DNA from: Paralichthys olivaceus
Lineage: Eukaryota; Chordata; Actinopteri; Pleuronectiformes; Paralichthyidae
Length of the DNA: 64,000 nucleotides
Direction: 5' to 3'
NCBI RefSeq assembly: GCF_024713975.1
Contig: NC_091116.1
Coordinates: 6,450,621 to 6,514,620 of the forward strand
Shown: piece after piece, positions 1 to 64,000 of the stretch
Layout of the letters: each line of letters opens with the position of its first letter
How positions within the stretch are numbered: the first letter of the stretch is position 1
Notes under the pieces: generated by a model
Database searches by the model: none
Told to the model about the DNA's origin: nothing
The model's input: only the letters and a program-made list of their open reading frames with translations
Position numbers and translations under genes: made by a program

Positions 1-3000
1 AGCAGCTGACCACACGGCTGAGTGCAGAGGACACACAGGAGGGTTAAATAAGACCAGCTGATGTCTTCAGCATCACAAAAAAAGCTTTAAAGAGGGAAAT
101 CGTTGGTTTACACAGGTTTGGGTGACTGCGGCGGGGCATCAGTCGAGCCTGGCTCCTTCTGGTCTGGTAGGTTCGTGGTTGGCTCTGGAATTTGGCCACC
201 CTCTTCTGGCAGGTCTGGGAACAGAAACCTGCAGAGGATTGAAGAACCCATGATGGAAACTGCATATGAGGTTGTTTATATCACATGTAGAATTGCGGTT
301 GATGGTTATTTTTACGGTTTCTGGGGTTTTATAGACAAGTAATTTCCCCAGCTGCTCAAAAAAACCCTAGAGGAAACACTGCTATGTGATTAAAATCATA
401 GCGATACACAAATCTGAGATAAGAGGACATTTAGAAATAAAAGCTGCATTGTATGTTAAGCACCTGACAATCTGGAAGATGCGGTTGAGGTAAGACTTGA
501 TCTCATTGACAGCCTGAGGCAGGAGTCGCCGGTTGGCTCCAACGCCCACGTAGGTCATCCTGTAGACCGCCACCAGGGTCTCCACCAGCCGTCCCAGTGG
601 GTGGAGTGGGGTGTCACAAGCCTGAGAGCGGGAGATATTTTTACAATCCTGAATAATTATAGTGTTTTCAGTGGGAGTGAGGAGCGGTGGGTGGATTCAC
701 CTTGATGAGGTAGAGGCGGATGATGTGATATCTGTCCATAGTAATGGGTCCCACATGCTGCGGGATGACCTCCAGACTCTCCAGGGTTCTACTGTGGCTC
801 CGAGAGAGAATCTCCGGCCTGAGATAAAATGGAAAATTATAATATGATCCAGCTATAATCTAAATATAAAACATTCATGTTTAACCGATCCAAAAACATA
901 CAAATGACAGAGAGAGCGTTACACAAATCGCATCATGTCGCGTGTACCTGTCCTGGATCTGCCACCGGTTGGTGGTGAGGGCCACAGCTATGTTCTCCCA
1001 CGCCTTCCAGTTTTCTCCTTGGCCCGACGTCTCACATCCCAGCTGACTCCAACACTCGACAAACACCGCCTGCCACTTATCCTCCGAGCACACACACAGA
1101 CGGCCGAGCTTCCTGCAAGATCACACACAAAGTATATGATGTATATAATATGGCGAATACGACGTCCACGCTGATGATTTCTGACACTGTTAGCTTACAC
1201 AACATGAGTCTTTTCTTTGTCGGCGTCGAATAGGTGTGGTTTGAAGTAGGAGCCCGTCACCTTGAGGCTGGAGCCCCATTCACCACCAAAGGAGCCCTCC
1301 AGGTAGTCACTGTTTGCCATGGTCAGCACACCCTGAGAAATATCCAAATCAATACATTAAACAACACTGAAATACGTTTCACTGCTAATACTTGAATAAT
1401 ATCTCGGTACAGAGGCCATGTATAACATTTAGGCAGTTAGCCAAAATGAATCACACATCCAAAGGCACATGAGTTGTGATGTTTATAAGTCACCTTTCCA
1501 TTCAGGGTCCAGTCGTCAGAGAACTCCCCCTCATACGTTGTGTCGTCCTCTGACAGAAGGATTCCAGTGCCCTAAAAACAACAAGACTCAGTTCATTCTT
1601 CAAAAATGTCTCTACTGCTTCTCCATCAAAAGCCTTCCTTATATTGTACAAAGTATAAAACAGCTAATATACATATAGTAGCTTTATTTATTTTGAGCTT
1701 AAATAAGAAATCTTCTCAGAAACACTCAATAATATCAATCACTGAAGATCCAACACGACTTGGAGAGTTTTGAAAAAAAACTGCACTGGCATTAAATCAA
1801 AACACACAAGAACTTTCACTCCTGTTTTTCCAATTCATATTTTTTCTTGTATAAATAACTGTGACTTCATTTTAAAGACAGAAGTGCTCACCATCATTTT
1901 ATTATCTTTGAAGGTTCCTTCATAGTACAGGCCAAACTGGGTGACGACCACCCCGGTGCCCTGCCGCAGGTGGTCCTGCCACATGCCCATGTACTTTTCT
2001 CCCCTGACAAGCAAACAAACCAACAGCTCTTAAACACACAAATCAAGAAGAAAATTGCATGGTATTTTGTGCAGGGCTTGTTTTTCTCATGTAAAATTAA
2101 TGCAACAGAAATTAGAAATTGCATACAGTGCAGAACCAGACACGTGCTGAAGTTAGATTGGTGTGTGGAGTGAACGTACTTTGTTATATCGTCAAAGACT
2201 CCGTAGCCTGTCTTCTTGTCCTGCACCCACTGGCCTATGAAGACACTGGGGGAGGACGTGTTAAGCTTGCCGCTGCGCAGCATGCCGTGACCGTGTCGCA
2301 TACCATCCTGGAAGGATCCATCGTAGACCTCACCACTGGCATACCTGCAGGCAGTGATACGATGTGTATTCTGAGCTTTGGAAGCTGAGTGCATATCCAA
2401 CAATTATTTTTCTAAACCACTGTGTTTGTTGTTCCCGTGTCCCTGCCTTATTGTTGCCCTATATGAACAAAACTATTGTCATACACACTGACCTGTACGT
2501 CCCGAGGCCGTGCATCTTCCCATCTTTCCAGTGACCTTGATAGTGATCGTTCTTGTTGAGCGCTTTATTGGGAGCGGTAAATTCTCCAAACCTAAAAATA
2601 CACGAAGGATGAAGAGAACCTTGCTAAACTCAGCTGACTTGTGAAAGAATCAGACATCAGGCTCATTAACAGTGAGTGCACACGATGAGAGATCACAGAG
2701 TGGCTTTGACGGGCAGCGCTCACCCATCTTCCAGTCCGTTCTTGAACTCCCCTGTGTATATTCGCCCATCAGGCCATTTTAACACTCCCCTGAAAAACAT
2801 TACAAAGTTCAGTTGAAATGTACATCGCTATGTGTTTTTAATAAAAGCTCAGTCGGTGTTTGTCTTACCTGCCGTTGGGTTTGCCAGCGAGCCAGCGGCC
2901 TTCGTATGTGGCCTCTTTCAGACGCCCATCCTTATAAAAAGTGTAGGATGCCGTCCTGGAGATAGGAGGCTCCAGCTTTGGCCCCGACCCCGGGCTGACT

Positions 3001-6000
3001 GATGTCTTGTCGTGCGTGGCTCCACTGAGGGCCTGGTCCACCGTCTGGTTGATGGAGCGAAGCCACTTCGCCTGGAAGCAGATGAACGGATACTTTTAAG
3101 ATGTAATTCAGGCTCGTTGAGTTCCCTCGAATGCAAATGTAGTTTTAAGAAGAGCAGAATGTTTTGTCAGTCAGCTGCATTAAAAATGGTTTACCTTCTC
3201 CATGGGAGAGGAGGCCAGCAGGGTGAACGTCTCCTCGGGTGTGATCATCTTCAAACCGTATCTACACACACACACACACACACACATACACAAACACACA
3301 CACACGTAAACACATACATTTAGTTTTCAACATTTATTTCCTCCCAGAATTCTTAAAGGTTTCCTGTGATCCTCAGACATGTTTTAGGTTTTTGACATTA
3401 GGGGACAATCGAGACTCACGTCCCAGTGTTCTCCTCTGGGATGGGCTCCACCCACAGTGTGGCCAGAGGGAAGACGTGATGGGTGGAGAACTGGAGGAGG
3501 GAGGATTAAAAAAAGAGAGCATGGAAGGGGACATTATTCTCACACCACACAAAAGCTTAATCGCTGTGAATAAACATTAAAGTTTGTGAACACAACGAGG
3601 AGGGGAAGTACGTTCCTTCTCTACATGAAGCAAATCTAACACAAATAACACGACTGTAACTGGCAAGTCTGTCATTTCTAACACTAAGTGGGAGGAAAAC
3701 CAATTTGTTCCTCTTGACAGGGAAGAGACGCAGAGTAAAAAAGTATGAGGTCACTTATGAGGTCAATGTGACCTAATCAATGAATCTGTGAGCCTAACTG
3801 TACATCTGTGACTCCCTCCATGCATTCTTAAGATTACGTGTTCACGAAGCAAAAAAAGGTTTGTTAGGTCACAGCGACCGTGACCTTTGACCCTTGCCCA
3901 CCATATTTTAATCAGTTCATCCTTGAGTTCAACGGAACGCTCATTCCAAATTTGAAGAAATTCCCATCAGGTGTTTTTGAGAAATACCTGGTGGTGTTAA
4001 AAATTAGTACTGATTCTGTTCGCACTTATCTTCCAGTCCACCCTTTTATCAATACTGTATACTTTTATAATACAGCAAAATAATAATGTATACTTAGTTA
4101 GAGGCTCTTTTCAGTTTAGTGTTTTTTGCAATAAGTCACACAAAATATATAGTTAAAAATGAAAATACACAGGTTTAAAAACATTGATTACATATTGATA
4201 TTACGATTAAAAAGGTACATTCAGGCAGACATTGATGAAACATCAAGAAATATACCTCTTGTTCATAAGTAACCAAAATGAGACCAGGCTCAGTCATGCA
4301 GGGCAACATGTGTTTCACATGTTTTTCAGGAAGCTGAAAACTATGTGCATGCTTTTAATCACCAACACCCTGAGTCTCTTTCATACAGTCAAAGAGGTTC
4401 ACATCACAAGTCACAAGGGTTTACCAGCTTCTGCAGGAATTCCACTAGACAAACCTGATTTGGTTTTCGAACCATCAGAGTAATACATATTTGAAGAGCC
4501 CTGACAATGACAATCAAACAGTGATAGAACAAGAGAGGATCACGACAGGAATCATAGGACAGAGATATGCAAGACAACCATGGGATGCAGACCAGAAGAA
4601 AAGAGGAGAGGAAACGGAGGACAAACAGGAAGAGAGGGGAAGGAAAGTGCTTTGGAGAAGTGACCAAGAAACTGTTTTATGATTTGAAGGGACATATATT
4701 TTAGAATGGATTTCTTATCCTTTCAAACCGAATGGTCAAACCTCCAATTACACATGAACCAAGGCTTGAACAGTGAACAAAGTGGTAAAGGATTTCTCAA
4801 AAGTTTCTGCGTGTTTTGGATTCCAGTGTTTTTCTTTAAATTCCTGTTTCTTGGTCAAAGCCAGTTCATCCTCCCATGCAGTCTCCTACAGCAGAGCAGG
4901 CAGAGCGTGGAAGCAGAGGCAGGGCTGTGTATCACTGTGCATGTTGTTCACCTCTAAAACATACTATGAACTGTCCCCTTTTAGTTCCTTTAACATAGGT
5001 AAAGTATGACTGAAGCCATGTGATGTTTACGCAGACTGAAATATTCAAACGCATGCCTCCATGCCCGTCCAGTGCATGTTTCTGTACTATTTTCTACTAA
5101 ATTAAACTTGATGTATTTGATGTTTATGGAAGAAATCAAATATGGGGGTCAGTATGTCTTCACATCATGACTTTCTGTTGACTGTTGCTTTTCTTTTCAA
5201 GCCATGATTTGAATAATAACTTTTTGTATCTAATTACACAAAATCGAATAATACTACAGCCATCATTCACTTGACTCTTTGCCTTATTTTGATTTCAAAG
5301 CATTTACAGGCGTGTGTGTGTGTGTGTGTTGAAGTACATTTGTCGTGTGTTTTAATTTGAATCCCCTCCAACAGGGCTGAACCCAATGACACACAGCCCT
5401 GAGCCCTTCATACACACACACAAAAAGAAAAAGACGAGGAAGAATAGTGGGACAGGGGGAGAGTCGGGGTCGCTGTATTGACATTTGCTTCTAACTGCAT
5501 ACTTACAAGATTTTTACAAGGCGCCACGCCCTGACAGCACGAAGGCAAGCACACACAAACGCTTGAAACACACCAGGTTAGAGTGCCTCAAATATGGCGG
5601 CAGTGATAGAGCAAACAGAAGTGAAGAGGTGCATGCGGGGCTGACCTGTGCGTGGACCAAAGCGTCGTTGAAAAGGATGAACCAGTTGACGGAGAACCTC
5701 CCGGCGTTCTGTAGGGTCAGGGCCTTGTTGCTGCTCTCGCAGATCAGCCGACGGTGAGGCTTCCTCAGAGAGTCCTGACAACACAGTGACACCATTCAGC
5801 AACATCACATGACAGCTCGAGTTCTCAATATGGATGCTTCACCGTGATAACGAGGAACACATACTCTCAGTGAGTTTACCGTCATTTTGCCAGGGAAGCT
5901 CTTCCAGAAGTGAAACGTGTACTCAGCGTCTTTTCTTCTTCTCTTCAGCTGGAGGGACAAAGCTTCAAACTTGGAGCAGCTGTCCTGCAGCCTCTGGTAT

Positions 6001-9000
6001 TCATCGGAGCACTGACAACGCACAAAAATGTTTACCATGAAACATATAATGCCGTTTTACAAATAGAGTCAGATTGCGGTTTTACCATAAGGAAGGTTTA
6101 TACACGGAGGACATTTTTAAGGTTATTAGTGTATTTTGTTAAAAACTTTTGATGCTTTAAAGTTTGTACAAATATAGAGAGAATAGGTGACCGTTTGTTT
6201 TAAAGGTTTCAAGCTTCTTCATGATTTCCTAAAAAGACAAAGGGATGTAATTGTTGTTGTGAGTTATTATACAAATTCCCTATCCTATCTGGTACTGATG
6301 ACTAAAATGGAGACAGTGTTTAGTTAAATTAGTTCCACTTGATTGTTTCTTTTTTTAACTATCAAGAAATTATGGGTCCTGTAAAATAAATATCTATGAA
6401 TAAGAACATAAAAACGGATGTGAGTGAAAACAGAGAAATTTAAGGAATAAAACCAAAAAAATAATCATAATATTATCCTAGAAGCGACTTGACATGATAA
6501 ATAATAATCATCATCATTTTCTACCAGGTGTCATTGATAGTACATACACTTTTCAGCCACTCTTCATAATCAGTGTGACATTAAGAAGAAACGTGCAACT
6601 TATGTGTTTCCCTTACCACTTCGAAGCAGGTGGCCAGTTTGAGCAGCAGTCGGCCGTATTCATGAATGTGGTTAATTGGGAGGTAGAAGAGTGCCGACAG
6701 GAGGTCTGCCACGGCGGGGTTCTCCTCGCTGCACTCCGACAGTCGCTGCAGCAGCTCAGGACTCTTCCCAAAGAAATCTCTTTGAAATAAAATGACTATT
6801 TATGAAACATTCGAACCACATTCTGTTTTGTTTCCTATCAAAGTCTGGAACTTGCAGCAAATCATCATGTCCCGTTAAATATTGTTCTTGTGGATTTGTG
6901 TGTACTCACAGCGAGGGCTTGGTCAGGGCCTGAATACCTCCCATCACCTGGAAGTTTCCCAGGGTGCTGCAGTACCTTGACAGGGATAAAGAAAGAAGTG
7001 CAATTCGTATTTTGTATATTCATCTATTGTATTAAACTATTTGTGTTGATCTCAGTGGCGAAGACGTACTCATTATAGGAGTCGAGGAAGATGCCCGCAT
7101 GGTCGAGAATGAGCAGACTTTTGACATCCCGTCCACGGCGCAGGTTGGCTGTGAGGCTGGCGGCGTGCTGCCCGGTCATGTGACACAGGAGGCTGAACTG
7201 ACCTGCAAGAATCTGCAGGAAGCCAAAGGTCACCTGACCAAGGGTGGAGCTCAGCGATTCTGGAGAAGGGCGGGACAGAAATAGAACAAATTCAGCTGAA
7301 GTTAAAGTGTGATGAAGCTTTTTGGACCTCGGTATTTCCCTTTGTGTCACTCTTACCCAGCTCCAGCAGGGGGCGTATTATCTGTGTCTTGATGTTGCAC
7401 AGCTTGCAATAGAACTTCCTCTCGGCTGCGGCCAGCTCATGGAGGCTGGCGATGAAGCCCATCACGTTTCTGTCCGAGAGCGCCACGCATCGTTTGCCCC
7501 CAGCAAACACGCTGCTGACATAGCCCAGCTGCAAAACACATGAAACAGCATAAAGAAAATACATTCATTGAATTTCAGCAGAAGGTATCACAAGGAATTT
7601 GCAACCATAAAACCCCATCAGTTCATTTGTCCTTACATGCATGCAGAAAGGCAGTAGTACAGGCTGCGGGGTGTAGCCCCCTGCCCGCTCCTGCTTCTCC
7701 TCTCCTTCTTCCTGGTGACCCGGCTCCTTGGCCTCACTCTCCTCCTCCGTCTCTTTCGCCTGCTGCCCGCTGTAATAAATGATGGGCTGGATGCAGTCGC
7801 CGTCTGCGAGTAGGAGGGTGTGTTTACTCCCTGCGCTCACATCCCACACCCGGATGCCCTCCGAGAGCTGGACGAGGAGGCACAAAGTTTGGATGTGAAA
7901 AAAACACAAACCTTGAGGTTTGTGTGCGACTGGGCGGTTCCCTCACCTTTGCAAGACGGGGGATGGTGCTGGGGGACTCCATGTGTCCAAGCTGACCAGA
8001 GCTGTTGCTTCCCCATGAAAATACCTGGAAGAGAAACACATTGATGGAGGCATACAAAACATCTGTTCAACAGGTAATATAATGGACGTGTGACTGAAGC
8101 CGTAGACCGACCTGAGACTGAGCGGTGAGGGCGAGGGAATGACCAGCGCCTGCCGCCACCCGCACCACCTCCTTACTGTTCAGACTCTTGATGCACAGCG
8201 GCTTTAATCTGCAAACACACACACATCACACTCCTGTCAGGAAATGAGTAACACATTTTAAAACAGCTTGTAACATCCAGCATTGCGAACATGCTGCATC
8301 CTGCCTGGCCAGGTTGTCCCCGTGTCCCAGCTGTCCGTGCTCGCCGTGGCCCCAGCTCCATACTTCTGTCTGCAGGGTGGGCAGCACCTCCGGGGCCTCG
8401 GGGACCGCAGCTCCCAGCGGGGTGAGGGCGACAGCGCGCATCCTGGGGCGAACAGCTTTTCTCAGCAGCCGCGGGGACACTGGATGCAGAGAAAAAAAGT
8501 TGTCTTCACAGTAAAAATAATATTAGCCTCTTCATAAGCATAAAGAAATCTGCACTAGTCTCTTTAAATATTTTCTTACATTGGCCAATACTACAAAGAC
8601 AAAACAAAGATAACGTATAAGGTGAGACAGAGTTGATGAAATGTGGAGATGTTTTGATGACAAGCCAATAACAAAGTACCTAAACTTGAATGAATGTCTG
8701 GTGCAAAGTCCGGCGCGAATCAATGAATATTATACAAACACAGCAGTGACATTCGGACCAGATCAGCCAGCTGGTGTAAAAGCACATGTTGTCATTCAGC
8801 AAACAAAGGGAAGAAGCCTGCAGGCAGCAGACAGAGCAAACACCGATAAGGCAACGGAGAAAGGAGAGAAACTGACTTGTTTTCTTCTTCAGGGAGAAAT
8901 TACTGATGTATTCACAGTGTTTCAAGTTAATTAATTCATCATAGCATAATATTTTTAGTGCCGTGTTTTGAATATATTATCTGAAGGCAAAAAAGACACA

Positions 9001-12000
9001 CATTATGTGTTTGTAACCATTTTAAGATCCCATTAGAGTTGCTAATCTTTTTAACGTTGGTACATACAAAACAGAGCAGATCTACAAGTACCACCTAACT
9101 CCTCTACATGTCCGCCGACTACTCAAGTTGCAGGATTAATTGGGATGGACAGAATATTATGATGTGACAGTGAAGCTGACCTCTGACTTAATGAAAATAA
9201 AATGTCCACACTTCATAATTGTTTGCAAATTTGTCACAACTAGCACATTTATTCTATAAAACCACTACAGAACCAGATATTGAAATCCAGAGTAAATGAT
9301 CCGAGGCAGGACAGAAATGACTATTATCTAAACGTGTTTATTTCTGTTCGGGGTCACACAGAGGCTCTGAGCTTATTCAATAATGCATCAAACTTCCTAC
9401 CCTTTTTCTGCTCTGTTAAATCAGACTAATGTGTCCTCCACCCTTCATCATCAGAAAAATCCTGCTGCCAGATTATCAATGATGGAGGCTAAAAAAAGAT
9501 CTGCATTCCTCGCACAAAATCGACCATTCAAGTAAGCTAAGTCGGCTCAAACAGCACCTGCTAATGAATGGCATTCACACGGACACAAAGGCACAGTTTG
9601 TTTTACCATTTAGGCAGGAAAGAAAGTCTTTAGTCCATGTAATATTCAAAGCAAAACTAAACATGTTTATAATCCATGAAAAATCCTGAATGCAGGTATT
9701 GACATTGAATGTGTCATTACAATAAAAAAGAAAACGTGGAAAACCCAGATTTTTTAAACCTTCCTTTTGCTTTCTCAAACCAGCTGTATGTGATGTTGCT
9801 CTGGATGACACATACAACGACACTACTGTGCACAAAGCATGCCACAATGAAAAGCCTTTGCAGTGCTCACAAGCATGAACACACACAGACATAGACCTGC
9901 ACACGCGCAAGGCGTACTTACGCAGCAGGGCATAGGAGGATGATAAGAGGTGAACAGCGTATCTACCCTGTGAGAGGAGTCCTGGGAGTGAGAGGCGGCG
10001 CCGCATACTCTCGGCCTCCTCCTCGCGGATGTCTCCTGTGCTGGAGCTCTTCTTGCCCTGCATGGAGTCCTCCTGGCGGACACGCTCTGTGGTATTGTCG
10101 CCGACTCCCGGGGCCGTGCCGGTAAGCCCAGTGGGTGCGCCTGACCGAGACACCCCAGAGGGCAGGTAGTTCATCATCTTTTTGAGGGACAAGGCCTCGT
10201 AGGTGGAGGCGACCCGCTCGCCCACAGCAGAGGCGCAAGAGGCCACCAGGGTGTTGAGTGTGGCGCTCGGGCTGGAGGCGAGGCCCACGGCTGAAGGCTG
10301 GAAGAGAAACAGAAGAATCAAGGACGGAGTTTCAGAGAGGACCACATCTACATAAGTATCTGTGCAGTAAACTCACAAGCAGACTGTGCAGTCCTCCTGT
10401 CTTCGCTTCTGTCTGTGTGTTGTCTGTCAGCTTCTTCAAGTAGTCTTTGACAGCCTGCTCATCTGGATAGAGTGAACTCTTGACCACTGATACAGCACCA
10501 CTGCCGCCTTCAGACTGAGCAGTGGGGTCAGAGTCTGAGCAAGGCAGCACTCCGTTAGCCAATGCTGTTTCCTCTTTCTCCAGGTCCTGGACGGGGGCAG
10601 AGTCAGAGGAGGGGTCAGCACTTGTCTGAGGTGCTGGGGAATCAGAGTGTGAGGTGGATGTATGAGAGGAGAGGACGGGCTCAGATGGAGATGTTTTGAG
10701 TCCGTGGGCGGGCGCCTCCAGCTTCCTCTCATCCTTAGTCAGCTCCGCGCCAGGGGGGCAGTAGTGACCGTCAGAGATGATGACGTGGTCCTCTTTGTCC
10801 GTCATGGTGTACAGCAGCTGGTTACAATGTCTGCATTTGTCCACGGGGGGCCGTTGGACATCCTGAGATCCCAGGCAGCGCACCAGGGCCAGGCTGTGCA
10901 AAGCCCCGCAGGCCACCTGAAGTACATACCTCCCTGCTAAGTGTTCAACCTTTTGTGGTTTCCACACAGGAAAGGTGGCCACATTGAGGCCCAGCTGGCA
11001 ACCGCTGCCCCATGCCCACACCTCCCGCTTGACCGACAGCGCCAGGGTGTGCTGTTCCCCACAGGCCAACTCCAGCACAGGCACCGTCTGCGGGGGAACA
11101 GTGTCCGAGTCCACCAGAGCCACCGGAGTCGGGTTGGGGACGGCACTGAGCCCCGACAGGCCACACTGTCCTGCCCCATTGTCCCCCCACATGTGGACGC
11201 CGCCATCCTCCGTCACTGCCCCGCTGTGGAAACTGCCAGCTGCAACGGCGACCACACGCTGCCCGCTTAGAGCACATTCCTGGGTGGGTCCTCCAGGGAC
11301 TTGACTCTGCTTCCATGGCAGCTCCCCAAAACTGTACACCTGTCCTCCTGAAGTGGAAGGAACAATGAAATCAAAGACGGACATCTCAAGTTTTAGTTTT
11401 TCTCTGGTTCTGGAACACTGATCAAAGTATCAGTATTCAAGATGAATAATGATGAGTGCAGGTGTAACCAGCACTAAGTACTGATTTTCATTACCTTCCA
11501 CCAACAGAACTCCATGTCGTATGCCCAGTGCGACCTGGAGGACAGGCCGGGGTAGAAGCATCCTCTCTGGGGTGACGCTGCAGGAGTAGCCCTTCCAGGT
11601 GTGGAGCAGGCCTCGCTCTCCTCCATCATCGTCCCCGGAGCTGAAAGAATCAAAATCATTTGGAAACATAACGAGTGACTCAGACCACAAAGACATGTCA
11701 GGATTTTAACTTTCAAATAGCAAACAGCACCCAAACCTATTTGTTCAAGATAATCATTTATAAACTAACTATAAATGTATTGGCAGAAATGATTATTTTC
11801 ACTTCTGGTCTATTGAATGACAGAAGTTCTGGAAAAAAGGCAAAACGGACATTTGAATTGTCACATCCAAAATCCAAATATATTCAATTCACCATCAACT
11901 TTACATAAATTGATTTTTGACATTCTGTTTTAACCAAATGACTTAAAATGTGTGCAGGCAGTAATGCCTTCATTGCTCAACAATCTGCTTAAGTGTTATG

Positions 12001-12850
12001 TGGGGCAGAAGAGAAAAAGACCAAATTATAAAACCAACAGATGTGAGGCTGATGCAGATTAAAGACACAGAGGTGTGGGTGGCTGACAAAGTCGAAAAGA
12101 AGCCTGCAGCTTCTCACAATTTGGCCTGAGCTGATGCTTCACCCCCTCCTTCCTCTCTGATCAGCTTTTCCTCCGAACAACAGAGGTTTTGTGGGTGAAA
12201 GCAGAAGCTAGCACAAGTCTATCTGTAGGCGGTGTCACATGGTGATCACATCCAGCCAGAGGAGGTAAACGATCCACTCAGGGAGGATTATGGGGGGACC
12301 GACCTCTTCCTCTGGGATTCCATGAATGGGGTCTGTCACTCCATGTGCACGACACACACGCAGGGCTGCTGTCACTCCTGGATGCACACCTGCAACACAA
12401 TAACACATATTGTTGCAGCAAGCGTAATGGCTGGCAGTGCAAGTGAAGCATGTGTGAGTTATAGGGGGAAAACCTCCGCAACTAATCAGCCAAGGAGGGA
12501 AACAATCAGAATGAAAGCAGCTATGGTTTCATTTATCCTCCGGCAACGAGCTGACGTGCTGTCAGAAATTAGCTTGATTCCACAAAACCTCTTACAAGAG
12601 CTAGAAATAAACATTAATCCTGCTAGCGATCACCGGCTAGTCCTTCCAGCTAACCAAGCTAGCTCAAACCACATGTGTCACCTCTCGGTTTTATTGGAAA
12701 TAAGCTGATTCAAGCCTGTTCGTTCTTACCGGCTGGTGCTTCGCTCCGCTCCCCACACAACACACACGTCCGTCGGCTGTTCGCAGCAGCTCAGTCCCGC
12801 TGGTTACGATGCTCAGCTCCTGGTGTTGACACCAGCTAACGGCGAAGATC
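1..12850 (-). CDS. als2: als2 (alsin), 5'-complete, 3' end off the left edge
   Basis: Alsin is a multidomain guanine-nucleotide exchange factor acting on Rab5 through its VPS9 domain and on Rac1, at endosomes and membrane ruffles. Exons in transcript order are 12730-~12850 (5'UTR), 12304-12389 (ATG at 12323-12321), 11495-11640, 10378-11348, 9922-10297, 8305-8479, 8112-8208, 7947-8024, 7637-7867, 7357-7528, 7070-7259, 6910-6975, 6617-6779, 5880-6011, 5646-5774, 3420-3490, 3195-3261, 2869-3071, 2724-2789, 2493-2591, 2180-2344, 1892-2003, 1494-1571, 1199-1332, 948-1112, 701-818, 464-621 and 114-228. Phases agree at every junction and give about 1,499 codons. The order RCC1-like, DH, PH, MORN and VPS9-flanking region identifies ALS2 rather than ALS2CL, which lacks the RCC1-like part. 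The start exon reads MESQRK, close to the human N-terminus as I recall it. The VPS9 core is outside the window. All introns are GT-AG except the one after 8305-8479, which begins GC. Confidence 0.95.
1199..3071 (-). other. als2: als2 MORN-repeat exons (about residues 1029-1313)
   Basis: Seven short exons encode a run of MORN repeats with the YxGxWxxGxxxGxG pattern. Examples are [68 protein letters not shown] and [14 protein letters not shown]. The following exons (948-1112, 701-818, 464-621, 114-228) carry the conserved linker to the VPS9 domain, including [19 protein letters not shown]. In alsin the MORN region supports Rab5 exchange together with VPS9. Confidence 0.93.
3262..3310. repeat. 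(CA)n microsatellite in an als2 intron
   Basis: An interrupted CA-dinucleotide tract starts immediately beside the acceptor of exon 3195-3261 (minus strand). The tract therefore supplies much of the pyrimidine-rich (TG) sequence before that splice site. Confidence 0.8.
3491..5645. other. als2 intron with a fish dispersed repeat and microsatellite
   Basis: This 2.15-kb intron has no exon-like sequence. It contains a dispersed repeat at about 3,740-4,060, recognisable from its text around tcagttcatccttgag and aatttgaagaaattc, and a short GT microsatellite near 5,310-5,330. The rest shows nothing I can name. Confidence 0.6.
3740..4060. repeat. Dispersed teleost repeat carrying nuclear-receptor-like half sites
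   Basis: The text matches a repeat common in fish genomes, with the phrases aggtcacagcgaccgtga followed by cctttgaccc and then tcagttcatccttgag. It includes several AGGTCA/TGACCT half sites, among them a directly repeated pair, TGACCTTTGACC. The family name is not known to me. Confidence 0.55.
7637..11640 (-). other. als2: als2 RCC1-like domain exons (about residues 7-698)
   Basis: Seven exons encode the RCC1-like region. Blade signatures are visible: [13 protein letters not shown] and [11 protein letters not shown] in the 971-bp exon 10378-11348, [16 protein letters not shown] in 8305-8479 and [14 protein letters not shown] in 7947-8024. The usual partner motifs ([25 protein letters not shown]) are present. 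As in mammalian alsin, the propeller is interrupted by a long, low-complexity Ser/Pro/Glu linker, here roughly residues 270-490. In human alsin this half is linked to intramolecular regulation and localisation. An acidic insert rich in Glu and Lys follows YYSGQQ in exon 7637-7867. Confidence 0.93.
8480..9921. other. als2 intron, no recognised feature
   Basis: A 1.44-kb intron between the exons ending at 8479 and starting at 9922. Open frames here (for example near 8,641-8,934) show no family resemblance and no exon-like borders. Confidence 0.55.
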
Positions 12851-12900
12851 GTCTACGAGGCGGGGAGGTCTGACTCGGGAAAGCGACGCACCAATGAAGG
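12730..12900 (-). promoter_or_regulatory. als2: als2 non-coding first exon and promoter region
   Basis: On the minus strand a good donor ends a non-coding exon at 12730; the exon runs back into GC-richer sequence around 12,740-12,880 compared with the AT-rich neighbourhood. An inverted CCAAT-type box (ATTGG on the minus strand) lies near 12,893. The transcription start is not visible exactly, so the outer limit is approximate. Confidence 0.6.
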
Positions 12901-12989
12901 TCGTTCCTTCCCTCATGTCAGGGATTATAAATCAAAACGTCATCTTTATTTGTATTGAAAAACAAATATAAATAAGAACTGTGATTAAC

Positions 12990-13740
12990 ATTAAAGATAA
13001 CATAACATAACACAAGATAAAACTTTACTGATCCACACACTGGGGTAATGCAGTTTCCGCAGCAGGCAGGTTAGAAATAGGCATAGACAAGATAAATTCA
13101 TATGTATATATATATATATATATATATATGAATTTCTCTTAATATATATATATATATATATTAATATATTGCACCAGCAAGTAGAAGATTAATTTGTATG
13201 TAAATATAAGGACATATTATGATGTGCAGTGTTTTTTCTATTAGAAATAGTGCAAATAGTATGAGTAGAGTGCAGTAGTTGATTTTTCATTCTGGATGGT
13301 GTTGTAGAGTCTGACTCTGTCTCGTTGGGGGTGAGAAGTGATGGAACTCAGCTTCACCAACATTCCTCCTTTCACCCACTTCCTCAGTGGACTCCAGACG
13401 GCAGTCCAACACCGAGCTGGCACTCCTAACCACTTTATTTTCTCTTTTTGACTAGACAATGGCCTAGAGCATTGCAGAAGCCACCACAGTGTCCTGCACA
13501 CTCGGAAGGACCTCAGTCCCCTGAGCAAATAGAGACGACTCTGGCCCCTCTTGTACAGGACATCTGTGTGGGTGGACCAGTCCACTTTGTTGTTGAAGTG
13601 AACACCCAGGTATCTGTGGTCCCCCACAATCTCAAGGTCCACATCCTGGATGTTCACCTGTGTAGTCTGGGGCGACAAAACCAATATAACCTCCACCCAC
13701 CAGCATTGTACTCCTCGCAGTTAAGTGTGTGTGTATGACA
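12990..13740 (-). mobile_element. 5'-truncated LINE (non-LTR retrotransposon) with 3' tail
   Basis: The minus-strand frame at 13,241-13,696 has the C-terminal reverse-transcriptase signature typical of fish LINEs, with YLGVHFNNKVDWSTHTD followed by LYKRGQSRLYLLRGLRSF. Beyond the stop the minus strand continues as a LINE-like 3' end (an 'ggatcagtaaagttttatct'-type sequence) and a simple taaca/ttatg tail near 12,990-13,020. The 5' part is missing and the frame ends in unrelated sequence, so it is an inactive copy. The exact clade (Rex1/Babar or L2-like) is unsure. Confidence 0.7.
13105..13162. repeat. Paired (TA)n tracts forming a palindrome inside the LINE 3' end
   Basis: Two TA runs flank a short spacer that reads gaatttctctta. 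The unit is close to self-complementary and may adopt a hairpin or cruciform. Confidence 0.75.
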
Positions 13741-15195
13741 TCTACAGAAATAGATCATTTGACTGAATGGAAAGAATGAGCAAAATCTAATTAGAAAAGA
13801 TTTTGGGTGTATAAGATTTATTTTCTGTTTGAATGAGAGACAAGATTATGGAATTCGGGGAAACAGAAACTTTTATATGAAAAATGTGACTCATTCACAT
13901 TGTGGTTCCTTATTTAAGCCAAATGTATGATTATTGTTGTGATTCCTCTCAAAGCCTGACCTTCTGTCTGAATGTGGTACACCACAACAACATCAGAGTG
14001 GGACCTCTGTCTTTTCTACCGCTCTGTTGTTGTAACAGTTCGACGGAACCCGAGAAGTGTCAGAATAGATAAAGTGCGAGGGTGAAAAATAGGGCAGTAA
14101 ATGATATTATGCAACTTTAAAGTAATTAAATGGGACACTCGCACTGTTACACAACAAGATATGTATAGAAACATGATAGGAACAAATCTACGTCAGTGTC
14201 GCAAAGAATTTACCATCTGTAGTCAATCCAGATGCAAAACTGTAGATCTATACACAATTCTCTCTGCAATTAGCTTTAAAAAGTTTAATTTTGTCCCATA
14301 AAACCATTAAAATACATCTGATTGCCTTAATGACTTAATTAGAATTAGATTTTATTGCTAGAAAATGTCGATCAATGTGCTCTGTCATTTTTGCTTTGAT
14401 TTTTCTAATGATATTTACATCTTCATCAGTCTCTCCTCACACTTTTATTTCCTGGAATTTGAAAAACATAAAAATCCCAAATAGTAAAAATGGCTTCAAC
14501 TGCAGGCCGTTCATAATCCAGTGGAATAGTAATAGTATTTATTTGCATAGTGCATGAAAGTGTAAATTCCAAATCTCTTACTTAGAATGCAGTAAAATAC
14601 AATATGCATGCTCACAAATAATTATATACATACATATTTACATTATAATACTAGACATTATCATTATATATATTATATTTTTATATTAGTGAGCAGATGT
14701 TTATTGGTGTATTTGTTAAAAGCTTCTCCTGTGGAGGAATATGATAAATGACATTACAGCCAGTTAGAATAAAAAGTATATAACTGCTGACAAACAAATG
14801 CTTCATATTAGGAAAAACTTTAAATGTGTTTATTGCTGTTGCAGATTTAAAAAAAGTCTTAAACTGCTGAAAATTATTGCATAGGGGGACGTACAGTAAA
14901 GTGTCACCAAAAAATCGGAATATTGGCAGTTTAAATACTCATATATAGTGTGTTCTGTGAAAGACAGGAGAAACAACACAAATCCAATGTGGCACATTCA
15001 CATGATTTGACATATTTGGTGGTGTGCAGTGTGCCATCTAACAGCAGCTTCACAGTTAATTACATTTAAATTGTTATAAATACTAAACCTGACCAAAACA
15101 CAAGTGTAAACAGGATGAGTTTCACGAGTAAAAAGTAAAGAAACATTTTTGTATGTGTGTCAAAATAGCAAAAGGGGATTTTTGTGCGTTGGATG
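13741..15195. other. AT-rich spacer and plcxd1 3' flank
   Basis: No coding sequence is recognised. A minus-strand AATAAA (plus-strand tttatt at 14,829-14,834) about 360 bp past the plcxd1 stop is a reasonable polyadenylation signal. It would make 14,800-15,195 the 3'UTR. Confidence 0.5.
14829..14834 (-). terminator. Candidate plcxd1 polyadenylation signal
   Basis: A canonical AATAAA on the minus strand lies 362 bp after the plcxd1 stop codon. Other AT-rich hexamers are nearby, so the choice is tentative. Confidence 0.4.
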
Positions 15196-18072
15196 TCAGA
15201 CACAGCCAGTGGCGTCGCCTTGTGTCCTGCAGACGGGATGTGTGGAGTAGTTCAGTTTGTAGTTCAGGCCGATCACGAGCGAGCAGAACTGACTGACGCC
15301 CACGAAGTCGCAGCAGACGATGTTGACCCCGCCGTCCTCGGGCCCTGGCCGCTGCTCGCTCGCCCAGCTCAGCAGCAACCTGAGGGCCTTCATCGTCATC
15401 TTCCTCATGGTCTCGAGGGGATGGAGGAGGACGTACGGGGCGTCTTCAGTCAGGTTCAGGCCGCTGACGTAAAAACCAGCTGGAAAACCAAAACGGACGG
15501 TTACGGATAAAATTAAGTGACGGATGAGGAAAACAATTTACACAAGGCTCAGTTGATCGAACATAAGATAAGATTTATTTTAAGAGAGTAAAAAATGTCC
15601 CACTTTTTCCCATTTCATATTTAACATCTAATAATTTCCAGTCAGAAATATAATATTCAATTATATTCATAACTATAGAGATGAATTATATATAATAAGA
15701 TATTTACAAATGAAATATAAAGCCACACAATGGCTTTAACCATCAAACATTATATAAAGAACTTGAAATTAGCTCCAGATGTAATATTGATGTAACAATT
15801 ACATGTTAATGCATCAAGATCAAACAGGAAATAATATAACAATGACCGGGTTTCAATACTTTCCCTTAAAATTCTGAAAGGAGGACTTTTATTTGAAATG
15901 AAGTATTTTCACCTGGTCGCCTTCTGCGCTTCTGGTCCTCGAGGAAAGCGATCACCTTCTTCGGGTCTGGGCTGTCAGCGTACCTGGAGACAGAGTGCCC
16001 CCATGAGGCCAGTGAGGTTAATGTTTAATGTTTTTATTCACTTAAATCGATTTTTCAAGGAAAGTCTGGAGATGGGGCCGGCGTGGTGATAAATGAATGG
16101 GATAATCTCTGAGCTTGGAAAATGCTGCAGCTAAACTTTTGTGATAATACTGCGCTGCTGCGTTATTTTGATGCATAACAATAAAAGCGTGGTGTGAAAT
16201 GCAGGGTTGAAACTCAAGTTACCAGTAAGGAATTTCAGCCCACAGCTCAGGGTGCTGCAGCACCACCTGCAGGTTTCCATAGGAAACGATGACCTGCTGC
16301 CCTCTGGACCAACAGGAACGCAGAGTGGGGGTCTCCTGCACATATACACATAAAATTAATTAAATTCAGTAAAGAGGATGTATTCATTTGTTTAAGACAG
16401 GGGTCCCTAATAAACTGGCAACCGTGTGTATACATACAATAATATGATTATTAACTTTATTCTTATATCACTGACCCTCTCATACACACAATGCAGCAAA
16501 TTAAATTAAATTAGGATAAGAAGGCAATTTTTCCATGTTAGTACATTTAATTCTGTCCCAAAGCGGCAGCTCTGAGAATTGTGGGAAAGACAGTCAGCTA
16601 AGAATAACGACGATCAATCTGTCCGAGCCTTATAAATCGAGTTATGGTCACTATTTTAGCTTTCAGTTCCATTCTAATTAGTTTAAATCTGTTTTCTTCT
16701 CTTATCTAACTTTGATCATTTACCCAATAAGTCAATTTAAATGCCCATCAAAAGTTCCCAAAGCCCAAAGTGAACTCTTCAAGCGACAATCCAAAACATA
16801 ATTATAACAAATAATACTGAGAAAAACAGCAAATTCTCACTTCTGACATCAAAAGACGTATTTTGATTTGTGACTTGAATTATGAATCTATTATCAAAAA
16901 ATATTTTTTTATATTCTCTGTGAATCAACTGACTAGTCAACTTTCTACCTTTTTCTTTTACCTGTGAGGAGCAGAGTTTTTCTCCAAACAGTGTGATGAT
17001 GTTCTCCACAAGACGGGCGTGATCTTTGTCCGTCAGCGAATCGAAACGCGAGCAGGAGATGATCACGACCTCTTTAGGATGAGCGTCCAGCCAGGCAGCC
17101 ACTTCGTCCAGAGCCTCCTGCAAACAAACTGATATCCTTATTACAGAGAATGCAGTTTTTTGCCTCTGACTTTTGCATTCAGTGTAGTTTGCGTACCTTG
17201 ACGGCCATCAGCGAGTAGATGCCGTGGGCGAAGAACAGCGTGTTGCCTCCCGCAGGCTTCCTGGCGATCCGCAGGTCCAAGAACCGAATACCGAGGTCAC
17301 ACTGATCGCTGAGGACCGACTGCTACACTCACATACAGCGAGAGAGCAAGAGACAACAAAAACAATAATGTGCAACTATAGTTTATCCACAAAAATAAAC
17401 CTTTTAATAATTGCAAGTGTCTGTAATTCCAGTGCCACCAATACCTTGCTCAACAGCAATGGCAGAATAACTCAAAATCTTAGACCCTGTTCCCTACATG
17501 CATGCTGGGTTATATTTGTTGTAGGATGTGTTTAGTTTTATCCATAAATATTACGAGACAGCTGCACCACCGCTGGCCCCTGCATCTGTCCCCTGGCCTG
17601 TAAGCACATATGTGTGTGTGTGTGTGTGTGTATGTGTATGGAGGGGGGGGGGGTGCTCTTGAACCTGTGTGGTGGCCCAGCGGTACACACAGGGTCGAGT
17701 CCAGCAGGGAAACAGCCTGTCGAATACTCTGAGGAGGCAGGGCTCTGATCTGAGCACGGGAGAGGACACGTCCAGGCAGAAGGACATGCTGTCATGGCTC
17801 CCTGGGGAGAGGGAGAGAGGGGGGGCAGCCGGATTAGTAAAAGGTTTAAAGGTGAATCTATAATCTATGTGTTTATAGATTACAGGTCATATCAGGATTA
17901 CTAATGCTAAATATCCCGGTGTACCCACTTCCACCCTAGATTTGGCTTTACCGGGCAGGGCCAGGTTCCACAGCGGGACGTCCAGCAGCTCCTCGGGGAG
18001 ACGGGACATCCAGTCCGGGTTCCCTCCGAGCTGCAGCCGCTGCTCCTCCTCCTCCATGTTTCTTCTTATCAT
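15196..18072 (-). CDS. plcxd1: plcxd1-like PI-PLC X-domain protein, complete
   Basis: Coding exons in transcript order are 17952-18057, 17665-17801, 17197-17319, 16962-17117, 16223-16335, 15913-15983 and 15196-15479 (TGA at 15198-15196). Phases close exactly to 990 nt, or 329 residues, when the start is the ATG at 18057-18055 (MEEEEQ). An in-frame ATG at 18072 would add five residues. Both X-domain catalytic histidines are visible, in LPGSHDSMSFC and FFAHGIY, together with FLDLRIA and VVIISCSRFD. The WSRGQQVIVSY stretch and the short length with no C2, PH or Y domain fit the PLCXD family. PLCXD1 is favoured over PLCXD2/3 by the central motif as I remember it. The human proteins have phosphoinositide-PLC activity, but their cellular role is poorly known. 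Confidence 0.88.
17608..17654. repeat. (TG)n plus G-run in a plcxd1 intron
   Basis: A TG-dinucleotide tract is followed by a run of about ten G residues close to the donor of exon 17665-17801 (minus strand). Confidence 0.8.
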
Positions 18073-21000
18073 GTCATCACGGAGCTCGGACAGGCTCCGT
18101 CTCTCTGCTGTTCAGGGGAAACTCAGGGTTTGTTTACAAAGACTTCCGGGTGCAACGCTTCAACGACATAAACCACTTTTCCGGCTTTTTAAAAATAAAA
18201 CCGCGTGTGGAAAATGTTTCGCTTTCAAAACAAAAGCACATTCACAGCGAAAGAGCCCAGTTACAGCTTCATTTGAGCTCCGGGTCACTCTATTCTAATT
18301 AGATACAGTAAGTTTTAGTTTAATTTTGCCTTAAACAACATGCACACGAGATTATTTTTGCAAAAAAGAAGAAAGTCGACAATTTCCAGTCGTCACTGCC
18401 TTGTAGTTACTCACTTTGACCACTTGAGAGCAGTATTCAGCTTATTTTAATCAATATATATATATAATATTCATATTGATTTTAAATTAAACTACAGGCA
18501 GTTAATTACAATCACACCTCCAATAACACAGTATTAAAACAACTTTAATACAGAATTAGCACCATGTTGATAATCTCAGTATTTATGTTATTTTAATATA
18601 CTAATAAAAGTTGCTACATTTATCATTGGAGGAGTGAAAACTTCATTAAATTGCTGTGATTTATTTATGAAGTTTCTGACCCTAACTGAACTCAAAGATT
18701 ACATTTTATATGTGAAATAATATATTATCACAAATTTTAATTACTTCATTATTTGTGTATTATTATTCTGAGGTTTGTAAAAAAAAGTTTGCCCAGTTTT
18801 TTGATAATTATATTCTTGATGAGGGTTACGAACAGAGGATGTCACACATTGTTAAGCCCTATGAGATAAATTGTGATTTTTAAATATGGGCTGATTGATT
18901 GATCAAAAACCAATGCCAGAATTGTTAAACCTGTATCCCTCTGTACAAAAATGTATAAATTATTGCCACAGTTCATGCAGTTATGATTTAAAATGGCTGC
19001 CATCTTCTTCAGCAGGAAGAGCATGTGACATTCACACCGTTTATTCAGGATTGCTTCAGTCAGTTTACTGTTAAATTAAATAAAACAATCACCAAATATA
19101 ACAAATAATCTGAGAAATGTTTAAATAAATTACTGGTAAGACTGGAAGGCAGGAAACAAACTTCCAAATCATGTTAGAATTTCCTGGTATTGTTTCAGTC
19201 TTCCACTGAACCCCTGTTACATAAATGTAGTTCATTTCTTTTTCACATGAGTTAGTCTATGGTGATTAGAGGAACCCATTCGATAATCCACTGTGACCCC
19301 AAACTGGTCCTTTCTTTGAATTTCAAATTTGATTTTCACAAATATTTAGTCAAGTTCTAAAGAAATCTTCACACACCATCATCTTAAGGGTTAAAAAGTT
19401 ATTCACAAACATTTGCTCCTTGTACAGGAGGACACGCTGAATTGTAGTTCTTAGAAAACTTTTACCTAATCCCGAATATTTTCTATGTCACGACATTTGC
19501 TCTTTAAAATCATGCATTTTAACCCACCAAAGTTTTATTCTTGAGTCTGTAGCTGCTTTAGTTCACTTGGGTCTTATATAATTTAATACATTATGTATAT
19601 TTATAAATATATAATCATAAAAACCTGCTCTTCTTTATCATTATTCTATTTATATGTCTGCAAATCATTGGAGCATTGTTGGGCATTTCATAGTGTTTTT
19701 AACATCATATGTAATTTTAGTCAATTCAAAATTCAAATCATGTTTTCACAGCACATTTAAGGCTCTATTTTAATGATCTATGTGCAATAGGATTAAAAGA
19801 ATAAATAGAAACATTATACAGTAAATTTGAATTTGAATGTACAGAAATGTTTTTTTAATTATATTTGAGCAAATAATGATTTTAACTCAAAGTTCAGCAT
19901 CCTCATAAATGAGATACAGAGACTATACAATATAAAAAATAACGCACTGAAATGTAATAAAACCAATACAAATAAAATGAATCATTAAGTCGATAGAAAT
20001 ACAATAGAATGATATTTTAATATGTGTGTACATGTGTATATTTGTATAAGATAAATGTGACATAACATATAAGGCTGAGACTCTTTGACCTCCTTCCTCC
20101 ACATGATCCCCGTTACCCATTATTCGATTATCCCAGTATGTTGCTGTGGAAAGTATGAGACTTACTGAACACAATAATAAGAAAGAAATAAAAGGACTGT
20201 TTGGCTGCTTTGCTTTTTTAAACAAGTGTTTGATTTAATCCGACTTTACGCTGCAGAAAATCGAATTCTCATTAAATCACATCAAACGTCAGGATTTTCC
20301 TTCTTCGGACATGTACGGGTCGACCACAGGACATGTCGACACTCATTGGAGTCACCCATGGACGGATTATTCCAGTTAGATGTTGAAATGAAAGGCTAAA
20401 GACGAACGAGTGGCTGCTGTTTAGCACTTGTCATGCTGTTGTTAATCTGAACCATTGCTGCTGACGAAAGTCAATCACATAGATCCCGACACTTCATCGC
20501 ATGCACGCTGCAGAGTCCAGTGAGTCTCCTGAAAGGCATGTGAACGATCATCAGAGTGAAATCCAAATCAAATCATTTCAAATCTAATCCAGTCGTTTTT
20601 GTTTTTGGTCTCTTCAAACTTTTGATCAGTCACGGGATGTCTAAGTAGATTTAAGCATAATGGCTGCCCCCTCGCTGCGGCAGCTTCAAATCTGGTCCAG
20701 GGCCTTTACTTGTAAGTCACCCCCCCCCCCCCCCTCCACCTCTGTGCCTGTCCTGTTTCCCCTCAAGAAATGCCAATCATTTTGGGAAAAAGGAAAACTA
20801 ATATAAACAACCTCTGTCACATTTAATCGAGTTACATGTTTATTCTTCCTTCCAATAACCTCGTGACCTTTGGAATTACAGAATCTTGTGACTGCCCTCT
20901 GAGGGGACCCCACCCTGGGTGGCAACCGCTGCTTTTAAACAAACATTTAGTTTTAACTTTAAAGGTCCATTATGTAAGATTTAGGTGAAAGGAAACTATT

Positions 21001-23410
21001 GGCAGAGATTTAATGTAGAATAATCCTGTTGTTCTCACAAGTTCATTTCATCTAAATTGTATGAATTGTAGTTTTCTTTACCCCAGAAAAGGCCCTTTAT
21101 ATTCAAATACTTTATATTTACATCGAGGGGACCATGTTTTTTACATTAGTCCAGACTGAACAAACTAAACACCTTCTGAGTTTTTATGACAATTAAAGGC
21201 TACCACAGTTTCTTTTTCAAGGAGAGGGTGAGGTGAGGGGTGTTCAGCTGCAACATGCAATTTCAACACTAGATATCACAATATTCTACACACTGTACCT
21301 TTAAGGCGACTAAAAGGTTAAATGTAGGAGGATTGTCAAAGTGTGGGAGAAAATGGCGTCCTGAGCAACGAATGGAGTCACACAAGCCCTCAGTGTGTTC
21401 TGGTCCAAGCGCCTCTGTTTCGGTATCCGTTCCAGGCGCACATACGTGTTAATGAGAAATAATGAGAAATCATCAGGAGGTGGGATGAACAGGGGAGGAT
21501 CATCCATACAGACAAACCCCTCGTGTTTAAAGTGAATCAGTATGGACCAACTAAACTTTCTGTTTATATTGTTGCGGTGTGTGTTCTTCTGTTCTTGATT
21601 AAGGAGGTTAAGTAAGTTGACAGATTTATTTAGTTGGTTATCTCCTTCTAAAGACTCATGTGAGGAGATTTATGTCCCGCTCCAGTTTATTTAAGGTGAG
21701 GGATTTGGGCACCTTCATCTTCCTCATCATCACTGTCACTCTGCTTGAGGTCTTTTACCATAAACATTCTTATTATATCTAAATAAACTGTCTGACTTTG
21801 TGCCATATATATTATACCTCATTATTTATCCCTTTGAAATATATCGACCAAGGGCGCTGTCGACAATGAGCCTGAATGATTTCTGGATTTTGTTGAATTC
21901 ATATTCAATATAATTATCCCGCGTCATACGTGTGATTAGAATTAGCTAAAAACAAAAAACTTTTTGGTTAATTTTTATTGATTTTCCTGAAAATTGACTA
22001 TATCACAATATATCTTAGCCCTGGGGAATAAAAACACATATAATAAGATAAAAATCCTAATTTTCTTGTATATTTCTCACCCACATTTCCAGTCCTTCTA
22101 TAGGAACGTATTCTGCTGCTCCTAACACCTGGAGGATGATAAAATTCAGGAATATGCCTTTTGAAAAAAATATGTTATCCAGCAAGTCAAGTGGAAAATA
22201 TAAAATTACATTTTAAAGGGTTTTTCTTGGCTTTGCAGGCAGAAGCGTGTCACCACACATGTATGTTATGACGTACGTGTGTGTGAAACATGTACCATGC
22301 AGACACTGTCAGCAGCTGTTGAAATCACACACATTCATTCTATTTTTTAGGTCACTCCTTTAACAGTGTAAGGGGTTAATAGGTTTCTTTCAGTGACTAA
22401 TAAACCAATGAACAACAAGTAAAAAAAACTCTGTGGAATGAGCAGAAACGTATTGTTGGAACTGTGGGTCTGTAATTTAACTATTTTTGAGCCGTCAGTG
22501 GACTCATCATCTTCCTTTCATGTCGGAGCTGCGTCAGATCTGATTCACACGAGGAAACAAGCACATTGGAGCCATTCACATCAAATCTGGGTTCTTCTCA
22601 GGTCGTCTCCATTCGATTTAATGTTATTTTGTTGTTGTTTGTTTGTTTGTTTTGATCTCTGTCTGCTTTTAACTAAAATGTCCTCAAATTGATATTCATT
22701 AGTGTTTTTGTGTTTTCCAGGATTAGCCGTTTCAAAAGAGTGTTTCCATGTGACACAAATTGGGATAATGAAAGCCTTAATTGCGTAACAGGATTGATTA
22801 CTAGAAAGCCTTCAGGAAGCACACAAGTTTCCATCCATGCATCTATCCAAGTCTGGATTAGATTATACACAGGACACACAAAAAAACATGGGTAACACGT
22901 CTCTAAGAGATTAAATGGGCCGGCACCACTTTATTTCGTTGAACTGTTGCATCTTTATACTCCACCCTGGGCGTGGTCAGGAAGTTCCGCGTTACACCTG
23001 CAACCACACCCAACGCACTTTTTAAAACCCGGCAACAAGCACTTCACCTTTAACTTCGAAAGAAAAGCATCAACAGCAGGAGAGGGCCAAAGTGGTTTGT
23101 GGATGATAATCTATGACTTTTTATTGAAATCTGTTTCCACAAAAACCTCAACACATAAACAATGCTTCTCTTGTGTAAGTCCAAATGAGGTATGCACTGT
23201 ATGGTCCACATGTGATCTCCCTTTTCCTCTGAGCCGTGTGCGTGTTTCTGTGTGTCCTTTATCATGAGTGAGGGCCTGTTCAAGAGTCGAAGAATCGGGA
23301 TGCGGAGCTTGGTAGCTTGAATTTATAGCCGTCTGAGCATAAAGTGACCTGCCCACTCTGGTCACACCACCGCCTCCACCTTCCTGTCCCAGCGCGGGTC
23401 ACGTTCTGCT
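18073..23410. other. AT-rich intergenic spacer between plcxd1 and fhl2
   Basis: This 5.3-kb spacer separates the divergently transcribed plcxd1 and fhl2. Apart from the MITE-like element at 20,958-21,304, a poly-C run at about 20,720-20,735 and TA-rich patches, I see no gene. Small open frames (for example 19,923-20,225 minus) have no recognisable family. Confidence 0.55.
20958..21304. mobile_element. MITE-like dispersed element with inverted ends
   Basis: The left end reads tttaaaggtccattatgtaa. The right end, read in reverse complement, starts ttaaaggtacagtgtgtaga, so the termini are imperfect inverted repeats. The interior (around tagttttctttaccccagaa) recurs in inverse orientation at 50,145-50,263. 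No coding capacity is present, as expected for a non-autonomous element. Confidence 0.65.
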
Positions 23411-23417
23411 TTAATTT

Positions 23418-23490
23418 TATAAAGCACAGGAACGACAGTGCTTGACAGACACCTTTGGTCTCAGGCTGCGAACAGGCTGCTACGCTCCAG
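23418..23490 (+). promoter_or_regulatory. fhl2: fhl2 TATA box and non-coding first exon
   Basis: TATAAAG at 23418-23424 is followed after about 30 bp by sequence that ends in a clear donor (cgctccag then gtaata) at 23490. This suits a short non-coding first exon of about 23,448-23,490 spliced to the acceptor at 24748. Fhl2 is strongly expressed in heart and muscle in vertebrates, and a TATA promoter would suit a tissue-specific gene. The start site is inferred only from spacing. Confidence 0.5.
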
Positions 23491-24748
23491 GTAATATTTG
23501 TTTTACTATCTTGTCCTTATTCGTTTTTGCTTTCTGGCCTTATGCTTTTCTGCTTTTCTGTCTTTGTGTCTGATGATTTCAGAGATCTGATTTTAATTCT
23601 GTAAAACATCTGCATTGTGATGTTTAGGTTTAAATGACTTTTTTAGCCTCTTGTGCAGGCTTAGAAAAATTTGCCTTTATCTTTCTTTCTCTAAAAAGTT
23701 TGTGATTTCAATGAATGTCATTTGAAGGGATTAAGTTAAAAGACCCCTAAAGGGATGATGGGAAAAGCAGGGTTAAGGGGATAAATGATTGACAGAGGTG
23801 TACAGATGTTGGAGAGAGGGATAAGAATGGTTAAGCTATAGTTTGTTGACAGGCGTACGAATGGATGCATGTATTCAATCGGAATTTATACAAGTTTTCA
23901 TAGATATTTAGGATAAATATAGTTCACATATATATATATATATTATAGCAGGATTTTAAGGTTTTTCATAGGAATTATAGAGACAGAGAATTCAAATCCA
24001 TTCATTCTAAAACATTTGCCTCTCAGTTTTCTCAATTAAAAATGAATTTTTGTGTTGCAACATATTTAAAAACCTGTATAATAACTTTCCTGAAGTAAAT
24101 TTTCTTTCATCAGAGCGTCTCTTAGGCTGTGTCACCTGGTACGGTGGTTTGTACTCAGTGAAGCTCCACAACCGCATGAGTTTCCACTTTACTACAGTTG
24201 TTTGGATGGATCTCTTCCAAGACTTGATTTTCCGTTTGAATGAAATAACAAACAGGGATCTTTTATTTGATCTTATATATCCCAAATAATATAATCTATA
24301 ATGACAGTGTTTGACTCACTGAAATTGAAGATTTTAAAATTAGTTTTACGCCTTTTTACACCTCCTTGCTGCTTTCCTCCTCTTTCATTCATCCCTTCGT
24401 CTCCTTGCTCTTTCTTCTTTGAGCCAGTAAACCAGATTTAAAAGTCACATCATGCCCATTAATATTTAATTGAAAGGCATTTACTCTGTTGTGTGCAACC
24501 ATTCTGGGGGCATTCCTGTGGTACTTAATTACATTTCCAAGCATCTTAGATGGGTTTTATACTGAACCTCATACATAGTTGCGGGGGGAATGATATATTT
24601 CATAATTTATCAGACCATGTGATCAGCTCTCCAATTACAGAAACGCAATCCGAGTTAAAAAATGTCATGTGGTTATTGATCTTGTGCATATTCTGGGAAT
24701 GTTTTGGTGTAATTATTTTGATGTCATAGTTTATTTGTTATGTGACAG
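23491..24748. other. fhl2 first intron, no other feature seen
   Basis: AT-rich intron sequence with a short (TA)n tract around 23,930-23,945. No further exon is supported. Confidence 0.5.
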
Positions 24749-27700
24749 GACAGAGGACTCAGAGAGGAGATTTTGATCAACATGGCTGAACGCTGCGACT
24801 GCACAGAGTGTAAGGAATCCTTATACGGCCAGAAATACATCCTGAAGGAGGAGGATCCGTACTGCATCAAGTGCTATGAGGCACTTTTCTCCAACAACTG
24901 TGAAGTGTGCGAGAAGCTCATTGGCTGCACCAGCAAGGTAATATTAGTACTTTTTAAACTTCCTGGACGATGAATCATCTTGATGACATAAACCACGCCT
25001 CCACCATGTTAGTGGATGGGATAAATACACATCTAATAAATTTTTTCAGAAAGATTATTTCTGTCTTTTTAGGTTGTTTGTTTTGGTTTTGATTTGTTAT
25101 TTGATGCAATAAAATGGGGTTAAGCGTTTTGGTTGAGAACTGAGACTGACCTACAGTTGGTGGAGTGTGTGTTGGTGGTATCTCAACATCGGCCCAAGTT
25201 TTCTCTCCTCTCATTTACCCTCCAGGATCTGTCGTACAAGGAACGCCACTGGCACAGCGAATGCTTCCTCTGCGTCACGTGCAACCGATCTCTGGTGGAC
25301 CGGCACTTTGCCTCTAAGGATGACATGCTGATGTGCACGGAGTGCTACAGCAACAAGTACTCTGCCAAGTGCAACATGTGCCTGAAGACCATCATGCCAG
25401 GTGAGGAGGCCTGATCACAGAAAGAAACAGAGCACAGAGGGAACTGCAAGGTTAGGTTGGGTCTGTGAATGGATGAAGCATATGCAATAATAGTACATTA
25501 GTAAACATCTTTTTATTTATTTATCTATTATTTTCTGGATTTTGATGCAATTAGTGATGTCAGGGGATTTCTCAGAGGGAATTTAGATATGTACACATTT
25601 GGTAACAAAGACTTTTTAGGACTTTATCACATGAAGTCCATTAATAAACCCAAACTACGGTTCTTACGTTAAAAAGTAATTTATTCTAGGACATAACTAT
25701 AACTTCAGAAGCTCAGAAGCTGTAACTGACCTGAATGCTGCTGGAATAAAGTTAGTAACTGACACAAAAACTCATGAAATAAAAACATTTATGCAGAAAG
25801 ATGCCAAGTGAATATGTAACAATACTAAACGCATTAACCAAGACTTGATTACAGGTAAAAGTAGCACATTAGCAGTACATGAATGTTTTTTGCTGATCCA
25901 TTCCTCTACTTTCCGTTCACTCACCAGGCTCTAAAAAGATGGAGCACAAGGGCAACAGTTGGCATGAGAACTGTTTCTCCTGCAACCGCTGCCAGCAGCC
26001 CATCGGCACCAGGACCTTCGTCCAGAAGGACGCCAGCAACTACTGCCTTCCCTGCTACGAGAAGCTGTTTGCTCTGCAGTGTGTCCACTGCAAGAAGGTA
26101 AAACAACGGCTGACTGTGATTTACACTCTCACCACTCACAATTCCCCATATTGGCCTGATAATAACAAAATCAATATTCTGTTTGAGAGACAATTGAAGG
26201 CAGTGGAATCATTTCAGATGTCCTCTGAATGGATTTAGAGTTAAAGCTGATCTTGAGTGAAATATTCAAGTTCAAAAGAGAGGTCCAAGCCTTTTTTTGT
26301 TGCAAAAAAATCTATTAAATAGAAAGAAATAGAAATGCACTTAATTTTTATAGTTATAGTTTATTTAAAATCTTTAATGTGAATATGTGCTTTTACAACA
26401 GTTAAAAAAAACATCCAGTCACCAGCTTGATGATTATCACGGTCTTCATCAGTGGATAGAATTTGTTAAGTTGTCAGTGGCTTGAACAGGAACCGATCTC
26501 CCTACATATTGTTTTTCACCAAATTCCTTTAGTCCTTTTCATCTCATATGCTTGAAAATGGTTTCAAACTGTTCTTTATTTTTTCTCTATACTGTTTTTA
26601 ACGCCCCTGAACAGCACCTTGATCTAACTCTGAAATGTGCTTGATATATGTATAACTGCCTTGTCTATCATGTCTTTAACTTCTAGCCCATCACCACTGG
26701 AGGGGTGAACTACCACGACCAGCCGTGGCATAAGGAGTGCTTCGTCTGCATCGGCTGCAAGAAGCAGCTGGCCAGCCAGCGCTTCACCTCCCGGGACGAC
26801 TTCACCTACTGCCTCGACTGCTTCTGCAACCTGTTTGCCAAGAAATGTGCCTACTGCACCACCCCCATTAGCGGTAAGGTCTCACCTGAAGATGTACCGT
26901 CCTGATAAAACTTCTTTATTCACATCTGAATGTGGCTGTTTGTTTAAGATTAGTTGTATTATTATTATTATTATGAGTTAAATGACATGCAGAGACTTTT
27001 AATAGATCTTTTGATACTTGCAAACTAAGCATTAGCGATGGTCAGGAAATCCTGAGGTGGGTCATGTCCTTTAATTTCTGGTTTCAGACCTGTGGATTGT
27101 TGCGCATGTCTCTGATTGGGGATTTAATTGTCCCTGTGTGCTTAAATCTGGACTTTGAATGGCACTAACGATTAGAAAATGCAGCCCATAGTCCAAATTC
27201 CCAGTTTAATGTCATTACTGACTCGTTTTTTTAGACTTACTGATGCTCCTGCAGAGCCACAGATACAGTTGTTTCCAGAGGCTGTGTACAGGGTCAATCA
27301 TGACTAAACTGAAACCTGTGTTAACCCTAACAGAGCCTGCAATGTAGGAACGAGGGAAAAAACAGTGCTGTGTAAATGCTGCATCATTAAGTCATCTGAC
27401 CTATCGTCTGAAACTAATGAGAAACAAAATGTTTTCAGATGAGTTGCCATTAAAAGGATAAAATGAATTAAAAGTACAAGTTGAGAGGAGTAAGTGTAAT
27501 GTCCTGGGATCACATGCTTCCTTCTGCATCCTATGTATCCAATCACCATCAATTACAGGTTTATTACATTACAGAGATCATGAGACTCATTCCTCTTGTG
27601 CAGCAAGTGATCCCTCGCGTCTCTCCCTGAATTTGTCGCAGGCCTCGGTGGGAGCAAGTACATCTCGTTCGAGCAGCGCCAGTGGCACACCAACTGCTTC

Positions 27701-28245
27701 AACTGCAAAAAGTGCAGTGTGTCCCTGGTCGGCCGGGGTTTCCTGACGTGCAAAGATGACGTCCTATGCCCCGACTGTGGAAAAGACCTCTGAGTGAACT
27801 CCAGAGCTAAACGAGCCAATCAGAGAGCATTAGTGCTATTCTCCTAACCCAACCTTTGTTGCATTATTTTTGCATCATTTATTGGTTTCTCACACATTAA
27901 CCAGTTCCTGCTGCTGAGGTGTTTTCTGCATGCGCTGATGATCCTGTATTTTATATTAATCAGTTGAAGCCTTCATTCCAAAATGCAGTTTTATTAGTTT
28001 CTTAAAAGCTTTGAATTGTATATCCTCATTTGAAACGTAAGTTTGTAAGTGGTATAAAAACAGCCAATATTGATAGATATTTTGAGCTTATTAAAAATCA
28101 TAAAGTTGTTTTCATTGATGGCACTGTGGTATCAATTTGTCTTAACAAAGTCGATTACTAATCCAGTTTCTTCTGATTACATACGTTGTCTTTGATTGAA
28201 TCTAATCTGTTAGGCACAATAAAAAATATTTGATTCGATGAACGC
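24749..28245 (+). CDS. fhl2: fhl2, four-and-a-half LIM domains protein 2, complete
   Basis: Coding exons are 24782-24937 (ATG at 24782; exon opens at 24749), 25226-25400, 25928-26097, 26687-26873 and 27642-27793 (TGA at 27791). They sum to 840 nt, or 279 residues, equal to human FHL2. The N-terminal half LIM starts [10 protein letters not shown], and four full LIM domains follow, each with paired zinc ligands (for example [10 protein letters not shown] with CLPCYEK, and [13 protein letters not shown]). The C-terminus CPDCGKDL and the motif [20 protein letters not shown] point to FHL2 rather than FHL1, FHL3 or FHL5. FHL2 is a scaffold and transcriptional cofactor found in muscle sarcomeres, focal adhesions and the nucleus. 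The donor and acceptor phases are consistent throughout. A teleost may hold fhl2a and fhl2b, and I cannot tell which this is. Confidence 0.95.
28218..28223 (+). terminator. fhl2: fhl2 polyadenylation signal
   Basis: AATAAA lies 425 bp after the stop codon and is followed by a T/G-containing stretch. A second AATAAA near 28,425 is a possible alternative. Confidence 0.6.
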
Positions 28246-28968
28246 CCCTCTCGCTCAATGATTTAATTTGCTGCAGAAAAAGAAGCCTTCTATTGTGGTG
28301 GAGCTAATGAGGACATTGTGGATGTTTGTATCATGTTGTGGGTGATTGTTAAACTATGCACACTCTTTGGTAATAACACAAAACTTTCAGAAGTACACTG
28401 TGATTCTTTCATAAAAAGAGACTATTAAATAAAAGGCTCAATTGATTGGTAATAAATATTTTATTAGTGCTTTCGAGGTCATGGTCATGGGTTGTTCTCA
28501 CTGATTAAAAAGCCACCAAGTGTGCAGTAATGCATGTCCCCAAAAGAGGGATTGTTTAAATAATTCTGCAATGGAAATGTTTAATAGAATGTTAAAAAAA
28601 TATTATTGTCAATATAATTTTCTCCAGCCAAATGCTGTTTTTGTTATATTGCCAAAAGTTGCTCTTAATAATGGCTTATAACTTGTTTAAAAAGCTTAAG
28701 TGCATTTGATCATTTATTAAAGTCATTAGACACAGGTCAAATAAGTACTCACCTTCGAGCATTTACACATTTTCTTTAAAATCTACCGAAGCACCAAAAG
28801 ATATAAATAAGTAATTATGCTTGAGTAAAGATTTATTGTGAAGGAATAAAAACTTAGACCACTTTCATGCACAAATAAAGATTTAAAATGAAGAAATAAA
28901 GAGCCTGACCTCTAACTTCATTATTAATATTGCTGCTGGAAACAGCTTCAATTCTTTAAAGCTACCTG
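28246..28968. other. Spacer downstream of fhl2
   Basis: AT-rich sequence without coding potential or recognisable repeats. Confidence 0.5.
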
Positions 28969-29850
28969 ATAGGGGTGTAACGATTCGTTTTAACAACGAT
29001 TCGATTCTTATCACGATTCGTTGTTGCCAATACAATTCAAGGACGATATTGGTTCATTCAGAACGATACGATTCGAAACGATTCAGTTACTTGAAATTGA
29101 TTCAGTAACCTTTTAGCCAAAAATTCAACCAGCGTGACTGAAATAAATACCTGGATACTGGACAGTGCAGGTGAAGTTTCCTAGATTCCTAGGTATAAAT
29201 TATGGATATAAACATGTTTATATCCATTATATTTATATATTTAGTCTCTGACTAAACATTCTGGCGAGGCCTGGGGCTTCTGCGGAGCTGACTTCACCTT
29301 GCGCTGCTGCTGCAGCGGGAACGCTGCAAGGGGTGCCTGGACCGTCTGTGTTGTGTGATGAAATCCCATGGCGCTTGACGTGTTGCCGTGGTACTTCACT
29401 TGACCTTTACATATCCTACAAACAGCGAGCGACTTATTTTGAACATCACCGTCTTTGCAAAAGCCAAAGTGTTTCCACACACTGGACCGCAATGGTGGCT
29501 TGATAATTTCTCGCTCGCCGGCTTCTCCTCTGCCATCCGCCATCATGCTATGTTTTGATATTTGCTGCAAGAGGTGCCGTGTGGCGATGAGGTCACAGAC
29601 AGGCAGACTGAATCGAGTAACGTTTCACGCCTTTATCATTAAAAGTGCTAAAAAAACACATCCATATAAAGTCTGACGTGCTTAAATCCAATGTGTTATT
29701 TCCTAGTATCGATACAGTCGATTGATTACTTTTTGTTAGATCGACATATGTCACCCGGAAGGCCAACTTGCCGAGCACAGATCAATGTAGTTGGATCGTA
29801 GGAATATTAATTTATACATCAATGTAGTAGATAAATCATTACACCCCTAT
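28969..29850 (-). mobile_element. Internally deleted hAT element with BED zinc-finger remnant
   Basis: The element begins ataggggtgtaacgatt and ends aatcattacacccctat, which are inverted repeats of about 17 bp in the style of fish hAT transposons. Many degenerate acgattcg motifs sit inside the left end. The minus-strand frame 29,241-29,570 encodes the start of a ZBED-type protein: SSVWKHFGF, then CRICKGQVKY and GNTSS. After this point the expected histidine pair of the BED finger is out of register and no transposase core follows. No perfect 8-bp target duplication is seen, so the copy looks old and depends on enzymes from elsewhere. Confidence 0.72.
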
Positions 29851-30049
29851 TTAGATGCAATATGAAAGAACATTAATGGAGTCTGTCTTTGATGTTATGA
29901 AAGACAAAACAGTGTGGTAACAAAAGCAGTTGCCTTTAAACAGTGTGGGAATAAAGGCAGTTTCCTTTAAACTAGAGGTGGCTAATCCCCTCTACAAGCT
30001 AACTACTAAAACTGCGACTCATCTACGGCTTAAGAGAGTCATGAAAAGG

Positions 30050-30169
30050 TCTAAGTTTGCAGACCTCGAGCAGATGTGTGACCAGGAAAGACATTTGAAG
30101 CAGTGTATCCATAGATGCAAGGTGGCAAAAATGATAGAGGACAGGAGACAACAGCAACTGGCCAATGTG
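30050..30169 (+). pseudogene. MNS1-like exon copy 1 (partial, 5' part lost)
   Basis: Homology begins around the FADLEQM codons and runs to the shared donor at 30170. The sequence before it is unrelated to the other units, so this marks the left edge of the array. The remaining frame is open. Confidence 0.7.
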
Positions 30170-30667
30170 GTACGTCCCAGGCTCTCTGTTTCCATAATTA
30201 CATCAATAATAAGGTGGTACTGGTGTAGCTTCACTATCAGACTTTCACCCTTAGTTTACGTGAAACTGTTTCACTGTCAGATGTTTTATCTCAATATTAG
30301 CTGTTCGCACTTGCAGTTTTAGGGACAAAGATGTTTATAAAGTGACATATTCCCAATCCTAATGCTGACGCCTGTTCTTGCTCAGTCTAACTTTGATGAG
30401 TGGGCATATCTCCTATGAGAAGTGTGCAACTGACTGATAGTTGCAGTCTAAATGACAAGAATTAGGTCCAGCATGTTCAAGAGTAATGCTGAACTGAAGA
30501 TCATTCAAAAAGATTAAGAATCTTTTGAAACCTCCAATATTCAATGAGGAAGCTTTTAAAATATCGAGAATTCTGAACAGAGTTTAGTGCATTTGTTACA
30601 ATAGCAGCTTTTCTGGTTCAGGAAGCTGAAGATCATGGCTAATATCCTGTTGCTTTTAATTTTAAAG

Positions 30668-30844
30668 GAAGTTGAGGAGGAGGAGGAAACCAAAGAGGAC
30701 TTCAGGAAGATGATGGCTAAGTTTGCAAAGAACGCTCGGCTCGAGCAGATGGGTGACAAGAAAAGACATTGGACACAGTGTATCCACAGATGCAAGGTGG
30801 CGAAACTGATAGAGGAAAGGAGACAACAGCAACTGGCCAATGTG
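30668..30844 (+). pseudogene. MNS1-like exon copy 2 (open, 59 codons)
   Basis: An open phase 0-0 module with GTATGT donor. It is one codon longer than the others because of an extra pair of Glu codons and a missing Lys codon. It is among the most diverged copies (IHRCKVAKLIEERRQQQ). Confidence 0.75.
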
Positions 30845-31389
30845 GTATGTCCCAGGCTCTCTGTTTCTGTAATTACATCAATAATAAGGTGGTACTGGTG
30901 TAGCTTCACTATCAGACTTTCACCCTTAGTTTACGTGAAACTGTTTCACTGTCAGATGTTTTACTGCTTATGCTAAATTGTGGAGGGCAACAAGTAGCAG
31001 TTACCAAGTTTTATCTCAATATTTGCTGTTCCACACTTGCAGTCTTAGGGACAAAGACGTTCTAAAGCAACATATTCCCAATCCTAATGCTGACGCCTGT
31101 TCTTGCTCAGTCTAACTTTGGTGAGTGGGCATATCTCCTGTGAGAAGTGTGCAACTGACTGATAGTTGCAGTCTAAATGGCAAGAATTAGGTCCAGCATG
31201 TTCAAGAGTAATGCTGAACTGTAGATCATTCAAAAAGATTAAGAATCTCACGAAACCTCCAATATACAGAGAGGAAGCTTTTAAAATATCGAGAATTCTG
31301 AACAGAGTTTAGTGCATTTGTTACAATAGCAGCTTTTCTGGTTCAAGCTGAGGATCATGGCTAATATCCTGTTGTGCTTCATTTTAAAG

Positions 31390-31563
31390 GAAGTTGAGGA
31401 GGAAACCGAAGAGGACCTCATAAAGAAGATGATGGCTAAGTGTGCAGAGGACGATCGGCTCGAGCAGATGGGTGACCAGAGAAGACGTTTGAAAAAGTGT
31501 ATCCACAGACGTGAGGTGGCGAAACTGATAGAGGACAGGAGACAACAGCAACTGGCCAATGTG
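31390..31563 (+). pseudogene. MNS1-like exon copy 3 (open)
   Basis: An open 58-codon module with GTACGT donor, reading EDLIKKMMAKCAEDDRLEQM and then RREVAKLIEDRRQQQ. Confidence 0.75.
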
Positions 31564-32111
31564 GTACGTCCCAGGCTCTCTGTTTCTGTAATTACATCAA
31601 TAATAACGTGGTACTGGTGTAGCTTCACTACCAGACTTTCACCCTTAGTTAACGTGAAACTGTTCCACTGTCAGATGTTTTACTGCTTATGCTAAATTGT
31701 GGAGGGCAACAAGTAGCAGTTACCAAGTTTTACCTCAATATTTGCTGTTCGACACTTGCAGTCTTAGGGACAAAGATGTTCTAAAGCGACATATTCCCAA
31801 TCCTAATGCTGACGCCTGTTCTTGCTCAGTCTAACTTTGGCGAGTGGGCATATCTCCTGTGAGAAGTGTACAACTGACTGATAGTTGCAGTCTTAATGAC
31901 AAGAATTAGGTCCAGCATGTTCAAGAGTAATGCTGAACTGTAGATCATTCAAAAAGATTAAGAATCTTTCGAAACCTCCAATATTCATTGAGGAAGCTTT
32001 TAAAATATCGAGAATTCTGAACAGAGTTTAGTGCATTTGTTACAATAGCAGCTTTTCTGGTTCAGGAAGCTGAAGATCATGGCTAATATCCTGTTGTTTT
32101 TAATTTTAAAG

Positions 32112-32285
32112 GAAGTTGAGGAGGAAACCGAAGAGGACTTCAGGAAGATGATGATGGCTAAGCTTGCAAAGGACGATCGGCTCGAGCAGATGGGTGACCA
32201 GAGAAGACGTTTGAAAAAGTGTATCCACAGACTCGAGGTGGAGAAACTGATAGAGGACAGGAGGAAACAGCAACTGGCCAATGTG
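32112..32285 (+). pseudogene. MNS1-like exon copy 4 (open)
   Basis: An open 58-codon module with GTACGT donor, reading EDFRKMMMAKLAKDDRLEQM and then RLEVEKLIEDRRKQQ. Confidence 0.75.
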
Positions 32286-32822
32286 GTACGTCCCAGGTTC
32301 TCTGTTTCCATAATTACATCAATAATAAGGTGGTACTGGTGTAGCTTCACGATCAGACTTTCACCCTTAGTTTATGTGAAACTGTCAGATGTTTTACTGC
32401 TTATGCTAAACTGTGGAGGGCAACAAGTAGCAGTTACCAAGTTTTATCTCAATATTTGCTGTTCGACACTTGCAGTCTTAGGGACAAAGATGTTCTAAAG
32501 CAACATATTCCCAATCCTAATTCTGACGCCTGTTCTTGCTCAGTCTAAATTTGGTGAGTGGGCATATCTCCTGTGAGAAGTGTGCAACTGACTGATAGTT
32601 GCAGTCTTAATGACAAGAATCAGGTCCAGCATGTTCAAGAGTAATGCTGAACTGTAGATCGTTCAAAAAGACTAAGAATCTTTCGAAACCTCCAATATAC
32701 ATTGAGGAAGCTTTTAAAATATCGAGAATTCTGAACAGAGTTTAGTGCATTTGTAACAATAGCAGCTATTCTGGTTCAAGCTGAGGATCATGGCTAATAT
32801 CCTGTTGTTTTTCATTTTAAAG

Positions 32823-32996
32823 GAAGTTGAGGAGGATACCGAAGAGGACTTCAGGAAGAAGATGATGGCTAAGCTTGCAAAGGAGGATCGGCTCGAGCAG
32901 ATGGGTGACCACAAAAAACGTTTGAAAAAGTGTATCCACAGACGTGAGGTGGCGAAACTGATAGAGGACAGGAGACAACAGCAACTAGCCAATGTG
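32823..32996 (+). pseudogene. MNS1-like exon copy 5 (open)
   Basis: An open 58-codon module with GTATGT donor. It is nearly the same as copy 7, suggesting recent duplication or conversion between them. Confidence 0.75.
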
Positions 32997-33541
32997 GTAT
33001 GTCCCAGGCTCTCTGTTTTCATAATTACATCAATAATAACGTGGTACTGGTGTAGCTTCACTATCAGACTTTCACCCTTAGTTTACGTGAAACTGTTTCA
33101 CTGTCAGATGTTTGACTGCTTATGCTAAACTGTGGAGGGCAACAAGTAGCAGTTACCAAGTTTTATCTCAATATTTGCTGTTCGACACTTGCAGTCTTAG
33201 GGACAAAGATGTTCTAAAGCGACATATTCCCAATCCTAATGCTGACGCCTGTTCTTGCTCAGTCTAACTTTGGTGAGTGGGCATATCTCCTGTGAGAAGT
33301 GTGCAACTGACTGATAGTTGCAGTCTAAATGGCAAGAATCAGGTCCAGCATGTTCAAGAGTAATGCTGAACTGTAGATCATTCAAAAAGATTAAGAATCT
33401 TTCGAAACCTCCAATATACATTGAGGAAGCTTTTAAAATATCGAGAATTCTGAACAGAGTTTAGTGCATTTGTTACAATAGCAGCTTTTCTGGTTCAAGC
33501 TGAGGATCATGACTAATATCCTGTTGTTTTTCATTTTAAAG

Positions 33542-33715
33542 GAAGTTAAGGAGGAAACCGAAGAGGACTTCAGGAAGAAGATGATGGCTAAGTTTGCAGA
33601 GGACGATTGGCTCGAGCAGATGGGTTACCAGAGAAGACGTTTGAAGCAGTGTATCCACAGATGCTAGGTGGAGAAACTGATACAGGACAGGAGATGACAG
33701 CAACTGGCCAATGTG
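33542..33715 (+). pseudogene. MNS1-like exon copy 6 (two in-frame stops)
   Basis: TAG at 33665-33667 and TGA at 33695-33697 interrupt the frame. The splice-like borders are intact. Confidence 0.78.
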
Positions 33716-34260
33716 GTACGTCCCAGGCTCTCTGTTTCTGTAATTACATCAATAATAAGGTGGTACTGGTGTAGCTTCACTATCAGACTTTCACCCTTAG
33801 TTTACGTGAAACTGTTTCACTGTCAGATGTTTGACTGCTTGTGCTAAACTGTGGAGGGCAACAAGTAGCAGTTACCAAGTTTTATCTCAATATTTGCTGT
33901 TCCACACTTGCAGTTTTAGGGACAAAGACGTTCTAAAGCAACATATTCCCAATCCTAATGCTGACGCCTGTTCTTGCTCAGTCTAACTTTGGTGAGTGGG
34001 CATATCTCCTGTGAGAAGTGTGCAACTGACTGATAGTTGCAGTCTTAATGACAAGAATTAGGTCCAGCATGTTCAAGAGTAATGCTGAACTGTAGATCAT
34101 TCAAAAAGATTAAGAATCTTTTGAAACCTCCAATATACATTGAGGAAGCTTTTAAAATATTGAGAATTCTGAACAGAGTTTAGTGCATTTGTTATAATAG
34201 CAGCTTTTCTGGTTCAAGCTGAGGATCATGGCTAATATCCTGTTGTTTTTCATTTTAAAG

Positions 34261-34434
34261 GAAGTTGAGGAGGATACCGAAGAGGACTTCAGGAAGAAGA
34301 TGATGGCTAAGCTTGCAAAGGAGGATCGGCTCGAGCAGATGGGTGACCACAAAAGACGTTTGAAAAAGTGTATCCACAGACGTGAGGTGGCGAAACTGAT
34401 AGAGGACAGGAGACAACAGCAACTGGCCAATGTG
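34261..34434 (+). pseudogene. MNS1-like exon copy 7 (open)
   Basis: An open 58-codon module with GTATGT donor, differing from copy 5 at very few positions. Confidence 0.75.
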
Positions 34435-34982
34435 GTATGTCCCAGGCTCTCTGTTTTCATAATTACATCAATAATAACGTGGTACTGGTGTAGCTTCACT
34501 ATCAGACTTTCACCCTTAGTTTACGTGAAACTGTTTCACTGTCAGATGTTTTACTGCTTATGCTAAATTGTGGAGGGCAACAAGTAGCAGTTACCAAGTT
34601 TTACCTCAATATTTGCTGTTCGACACTTGCAGTCTTAGGGACAAAGATGTTCTAAAGCGACATATTCCCAATCCTAATGCTGACGCCTGTTCTTGCTCAG
34701 TCTAACTTTGGTGAGTGGGCATATCTCCTGTGAGAAGTGTGCAACTGACTGATAGTTGCAGTCTTAATGACAAGAATTAGGTCCAGCATGTTCAAGAGTA
34801 ATGCTGAACTGTAGATCATTCAAAAAGATTAAGAATATTTCGAAACCTCCAATATTCATTGAGGAAGCTTTTAAAATATCGAGAATTCTGAACAGAGTTT
34901 AGTGCATTTGTTACAATAGCAGCTTTTTTGGTTCAGGAAGCTGAAGATCATGGCTAATATCCTGTTGTTTTTAATTTTAAAG

Positions 34983-35156
34983 GAAGTTGAGGAGGAAACC
35001 GAATAGGACTTCAGGAAGATGATGATGGCTAAGCTTGCAAAGGACGATCGGCTCGAGCAGATGGGTGACCAGAGAAGACGTTTGAAAAAGTGTATCCACA
35101 GACGCGAGGTGGAGAAACTGATAGAGGACAGGAGGAAACAGCAACTGGCCAATGTG
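34983..35156 (+). pseudogene. MNS1-like exon copy 8 (early stop)
   Basis: TAG at 35004-35006 breaks the eighth codon. Otherwise it is very like copy 4. Confidence 0.78.
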
Positions 35157-35693
35157 GTACGTCCCAGGCTCTCTGTTTCCATAATTACATCAATAATAAG
35201 GTGGTACTGGTGTAGCTTCACGATCAGACTTTCACCCTTAGTTTATGTGAAACTGTCAGATGTTTTACTGCTTATGCTAAACTGTGGAGGGCAACAAGTA
35301 GCAGTTACCAAGTTTTATCTCAATATTTGCTGTTCGACACTTGCAGTCTTAGGGACAAAGACGTTCTAAAGCGACATATTCCCAATCCTAATGCTGACGC
35401 CTGTTCTTGCTCAGTCTAACTTTGGCGAGTGGGCATATCTCCTGTGAGAAGTGTACAACTGACTGATAGTTGCAGTCTAAATGGCAAGAATTAGGTCCAG
35501 CATGTTCAAGAGTAATGCTGAACTGTAGATCATTCAAAAAGATTAAGAATCTCACGAAACCTCCAATATACAGTGAGGAAGCTTTTAAAATATTGAGAAT
35601 TCTGAACAGAGTTTAGTGCATTTGTTACAATAGCAGCTTTTCTGGTTCAAGCTGAGGATCATGGCTAATATCCTGTTGTGCTTCATTTTAAAG

Positions 35694-35855
35694 AAAGTGA
35701 CGGAGGAAACCGAAGAGGACCTCATAAAGAAGATGATGGCTAAGTTTGCAGAGGACGATCAGCTCGAGCAGATGGGTGACGACAAAATACATTTGACACA
35801 GTATATCCACAGACGCTAGGTGGAGAAACTGATAGAGGACAGGAGACGACAGCAT
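35694..35855 (+). pseudogene. MNS1-like exon copy 9 (truncated, stop)
   Basis: TAG at 35817-35819 interrupts the frame. Homology ends abruptly within the RRQQQ codons, so this copy lacks the donor and marks the right edge of the array. Confidence 0.78.
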
Positions 35856-36009
35856 GGTGTTGAGTTAAAACTCAGAACAGAGGGCAGGAATAATCTTTAA
35901 ACCAGAAAAACTACTACTTCCTACTTACTCCCACCTTACATCTGCTCCCCAGGCGCTTTTAGTAGCTGCCCACTGCTTCGTGTGGCCAATGCTCACACAT
36001 GATGGGTTA

Positions 36010-36210
36010 AAGGCAAGCGGCAACAACTCAAAAAGCTGCAGTTCACTGGGTGGCCACTTGAGGCTGGCTCCAAGAAGGAGTCAAATCCCATTGACTCCCA
36101 CGTTTAAAAAAAACACTTTAGAGCAGAATTAAACCTGTTTACAGCCTGGTTCAATTAACGGTTTCAGTCTTAATCAGTAAGTTCTTCCTTCATGACAACT
36201 GTGTGTATGT

Positions 36211-36271
<61 letters not shown>

Positions 36272-36310
36272 TCTGTGGTGTTTCTGTGGTGAGCAAAGTA
36301 CTGTATTTTA
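36010..36310 (+). mobile_element. Left part of a fish dispersed transposon, with a TG/G expansion
   Basis: The text from gggtggccacttgaggctgg through acctgtttacagcctggttc to ccttcatgacaactgtg is the left portion of a repeat frequent in fish genomes. It is interrupted by the TG and G tract at 36,203-36,270. What looks like its right end lies at 38,250-38,490. Confidence 0.5.
36203..36270 (+). repeat. (TG)n followed by a run of about 30 G residues
   Basis: A TG/TATG dinucleotide tract runs directly into an uninterrupted G homopolymer of roughly 29-30 bases. Such a tract can fold into G-quadruplexes, and its exact length is prone to assembly error. Confidence 0.9.
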
Positions 36311-37560
36311 TTTACTTGTCAGTAGTGATGAGCAGGTATCATTGTCTCTGTACCTGGCTTGTTAGCTTAGCTCCACTGACCTCCAGGCAAGATACCAGCA
36401 GTAATGGCGATGCTGACGGGAGCGACGGGGGTTATTAAACCGACATGAAGCGGTCCACACGGCAGAGAGAGAAGCGTTAGAGTTTATGGTGATAAATCTT
36501 TTAAACTGAAGGCGACTGTGTGTTTAGTAAATGAGCTCCACCAAGTTAGATATCTACCGTTAATAAAGTTGTTCAGCTCGCCAATCTATTTGGCTTGACT
36601 ATATTACTGTGAGTAACATCAGTATTAATGTTTTATTAGATCATTGTTTCAGAAATAACGTTAGTGCAGCTGCTGCAGTGTGAAACTTGTTGAGCTGGAC
36701 TTAATTTATTACCACATTCATTAACATTACCACAAACCTAGATTAACATACTGCAGGAACAGATTTACTGTGATAAACTGAAACTTGAACTTGTCTGACT
36801 TTACTGACTCTGTCATTAGAGTGTCAAATAAGTGAACATGCAGAATGTTGGTGACTCAGATATCCTGCACCCATGGATGTCCAGCATGAGGAGACAGAAC
36901 TGGACTCCAACAAGACTGAACACTGAGTCATCACTTCAGCACTGACTCCAGGTATAGACCTGTTTTCATAACTTACTAACAATTAAAGCAAAGTATTGCA
37001 CAAAATGCATAACAGTGTTAATTTTACCAACCATAATGGATATAGAAATTACAAACTGTAAGCAGGTGGAAGCACCACAGATTTCAGCCAAACTGATGTA
37101 CTAAAAGAAATAAATATTGTACAAATATATAAAATATTTCTACCACATCTGTAATATTAAAGGTGATAATCTATCACAGTGCTGTTTATAACAGTCCACA
37201 TCAAGTCCCTCAACTTCTCTCAGTGTGAAAACAGATAAATTATAAATAAGAGCACTGTTTACAACAGTGGTGTGTGGAGATTATAATCACATCTGTCATA
37301 TAATAACACATCTGCACTGAGTCTAATTCACTGTGAATTCCATAACAGGCTAAAAAACAAGGTTGTAATAGTAATGGTGGTTATACGAGCCTGTATCAGA
37401 ACATTTGTGAAACATAGTTACTATCACATGCAGCTTATTAATATTAACTTATTAAAATTACAGTCAAATGACAACACACAACCCTTTAAATAGGTAGTTA
37501 ACTTGCTTCAAACTGTTCATTAGGCGTGTTAAATAAACGGTAAATTACCACAATAACATT
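36311..37560. other. Spacer with no recognised gene
   Basis: AT-rich sequence lying between pieces of mobile elements. It may be part of the insertion that split the 36,010/38,490 element, but no coding feature is seen. Confidence 0.45.
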
Positions 37561-37599
37561 AAAAACCACTTGAGCCATGTAAGCATATTATGTAGTATG

Positions 37600-38010
37600 A
37601 TTATGATGATTATGTGTTGGGCAAGTTACTTCAAAAAGGAATATATTTCATATTACAAGTTACTTGCTTTTGAAAGTAATGTGTTTCGTTACAATATTAC
37701 CTTCTGTGTTGAGTAATAAGTTACTCATTACCTTTTGTTTTTTTGGTTTTAGTTTGTTTTTACCTTGTCACTTGATCGAACAGGGATTTTGCTGACAAGC
37801 TTCTGAAACGCCGGCGACTCAACTGCAGAAAGAGGCAGCGCATCCTCCACGACATACTCAGCCACCAGGCTTCTCACTTCTCCTGGGTCAAACATCTTCA
37901 CCTCTGGTCTGGAGAAATCCAACTCTCGTTGTTTAGATTCGCTCATGCCGTCATCTTCCGTCTGTTTAGCCTCTAGCTTAAGGTTGCTGTGCACTCTCTC
38001 CATAGTGCGA
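37600..38010 (-). mobile_element. hAT/ZBED-type transposase fragment
   Basis: The minus-strand frame 37,749-38,003 encodes a piece reading VEDALPLSAVESPAFQKLVSKIP. This matches the N-terminal part of hAT transposases downstream of the BED finger (a 'P-xS-xVE-x-xxF-x-xL' pattern). The neighbouring repeats of ttacttgcttttgaaagtaa are typical of hAT subterminal sequence. No catalytic core is present. Confidence 0.55.
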
Positions 38011-38249
38011 GTATAACCACTTAGAAAACGTTGAATTATCAGTTATTGCCATCTTGCCGTCTTCTTCTGTTCTTTATTTACGGCTGTTGCGCCTGGGTTT
38101 TAATAATTTATGATAATAGATAAATCAATAGGTTTCGTTGTTGTATAGTTTCAAGGTGACTTAACTCTGATTTAACACCGCAGCGCTAGCCGGTTAGCAG
38201 TAGCGGGTAGCATGTAGGCTAGCTCCGTAGCCTGAGGTTAACCAGGTAA

Positions 38250-38490
38250 CGATGAGCTCTGTGGGCGTGGCTCAGTTGTCAGTCTTCACTCAGCCCACCT
38301 AGCATCCACACGCGCTCCTCCTCTTTGCCCATTTATGGGTTAGCCAGGAACTAGGAGGAGTCAGGCCCCGGCAAGATGGCGCCGGGTGAAACGCCCACTG
38401 CGAGCCTCATTTTCAGTCTTCAGAAACCAACGGGTGACGTCACAGACACTACATCCATCTTTATATTCAGTCTGTGCTAACTGGAGGATT
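38250..38490 (+). mobile_element. Right end of a fish dispersed transposon
   Basis: The stretch gcgagcctcattttcagtct, then aaccaacgggtgacgtcaca and tctttatattcagtctgtg is the characteristic right terminus of the same repeat family as 36,010-36,310. An intact family member should be much shorter than 2.4 kb, so the two halves have been separated by later insertions. Confidence 0.5.
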
Positions 38491-39656
38491 AATAGAAAGA
38501 GGTCCCCCTCTGACCTAATTCAGGATGTGACCCCCTCCCTGCGGTGGGGATTAACAGCGTGGACGAGAGAAACAGCCACAAACGATCAGTCTATAACACA
38601 ACTTATTACACATGATTAGTTCCAAGCGCTCTCTTGATTTTGAGTCATCTCGACGTGTCGCCATATACACGTGGTTCTTGAAATTAAAAAAAGGAAAATC
38701 TAAATTTCGTTTGTTAGGAGTCATCTCAATGCACAAACGATCTTTGGTTAGCGTACCGGATGTGGGCAGCAGGTGCCACCGGAAGCGTGTTCGTCCATCC
38801 CTGCCTGCAGAGAAAAAGAAGCTAGCGGCTCTGAATTGCAAAAAAACCCATTCATTCATTGCGACAAAAGAAAAATCACTGATAATGTAAGATGTGCTTC
38901 TTGTATTTTTACTCTTGAATCTTCAGCTGTTCACCTTGAAAATAGCATCGCTGCGGTGCAGAATGACGGCATCGCCGGGGAGCCACTGCGGCAGCTACAT
39001 AGGCGGCTAGCTAAGTTAGCATGGCTTTGTTAGCCACACTGCTAAGCAAAACGACACCATTGAGAGGACTAGAGGAAGATGCTCGTGGTGTGTTTCTCGA
39101 CAGCGTGTGTTTGTATTAATAGATCGACATTATGTTTATCGTCAAACTATGATTCAAGACTCATCGGTTTGAATGCATCCCCTGCAAAGACGTGCAAATA
39201 CCGGGTGATGTCTGCAGTGGTTAGCTAATATATTTAGTTTCTGTCACTCGTGCATCAGCAAGACTTTGTGTTATCATTCTTAGATTGTATTATTCTGTGC
39301 AGCATTTTAACTGCAGCTTTGGCGACAAAAGATCGCAGACTAGGCCGCTGGGTTTGAAATGCAGATGGACAAGGCCAGACTCTGTTAGAAAAAGTGATGA
39401 TTTAAGATGTGTGATATCTGTACTGGATTCCCCTCAATAGTTTTTTCTATTCTGTCATCTCTGGTGGAAAAAGAAACTCTCTAAAAATAGTTTACCGTCT
39501 GCATTATATGGTACTTTCTAGACTTATTTTATTTGAAAAATATATTTGAAAAAACTGCTTAATATTATCTTGATTAATGATTTTTTACAATTTCAATTTA
39601 GAGATTAGAATTTACAATCATTTATTCAGTTTAACACTTTTATTTTGTGTCCACAG
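38491..39656. other. Upstream region of the C7orf57-like gene
   Basis: A non-coding first exon and promoter must lie in or before this segment, because the exon at 39657 opens with an acceptor. The somewhat GC-richer patch around 38,940-39,070 is a candidate, but no TATA box or clear donor settles it. Confidence 0.4.
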
Positions 39657-42600
39657 CTGAAATGAGCACCGTCCTGCCCAACCACAGAAGGACCAAGCCT
39701 GGAGGTAAGTTGTCAACAATTTCATTAAACAAATATTTTAATGTATTTATACTTTGTGTGGTTCCATCACCTGAACCATAAAGTGCAAGCTTTGTACTGT
39801 GGCCTTGAACCATCACTTTGCTTACAAATGGAGCCAGGTATACTAGCAGAGCAAGCAGATGTAATTCTTAGTTCATTGCAGGCATAAAGCCTGGGGCCGT
39901 AATCAGCGGTGTGACTGGGCCGACCTCCCAGATTCCCGGACTGTCCCAGAGTGCTGACGAAAGCACTCCGGCAGAGAGGACCAGCGGACGGCGAGTTGGG
40001 ATATTTGAGTCCGACTCGGACTACGTCAAGCTTGCGAAGCAGGGAGGACACAGGGGTAAAGGATACTTAATACTTGAAATATGTGTAAATATGATCATTT
40101 GCATGTTTGAGTAAGGGTTGTTGGACAGTTTCAGATTCAAGTTTTAGATTTTTCATAAAAATCCTAATTATTACCTGGTGCATTGGCTTTTATAGTTTCT
40201 TAAATTTTGTTAACATTTTCACACTTCTGTAGTAGTAATTGTTACATGTCACATTGTGCTTTCAAAGATGAGATTATATCTTTCTCCCCCCCTGCAGGCC
40301 TGTTGAGTCATGATGATGTTGAAGCTGATGATATACCAAAAAAAACCTACAATCCAGCCAGCTGGTTTGGAGACAATGAGTCAAAGAGGTAAGAAGACAC
40401 TGAAATAAGAAATGATGAGGATGCGTTGCCTCATGTTCAGACGATGGGTTTGTGCTGGAGGAAGAGAGTTAAGTGTTTGTCTGTAGAACTAGTCCTCAAG
40501 GAAAAGACATGAAATTGATTGTCTGACGATCTATCTTTTTTTTTTTCATGAGCCAGCTGGAGTTGTAAAAATGCTTCTTGATGCAGCGTAGAGCATTTAA
40601 AAAAGTTTCCCACCGTGTGATGAGTTGCGAGCAGTAATTTCACATCGTATGTCACCGTGGTTTTCTGCTTACAGTGGAAGCAAAGCAACGTCTCCCAACA
40701 GCCAGATGAAGGGGGGCAGCCTGCCTCTGGCTGCACCGTTTGGCACTGATAACAGTTCGTCCTGGGAAAGGGAGGCTGATAGCTTTTCCAATGATAACGA
40801 TAAGGTGAATGGACCAAACTAGTCACCCCCAACATGGCCGCCATGCCAATATCTTCCATCTTTTATTAATTTAGTTTTTACCATCACCTCTCCTTTTATT
40901 TTCACATTATTTTGCTCCCATCGCTGCATTTGCATTTTCGTTAAATTTCATTTGGGTTCAATGCTCTGCTGGTGCTCTGGCTCTGTGGTAATTTTGGATA
41001 AATATTGATTTAACTTTCAGGTAAGTGATGCTTTGAAAGGACCTGATAAATCAAGGCGTTTATTTAAGGCTCTTTAATTAAATCTTATTATTTTACTTAA
41101 TATTAAAGTCTCAAGTTTTTCTTTTATTAAAAAAATATATTTCATGGTAGTCTTATCAAGCTGATATCTTGCAGAGGCAGCTTTTCCAAGAAGCTGAAGC
41201 ATGTCAAATGTTGAGCTTTCATACCATGATGCAAATCTATTGCAGTATAAGAATGTTTACATGAGGCACCATTTCTTGCCTTTTCAAGAAAATAATGTTT
41301 AAGATACAGCATATTTATCAAATGTTTATAGGGTTGCTAGTGGTTGCTGTTTGGATTTGAACCGAGTTTTGTTTCTTCTCTCATCTCCATTGCATGACTG
41401 ATTTCACCTGAAGTTGTCCTCATCATCATTTCATCATTCGCTGTATCACTTGGATATATTTTATATTTAACCTATTTTACTGTGGTTCTGCAGCATAAAG
41501 GTCAGAATCGTCCTCATGTGAATTTGTTGTTTAACGATAAGAGTTTTGTTAACGCTCTCATCCTGCAGATGTCTCCTGATGGTGCTGCCTGTCAGTTGGA
41601 TGGTCTGTCCTTAGGCAGCAATTACAAGAGAACGTGAGTAAATCTCTTATTGGCCATATTTAAACAATGTGCCACCAAATATAAAACATCCAAAGTTAAT
41701 TAACATTCATTTTTTGGTCACCTGTTCACCGAAGGCCCAAGTAACAATTCAATGCTCTTAAGGGAATGCTTCAATGCAGCACATAAAGGGATAGTTCACC
41801 GAAAAATGAAAATTCACTCATTTCTACTCACAAGGGGTGGGTGAAGTGGTCGAGTCCACAAAAGCCTTCTGGGGTCTCGGGTAAACAGCGTTTTCTCAGA
41901 TGTAATAAAACAGAAAAGACACAACATGCCTCCATACTGCTCGTGTGGTATCATCCAAGTGTCCGTAAGCACCAACATTCATATTTGTCTCAAAGTGGCC
42001 TCATTTACACCATGTTTTAGCCTGAATGTCCACTGTTATCCTCATCGCAAACACTCTCGCAGGCTGCGTGTTCGTGTGGCTACGTCCGCTTGCGCTAAAT
42101 GACTTTTAAGCTTAAAACACGGTGTAAATTAAGCTGCTTGAGTTTAATAAGAATGTCTCCAAAAGTGTTTTGTGGACTAAAACACAAATATCCCTTAAAA
42201 AACGTGGCAGAGTCGGAGAAATCGGAGCCTTGGACACATCAGTTTGAGTGAAGTCACAGTGATGGTGTTGTCTCCTGTCATCTCTTCAGGTGTTATGATA
42301 AGAGGGCTCCCCCAGTCAGCATGTCCAAGCTGCTGAGTCATGGTTATGTGGAGGAGAAGAAGAAATCTCCCAATGACGACGATGCCTCAAGTACGACATT
42401 GTTTGTTTACAGGTTCAAGGGATTAGTTTATGTGTTTGCCAATCCTATTGTGCAGTTATACATCACACACAAGTATTACCTGAGGAAAAAAAACTGTAAA
42501 TATGTTAATACACTGATTTCTATAGTAAAAATGTTTAACTATATAAATATTGTTAATGTTAAACATTTAAACCACATTTTAAAGGCCTTGAACATCTCTC

Positions 42601-42754
42601 ATATTAATAAGTATAATATATAAGTTTCTATAAAGAATATTGAGTTTATTTTTGCTTCAAATGTTGATTTGGGTATTTTTGCTTGTTTTGTTTTCTAGGT
42701 GTGACCTCAGAACAGAGCAGCACCATCGTGACGGAGGTGGACGATCTGGAGTAG
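39657..42754 (+). CDS. C7orf57-like (DUF5524) protein, complete
   Basis: Coding exons are 39657-39704 (ATG at 39662), 39882-40055, 40298-40388, 40675-40804, 41569-41633, 42290-42390 and 42699-42754 (TAG at 42752). Phases close to 660 nt, or 219 residues. The segments TSQIPGLSQSADES and SDSDYVKLAKQGG, and the later MSKLLSHGYVEE, line up in the same order with human C7orf57 as I remember it. The protein is hydrophilic and rich in Ser and Asp, with no signal peptide or membrane segment. It is shorter than the human protein. Function is unknown. Ending VDDLE, it lacks the long C-terminal extension of mammals. Confidence is high that this is a real gene and moderate for the family name. Confidence 0.78.
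41780..42125. repeat. Dispersed fish repeat with internal hairpin in a C7orf57-like intron
   Basis: The segment opens aaagggatagttcaccgaaa and continues with tccatactgctcgtgtggta, a text shared by a common fish interspersed repeat. It carries a near-palindrome: ttacaccatgttttagcc near 42,005 and the inverse ttaaaacacggtgtaaatt near 42,112. Confidence 0.6.
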
Positions 42755-45700
42755 TGTGCACAGGTCCTAGTCTGGAGGGAGAAGGGGGGTGCCGTCCTAA
42801 CACTGGTTCATGGTGTCGCAAATCCACGAACACTCCGCCCGTCACAGGATTCACTCACATTAATTGTACATCCACTGACTCTTAGGTTTTGTACTCATGT
42901 TTATGCTAAAGGTACCGTCCTATCTGTTTTGCTTTAATTTATAAAATAGGAACTCACACAGGTTTCATTGAGTAGACGTGTTGGTGCTCGCAGTAATTTT
43001 TTCCGTTCAGTGTTATCGTTTCTCGGTTTGAAAGACGAGTTGTGCACAGGGCAGGAAACTAACATTTTGGTTCTGTTTATTTTACCAGCTAGTTAAATTT
43101 TAGAACTTAAAACAAGATACAGCCTCACCTGCTAAATCCTAAAGTCTCATGGGTTTGGCTGGTAGCTCTAGTTAGTTTCCCTCCCTGGTTGTATGAAGTT
43201 TGAGTTAGTGAATTTTTAAGAAGTGTTTGTGCTAATGATTTGTGGTGCCAGTGACGTGAAACATAATTTGTTTTGATCAAGGGCTCCTGCTTTCTGAAGG
43301 GACGTTAGAGGTATGCGTGTTTGCGGCTGCGGCGGTCGATATGATCATTTGTTGAGACAGCAACCCCGCAGCTATGACCACATGCCAAAGGGCAGACTGA
43401 TGGCCAAAGCCACGGCGGTTTGTGTGGTAAAAAAGGTCCAGACATGATTTTTAAGTTGCTGCGCTGCAGAAGGTTGCTCTACTCTGCTTCTTCCCCACAA
43501 ATTTTTTTAATTTAAATAGTGAAACATGCAGTGGTTTAATTTGTTGGTGGATTTTTTTGTCCAGTAATCAGATTAAAAGCGCATTACAAAGAAAATGCAT
43601 CTGGTAAAAAAAGGACAAAATTGATTGATTAACTCAAGTGACATTTGCAAGTTTCAATTAGAAAAACCAGCATGTGATGCAAATTCCATTCTCTCATCAG
43701 TGCTAATAAATTAGGAAGCTCATAAGTAAGACAATAACTGTGCCAAGCCCTGGATGCTGGTCCAGATGTGTCAGACGCTTGCTAGCGAGAGTTCAAAACT
43801 TCTTGCATTCTGCAAGTTAAAATGTTGCTGTTTGCAACAACGGATTAAAACATTCTGGGAAGTTGTAGAAAAGAAGCCGCCTTCTGCAGCCCGACGACCC
43901 GAAAACCAATTCCAGTGTAATGCCCTGTGAAGATTAGAGGAGTTTTTGAAAAGTGAGTTCTGAACATGCCAACCAAGCAGTTTTTTCCCTGCACACATGC
44001 AGTGTTTTGACCTAGTAGACTCCAGTAGGAGAAGTTAGTTAGTGCACAGCCTGGTCACACCAAACCCGCCATCTCATGACGTGTTTTTCTGCCGGATAAA
44101 CATTTTCTGTTCAGATTAGAGAGTTAATTAATGCTGCATCATTCTTGCATATAAAAACTTCACAAGCAACTCTGAGTACTGCAGCAGCTGCATGTGAATG
44201 AATCCAGCCCAGACTGTTACCTGCATGTCATCTTCAGTCTCTCTTTCCTGCCTTTCCACTGTCACTATCATAATAAAGGCAAAAATGCCAGAAAAAAAAA
44301 AACTAAAAACTTCACAACCATACTTTGAAGCAGTGAAAAATAGATTTCCTGGTGTTTGAGTGATCACAAACAATTGAGTTTGTGGTGTGATTCAAGTCCC
44401 CATTTTCCCCTGAAACAAACATACACAAAGCCTAATGGGTGCATTAAATTCCTAAATAAAAGCCAAATCAAAAATACCTTAGTTCAAATATCTTTAAAAA
44501 ACTTAGGTGTCATAATGTCACTAATATTACCCAGTTTAAAACAAAAGAAGGTCAAGATTGATGCCACTTTAAAAATATCCTTTATATTAAGTTAACCTAT
44601 ATTTCAAGTCAAGAAATAGAAGCTGGGAAATATCTTAAGTTGCAATTAACACACGGAATTAGCATCAGTCTAATGTTTATAATGTGTAAATACTTTATGA
44701 ATAGTAAGATATTGACTGAAATAGAAACAAAAATACATTCTACAGATTTTAAATACCACATAAACCAATGCAGACGACAAGGATGCATGAAAATGGTTAA
44801 CGGCAGATGTATTTGTGGTGTCTATCCATTTTACTTCTGCAGGTCTTAAAAAGCACTGAACTTAGTTTGCTTCAGAGCACATTAAAGAGTCCTAAATATT
44901 TCCTGTTGTCTACTGACAGCTGTCGTGTTAGTTGTTTAAATCGTATTGAATCTTGTTTCTGGCTGCCAGGAGATGTAAATCTTATGTGAAGCACCATCAC
45001 AACTGCAGCCAACACTCACTACTGCAGCTACAGTAGTGAGGAGGCTCTTCATCTCCTCAAGGGCACTTTCCAGTTTTTGGCAAAAATCGTTTCAAACATC
45101 CATTTTTAGGTTTGGTTTCTCTAAATAAGATCAACTATAGAATATGGAATTGTAGTTATACTCTGCTGAAAACGGTGCAATACAAAGGTACTGATATCAT
45201 TCCATCTGGTTCTTCATACTTTGCGCTGGATGACTGAAAAATAAGTATTAAATTTAGTTTTATGTGTTTCTGAAAACTTCTTAAAAAGTATTAAATAAGT
45301 TGTCGAGCCCTACAGAAACCCCAGTGAGAGATGTGGCTTCTGAAACACTTTAACAACCTTTAGTGTTACTGAACAAATTAATAGTGGTCAAAGCAGTGAA
45401 GTAAATTTAACCCCCAATCTTTTAAGTTCAATTTAGAGCCCTGCTCTATTGCAGAGTGCTCTCAGAGTTGCCCTTGGTGTCTCCAACTCCTCCTCGGCTG
45501 CTTGCTGATGCGATTGCACTTTGACAGTTTGGCCTTGAGTCATCTAACAGTTATTTTTGAAAAGTAGCTCCAAAAACAGCGTGCGACAGTAACTCCTAAA
45601 AATCCTCATTCTGCCGGGACATTTTTCTGGTGAATGAAACGCTCTTAAATAGAAAAGGACGAGTCTAAGATTTTAAGCTCCGAGTTTGTCCCAATAAATC

Positions 45701-46310
45701 CAAACCCATTCACACCGCGTCACTAAATGATGCAGCAGTAACGCACTCTCATTGGAAACGGCTTTAGTTGATGTCATGTTCAGCACAACATTCTGTTTGT
45801 CACTTTTCTCCGCACAATATATATTTAAGCAGTGATGCATAATTCATCTGTATTATCTGTAGTATTAAAAAGTGTTGTTCTAAAACTATAGACGCTTTAC
45901 TGTGCTTAGTGACACTGGTTCTTATTTTGCAGTACAAGGAAGGGAGAATGTATCATCTTTGGATATAGTTTGCTTCGAAGAACGGGTTTATTTCTTTTAA
46001 CTGTTAAATATTCAGGTACAGTATTTACGTTTTAAAACTTAATCCTCCTCTCTCTGTGGGTTGGTGCCGTTATCAGTTTATATACCTGTAGTTGGAAACT
46101 TTTATTGGCTTAACTTTGCCAACTCCTCCCCTGAAATGTCATTACTCTTGATTTTTACTTGCAAGTGTTAAATTCTCCTCTACAAGAGAGTGAAGATTGT
46201 GTTCGTTGTGAGGAAAAAGATACACCTTAATGTAAGACCAAGCTCAATTTGATGACTGCACACAGACTCTATATCATTCCAATAAATGGGCATGTGCATG
46301 TAAATGTGTC
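42755..46310 (+). other. Likely long 3'UTR or 3' flank of the C7orf57-like gene
   Basis: No coding sequence is recognised. The strongest polyadenylation context is AATAAA at 46281-46286 followed by a TG/T-rich stretch. If used, it would give a 3.5-kb 3'UTR; earlier hexamers (for example near 43,703) could give shorter ones. Confidence 0.4.
46281..46286 (+). terminator. Candidate distal polyadenylation signal
   Basis: A canonical hexamer followed about 10-35 bases later by a tgtgcatgtaaatgtgtcctg-type GU-rich element and a T run. Confidence 0.5.
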
Positions 46311-46985
46311 CTGTTTTTTTTTTCCTACATGATGGAACATGTAAATCAGTCATAGAACAAATTGTACTTTCTAGATTGAAGTTTCTTTTATTTCAATTCT
46401 GGAAAATTGCTTATCAATGGAAAAAAAAAGTTATCTGAGTTCAGGCACATCATTATCAGCCCAAAATAATTAGCTTGATGTGAATTAAAATAAAAATCCC
46501 TTATCATAGCGCTTTCAATGTTTTTACAGGTACAACGAATTGGATCAGGGCTTCAAATGTACTCAAAAGTAAATAGAAACTGACAGTTATAGTTATTCTG
46601 AAATGCATCTTTGACTTGTGAATGAGTGCCTTGTTTATTTGAACATACACTATAAATATAAAGGGAAACTATCACATTCTAATGTGGTCTGGGGCGATCA
46701 GACCAAAACTTATGAATGAAGGGAGCTCTCACTTTGATGCTACCGACAAGGATAAAGTGCAGATGTCTTGTTCCATTTAGGATATTAAGTTTGTGTTACA
46801 ACTAAGAACTCCTGAAATGATTTTGCATTGAATCAAATCAAAGTCTATTTAAAGGTGAAAGTCTGAGGTCAGCGCAAATTCCAAAACACAAGCTCTGCAA
46901 ATACCAAAAAACTGTAAACATGTATTCCTACATGTGTGTAACATTAAAACATTTAAATTTGGAGGAGTAGCACAAAAACCCTGTT

Positions 46986-49900
46986 TTACACTGTGAGCAG
47001 ATTTTGAATTTGAGGAGTCAGCTCACTTCTTCCAAGGTTGAGCATAATTACCTGCAGAACAAAGATGAAAGTGTTTTTCATATACTTCGGGTAATCAAGG
47101 TGCAGGGCATAAATTAGGCCAAGAAGAAGACGGACGGCCTGAGGTAGGTTTGCCACGTTGTCCATCACCACGCTGCCTTCCAAGATGATCCCTACTGTGG
47201 ATGAGTTGAGGATCGTCTTCATCCATGCAGAGGATTCCCACTGCAGTTTGACTTTATGATCCGTTGTCATTTACATCCTAACAGAGCAAGAAACAAATGG
47301 ACAAGCAGAGGACATTATCATGCAACCTAGATAATGTAGACTTTTCTGAAAAGTGTTGCACAACATAAACTGCACTGACAGTAACTGACTTCACACACTT
47401 TGAGGTTTTTGTTGCTAGTCAGCTCAGCAGACTATAACCCCCTTCCAGTCATACTGAAAAGATGTAAAATACTGCTCCCAGAAACTTACTCAACCTCTTT
47501 AACAACAAAACTCCTCCCTCTAACACATTTGCCTAACTTCCAAATAGTGAAAAAGGAAAAAAAAAAAACAAAGCAATTTAAGTCAAATGGAGAAGGACTA
47601 ATAGGTCTTCAATTTCTGGGAGCACTTTCTGTCTTGTAGTCTTTTAGGCATGGTTGACACTGAAAGCAGCACTGCAGACTGAAGCAGAACATTTTATTTT
47701 GAGCCCATTTTACAGTCAAATCTTTGAGTTTATGTTGTGTCATAAATCAAAAATACAAAAACATGTTTTTATGAATTTTTAGCCATATTGGAAGTCCAAG
47801 TGTGTTGCTATCCAAATGATTCTGAAGATTAGTAGCAGTCTTCATTAATGGCTTAACATGAAAAAACTATGCCTTAAACATTTAAGACAAATTAAGGTAC
47901 TTACAGAGCAGGTCCTGAAGAAGGCAGAGGGATCCTCCCCCAAGATGCCCGGCTGTCCCCTAAGAATGAGGCACCTGATATCATTGACCTGAAAGATAGT
48001 GGACGTAGAAAACAACAATAAAACAGTTTGTCAAGGATAGTTGCGTTTTCAGCAAATGAAATCTGCATATTCTCCGTTTTTTGATGAACTCACTGCAAAT
48101 GTCCAGCAGTGGAAAGTGCAAGACAAAGATTAACAAATGGAGATGAAAGAAAAGTGATGAGAAAAAAGAAAGGCACCACAGAGAGCAAAATGACAGAAAA
48201 GAAAATATTTGGAGAGAAAGGAATAAAGAAGGAGAAGGGGGTGTAGACTGATGTAGACAAGTCAACTCACCTTTGTCTGATGGATAAGCCCAGTCAAACT
48301 CTGGCCGGTGAGGCCCCTCTTCTTCCTAAAGACGTCCATTAGGCTTGGAGAGAAACAGTCAAGGGCATTAAAGAAGTTCTCTCTGAGACCTTTCCCCACC
48401 ACTCTGTTGAACTTGCAATAGACCTGGAGCATATTACAAAGCAAACAATGCATAAGCCCATGTTCAAATGGCTCTAACGCTGATCCTTTACACCAGATTT
48501 GGTGAACCACTCCCAGATGGTTGTATATATAATCTGAATATTTTATTCAACATTACACTCAGAACACAAGGCCACTGAATCATTTTTGTGAACACTCAAG
48601 TCATACAAACCTGGCTCTCTGTGAAAAGAGCTGGCCATCACTACAACATCTGGTCGATGGGAGGCTTGTTTTTGATAACTTCTTTTCTCCGAAGTGCAAA
48701 CGTCACATCCATCTCTTTTGTAACAAGGGAAGCATTTGACTTCGTCTTCATCATTTCTGTAACCAGAACCTGACGAGCTACTTCCAGGTTGTGGTCATCC
48801 TTCGCCTCTGGATTTTCAGGTAGGAAATGTATTTCCCCTTTCCTTGGCTTCTTGACGCCTTTGTTGGGAGGGTCACCATCTGCAGAGCACCTTTCCTGTT
48901 TACCACCAGAGGCATCAAGTCGACCTAGCTGGCACATTTTGGTTCTATAATTACCCATCTTAAACTTCAAACTTTGGGGGAGGATGACCCTGATTCTTTG
49001 AGACAACATCTTTAAACTCTTACTTGGTTGGGTATGTTGCGTTTCAGTCTTTTCATCACTTTGAGATAAGTTGCATCCCTGAGACACAACAGGTTACCCT
49101 GACGGAGTCGGTACTCTACATCCAAACAGAAAATTTGGGAATTTCAAATACGTCTGGCTACTGAAAACTTGGACAGGATATCAGTGCCGGCCTGTGTCAC
49201 TGCAGAAATCAGTTGAATCAGGCTGCTCTTCTTTTAGCAGTTCCATCTTTTGTACAAAAAGGTTACCTGACGGCTTGTTAACCTCTCTCACATTACATGC
49301 ATAACTTCCATGTATAGTGTCTGAATAGTTGTGTTCTTTTTCACAGATCATTACTTGCACTTCCAAAGCATCGCTTTTCCTGTGACCTGGCCAACACTAA
49401 CAGACAATTGATTTAAGTTTGACTGGTATATCACAAATACAAATATTTATATCAATTCTGTATTTTCAGACTGTTACTTTAAAATAGATGACATGAAGGC
49501 CACGTGTGTCAGTCCATGTTTGGTGGATGCTTTCAAGTTTTCATAACCACACCGCATTTTCAGAGAACATGGTCACTGATCAAAGTCTTCACTGCTCATG
49601 GAAGGCTAATAAAAAATACAAAATAAAGTCATGGCTGGACTGGTTGACGTCTCACCGAGAGCCACCGGAATTCAAACACACGCTTGCCACCACGTGACGG
49701 CTAGCTAGTGTAGCAGGCAAGCTAAAATGAGCAGTATCAAAATGTGTATGGTCGCGAGTGTTAGCTTACTAGCGCTCACCAGATTAAACAGACCGCACCA
49801 CAGCAGTTGCGCCGCCGTCTTCCTCTCTTCTCTTCTCTGCTGGATAAAGTTGCGACACCCGCTGTTCCCCTGTGCCGGAGTGTAGCTTCACCTTCCTCAG

Positions 49901-50000
49901 CCGTAAACAAAAGTAACAGGCGGGAAAGCACCTTCTTCTTCGTCGTCATTTTCCTCTTTACAGGTGCATGTCGCCACCTATGTCTCAAGGTGTGTAACAG
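46986..50000 (-). pseudogene. Decayed SAMD3-like (fish-expanded) family member
   Basis: Exon-like blocks in transcript order are about 49780-50000 (5' exon, donor at 49779), 48611-49078, 48271-48423, 47905-47988 and 46986-47277. The last four join in phase 0 and spell a fish protein family often named SAMD3-like: SLKFKMGNYRTKM, KKPRKGEIHFLPENPE, MDVTFALRRKEV, WPALFTESQ, FNRVVGKGLRENFFNALD, VNDIRCLILRGQPGILGEDP and LLGLIYALHLDYPKYMKNTF. The frame is broken three ways: adjacent stops TAG and TGA at 48643-48638 in the segment before WPALF, TAA at 47256-47254, and a shift near 47,195-47,215 inside the last exon. Splice sites are still good, so decay may be recent. N-terminal exons of the family are not recognised. 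Confidence 0.85.
49780..50000 (-). pseudogene. Probable first exon and start region of the SAMD3-like pseudogene
   Basis: A short minus-strand frame with ATG near 49,949 runs to a consensus donor (TTAATCTG then gtgagc) at 49,779. The peptide is rich in Arg, Glu and Lys and has no family resemblance, so it may be 5'UTR rather than coding. Confidence 0.4.
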
Positions 50001-50144
50001 CATGACTTTGACGTCTAACTCATTATGAGGATATTTAATCTACCTGTAATTCTTTTAAATAAAGATCTTTGAACATGTAACTGTTTTGTTTTTTTGACAG
50101 GAAAATATTTACTTTTCAGAAATGAAATAAAATTATTCAAGATG

Positions 50145-50263
50145 AAGTATTTAAATATAAAGGGCCTTTTCTGGGGTAATGAAAACTACAATTCATACAA
50201 TTTAGAAGAAGTGAACTGTTGAAAACATCATGAGGATTATTCTACATTATATTTCTGCCAATA
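50145..50263. mobile_element. Second, partial MITE-like copy (inverse of 20,996-21,112)
   Basis: The stretch from ttaaatataaagggcctttt to tgccaatag is the reverse complement of the interior of the 20,958-21,304 element, with a few differences. The inverted ends are not preserved. Confidence 0.6.
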
Positions 50264-50559
50264 GTTCTCAAGTTTATACAATCAACACTTAACCATTTTA
50301 GTATAATTCACATAAAGGTTATCCACCCACTGCACTACTAACAATTCTAAGTATATTCTACTTCACATTTGTATAATATACTTACATTTGATAGTAATCA
50401 TACTTAAATTGTTTGTGTACATTCAAATGAAATTTTCAAGTAAATTGTGTATATATGAGACTGCATAGGCAGGCAATACTGTCTCCATAACTAGAAAATA
50501 CATTTGTTTGTTTAGGAACTAGCAGACCCATAGATTATATGATCTACTAGCTACTAGCC

Positions 50560-50938
50560 TTATCAACAAGGCCCGGAACCACCCTGACACTCTTTCACAC
50601 TCCACCTCCGCCTCCATATGTCACATTGACACTGCATTCACAACTCTATGTGTTACATTAACGCTCAGCTATATACTTATATTGGAAATACTCTGGATAC
50701 TGTGAACACTTGCACACTGTACTTACTCAGCTGTACTGCTCTTCTTATTTTTCCTTTTTTACCTTCAAAAACATACTATGTATATATTTTTAGATTTATA
50801 TTGTTAAATTTGAATACTTGATTATCTTATCTTCTTATATTTAGAGATGTCTGACATGCACCAACAACACCAAAACAAATTCCATGTCTGCGTAAACTTA
50901 CTTGGCAATAGAAGCTTTTCTGATTCTGATTCTGATCT
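50560..50938 (+). mobile_element. LINE 3' end with (TCTGAT)n tail
   Basis: The region ends with caaaacaaattccatgtctg, ttacttggcaatagaagctt and three tctgat-type repeats. This is a common 3' terminus of fish non-LTR retrotransposons, whose tails are short tandem repeats. No coding part is seen, so it is a strongly 5'-truncated plus-strand insertion. Confidence 0.55.
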
Positions 50939-51439
50939 GTTGGGGTTTAAAGTGTGACTGCAGGAAAGCAGACTTCAGAATATGAGAGAGCATCATGCAC
51001 AGATGTTGTGTGGATGAATTCTGATTTTCTCCTTGGCCAACCTCCTGAACGCTTTCTTCACTGATGAGTTGACCATTGATCAGTAGATTCTCACAACACA
51101 TTTGTTATCATTTTTGTTGTAATCGTGAATTTCAATCAAATCTCTGATTAGGTGTATTTCAAAACTTTGACATAGTTTTTGGCCTCAAAAGCCAAAACCT
51201 ATAAAATAATGAATGACGATCTCAAATGCAGCTCAAAATGCTTTACAAAAAACACAATCAATCAGTGCTTTCAAAAAGAACGATGTAAAATTGAAACTTT
51301 ACTCCACATTATATTTGCAGGTATGTTGACCGAGTAGTTTGGCTCAAACTGTAGCCTCATTTAATTTCAAACTTCTTGGCACAATTGCGCATCCATGCGT
51401 TTGACATAATTTCCGCTGAAGTAGAAGTGCCACCTAAAC

Positions 51440-52032
51440 TTTGCTGTGACATCTCCCATAAGGATCAGTCAGGCTCTTGAGCAGAGTAGATCACGCGCGC
51501 GCACACGCACGCACGGCCGTCGCTGCAGGCTGCATCCTCCCTCTCCAGCAGCAGCAGCTCCTGTGCGCGCGGAGCAGCCGCCGCGCTGCGTCTCCTCCTG
51601 CAGCCACCGTGTGCAACGGTGCATCGGCGGATGATCGAGTCCTGTATCGGCAAAAAAAAAAAAAAAAAACCCATCCACAGCCGCATGGTGACGTCACGCC
51701 GCTGAAAGGTAATCGTGGCTGGGCGTGTTGGTTGATAGGAAGGAGGGAGGTAGGGAAGGGAGATGTAGTCGGGTGCCGCGCGGACGCCAGGGTTAGATAG
51801 GTGCATTGAACCCCCGTCTCCACACACACGAGGAAAATAAACACTCGAGTGTAATACAGGCTGCTGCTCGAGGTGTGCGTGGACGTGCACGCGACTATTT
51901 TGCTGTTTGTTTTTGTTTATTCGTCGCGTGGGGAGTGTAGAGGCTGTCACGGCAGCCTGCAGGCGGAGGATGGATGCGTAACAGGACGGATCGAGCCAGC
52001 TGTGGCCTGCTTCTGACGGCAACATCTGGCCG
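51440..52032 (+). promoter_or_regulatory. pkp4: pkp4 CpG island and non-coding first exon
   Basis: Base composition switches from AT-rich to very CpG-rich at about 51,480 and stays so to about 52,170. A consensus donor (ctggccg then gtgagt) ends an exon at 52032, and the next acceptor is at 52704. This is the only CpG island in the window next to the pkp4 start. No TATA box is obvious. A poly-A run sits at about 51,652-51,670. The exon start is not resolved. Confidence 0.7.
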
Positions 52033-52704
52033 GTGAGTCGTTGGCGGCTCGTTTTCTCGCGCGGGAGGCTCGGTTCGAGTCCCGCTGTCCATCCTCGTGA
52101 GTCGGTGTGACCTCGTCCTTGGCTGCCGGACGGTGACTGAGTGATCGATGTGCGCGTTTGACTGACAGGCTGCGTGTGACATGTGATGGAGGCTCATTTG
52201 AGGCTGTGTATGTGATGGAGAGAATGAACGTGACATGCTGGGCAATGCATTCACTGCAGGGTGCATGCAATCCTGCAAATGCAATGCATGAGCTATTACT
52301 GTTACAACTGTTTGGGTAATTGCATGCATCAACTGAGGGTTAACCTCCCACTTGATAGCCTCAGGAAATTAAATATATACATTTATATAAACACACAAAG
52401 GAAAGCACAATAATGTATCATTGAGCCTCCTTATGGATCCCTATAGAAATCAATACTACAGGTGCATGTGAGTCCACTTATAGGAATATTCTAGTGCTAT
52501 AGGAAGGTCACTGGGATATTAGAGAGGTTTAAAATTTCACCCAGTTTAAGGTCAAAGTGAATCCCTTCTGGATTATCATAGTGGGTGAAACACAATATGG
52601 TCACAACATGGTAAACACTCTGACACACTCAAGCTCCCAGTGATTCTCTGTGCATTGTTTCTCCTCCTTGTCCACATCCTGACCCGCTTGTAGTCCTTCT
52701 GCAG

Positions 52705-55700
52705 GGTCAGAGAGGGCGCCTCTGCAGCCAGCCGGCCCCTGACTGTCGCGGGGGGGAGAGGTGGAGGCGATGGAGGAAGGGGACGCGGAGGGGGAAGGGC
52801 CCATGGCGGTCAGAGAGGGGCCGAGCGGCCACGGCCTCCCGCCGGGCACTGGCAGCACGACCACCACCACCAACCTCCTGGCGTCTGTCAAAGAGCAGGT
52901 AAGGAGGCACCTCTCCTGGTCTCAGTCTCTTCTGATCTGTGCTGCTGATTATGTGGCTGCGCTCTTTATCTTCTCCGAATCAAGGATCTTATCTTGTCCA
53001 GGATGTAATCCACCTGTCCTGCTCTCACTGACACCCTACTGCACAGCAACACCCGTCTAATTTATGAGGCTACAATCCCAAGGGCAGGTGGAGAAGGTTG
53101 CGAACGACAGATTAAAAAAATGCATGGCTGCATTTGTAAAATGTGCTTTGTAACAAGCTGCATGTTTTTTATATTTACAGTATTTAGACTGCAAATAAAT
53201 AACTGTCAAATTAACAACATGCAATATGAAATAAGTAATTGCTGCTATGTATGATTCCAAATAGCGATCAGCCATGGACACATCATGAGACAAAAGGCCC
53301 CTGACGTCTCTGTGTCTGTGTCGTCATCTCCATCATCATTTTGTGGTCATTTTCAGCCTCACTGCGCTTGTTTTGCATCTCTTTGTAGTCATTTTTAGTT
53401 CGAAGCCTGTGACTCACCCAATTTTACCGAGCAAATCCGAGTTTTATCTCCAGATGAGACCAAAATGCAACGGGTCTCCGGGCTGAACCTGCAGTTGCGC
53501 CCATAATTGTGGACACGCTGGATTTGCAGAGAGATGACTTACAGCAGATCACATGAGGTCACCAGATGATTTTTTTTATCATCCCCGTGAATGGAGCTCT
53601 ATATGAACTGACGGCGCCGTTATCAAAGTCGTTCTTGTTTATCACACATTACAGTTGCAGTTTTCGTCTTCTGGTTCTGATTAAACTGAAGCGTCTCTCC
53701 AAAAAATGTCCTCTGTAGACCCTGTCTCCTGGTCCCTGCTCAGTGTGACAACAGTAACATGCTGTAAAGTTTAATTAATGTCTCAGAAATACTGACACAT
53801 TTGAATTGGAGTGTGGAACGTTAATATGAGCTGACAGCCGGAGATGTTTTCTGCCACTAACTTTTTTTGGTATTGAGGCTAGAGACACTTGCAGCCTCAG
53901 TCGCTGTTATTTTTATGTTTCTTTTTCGCTCTGAGTCTTTCTGTTCCCCCTGCTCTCAATAATGCCTGGACAGTGGCCATGTTCTCAACTAAGTCCCCCG
54001 GTGTGTGCCTCTAAATCAGGCGCACAGCTATTTAAAGAAAAGAGAATCGGCTCTGACTTTTAATCTGCAATTCCTTTTCTGCAAATGGACAAAAATTGCG
54101 GGCTTTTCTGAAGGGTTGCTTCAGCTTCCTTGATATCTGCTGTGGTCCTTGATGTACACAGTGGGAGCAGCTCTGTCACCCCTCGAAGTCTCTCTTTGCA
54201 GCTGGAAACGTTTCTCATTTCACATGAATGCATGACTGACGCATTGGTTTCCTGTAGATGCAGTGTGCTGCAGAGCAGGAGTTGCAGGTGTTGGATATAT
54301 CCAACAATCATTCTTGCTAAGAACTCCTTGCACATAGTCTGCCATGTTTGATCTGCATGTTCTCAGGTGAGCTGATAGAACAACTGTAGACTTGGTGGAA
54401 TGTCCCATGCATTTCACATTTTGCTGAGGTCACATTGAGGGTTGTCAGTCCACCCAGGGGCGTTGCAACAGGGAAGGCAAAGCAGCCGATTACATTCAAC
54501 AGCAATTGCAGTGGAAAGCCCCTTAAATTCTATGATCCTAACAAGGTCCTGTGCCACAAACATTCAGATGGTTCGGTTGGTTTGATGCTTTTTTTCTTCT
54601 TTACTATTATTTCTGTGTATGCATTGCATGACCTTTGTTTGTGATTTTGATATTAAAGGAATCACTTGGAGATTCGATGTGGTTTGGCATCATGTGTTTC
54701 CTTTGTGTGGTTGGGGGTCTTACCCCTTGTCCTTTTTCCCTCAGGCCCCCAAAGTCCCCTGAAAGTCAGAGCGTCGTTCAAATCGCATTTAAGGTGTGAA
54801 TGAATGGTGATAAATTTTTCCTCCATCTTCAGGGGCGTATAGTTATATTTTAACAGCTGACATAGTTACGACTGCGTTCTAAACTTAGACGTCAACGAGA
54901 AAGCAAACATTTAATCTTGTAGCTTGCTTCCAGAAAATGTAATCAAGTTGCTTTACCTTTCTCTGTGTTGGAATGCAGGTGGCAGCGCTGCTGAGGCGTC
55001 AAATCTACCGCCTGCAGTTCCTCCACAGAAATGTCAAATTAGACATGCTAAATGGAGCGCATCAGTTATTGCCTTCCATTGTGTTCAGGCCCCTGATGCT
55101 TTTCCGCTTTGCTCTCGTTTAGCCCATTAAATGCGGTGAGTGATAGATGCGAGCGGGAAATACCAGAGCTGGAGAAAGTGGGGCAAATTGGAAACCCAAA
55201 GCCTCCTCAGTGTCAGTGCCCAGTTGAATTTTGTCACTTCTTGAGCAAACATGATGAGATTGATCAGATGTTGAGACAACAGTCTGCAGCGGCACTGCTC
55301 CAAAATGAAAGATGAGATGTGTGTTGCTGCTATCTGCATCGTTCTGTGAAATCAAGACTGGAATATGTCTCTGATCAGAGCTGAACAGAGCTTTTACTAC
55401 ACCAAACATTTTGTGAGTTTGGGTCTACGCTGATATTTACCCTTAAACAGAACATTCCTGCCGACTTTGGCCAGAAATGATGGTAACATTTTTCTTCCAG
55501 TTGGACTAAAGCACATGTCGAGTAAACATTTGACATCCAAGAAATAGATTTACACAAAAACTCTCCATGATTGAGTTTAATCTATCTCTTCAATCTAAGC
55601 TTGAATTTAAAAGATGCTACAGGAGGCAACCTGTACGGAAGCCACACATTTTTTATGTTGTATGAAATATTTACATCCAAGATACAAATTCTGGCCTCTG

Positions 55701-58700
55701 CGTTTTTTTAAGATGGCTTAGGGAAACTTGATCAGATCTTGCAGCAGGAATATAGCTGCAAATGCAACATGTTGAATTCAAAGCAAGTAAAGTTTCAGCT
55801 CACTATCGACTCCTCCATTTTATTTATTACAATATTTATGTAATTTAAAAACACGTGGTAATTAATATTAATAATATATATATATATATATATATGTAAT
55901 GAGGCCTTATTAGATTTCTGGTGGCCGATGGTGCTGGCTGTGCAGGCCAGGTCCAAGTCAAAATCCCGCTTTGTGGATGTGACGCATGGCGCTCCTGAAA
56001 AAGAACATGCATGCTCAGCAAAGCTCTCCCCAGGATGGAGGGAGAAAACAAAAAGCTCAATAAAATGACAACAACCGGGCCACGTCAGCGCTCTGCACGC
56101 TGATTGATTTTGACAATCAGGGCCAGAAACACCACATGCATCGTCAAAGCAAATTCGCCGATGTGGATGATTGACAATCCTGTGCGGCCGCGTTTCCTGC
56201 AGACGGAGTCGACGTAGATTGAGGTGCCAGGTCACAATCTGAATGTGGGGGTTAAACCAGCTCCTTCAATCTGGTTACATCTCCCCTGGCTCTGCTTCTG
56301 CCTCTACCCCTGATTATATCTGAGCAACTAAACTGTTGCTGTTTGACATCTGCCTGAATCCCATGCCTGTTCTCTATCATATATCCGGAAAGGCAGAGCT
56401 TCTGTTGTTGCGGTCTGCCTTGTTGACTCCAGATCACGGTTGCCTGAGGTTGCTTGTCAGCGTTCTGCTGCAGAGTCACTGTGGCGGAGGAGGAGGCTAA
56501 TTTCACTTGATCCGCACTGTGAAAATGAAAGAGGAGCATCCACCATGGGATACTGTTTTCAGATCTCATCAGAGTGTGATGCTCATTGCATTTCCAGGAG
56601 TTATTTACTCTCCCAGTGAACCCGCTTTGCCTCTGCCTGCCTCATCTAGTTAATGACTTCCACTGTCTCCCCAAATGCCTTTTGACAGCCCTCAGAGAAC
56701 GAGCACTACTTGTTGCTTCCCATAAAGGTGGGCGTTCAGGTGTATAAAGAGACTGAAAGTGTTTTAATCCATCTATGGGTTATGTCTGTAGGTGGAGAGA
56801 GCAAGAGAGATGGAAAAACAAAAGCGGAATGTGCGGCATTCTGATCTTTCAAGGTGAATGTGGGTGTATCAGGAGCTACTATCTGCTCTGCTCCCTATGA
56901 TGATTGCTCAGCATGGGATTGTTCAACTTTGGTGCAAAATGGAGGCCTAAAGAGAAAGAGACGACGATCCCACTTTAATGAAAAAGTTCCTTCTGTTTCA
57001 ACCATGTCTCTTACATCACTGGTATTCATGTAGGCGAGAGAAGTGCATGTCCGAGCAGTGACGTAAATAAGTCTTTAAAAGTGCATTCTCATGTTAACAT
57101 GGCGAGTTCTAGCGAGAGCTGCAGACTGTCGCAGCAGCAGAAGTAGGTTGAACATTTCATGGATCTCACAGATGCGGCCTGGATAAAGTGGATGAACTGC
57201 CGAGCTAAGATTAGACACAGTGCGGAGGAATAAGATGCAGAGGACTGTGGATAGTGTCACTCGATAAGATACAGAATAATCACTTTGTGACAGCGCACAA
57301 TAAGCCATTGAGAATCGTCTGGTAGCCCCCGGCTGGTAGGAGACATCGCCAGGCTTGGCTTCGCATTGGCCTGGCAGGCCTAGGCGTGTTTCCAGACATC
57401 ACGAGGTGACGGGCGCAGGGCAATGCTTGTCCCCCAGAGGCGTGCCGTAACGTGGCTAGGCTGGAACAAGGAGCGCTGTGTGCTCCCGTCCTGTCTCCAT
57501 GCTGCTCTGAAGTGATGTAAGCAGATGCAGGAAGAGAGCAGGGCAGAGTCAGCAGCGGTGATGCCATGAGAGTGCAGTATATGCAGCACGTTTGAACACC
57601 GTGCTGTTTGAACGGCACACTGCTGGATCCCCTGACACTCGTCAGCGTGTCAATAAAACATCTGAAACTGTCACTTTATGCTCCGGGGTGAGGTCCTGTT
57701 CATTTCCCAAGGTTTTTATCTCACACCCTCCTGTGTGAGTATAATTGTCCCGTTGTTGTTCACCGAACTCTCTTTTTATCACCTTGGAAACACAGTCACT
57801 GATTGCAGCGAACAGGTTTTCTGTCTCGTTTCCAGGTCTACAGAGTGCATTGTGATATTTTTAGGTTTTAAATGCACTTGATGCCTTTCAATACATTTCC
57901 TGTGTGAGTGCCAACCTGAAGCTACAGCTTTGATGGCCGCAGCAATGTGGATGTTTATTATCGATTCATTTGGTAAACCTTCCCCAATTTTTTGATCAAC
58001 CAGTTAATGCTTGTTTAGTCCAACACGCTGTTGAAACCAACATATTCATATCGCCCCTCTGCGCAGATATGCACCCATTCTAGGAGATCGAACCCAGGCC
58101 AGATGGGATATGTAGTCCATTTAGTCATTTTTGGGTCTACTCCGGGGTGGGCGGGCCTTACAAACCTCTACAAACTAGGCAACCTAACTAGACCCCCCAC
58201 CTCAACTGTCTCCTTTCGTCAGAGGAGCCTCACCAAGTCTCTAAGGCTGAGTCCAGCCACCCGACGGAGAAAACGTCTTTCAGCCGTGTGTATTCACGAC
58301 CGTGTTTCTTACCTTTTTAATTCTCTTTTGATTATTTGACATAATAGCTGCAACTATCAACATTTTTTTTATCTTGAAGTAATGTCACAGCCATTCAAAC
58401 AGCCGACAGCTCCTAGACTCATAATCCTAAGTCTTTTCTTGCAGTTGCACAATTCATTTAACATTTTGCGATACTTCCATGCAGGCGCCTCAGAGCCATA
58501 TGGGCCCTAAAAGTGGACAAACATCTCTCCAATTAACTGGAAATAATTGCTGCAGAAAAACCAACACTAATTAACACGGCAGAGGTAGCTCTGCGTAGCC
58601 AGGCTCCTCGTGGGAATCATTAAAGTTTCATGTGGTCTAAACTAAAGCAACATTGTATGGATGCTCCCGTGTTTATGTCTGGCACAAGGTGACTTCAGAG

Positions 58701-61700
58701 ACGGACTCGTGGCGTCTGAAATCAGGCCAGTTGACTTTACTTTGGCGCCTGCTTCCACGTTGACGTCTTCACTCTATAGCGAACGAGATGCAAGCAAACA
58801 ACCGACATGATGAGACCATTAACTAAATCACTGGACACCATCTAACTAAAGAGACTGCCAAGGCTCTGTGCATCACATGGCCAGAGCTGACCCAAATACA
58901 AAAGAGCTTTTATCAAGAGATGTAAACAGATGAAAATCTGCCAGCGTGGATTTAAGTATCTTTTGTAGTTTTTAAGGGATTATGCTTTGAAGGACGTTCA
59001 CTCTACTGTAACAGAAAAATGATGGTATAGATAGGGTGGTAGGTGGGCAGGTAATCAATGTGATAATATCACAAATTAAAATGTATTCAGTTCCTAAATG
59101 TTTAAATCAAATTTATCATTCCAACATTCCCACAGGATAGGGACGAGGAAAAACTGCCTTTTAGTCTAAGAAACCAGACTTCTGCCTCGACCAGTTGGGT
59201 CTGAAGGGGAGTTCATGGTGTCAAACCAGGCATAGCAATGTAATACCAGCGCACACAACAACATACATGAAGAGTTTTTCTCACCTCCCTCCAGGTCGGA
59301 GACTGCCAGAGATCCAGAGGCCTGACACCCACAGTCTCTGGCCTAGAAAGAGGCTTCTCTCCAGGCCAGAAACTGACAGTCAGAGACCCTTGGCCCTGCA
59401 GTCTCGGCCTCTCTCCAGGAGGGACACTGCTTTGCCCGGATCACATGCATGGACCTGGTGTGTGTTTATGTGCTCGTGTTTTCAGCCTTATTTAACACCA
59501 TCTGAAGATGGATTGTGAGCTGTGGGTGGCGCCGAAGCTCTTTCAGGTTGCTACGCTGCTCTGGGACTTTGTTTAAATGCATTTTTCATGTAAACCTGAC
59601 GATCTGTAGAGAAAGAGTGAGAGGGAAGATGAAAGTGACAGCTACAGTGATCCACCAGAATGTGAACTAAAATGAACAGATGTGCCTGCAGACAGATTTG
59701 TGTGATATTCACAGTTCAGCACAGATTTTGAGCTCCTCTTTTAAGGAAAAAAAACCAAGAAACCTTTTCTCTGTGGACCGTTTCAAACAGAACCACTCCC
59801 AGCCGCCACACTGTGATGGGGCCGCTCCTGCAGGAGTAATGGTTGAAATACTCCAGAGGGACATGAGCAGGGATAACTTAAATACATATATAATAAATAA
59901 AAAACACAAGGATGAGGAGGAACTCTTACCATTTAACATCCATATAGATTTTTAGAAATGTGTGCACAATATTATTTGTGATGATGGAAATATTCCCCAA
60001 AAACAAAGTGATCCAGACATACAACTAGCAATTTGTTTCTTTTACTGACTCAAACTGCAGGAATGAAAGAGATATTAAATCTTCAAAACGATAAACAAGA
60101 CAGTTTACTGTGTCCCAGTCAACACATTGACCTTATCCGAACCCTTCACTTTGACATTTCCTGAATAACTTCACGACAAGGTTTCCCGGGAAGCTGTGCG
60201 TCTTCCAGCCAGGTGCTTTTTAAAAAAATATATATTTACACGTTATTTGCAGACAGCTAATTCTCCAGCGGACCTCCATGATGACACCAGCTGTGGTTTT
60301 CTAGAAGATTTATGAAGCAGCTGGCACGTCTCCGTGTTATGTAACAGAATACAAATGAGCGGGTGCCAACACTACCATCCGTCCAGGCGCACTCTGCAAA
60401 AAATCTGCTCCACTTCCACACTCTTGAAGGAACTGGGTCCCCACCAGCTCTGTGGGCTTTAATAAGAGGCATATTTTACTGTTGTGGTGTTAAGGTTGTC
60501 AGAATGAACAAAAATGTGCTCTGACGGTTACATTTTATCAATATTTTGATACAGATATCACATTTATGTTGTGTGGTAATGCACGTAATCACATTTTCAA
60601 AATGTACAAACAGCTAAAGCTTAAAAAAGAATCTCGTTAATGCTTCGTTATCATGAATACGTTGGGTTTGCAGGGGAAAATGAGAGGGCATTTAGCCCAT
60701 TTACCAGTGATTCACTTAAATCAAGTATTGAGTTGACAAGCAGCATCTGATTCCCATTAACCTACAGTACACATACTCATTTACCTCTTGTTTTGTAGTT
60801 GGTGCAGACTGAGGAGAGAGCACAGGGACAGAAAATCAGGCAGACCTGAAAATGTAAAGTGTCTATTTTAACCATCTTCGCGTCTAAAGCCCATTGGCAA
60901 GTTTAAAGATCACTCCCCTCAATTTGTATACCGACCCTGCCACTTCCTAAAAACACTAAAGCTGCGGAATGACTAAGAGCAAGTCGAGAAAGATTACGAG
61001 AGAGGAAACATGATAAAAACCTTGAAGAAGTGGTGTTGTAAAATAGCTCACTCCGCTGTGATTAATTCACTGCGATGATTAATTCACTGCGATGATTCTT
61101 AAAATAAAATAAGCGATGGCATCCCTGTGTGAGGGAGAGAGGAAGCAAGTGATAAACGGTTGAACAAACGATCTGTGTTTTCAGACAAAGTGGTGTTGGA
61201 TTAACTGTAAACTCACAGAGTCGAGAAGGATGGGGCTGAACTGGATGAATCTTTAGGAAGCAGGAGATGACGTGTGGGGTTCTGCAAAGATATTTTAAGA
61301 ATCATTAAATATTTTTTTATCTCACTTACAAGAGCAGCAGGCCAGGTGTGATTCGGATGTGAACATGAAGTGGCCCATGTGTTAAATGGGAACACATTCA
61401 GGCCACACACATGTGGTATGTGGGCCGGATCTGCTATGTAACAACCATCCCTCGGTTCTCTTTCACAAACAAGGTGTACATGTAACTTCCACTCTCTAAC
61501 TGGGTTACCTGAAAACTGATTCTATTCTGTGTGCCGAGGATAGCACAGGGAGCCACTGTTGAAAATGTTATGACAAGTTCTATGTGACGTGGTGGTGGCT
61601 GCAACACCAGGGACATATAGCTCAATCGCTGCCACCACCGTGTGAGGGACTGATAAGGGGATTAAATTATTGCAAATATGAGAACAGCAGACCCACTGCA

Positions 61701-64000
61701 GACTCGACTCGGAGGTTTCTGCTTTTTACGTCTCAAGATTTGACCCAGAAAATCCCAGAAGAGTATGAAAAACAGAGCAACAGAAAGGCTGGCATGGCTA
61801 CGCACCTTGAATATTTTTTAAATTTTAAGGGTTTCGTTTCACTCATGTAAAAATATTATTATCACCGACTCAGGATCAATCATTTTTAATGTTTGTTTTA
61901 ATGCTAAGAGTGAAAAGGAACTTGCACTTTGCTCATGATTTTTCCCTAAAATCACTATTCAACCATTAACTGCTCAATCATCAGAGCTTTGCACTGGTGT
62001 TCTTGAAATGTGTGTAATTACATTATCTGTGCTAAAGTCCATTAAGAGGTTGTGGACACAGTTTTAGTGTTTTAAATCTCATATCCACTTTAACAGGTTT
62101 AAAAAAGGCTGCAGTCCCTCAGCGAGCTCACAGCCGGTGAGAAATCAGTCAAGTCATGCAAGCTGAATACAAAATGGGTTTTACATTTAATTCTAACTGG
62201 CATCAAATAGGTCTTTAAAGGGAGGCTTAAATTGCCGTGTCATGCTGGATGTCGGGTCATAATCACCGCCGTAAATGTCTTGCTGTAGGAGCTGCAGTTT
62301 GAGCGGCTGACGCGGGAGCTGGAGGAGGAGCGGCAGATCGTGGCCAGCCAGCTGGAGAGGTGCATGCTGGGAGCGGAGTCGCCGGCGGGAGACAGCAGCA
62401 GGTAGGTTTGAGGGTGTGATGCCTCGTTGTGTTTTTCATCATCACAAATGTCTCGCACTGACTAACCAATTAGTTGAAACTACTAAGAACAAATATCAGT
62501 ATAGGTGGGCGGTTGATCAAACCCTTAAGAGATTTGATAAGTGAATTAAGTCATTCTAACAGTATTAACAGAAGATGCAACATTCCTCTGCTTGTGCACT
62601 GAAAGTAAATATATATATATGCACAGGTTATTTACCTTTACATTTCAAACACTGTCTTCTTTCTTCTCCCTGGTCTGATTGAATATAAAGTATTCGTCTG
62701 TGACTCTAATTTGATTTGCGTCTCTCTCTGCTCTCCCATCTCTCCTCCTGAAGCTCATCAGAGAAGTCATTTGCATGGAGATCTGCAGGTATGATTTCTT
62801 CCTTTTAATCTCTCATGTTTTATTATGATCTAAAATAGAACTAAAACTGAAACTCAAGAGTTTTACAGATTTTTTTTCTAAATTGTAAACACCACAGTTT
62901 GAAATGAGATAAAATCCATAACACTTGAAGAAAAAAACTTCTCTCCCCATTTAAAGCTCCAAAGGGCTGAAAATTGCTGGCATGCTGCACCGAGCGGTCG
63001 AGCAAAACAAAACAGCGTCTTTGTCCACCAGTTCATATGGGCGTTGAATTTACTGTTCTGTCACTGATTCCTCTCCTCCATTTCCTCACCCATCCCTCAC
63101 TGTCAGCCTTCCAATAAAACAGACGTACAGCGATAAGATGCTGCAATTTTCCGTGTCAAAGAATTGATATATTTCACTTCTAAGATTAAGAGGATCCTGT
63201 CTGCAAAGATGATGCTACTAAATTGTTTTCATGCAGACTTGTTATCGACAGGGAAGTGTAGGGAAATGTGTCACACGTGTACAATCACTTAAATGTTCGG
63301 TTGACAGTTTGTGTAGGAGACTAACTATACTTCCGTCACCTCTGCAGGTGGAGAGTCGCAGGGCGGAGCCATGGAGGCGTCTGGACGCCACCTGGAGGCG
63401 GAAGAGGGACTCTATCTGCCGGAACAGGACCGCGCCTCCCTGCATGACAGTGAGGGTCTGTTAAATGTACACAGCACACGGCCTGAACGAAATCACTACT
63501 CATGCACTATATAACATTATTTGTAGAAAAAGATGCATGCTTCTTAGATGGTTTGCTTAATTATTAACGACATTTTTGAGATAATTCTAGAGATTATTTC
63601 ATTCTTACTTTATTTCTTAATTGTCTAATAGACGTAAGCTTCACAGTAGAGGTCAGAACATGAGTCACGAACACTTAATGTCAGTTAATCTGCCACATCA
63701 GGACTGTTTGGGTGCGGTTTAAAGCGTCTTGGCGACATAAAGAACTCAAGAAATGTCATTGTCTCAATCGTAATTGGTGCACAGAAGTCTATTGCATCTG
63801 AGAGTGTGTTTTATAACCTCTCGTCTTGTAAACACTCCCGGCAAGAAATCATTCTGTGACAGAGAAAACGTGTAAAAAGCACAGATGACACATGATTTGT
63901 GAGTTTTCTTAAAACTGAACAAATCCCACGACACGACCAAAACCAATAACATGTTCGCCTCTCTCTTTATTAACACTTTACAACTTTTACAATCTGTATC
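52705..64000 (+). CDS. pkp4: pkp4 (plakophilin 4 / p0071), 5' part; continues past the right edge
   Basis: Exons are 52705-52898 (ATG at 52770), 62289-62401, 62754-62788 and 63348-63455. Phases are consistent, giving about 128 codons. The N-terminal [19 protein letters not shown] with [11 protein letters not shown] is the short coiled coil of the delta-catenin subfamily (residues about 38-68). The following [20 protein letters not shown] and [14 protein letters not shown] resemble PKP4 more than CTNND2, CTNND1 or ARVCF. PKP4 is an armadillo protein of adherens junctions and desmosomes that also acts with Rho at the cytokinesis midbody. The armadillo repeats lie outside the window. The first coding intron is 9.4 kb and the third coding exon only 35 bp. 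The last donor here reads GTCTGT, a weak match. Confidence 0.9.
52899..62288. other. pkp4 first coding intron (9.4 kb)
   Basis: No exon or gene is supported inside. It has a (TA)n tract at about 55,868-55,895 and a small internal direct duplication (gattaattcactgcgatgat) at about 61,060-61,097. A GC-richer segment with repeated ctctccagg/gcctctg phrases lies at about 59,285-59,430. Confidence 0.5.
55868..55895. repeat. (TA)n microsatellite
   Basis: A run of at least eleven TA units within the pkp4 intron. Confidence 0.8.
63456..64000. other. pkp4 intron at the right edge
   Basis: AT-rich intron sequence. No further pkp4 exon is recognised before the window ends. Confidence 0.5.

Follow-up and report, generated by a model that had tools for sequence, protein, structure and literature searches.

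The window (the whole 64,000-nucleotide stretch of Paralichthys olivaceus DNA that was analysed) contains a ninefold head-to-tail array at positions 30050-35855, in which the first and last copies are truncated (Table 1). The original prediction of nine tandem units of ~720 bp agrees with this: nine copies lie there, and the start-to-start spacing of ungapped repeat blocks is 711-725 bp, with a single value of 675 bp at truncated copy 1. The array is absent from the TRF list because the longest TRF period is 500. In the intron block, copies 2-8 are mutually 96-98% identical, and the value for copy 1 is 74-75% (ungapped).

Seven modules are complete (copies 2-8): that of copy 2 spans 177 bp (59 codons), and the other six are 174 bp long (58 codons); in each, the length is a multiple of three, AG stands just before the module and a GT donor follows it, the borders being ...TTTTAAAG on the left and GTACGT or GTATGT on the right. 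The module starts with GAAGTT (GAAGTTGAG) and ends with GTG (...GCCAATGTG); a hypothetical head-to-tail splice would join ...GCCAATGTG to GAAGTTGAG. The donor is kept in copies 1-8; copy 1 lacks its 5' end, and in copy 9 the homology stops after ...CAGCA, with no donor. Six of the nine modules are open (the frame of copy 1 being taken from the ATG at 30041), and copies 1-5 are open in one frame with good donors; the other three contain in-frame stops, two in copy 6 and one each in copies 8 and 9.

Table 1. Array copies and neighbouring features, in window positions
Feature	Position	Strand	Description
Copy 1	30050-30667	+	Exon 8 remnant 30050-30169, lacking the 5' part and 9 internal bp; donor GTACGT; open from ATG 30041; then intron 8 part
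Copy 2	30668-31389	+	Module 30668-30844, 59 codons, open; donor GTATGT; then intron 8 part
Copy 3	31390-32111	+	Module 31390-31563, 58 codons, open; donor GTACGT; then intron 8 part
Copy 4	32112-32822	+	Module 32112-32285, 58 codons, open; donor GTACGT; then intron 8 part
Copy 5	32823-33541	+	Module 32823-32996, 58 codons, open; donor GTATGT; then intron 8 part
Copy 6	33542-34260	+	Module 33542-33715, in-frame stops at codons 42 and 52; donor GTACGT; then intron 8 part
Copy 7	34261-34982	+	Module 34261-34434, 58 codons, open; donor GTATGT; then intron 8 part
Copy 8	34983-35693	+	Module 34983-35156, in-frame stop at codon 8; donor GTACGT; then intron 8 part
Copy 9	35694-35855	+	Truncated module, in-frame stop at codon 42, no donor
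Left flank	28468-29722		Common to the single-copy locus at C24:6107 kb: 28468-29218 (91%) and 29523-29722 (92%); blastn
BED zinc-finger ORF	29244-29624	-	Overlaps the shared left flank; Pfam zf-BED, E 3.3e-6
Right flank	35856-36519		First stretch common to both single-copy loci (to 36027 with L010, to 36078 with L009); 36422-36519 with L009
Dispersed repeat, ~300 bp	32502-32815 (copy 4; equivalent stretch in other units)	+	Inside the intron 8 part; the parental intron has the repeat minus ~90 bp of its middle

The MNS1 parent gene and the composition of the unit

MNS1 is a gene of cilia and the sperm tail. The resemblance of the module to MNS1 is confirmed by the copy 4 peptide, which matches MNS1 of PDB 7ung (residues 369-422, E 2.6e-11, phmmer against PDB) and Pfam TPH (E 6.4e-9), and by the location of a parent, an open MNS1 gene of 494 aa on contig C1 of the same genome. 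Manual placement of exons 2-10 of the parent leaves each exon, at all internal borders, preceded by AG and followed by GT, and the joined exons read open for 494 aa; the length of exon 8 is 258 bp and its phase 0-0. That the module is an orphan, with no adjoining MNS1 exon in the window, is also as foreseen: tblastn of the full-length MNS1 protein against the window (E up to 10) yields the nine exon 8 copies and one chance-level match (E 1.4). Genome-wide, the TPH profile, which also fails on the parent's own exons 2, 3, 7, 9 and 10, gives 20 matches, seven of them on C24, the contig of the array, and all seven from the exon 8 segment (27 of 27 candidates scored).

Comparison with the parent defines the breakpoints. 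The exon part of the unit is the 3' 177 bp of exon 8, beginning 81 bp inside it, and the intron part is ~324 bp of parental intron 8 from the native donor; the head-to-tail junction joins exon 8 position +81 to intron 8 at ~+324. The AG of the apparent acceptor is part of an exon lysine codon that abuts mid-intron sequence at this rearrangement junction. Searches with intron 7 plus the initial 81 bp of exon 8 (native acceptor included) and with the last 334 bp of intron 8 give nothing better than E 0.11, either in the window or at two related single-copy loci, L009 and L010. The module is not a complete exon with its own acceptor and donor, as the first 81 of the 258 bp and the native acceptor were not found; because the native acceptor and intron 7 are unmatched in the window and at both single-copy loci, both the acceptor-like border and the phase 0 it shows are side effects of the junction. 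Of the two borders, the donor-like one comes from MNS1 itself, and the acceptor-like one arose fortuitously at the breakpoint. The original prediction of an exon-like module with both splice borders was right about the lengths of 58 and 59 codons, the donor, which is native, and the loss of the donor from copy 9, but its acceptor is the rearrangement junction, and the stops in copies 6, 8 and 9 went unmentioned. Annotators should be wary of such units, each complete one of which mimics an exon with two splice borders.

Related loci and flanking sequence

An exon-plus-intron query finds 12 places in the genome: the nine array copies, the parent and the two single-copy loci, which lie on C24 ~250 and ~374 kb from the array (12 of 12 candidates scored). 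The similarity to MNS1 on which the prediction depended is significant, and the unit occurs at these 12 places rather than at the hundreds of loci of a dispersed satellite or transposon; only the ~300-bp intron repeat is dispersed, the matches outside the 12 related places all falling at unit positions 403-716 among the matches listed (40 of 401 candidates scored). The parental intron aligns with the unit at positions 349-434 (86%) and 525-720 (76%), and the dispersed repeat also resides there. Two dispersed repeat pieces lie in the right flank (~35924-36015 and ~36029-36120, among the matches listed; 40 of 266 candidates scored). Rfam gives no match in 28000-38500, and PHROGs gives none.

The junction of the array is also present at both single-copy loci, and pieces of MNS1 intron 2 occur at L010 (88 bp at 83%, E 7e-19, and 36 bp at 92%) and at L009 (35 bp at 91%, E 2.7e-5). 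The three C24 loci might be copies of a mobile element, hAT-like or Helitron-like, with a captured MNS1 fragment. Sequence beyond the exon is common to all three, the left flank encodes a BED zinc finger, and a weak, below-cut-off Hermes-like match lies 2 kb downstream. We consider this origin unlikely, since the flanks are without an inverted repeat except for a chance-level 12-bp match (E 1.0), the copies are on one contig within 380 kb, and ordinary local duplication suffices; moreover, the shared extents vary by locus pair (A/B, 718 bp aligned; A/C, 785 + 201 + 411; B/C, 461). A large segmental duplication of C24 is rejected: the three regions (49.9, 49.9 and 84 kb) have only short blocks in common when blocks of at least 150 bp at E up to 1e-10 are listed.

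Substitution pattern and coding readings

Changes in the coding part occur in proportions that fit the neutral expectation and give no hint of coding constraint. Over the 11 C24 copies, 57 changes comprise 9 synonymous, 45 missense and 3 stop (neutral expectation 11.8, 42.3 and 2.9), with p for the synonymous count of 0.42 under the fitted ts/tv and 0.13 under kappa 4. Variable columns are more frequent in the exon than in the intron: 38/171 versus 44/537 in copies 2-8 (Fisher p 3.3e-6), 34/126 versus 48/486 in copies 1-8 (p 3.0e-6), 28/174 versus 43/537 in copies 3-8 (p 0.003) and 19/174 versus 38/537 in copies 3, 4, 5, 7 and 8 (p 0.11); identity to the parent is 71-74% in the exon part and 84-86% in the intron (ungapped). 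This excess variability and divergence of the exon are not predicted by a plain neutral relic. Exchange with paralogues that lack the intron (copy 9, L009 and L010) accounts for part of it: 12 of 34 variable exon sites carry an allele common to one of these, and private sites are still in excess in the exon (22/125 versus 48/484, p 0.026). In many pairs, compared in register over codons 13-58, nonsynonymous divergence exceeds synonymous with few synonymous changes (16 N and 1 S for copy 2 versus copy 4, and likewise for copy 4 versus L009); the mix of changes does not require positive selection as the source of the exon variability, although such selection may still contribute. The units are mosaics of one another: copies 4 and 8 differ at 2/162 exon positions and at 4/249 positions of the near intron, yet the far half of the intron separates them by 16 sites; there, copy 8 resembles copy 2 (4 differences) and copy 7 resembles copy 3 (4).

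A young coding array would draw on several of these observations. Modules 2-8 with their triplet lengths, GT donors and preceding AG, copies 1-5 being open, could be spliced head to tail from ATG 30041 in copy 1 through copy 5 into copy 6, giving a repetitive coiled coil diversified by positive selection, and the greater variability of the exon and the excess of N over S in many pairs would then have a ready source. The sequence might accordingly be read as a mid-exon breakpoint that by chance made a phase-0 acceptor and hence a self-contained splice module, amplified into a new coiled-coil frame (copies 1-6; head-to-tail splicing would give 317 codons) with modules that diverge more quickly than the introns; if expressed, it would exemplify a splice-ready module born by chance. 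Both the coding array and this route to it seem very improbable. Not all modules are open, copies 6, 8 and 9 having stops; a stop in copy 6 with introns downstream is expected to trigger NMD; synonymous, missense and stop changes agree with neutrality; the acceptor is a fortuitous junction; and no further MNS1 exon is nearby. It is barely conceivable that the modules serve some host gene as mutually exclusive or alternative exons. A LIM-domain (FHL-like) gene would be an example, its LIM domains being encoded upstream in the same orientation (25124-25411 and 25897-26235), and modules 2-8 are phase-compatible. Against this reading, the BED zinc-finger ORF intervenes on the opposite strand, three of nine modules have stops and there is no sign of constraint; LIM proteins are not known to have a coiled coil of this type.

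Origin of the array and known parallels

Very probably, MNS1 was partly duplicated at the DNA level and the array is what remains of that copy after amplification, a non-coding pseudogene fragment. Parental intron 8 is present in copies 1-8; this and the intron 2 remnants at both single-copy loci indicate a partial duplication at the DNA level that was later amplified. Stops in three of nine copies and changes not different from neutral point to loss of constraint, and judging from the sequence the array most likely gives no protein product. A processed retrocopy, with exons joined without introns, is rejected by the introns present. An apparent fusion of exons 8 and 9 in copy 9, L009 and L010, where the tblastn alignment ran on into VELKLR versus VELEVK, is likewise rejected: the best DNA match to spliced exons 8-9 sits within exon 9, away from the fusion point, and the score was reached by 21 of 1000 shuffles (100 of 300 against the gene stretch; 749 of 2000 for protein).

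The proposed history begins on C1, from which a stretch of at least intron 2 to intron 8 would have been copied to a different chromosome, C24; tandem duplication there would then have made the exon/mid-intron junction. The C24 locus may next have been copied to three places on C24, two of which would retain only the last unit, and at the array locus unequal exchange and gene conversion presumably grew or kept the ~nine units. The original prediction that an exon with its flanking introns was transplanted and then amplified is sound as to tandem amplification and MNS1 origin, but only partial exon 8 and partial intron 8 are involved, intron 7 and the acceptor being absent. Among the three fates it offered, a satellite born from an exon comes closest, the array being a small satellite-like one from gene sequence; a spliced coiled coil or mutually exclusive exons are not favoured, given the stops and the neutral-looking changes. 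The locus offers a traceable route from gene fragment to tandem array, with parent, junction, single-copy relatives and mosaic units within one genome.

A literature search (MNS1 and general terms; titles and opening lines of abstracts) found no MNS1 exon array. Duplicated (unprocessed) pseudogene fragments are alike in being truncated, partial DNA-level copies with introns, in-frame stops and neutral-looking change; most are single, and the array differs in its ninefold tandem amplification after a permuting junction. The kringle IV-2 repeat of LPA, as outlined in the cited account, is likewise an exon-plus-intron unit grown in tandem (5.5 kb, two exons, 1 to >40 copies; PMC4378929), but it sits in a gene with a protein product, whereas no host gene came to light for the MNS1 array, whose apparent acceptor is a rearrangement junction and whose modules include stops. 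With a small satellite or low-copy tandem repeat the array shares head-to-tail units of ~0.72 kb that are mosaic among themselves; it differs in being confined to a single locus, in counting no more than nine units and in being traceable to a parent gene.

Array structure and parent gene

A genome search (588 Mb, 25 contigs) places the window at G000:C24:6450621-6514620. As the original prediction described, the array consists of nine copies, all head to tail. They are spaced 711-725 bp apart, with a single exception of 675 bp at truncated copy 1; the module is complete in copies 2-8 (177 bp in copy 2, 174 bp in copies 3-8), with ...TTTTAAAG before it and GTACGT or GTATGT after it; and both array ends are incomplete, copy 1 being truncated at the left and copy 9 at the right. 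In-frame stops, which that description lacked, affect three of the nine copies (two stops in copy 6; also copies 8 and 9). In solved structures the copy-4 module hits MNS1 (lowest E 2.6e-11, to PDB 7ung, residues 369-422), and in Pfam it matches TPH (profile positions 254-308, E 6.4e-9). The MNS1 gene of the same genome lies on the minus strand of contig C1; a model built by manual placement of exons 2-10, with a presumed start ATG in front, stays open over 494 aa, and all its internal borders show AG and GT.

Features of the window, the parental exon and TPH frames elsewhere (positions without prefix are those of the window)
Feature	Position	Strand	Remark
MORN repeat	1897-2403	-	domain match
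RCC1 repeats	10335-11429	-	domain match
LIM domains, FHL-like gene	25124-26235	+	domain matches; upstream of array
Palindromic stretch	29194-29237		~44 bp, 87%
BED zinc-finger ORF	29244-29624	-	domain match; one side of array
Array, copies 1-9	30,050-35,855	+	
29-G run	36241-36269		immediately behind TG repeat
Hermes-transposase-like ORF	37752-38042	-	weak, E 0.079, below cut-off; other side of array
Parental MNS1 exon 8	C1:17117841-17117584	-	258 bp, phase 0-0
TPH frame	G000:C5:3571978-3573000		
TPH frame	G000:C5:3728698-3729507		
TPH frame	G000:C5:3741409-3742431		
TPH frame	G000:C5:27790995-27792035		

Judging by their domains, the RCC1 and MORN matches may belong to an alsin-like gene; the BED and Hermes-like ORFs may derive from hAT-type elements or from ZBED genes.

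Breakpoints and single-copy relatives

The original prediction took the unit for an MNS1-like exon transplanted with its flanking introns. When the junction is set against the parent, every unit proves to begin 81 bp into exon 8, pass the native donor and end some 324 bp into intron 8, at the join with the next unit. Because units start inside the exon and end in mid-intron, the acceptor-like left border is an AAG codon of exon 8 itself, preceded by T-rich intron-8 sequence; the donor half of the splice-module look is inherited and the acceptor half accidental. Of the parts that the units lack (intron 7 and its acceptor, the initial 81 bp of exon 8 and the final 334 bp of intron 8), nothing scored better than E 0.11 in the window or in two single-copy loci on the same contig, L009 and L010.

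These loci, at C24:6227 kb and C24:6107 kb, are with the nine array copies and the parent the 12 places in the genome that match a 289-bp exon-plus-intron query (all 12 candidates scored), those on C24 all on the plus strand. L009 and L010 also contain the junction of the array units, break off where copy 9 does and have its right flank in common; the array's left flank recurs in L010 at 91-92% identity. The match to that flank breaks off at 29218, at the palindromic stretch, and restarts at 29523. Between left flank and exon, L010 retains two pieces of MNS1 intron 2 (88 bp at 83%, beginning 6 bp past the exon-2 donor, and 36 bp at 92%), with a dispersed repeat between them (best 40 of 390 candidates scored), and L009 retains a 35-bp remnant (91%). 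These remnants indicate that the copy from MNS1 was made at the DNA level and once covered at least intron 2 to intron 8. Comparison of the three C24 regions (49.9, 49.9 and 84 kb) yielded no further common block of at least 150 bp at E up to 1e-10, except one of 175 bp at 74%.

The whole MNS1 protein was searched in the window, L009 and L010. Of the 20 genome-wide matches of the TPH profile (all 27 candidates scored), the 7 on C24 are all exon-8 segments; it also misses parental exons 2, 3, 7, 9 and 10, so stray copies of these elsewhere on C24 would escape it. Four long, stop-free frames on C5 (471-588 aa), three of them within ~170 kb, match most of the profile in one piece; they could be TPH-domain genes without introns, or retrogenes.

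About 300 bp of the unit's intron part is a dispersed repeat, also present in the parental intron: beyond the 12 related places, all listed matches to the unit (best 40 of 401 candidates scored) fall at unit positions 403-716. The parental matches (349-434 and 525-720) leave out ~90 bp of this repeat, which the parent thus seems to have lost since the duplication; a second array stretch of ~100 bp is likewise missing from the parental intron.

Divergence and probable exchange among units

Relative to the majority sequence, the 11 C24 copies carry 57 distinct changes (9 synonymous, 45 missense, 3 stop), counted without codons 1-17 of copy 1, 1-12 of copy 2 and 1-2 of copy 9, L009 and L010. Neutral change with the transition/transversion ratio seen in these copies would give 11.8, 42.3 and 2.9; coding constraint has therefore left no sign in the mix of changes. 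A narrower count (copies 1-8, codons 13-58 only) gives 10, 25 and 2.

Array units are mosaics of one another. Copies 4 and 8 are almost the same in the exon (2 of 162 sites differ) and the near intron (4 of 249), but the far half of the intron has 16 differences; there copy 8 agrees with copy 2 and copy 7 with copy 3 (4 differences each). With a cut in mid-intron, the closest pairs are 4/8 in all parts, 5/7 in exon and near intron, 3/9 in the intron part before the exon and 2/6 in the near intron only, a shifting pattern that points to several exchanges among units. We infer that the array grew by unequal exchange and gene conversion, as we do the order of events in its origin.

What counts against reading the array as an amplified pseudogene is the exon's distance from the parent (71-74% identity, versus 84-86% ungapped for the intron) and its excess variability: variable columns number 38/171 in the exon versus 44/537 in the intron for copies 2-8 (p 3.3e-6), 34/126 versus 48/486 for copies 1-8 (p 3.0e-6), 28/174 versus 43/537 without copies 1 and 2 (p 0.003) and 19/174 versus 38/537 for copies 3, 4, 5, 7 and 8 (p 0.11). 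Synonymous sites, too, have diverged strongly from MNS1 (dS 0.45-0.75), and exon divergence is thus not simply amino-acid selection. Within C24, though, N exceeds S in many pairs, with synonymous changes few in number (copy 2 versus copy 4: 16 N, 1 S; ratio of sites 4.3). At 12 of 34 variable exon sites an allele is shared by copy 9, L009 or L010, all without the intron, a pattern consistent with exchange between loci. Such exchange would account for the excess in part only: private exon sites are still in mild excess (22/125 versus 48/484, p 0.026), and positive selection on the exon part is conceivable. The array, real and well resolved, is most probably an amplified duplicated-pseudogene fragment, ordinary in kind.
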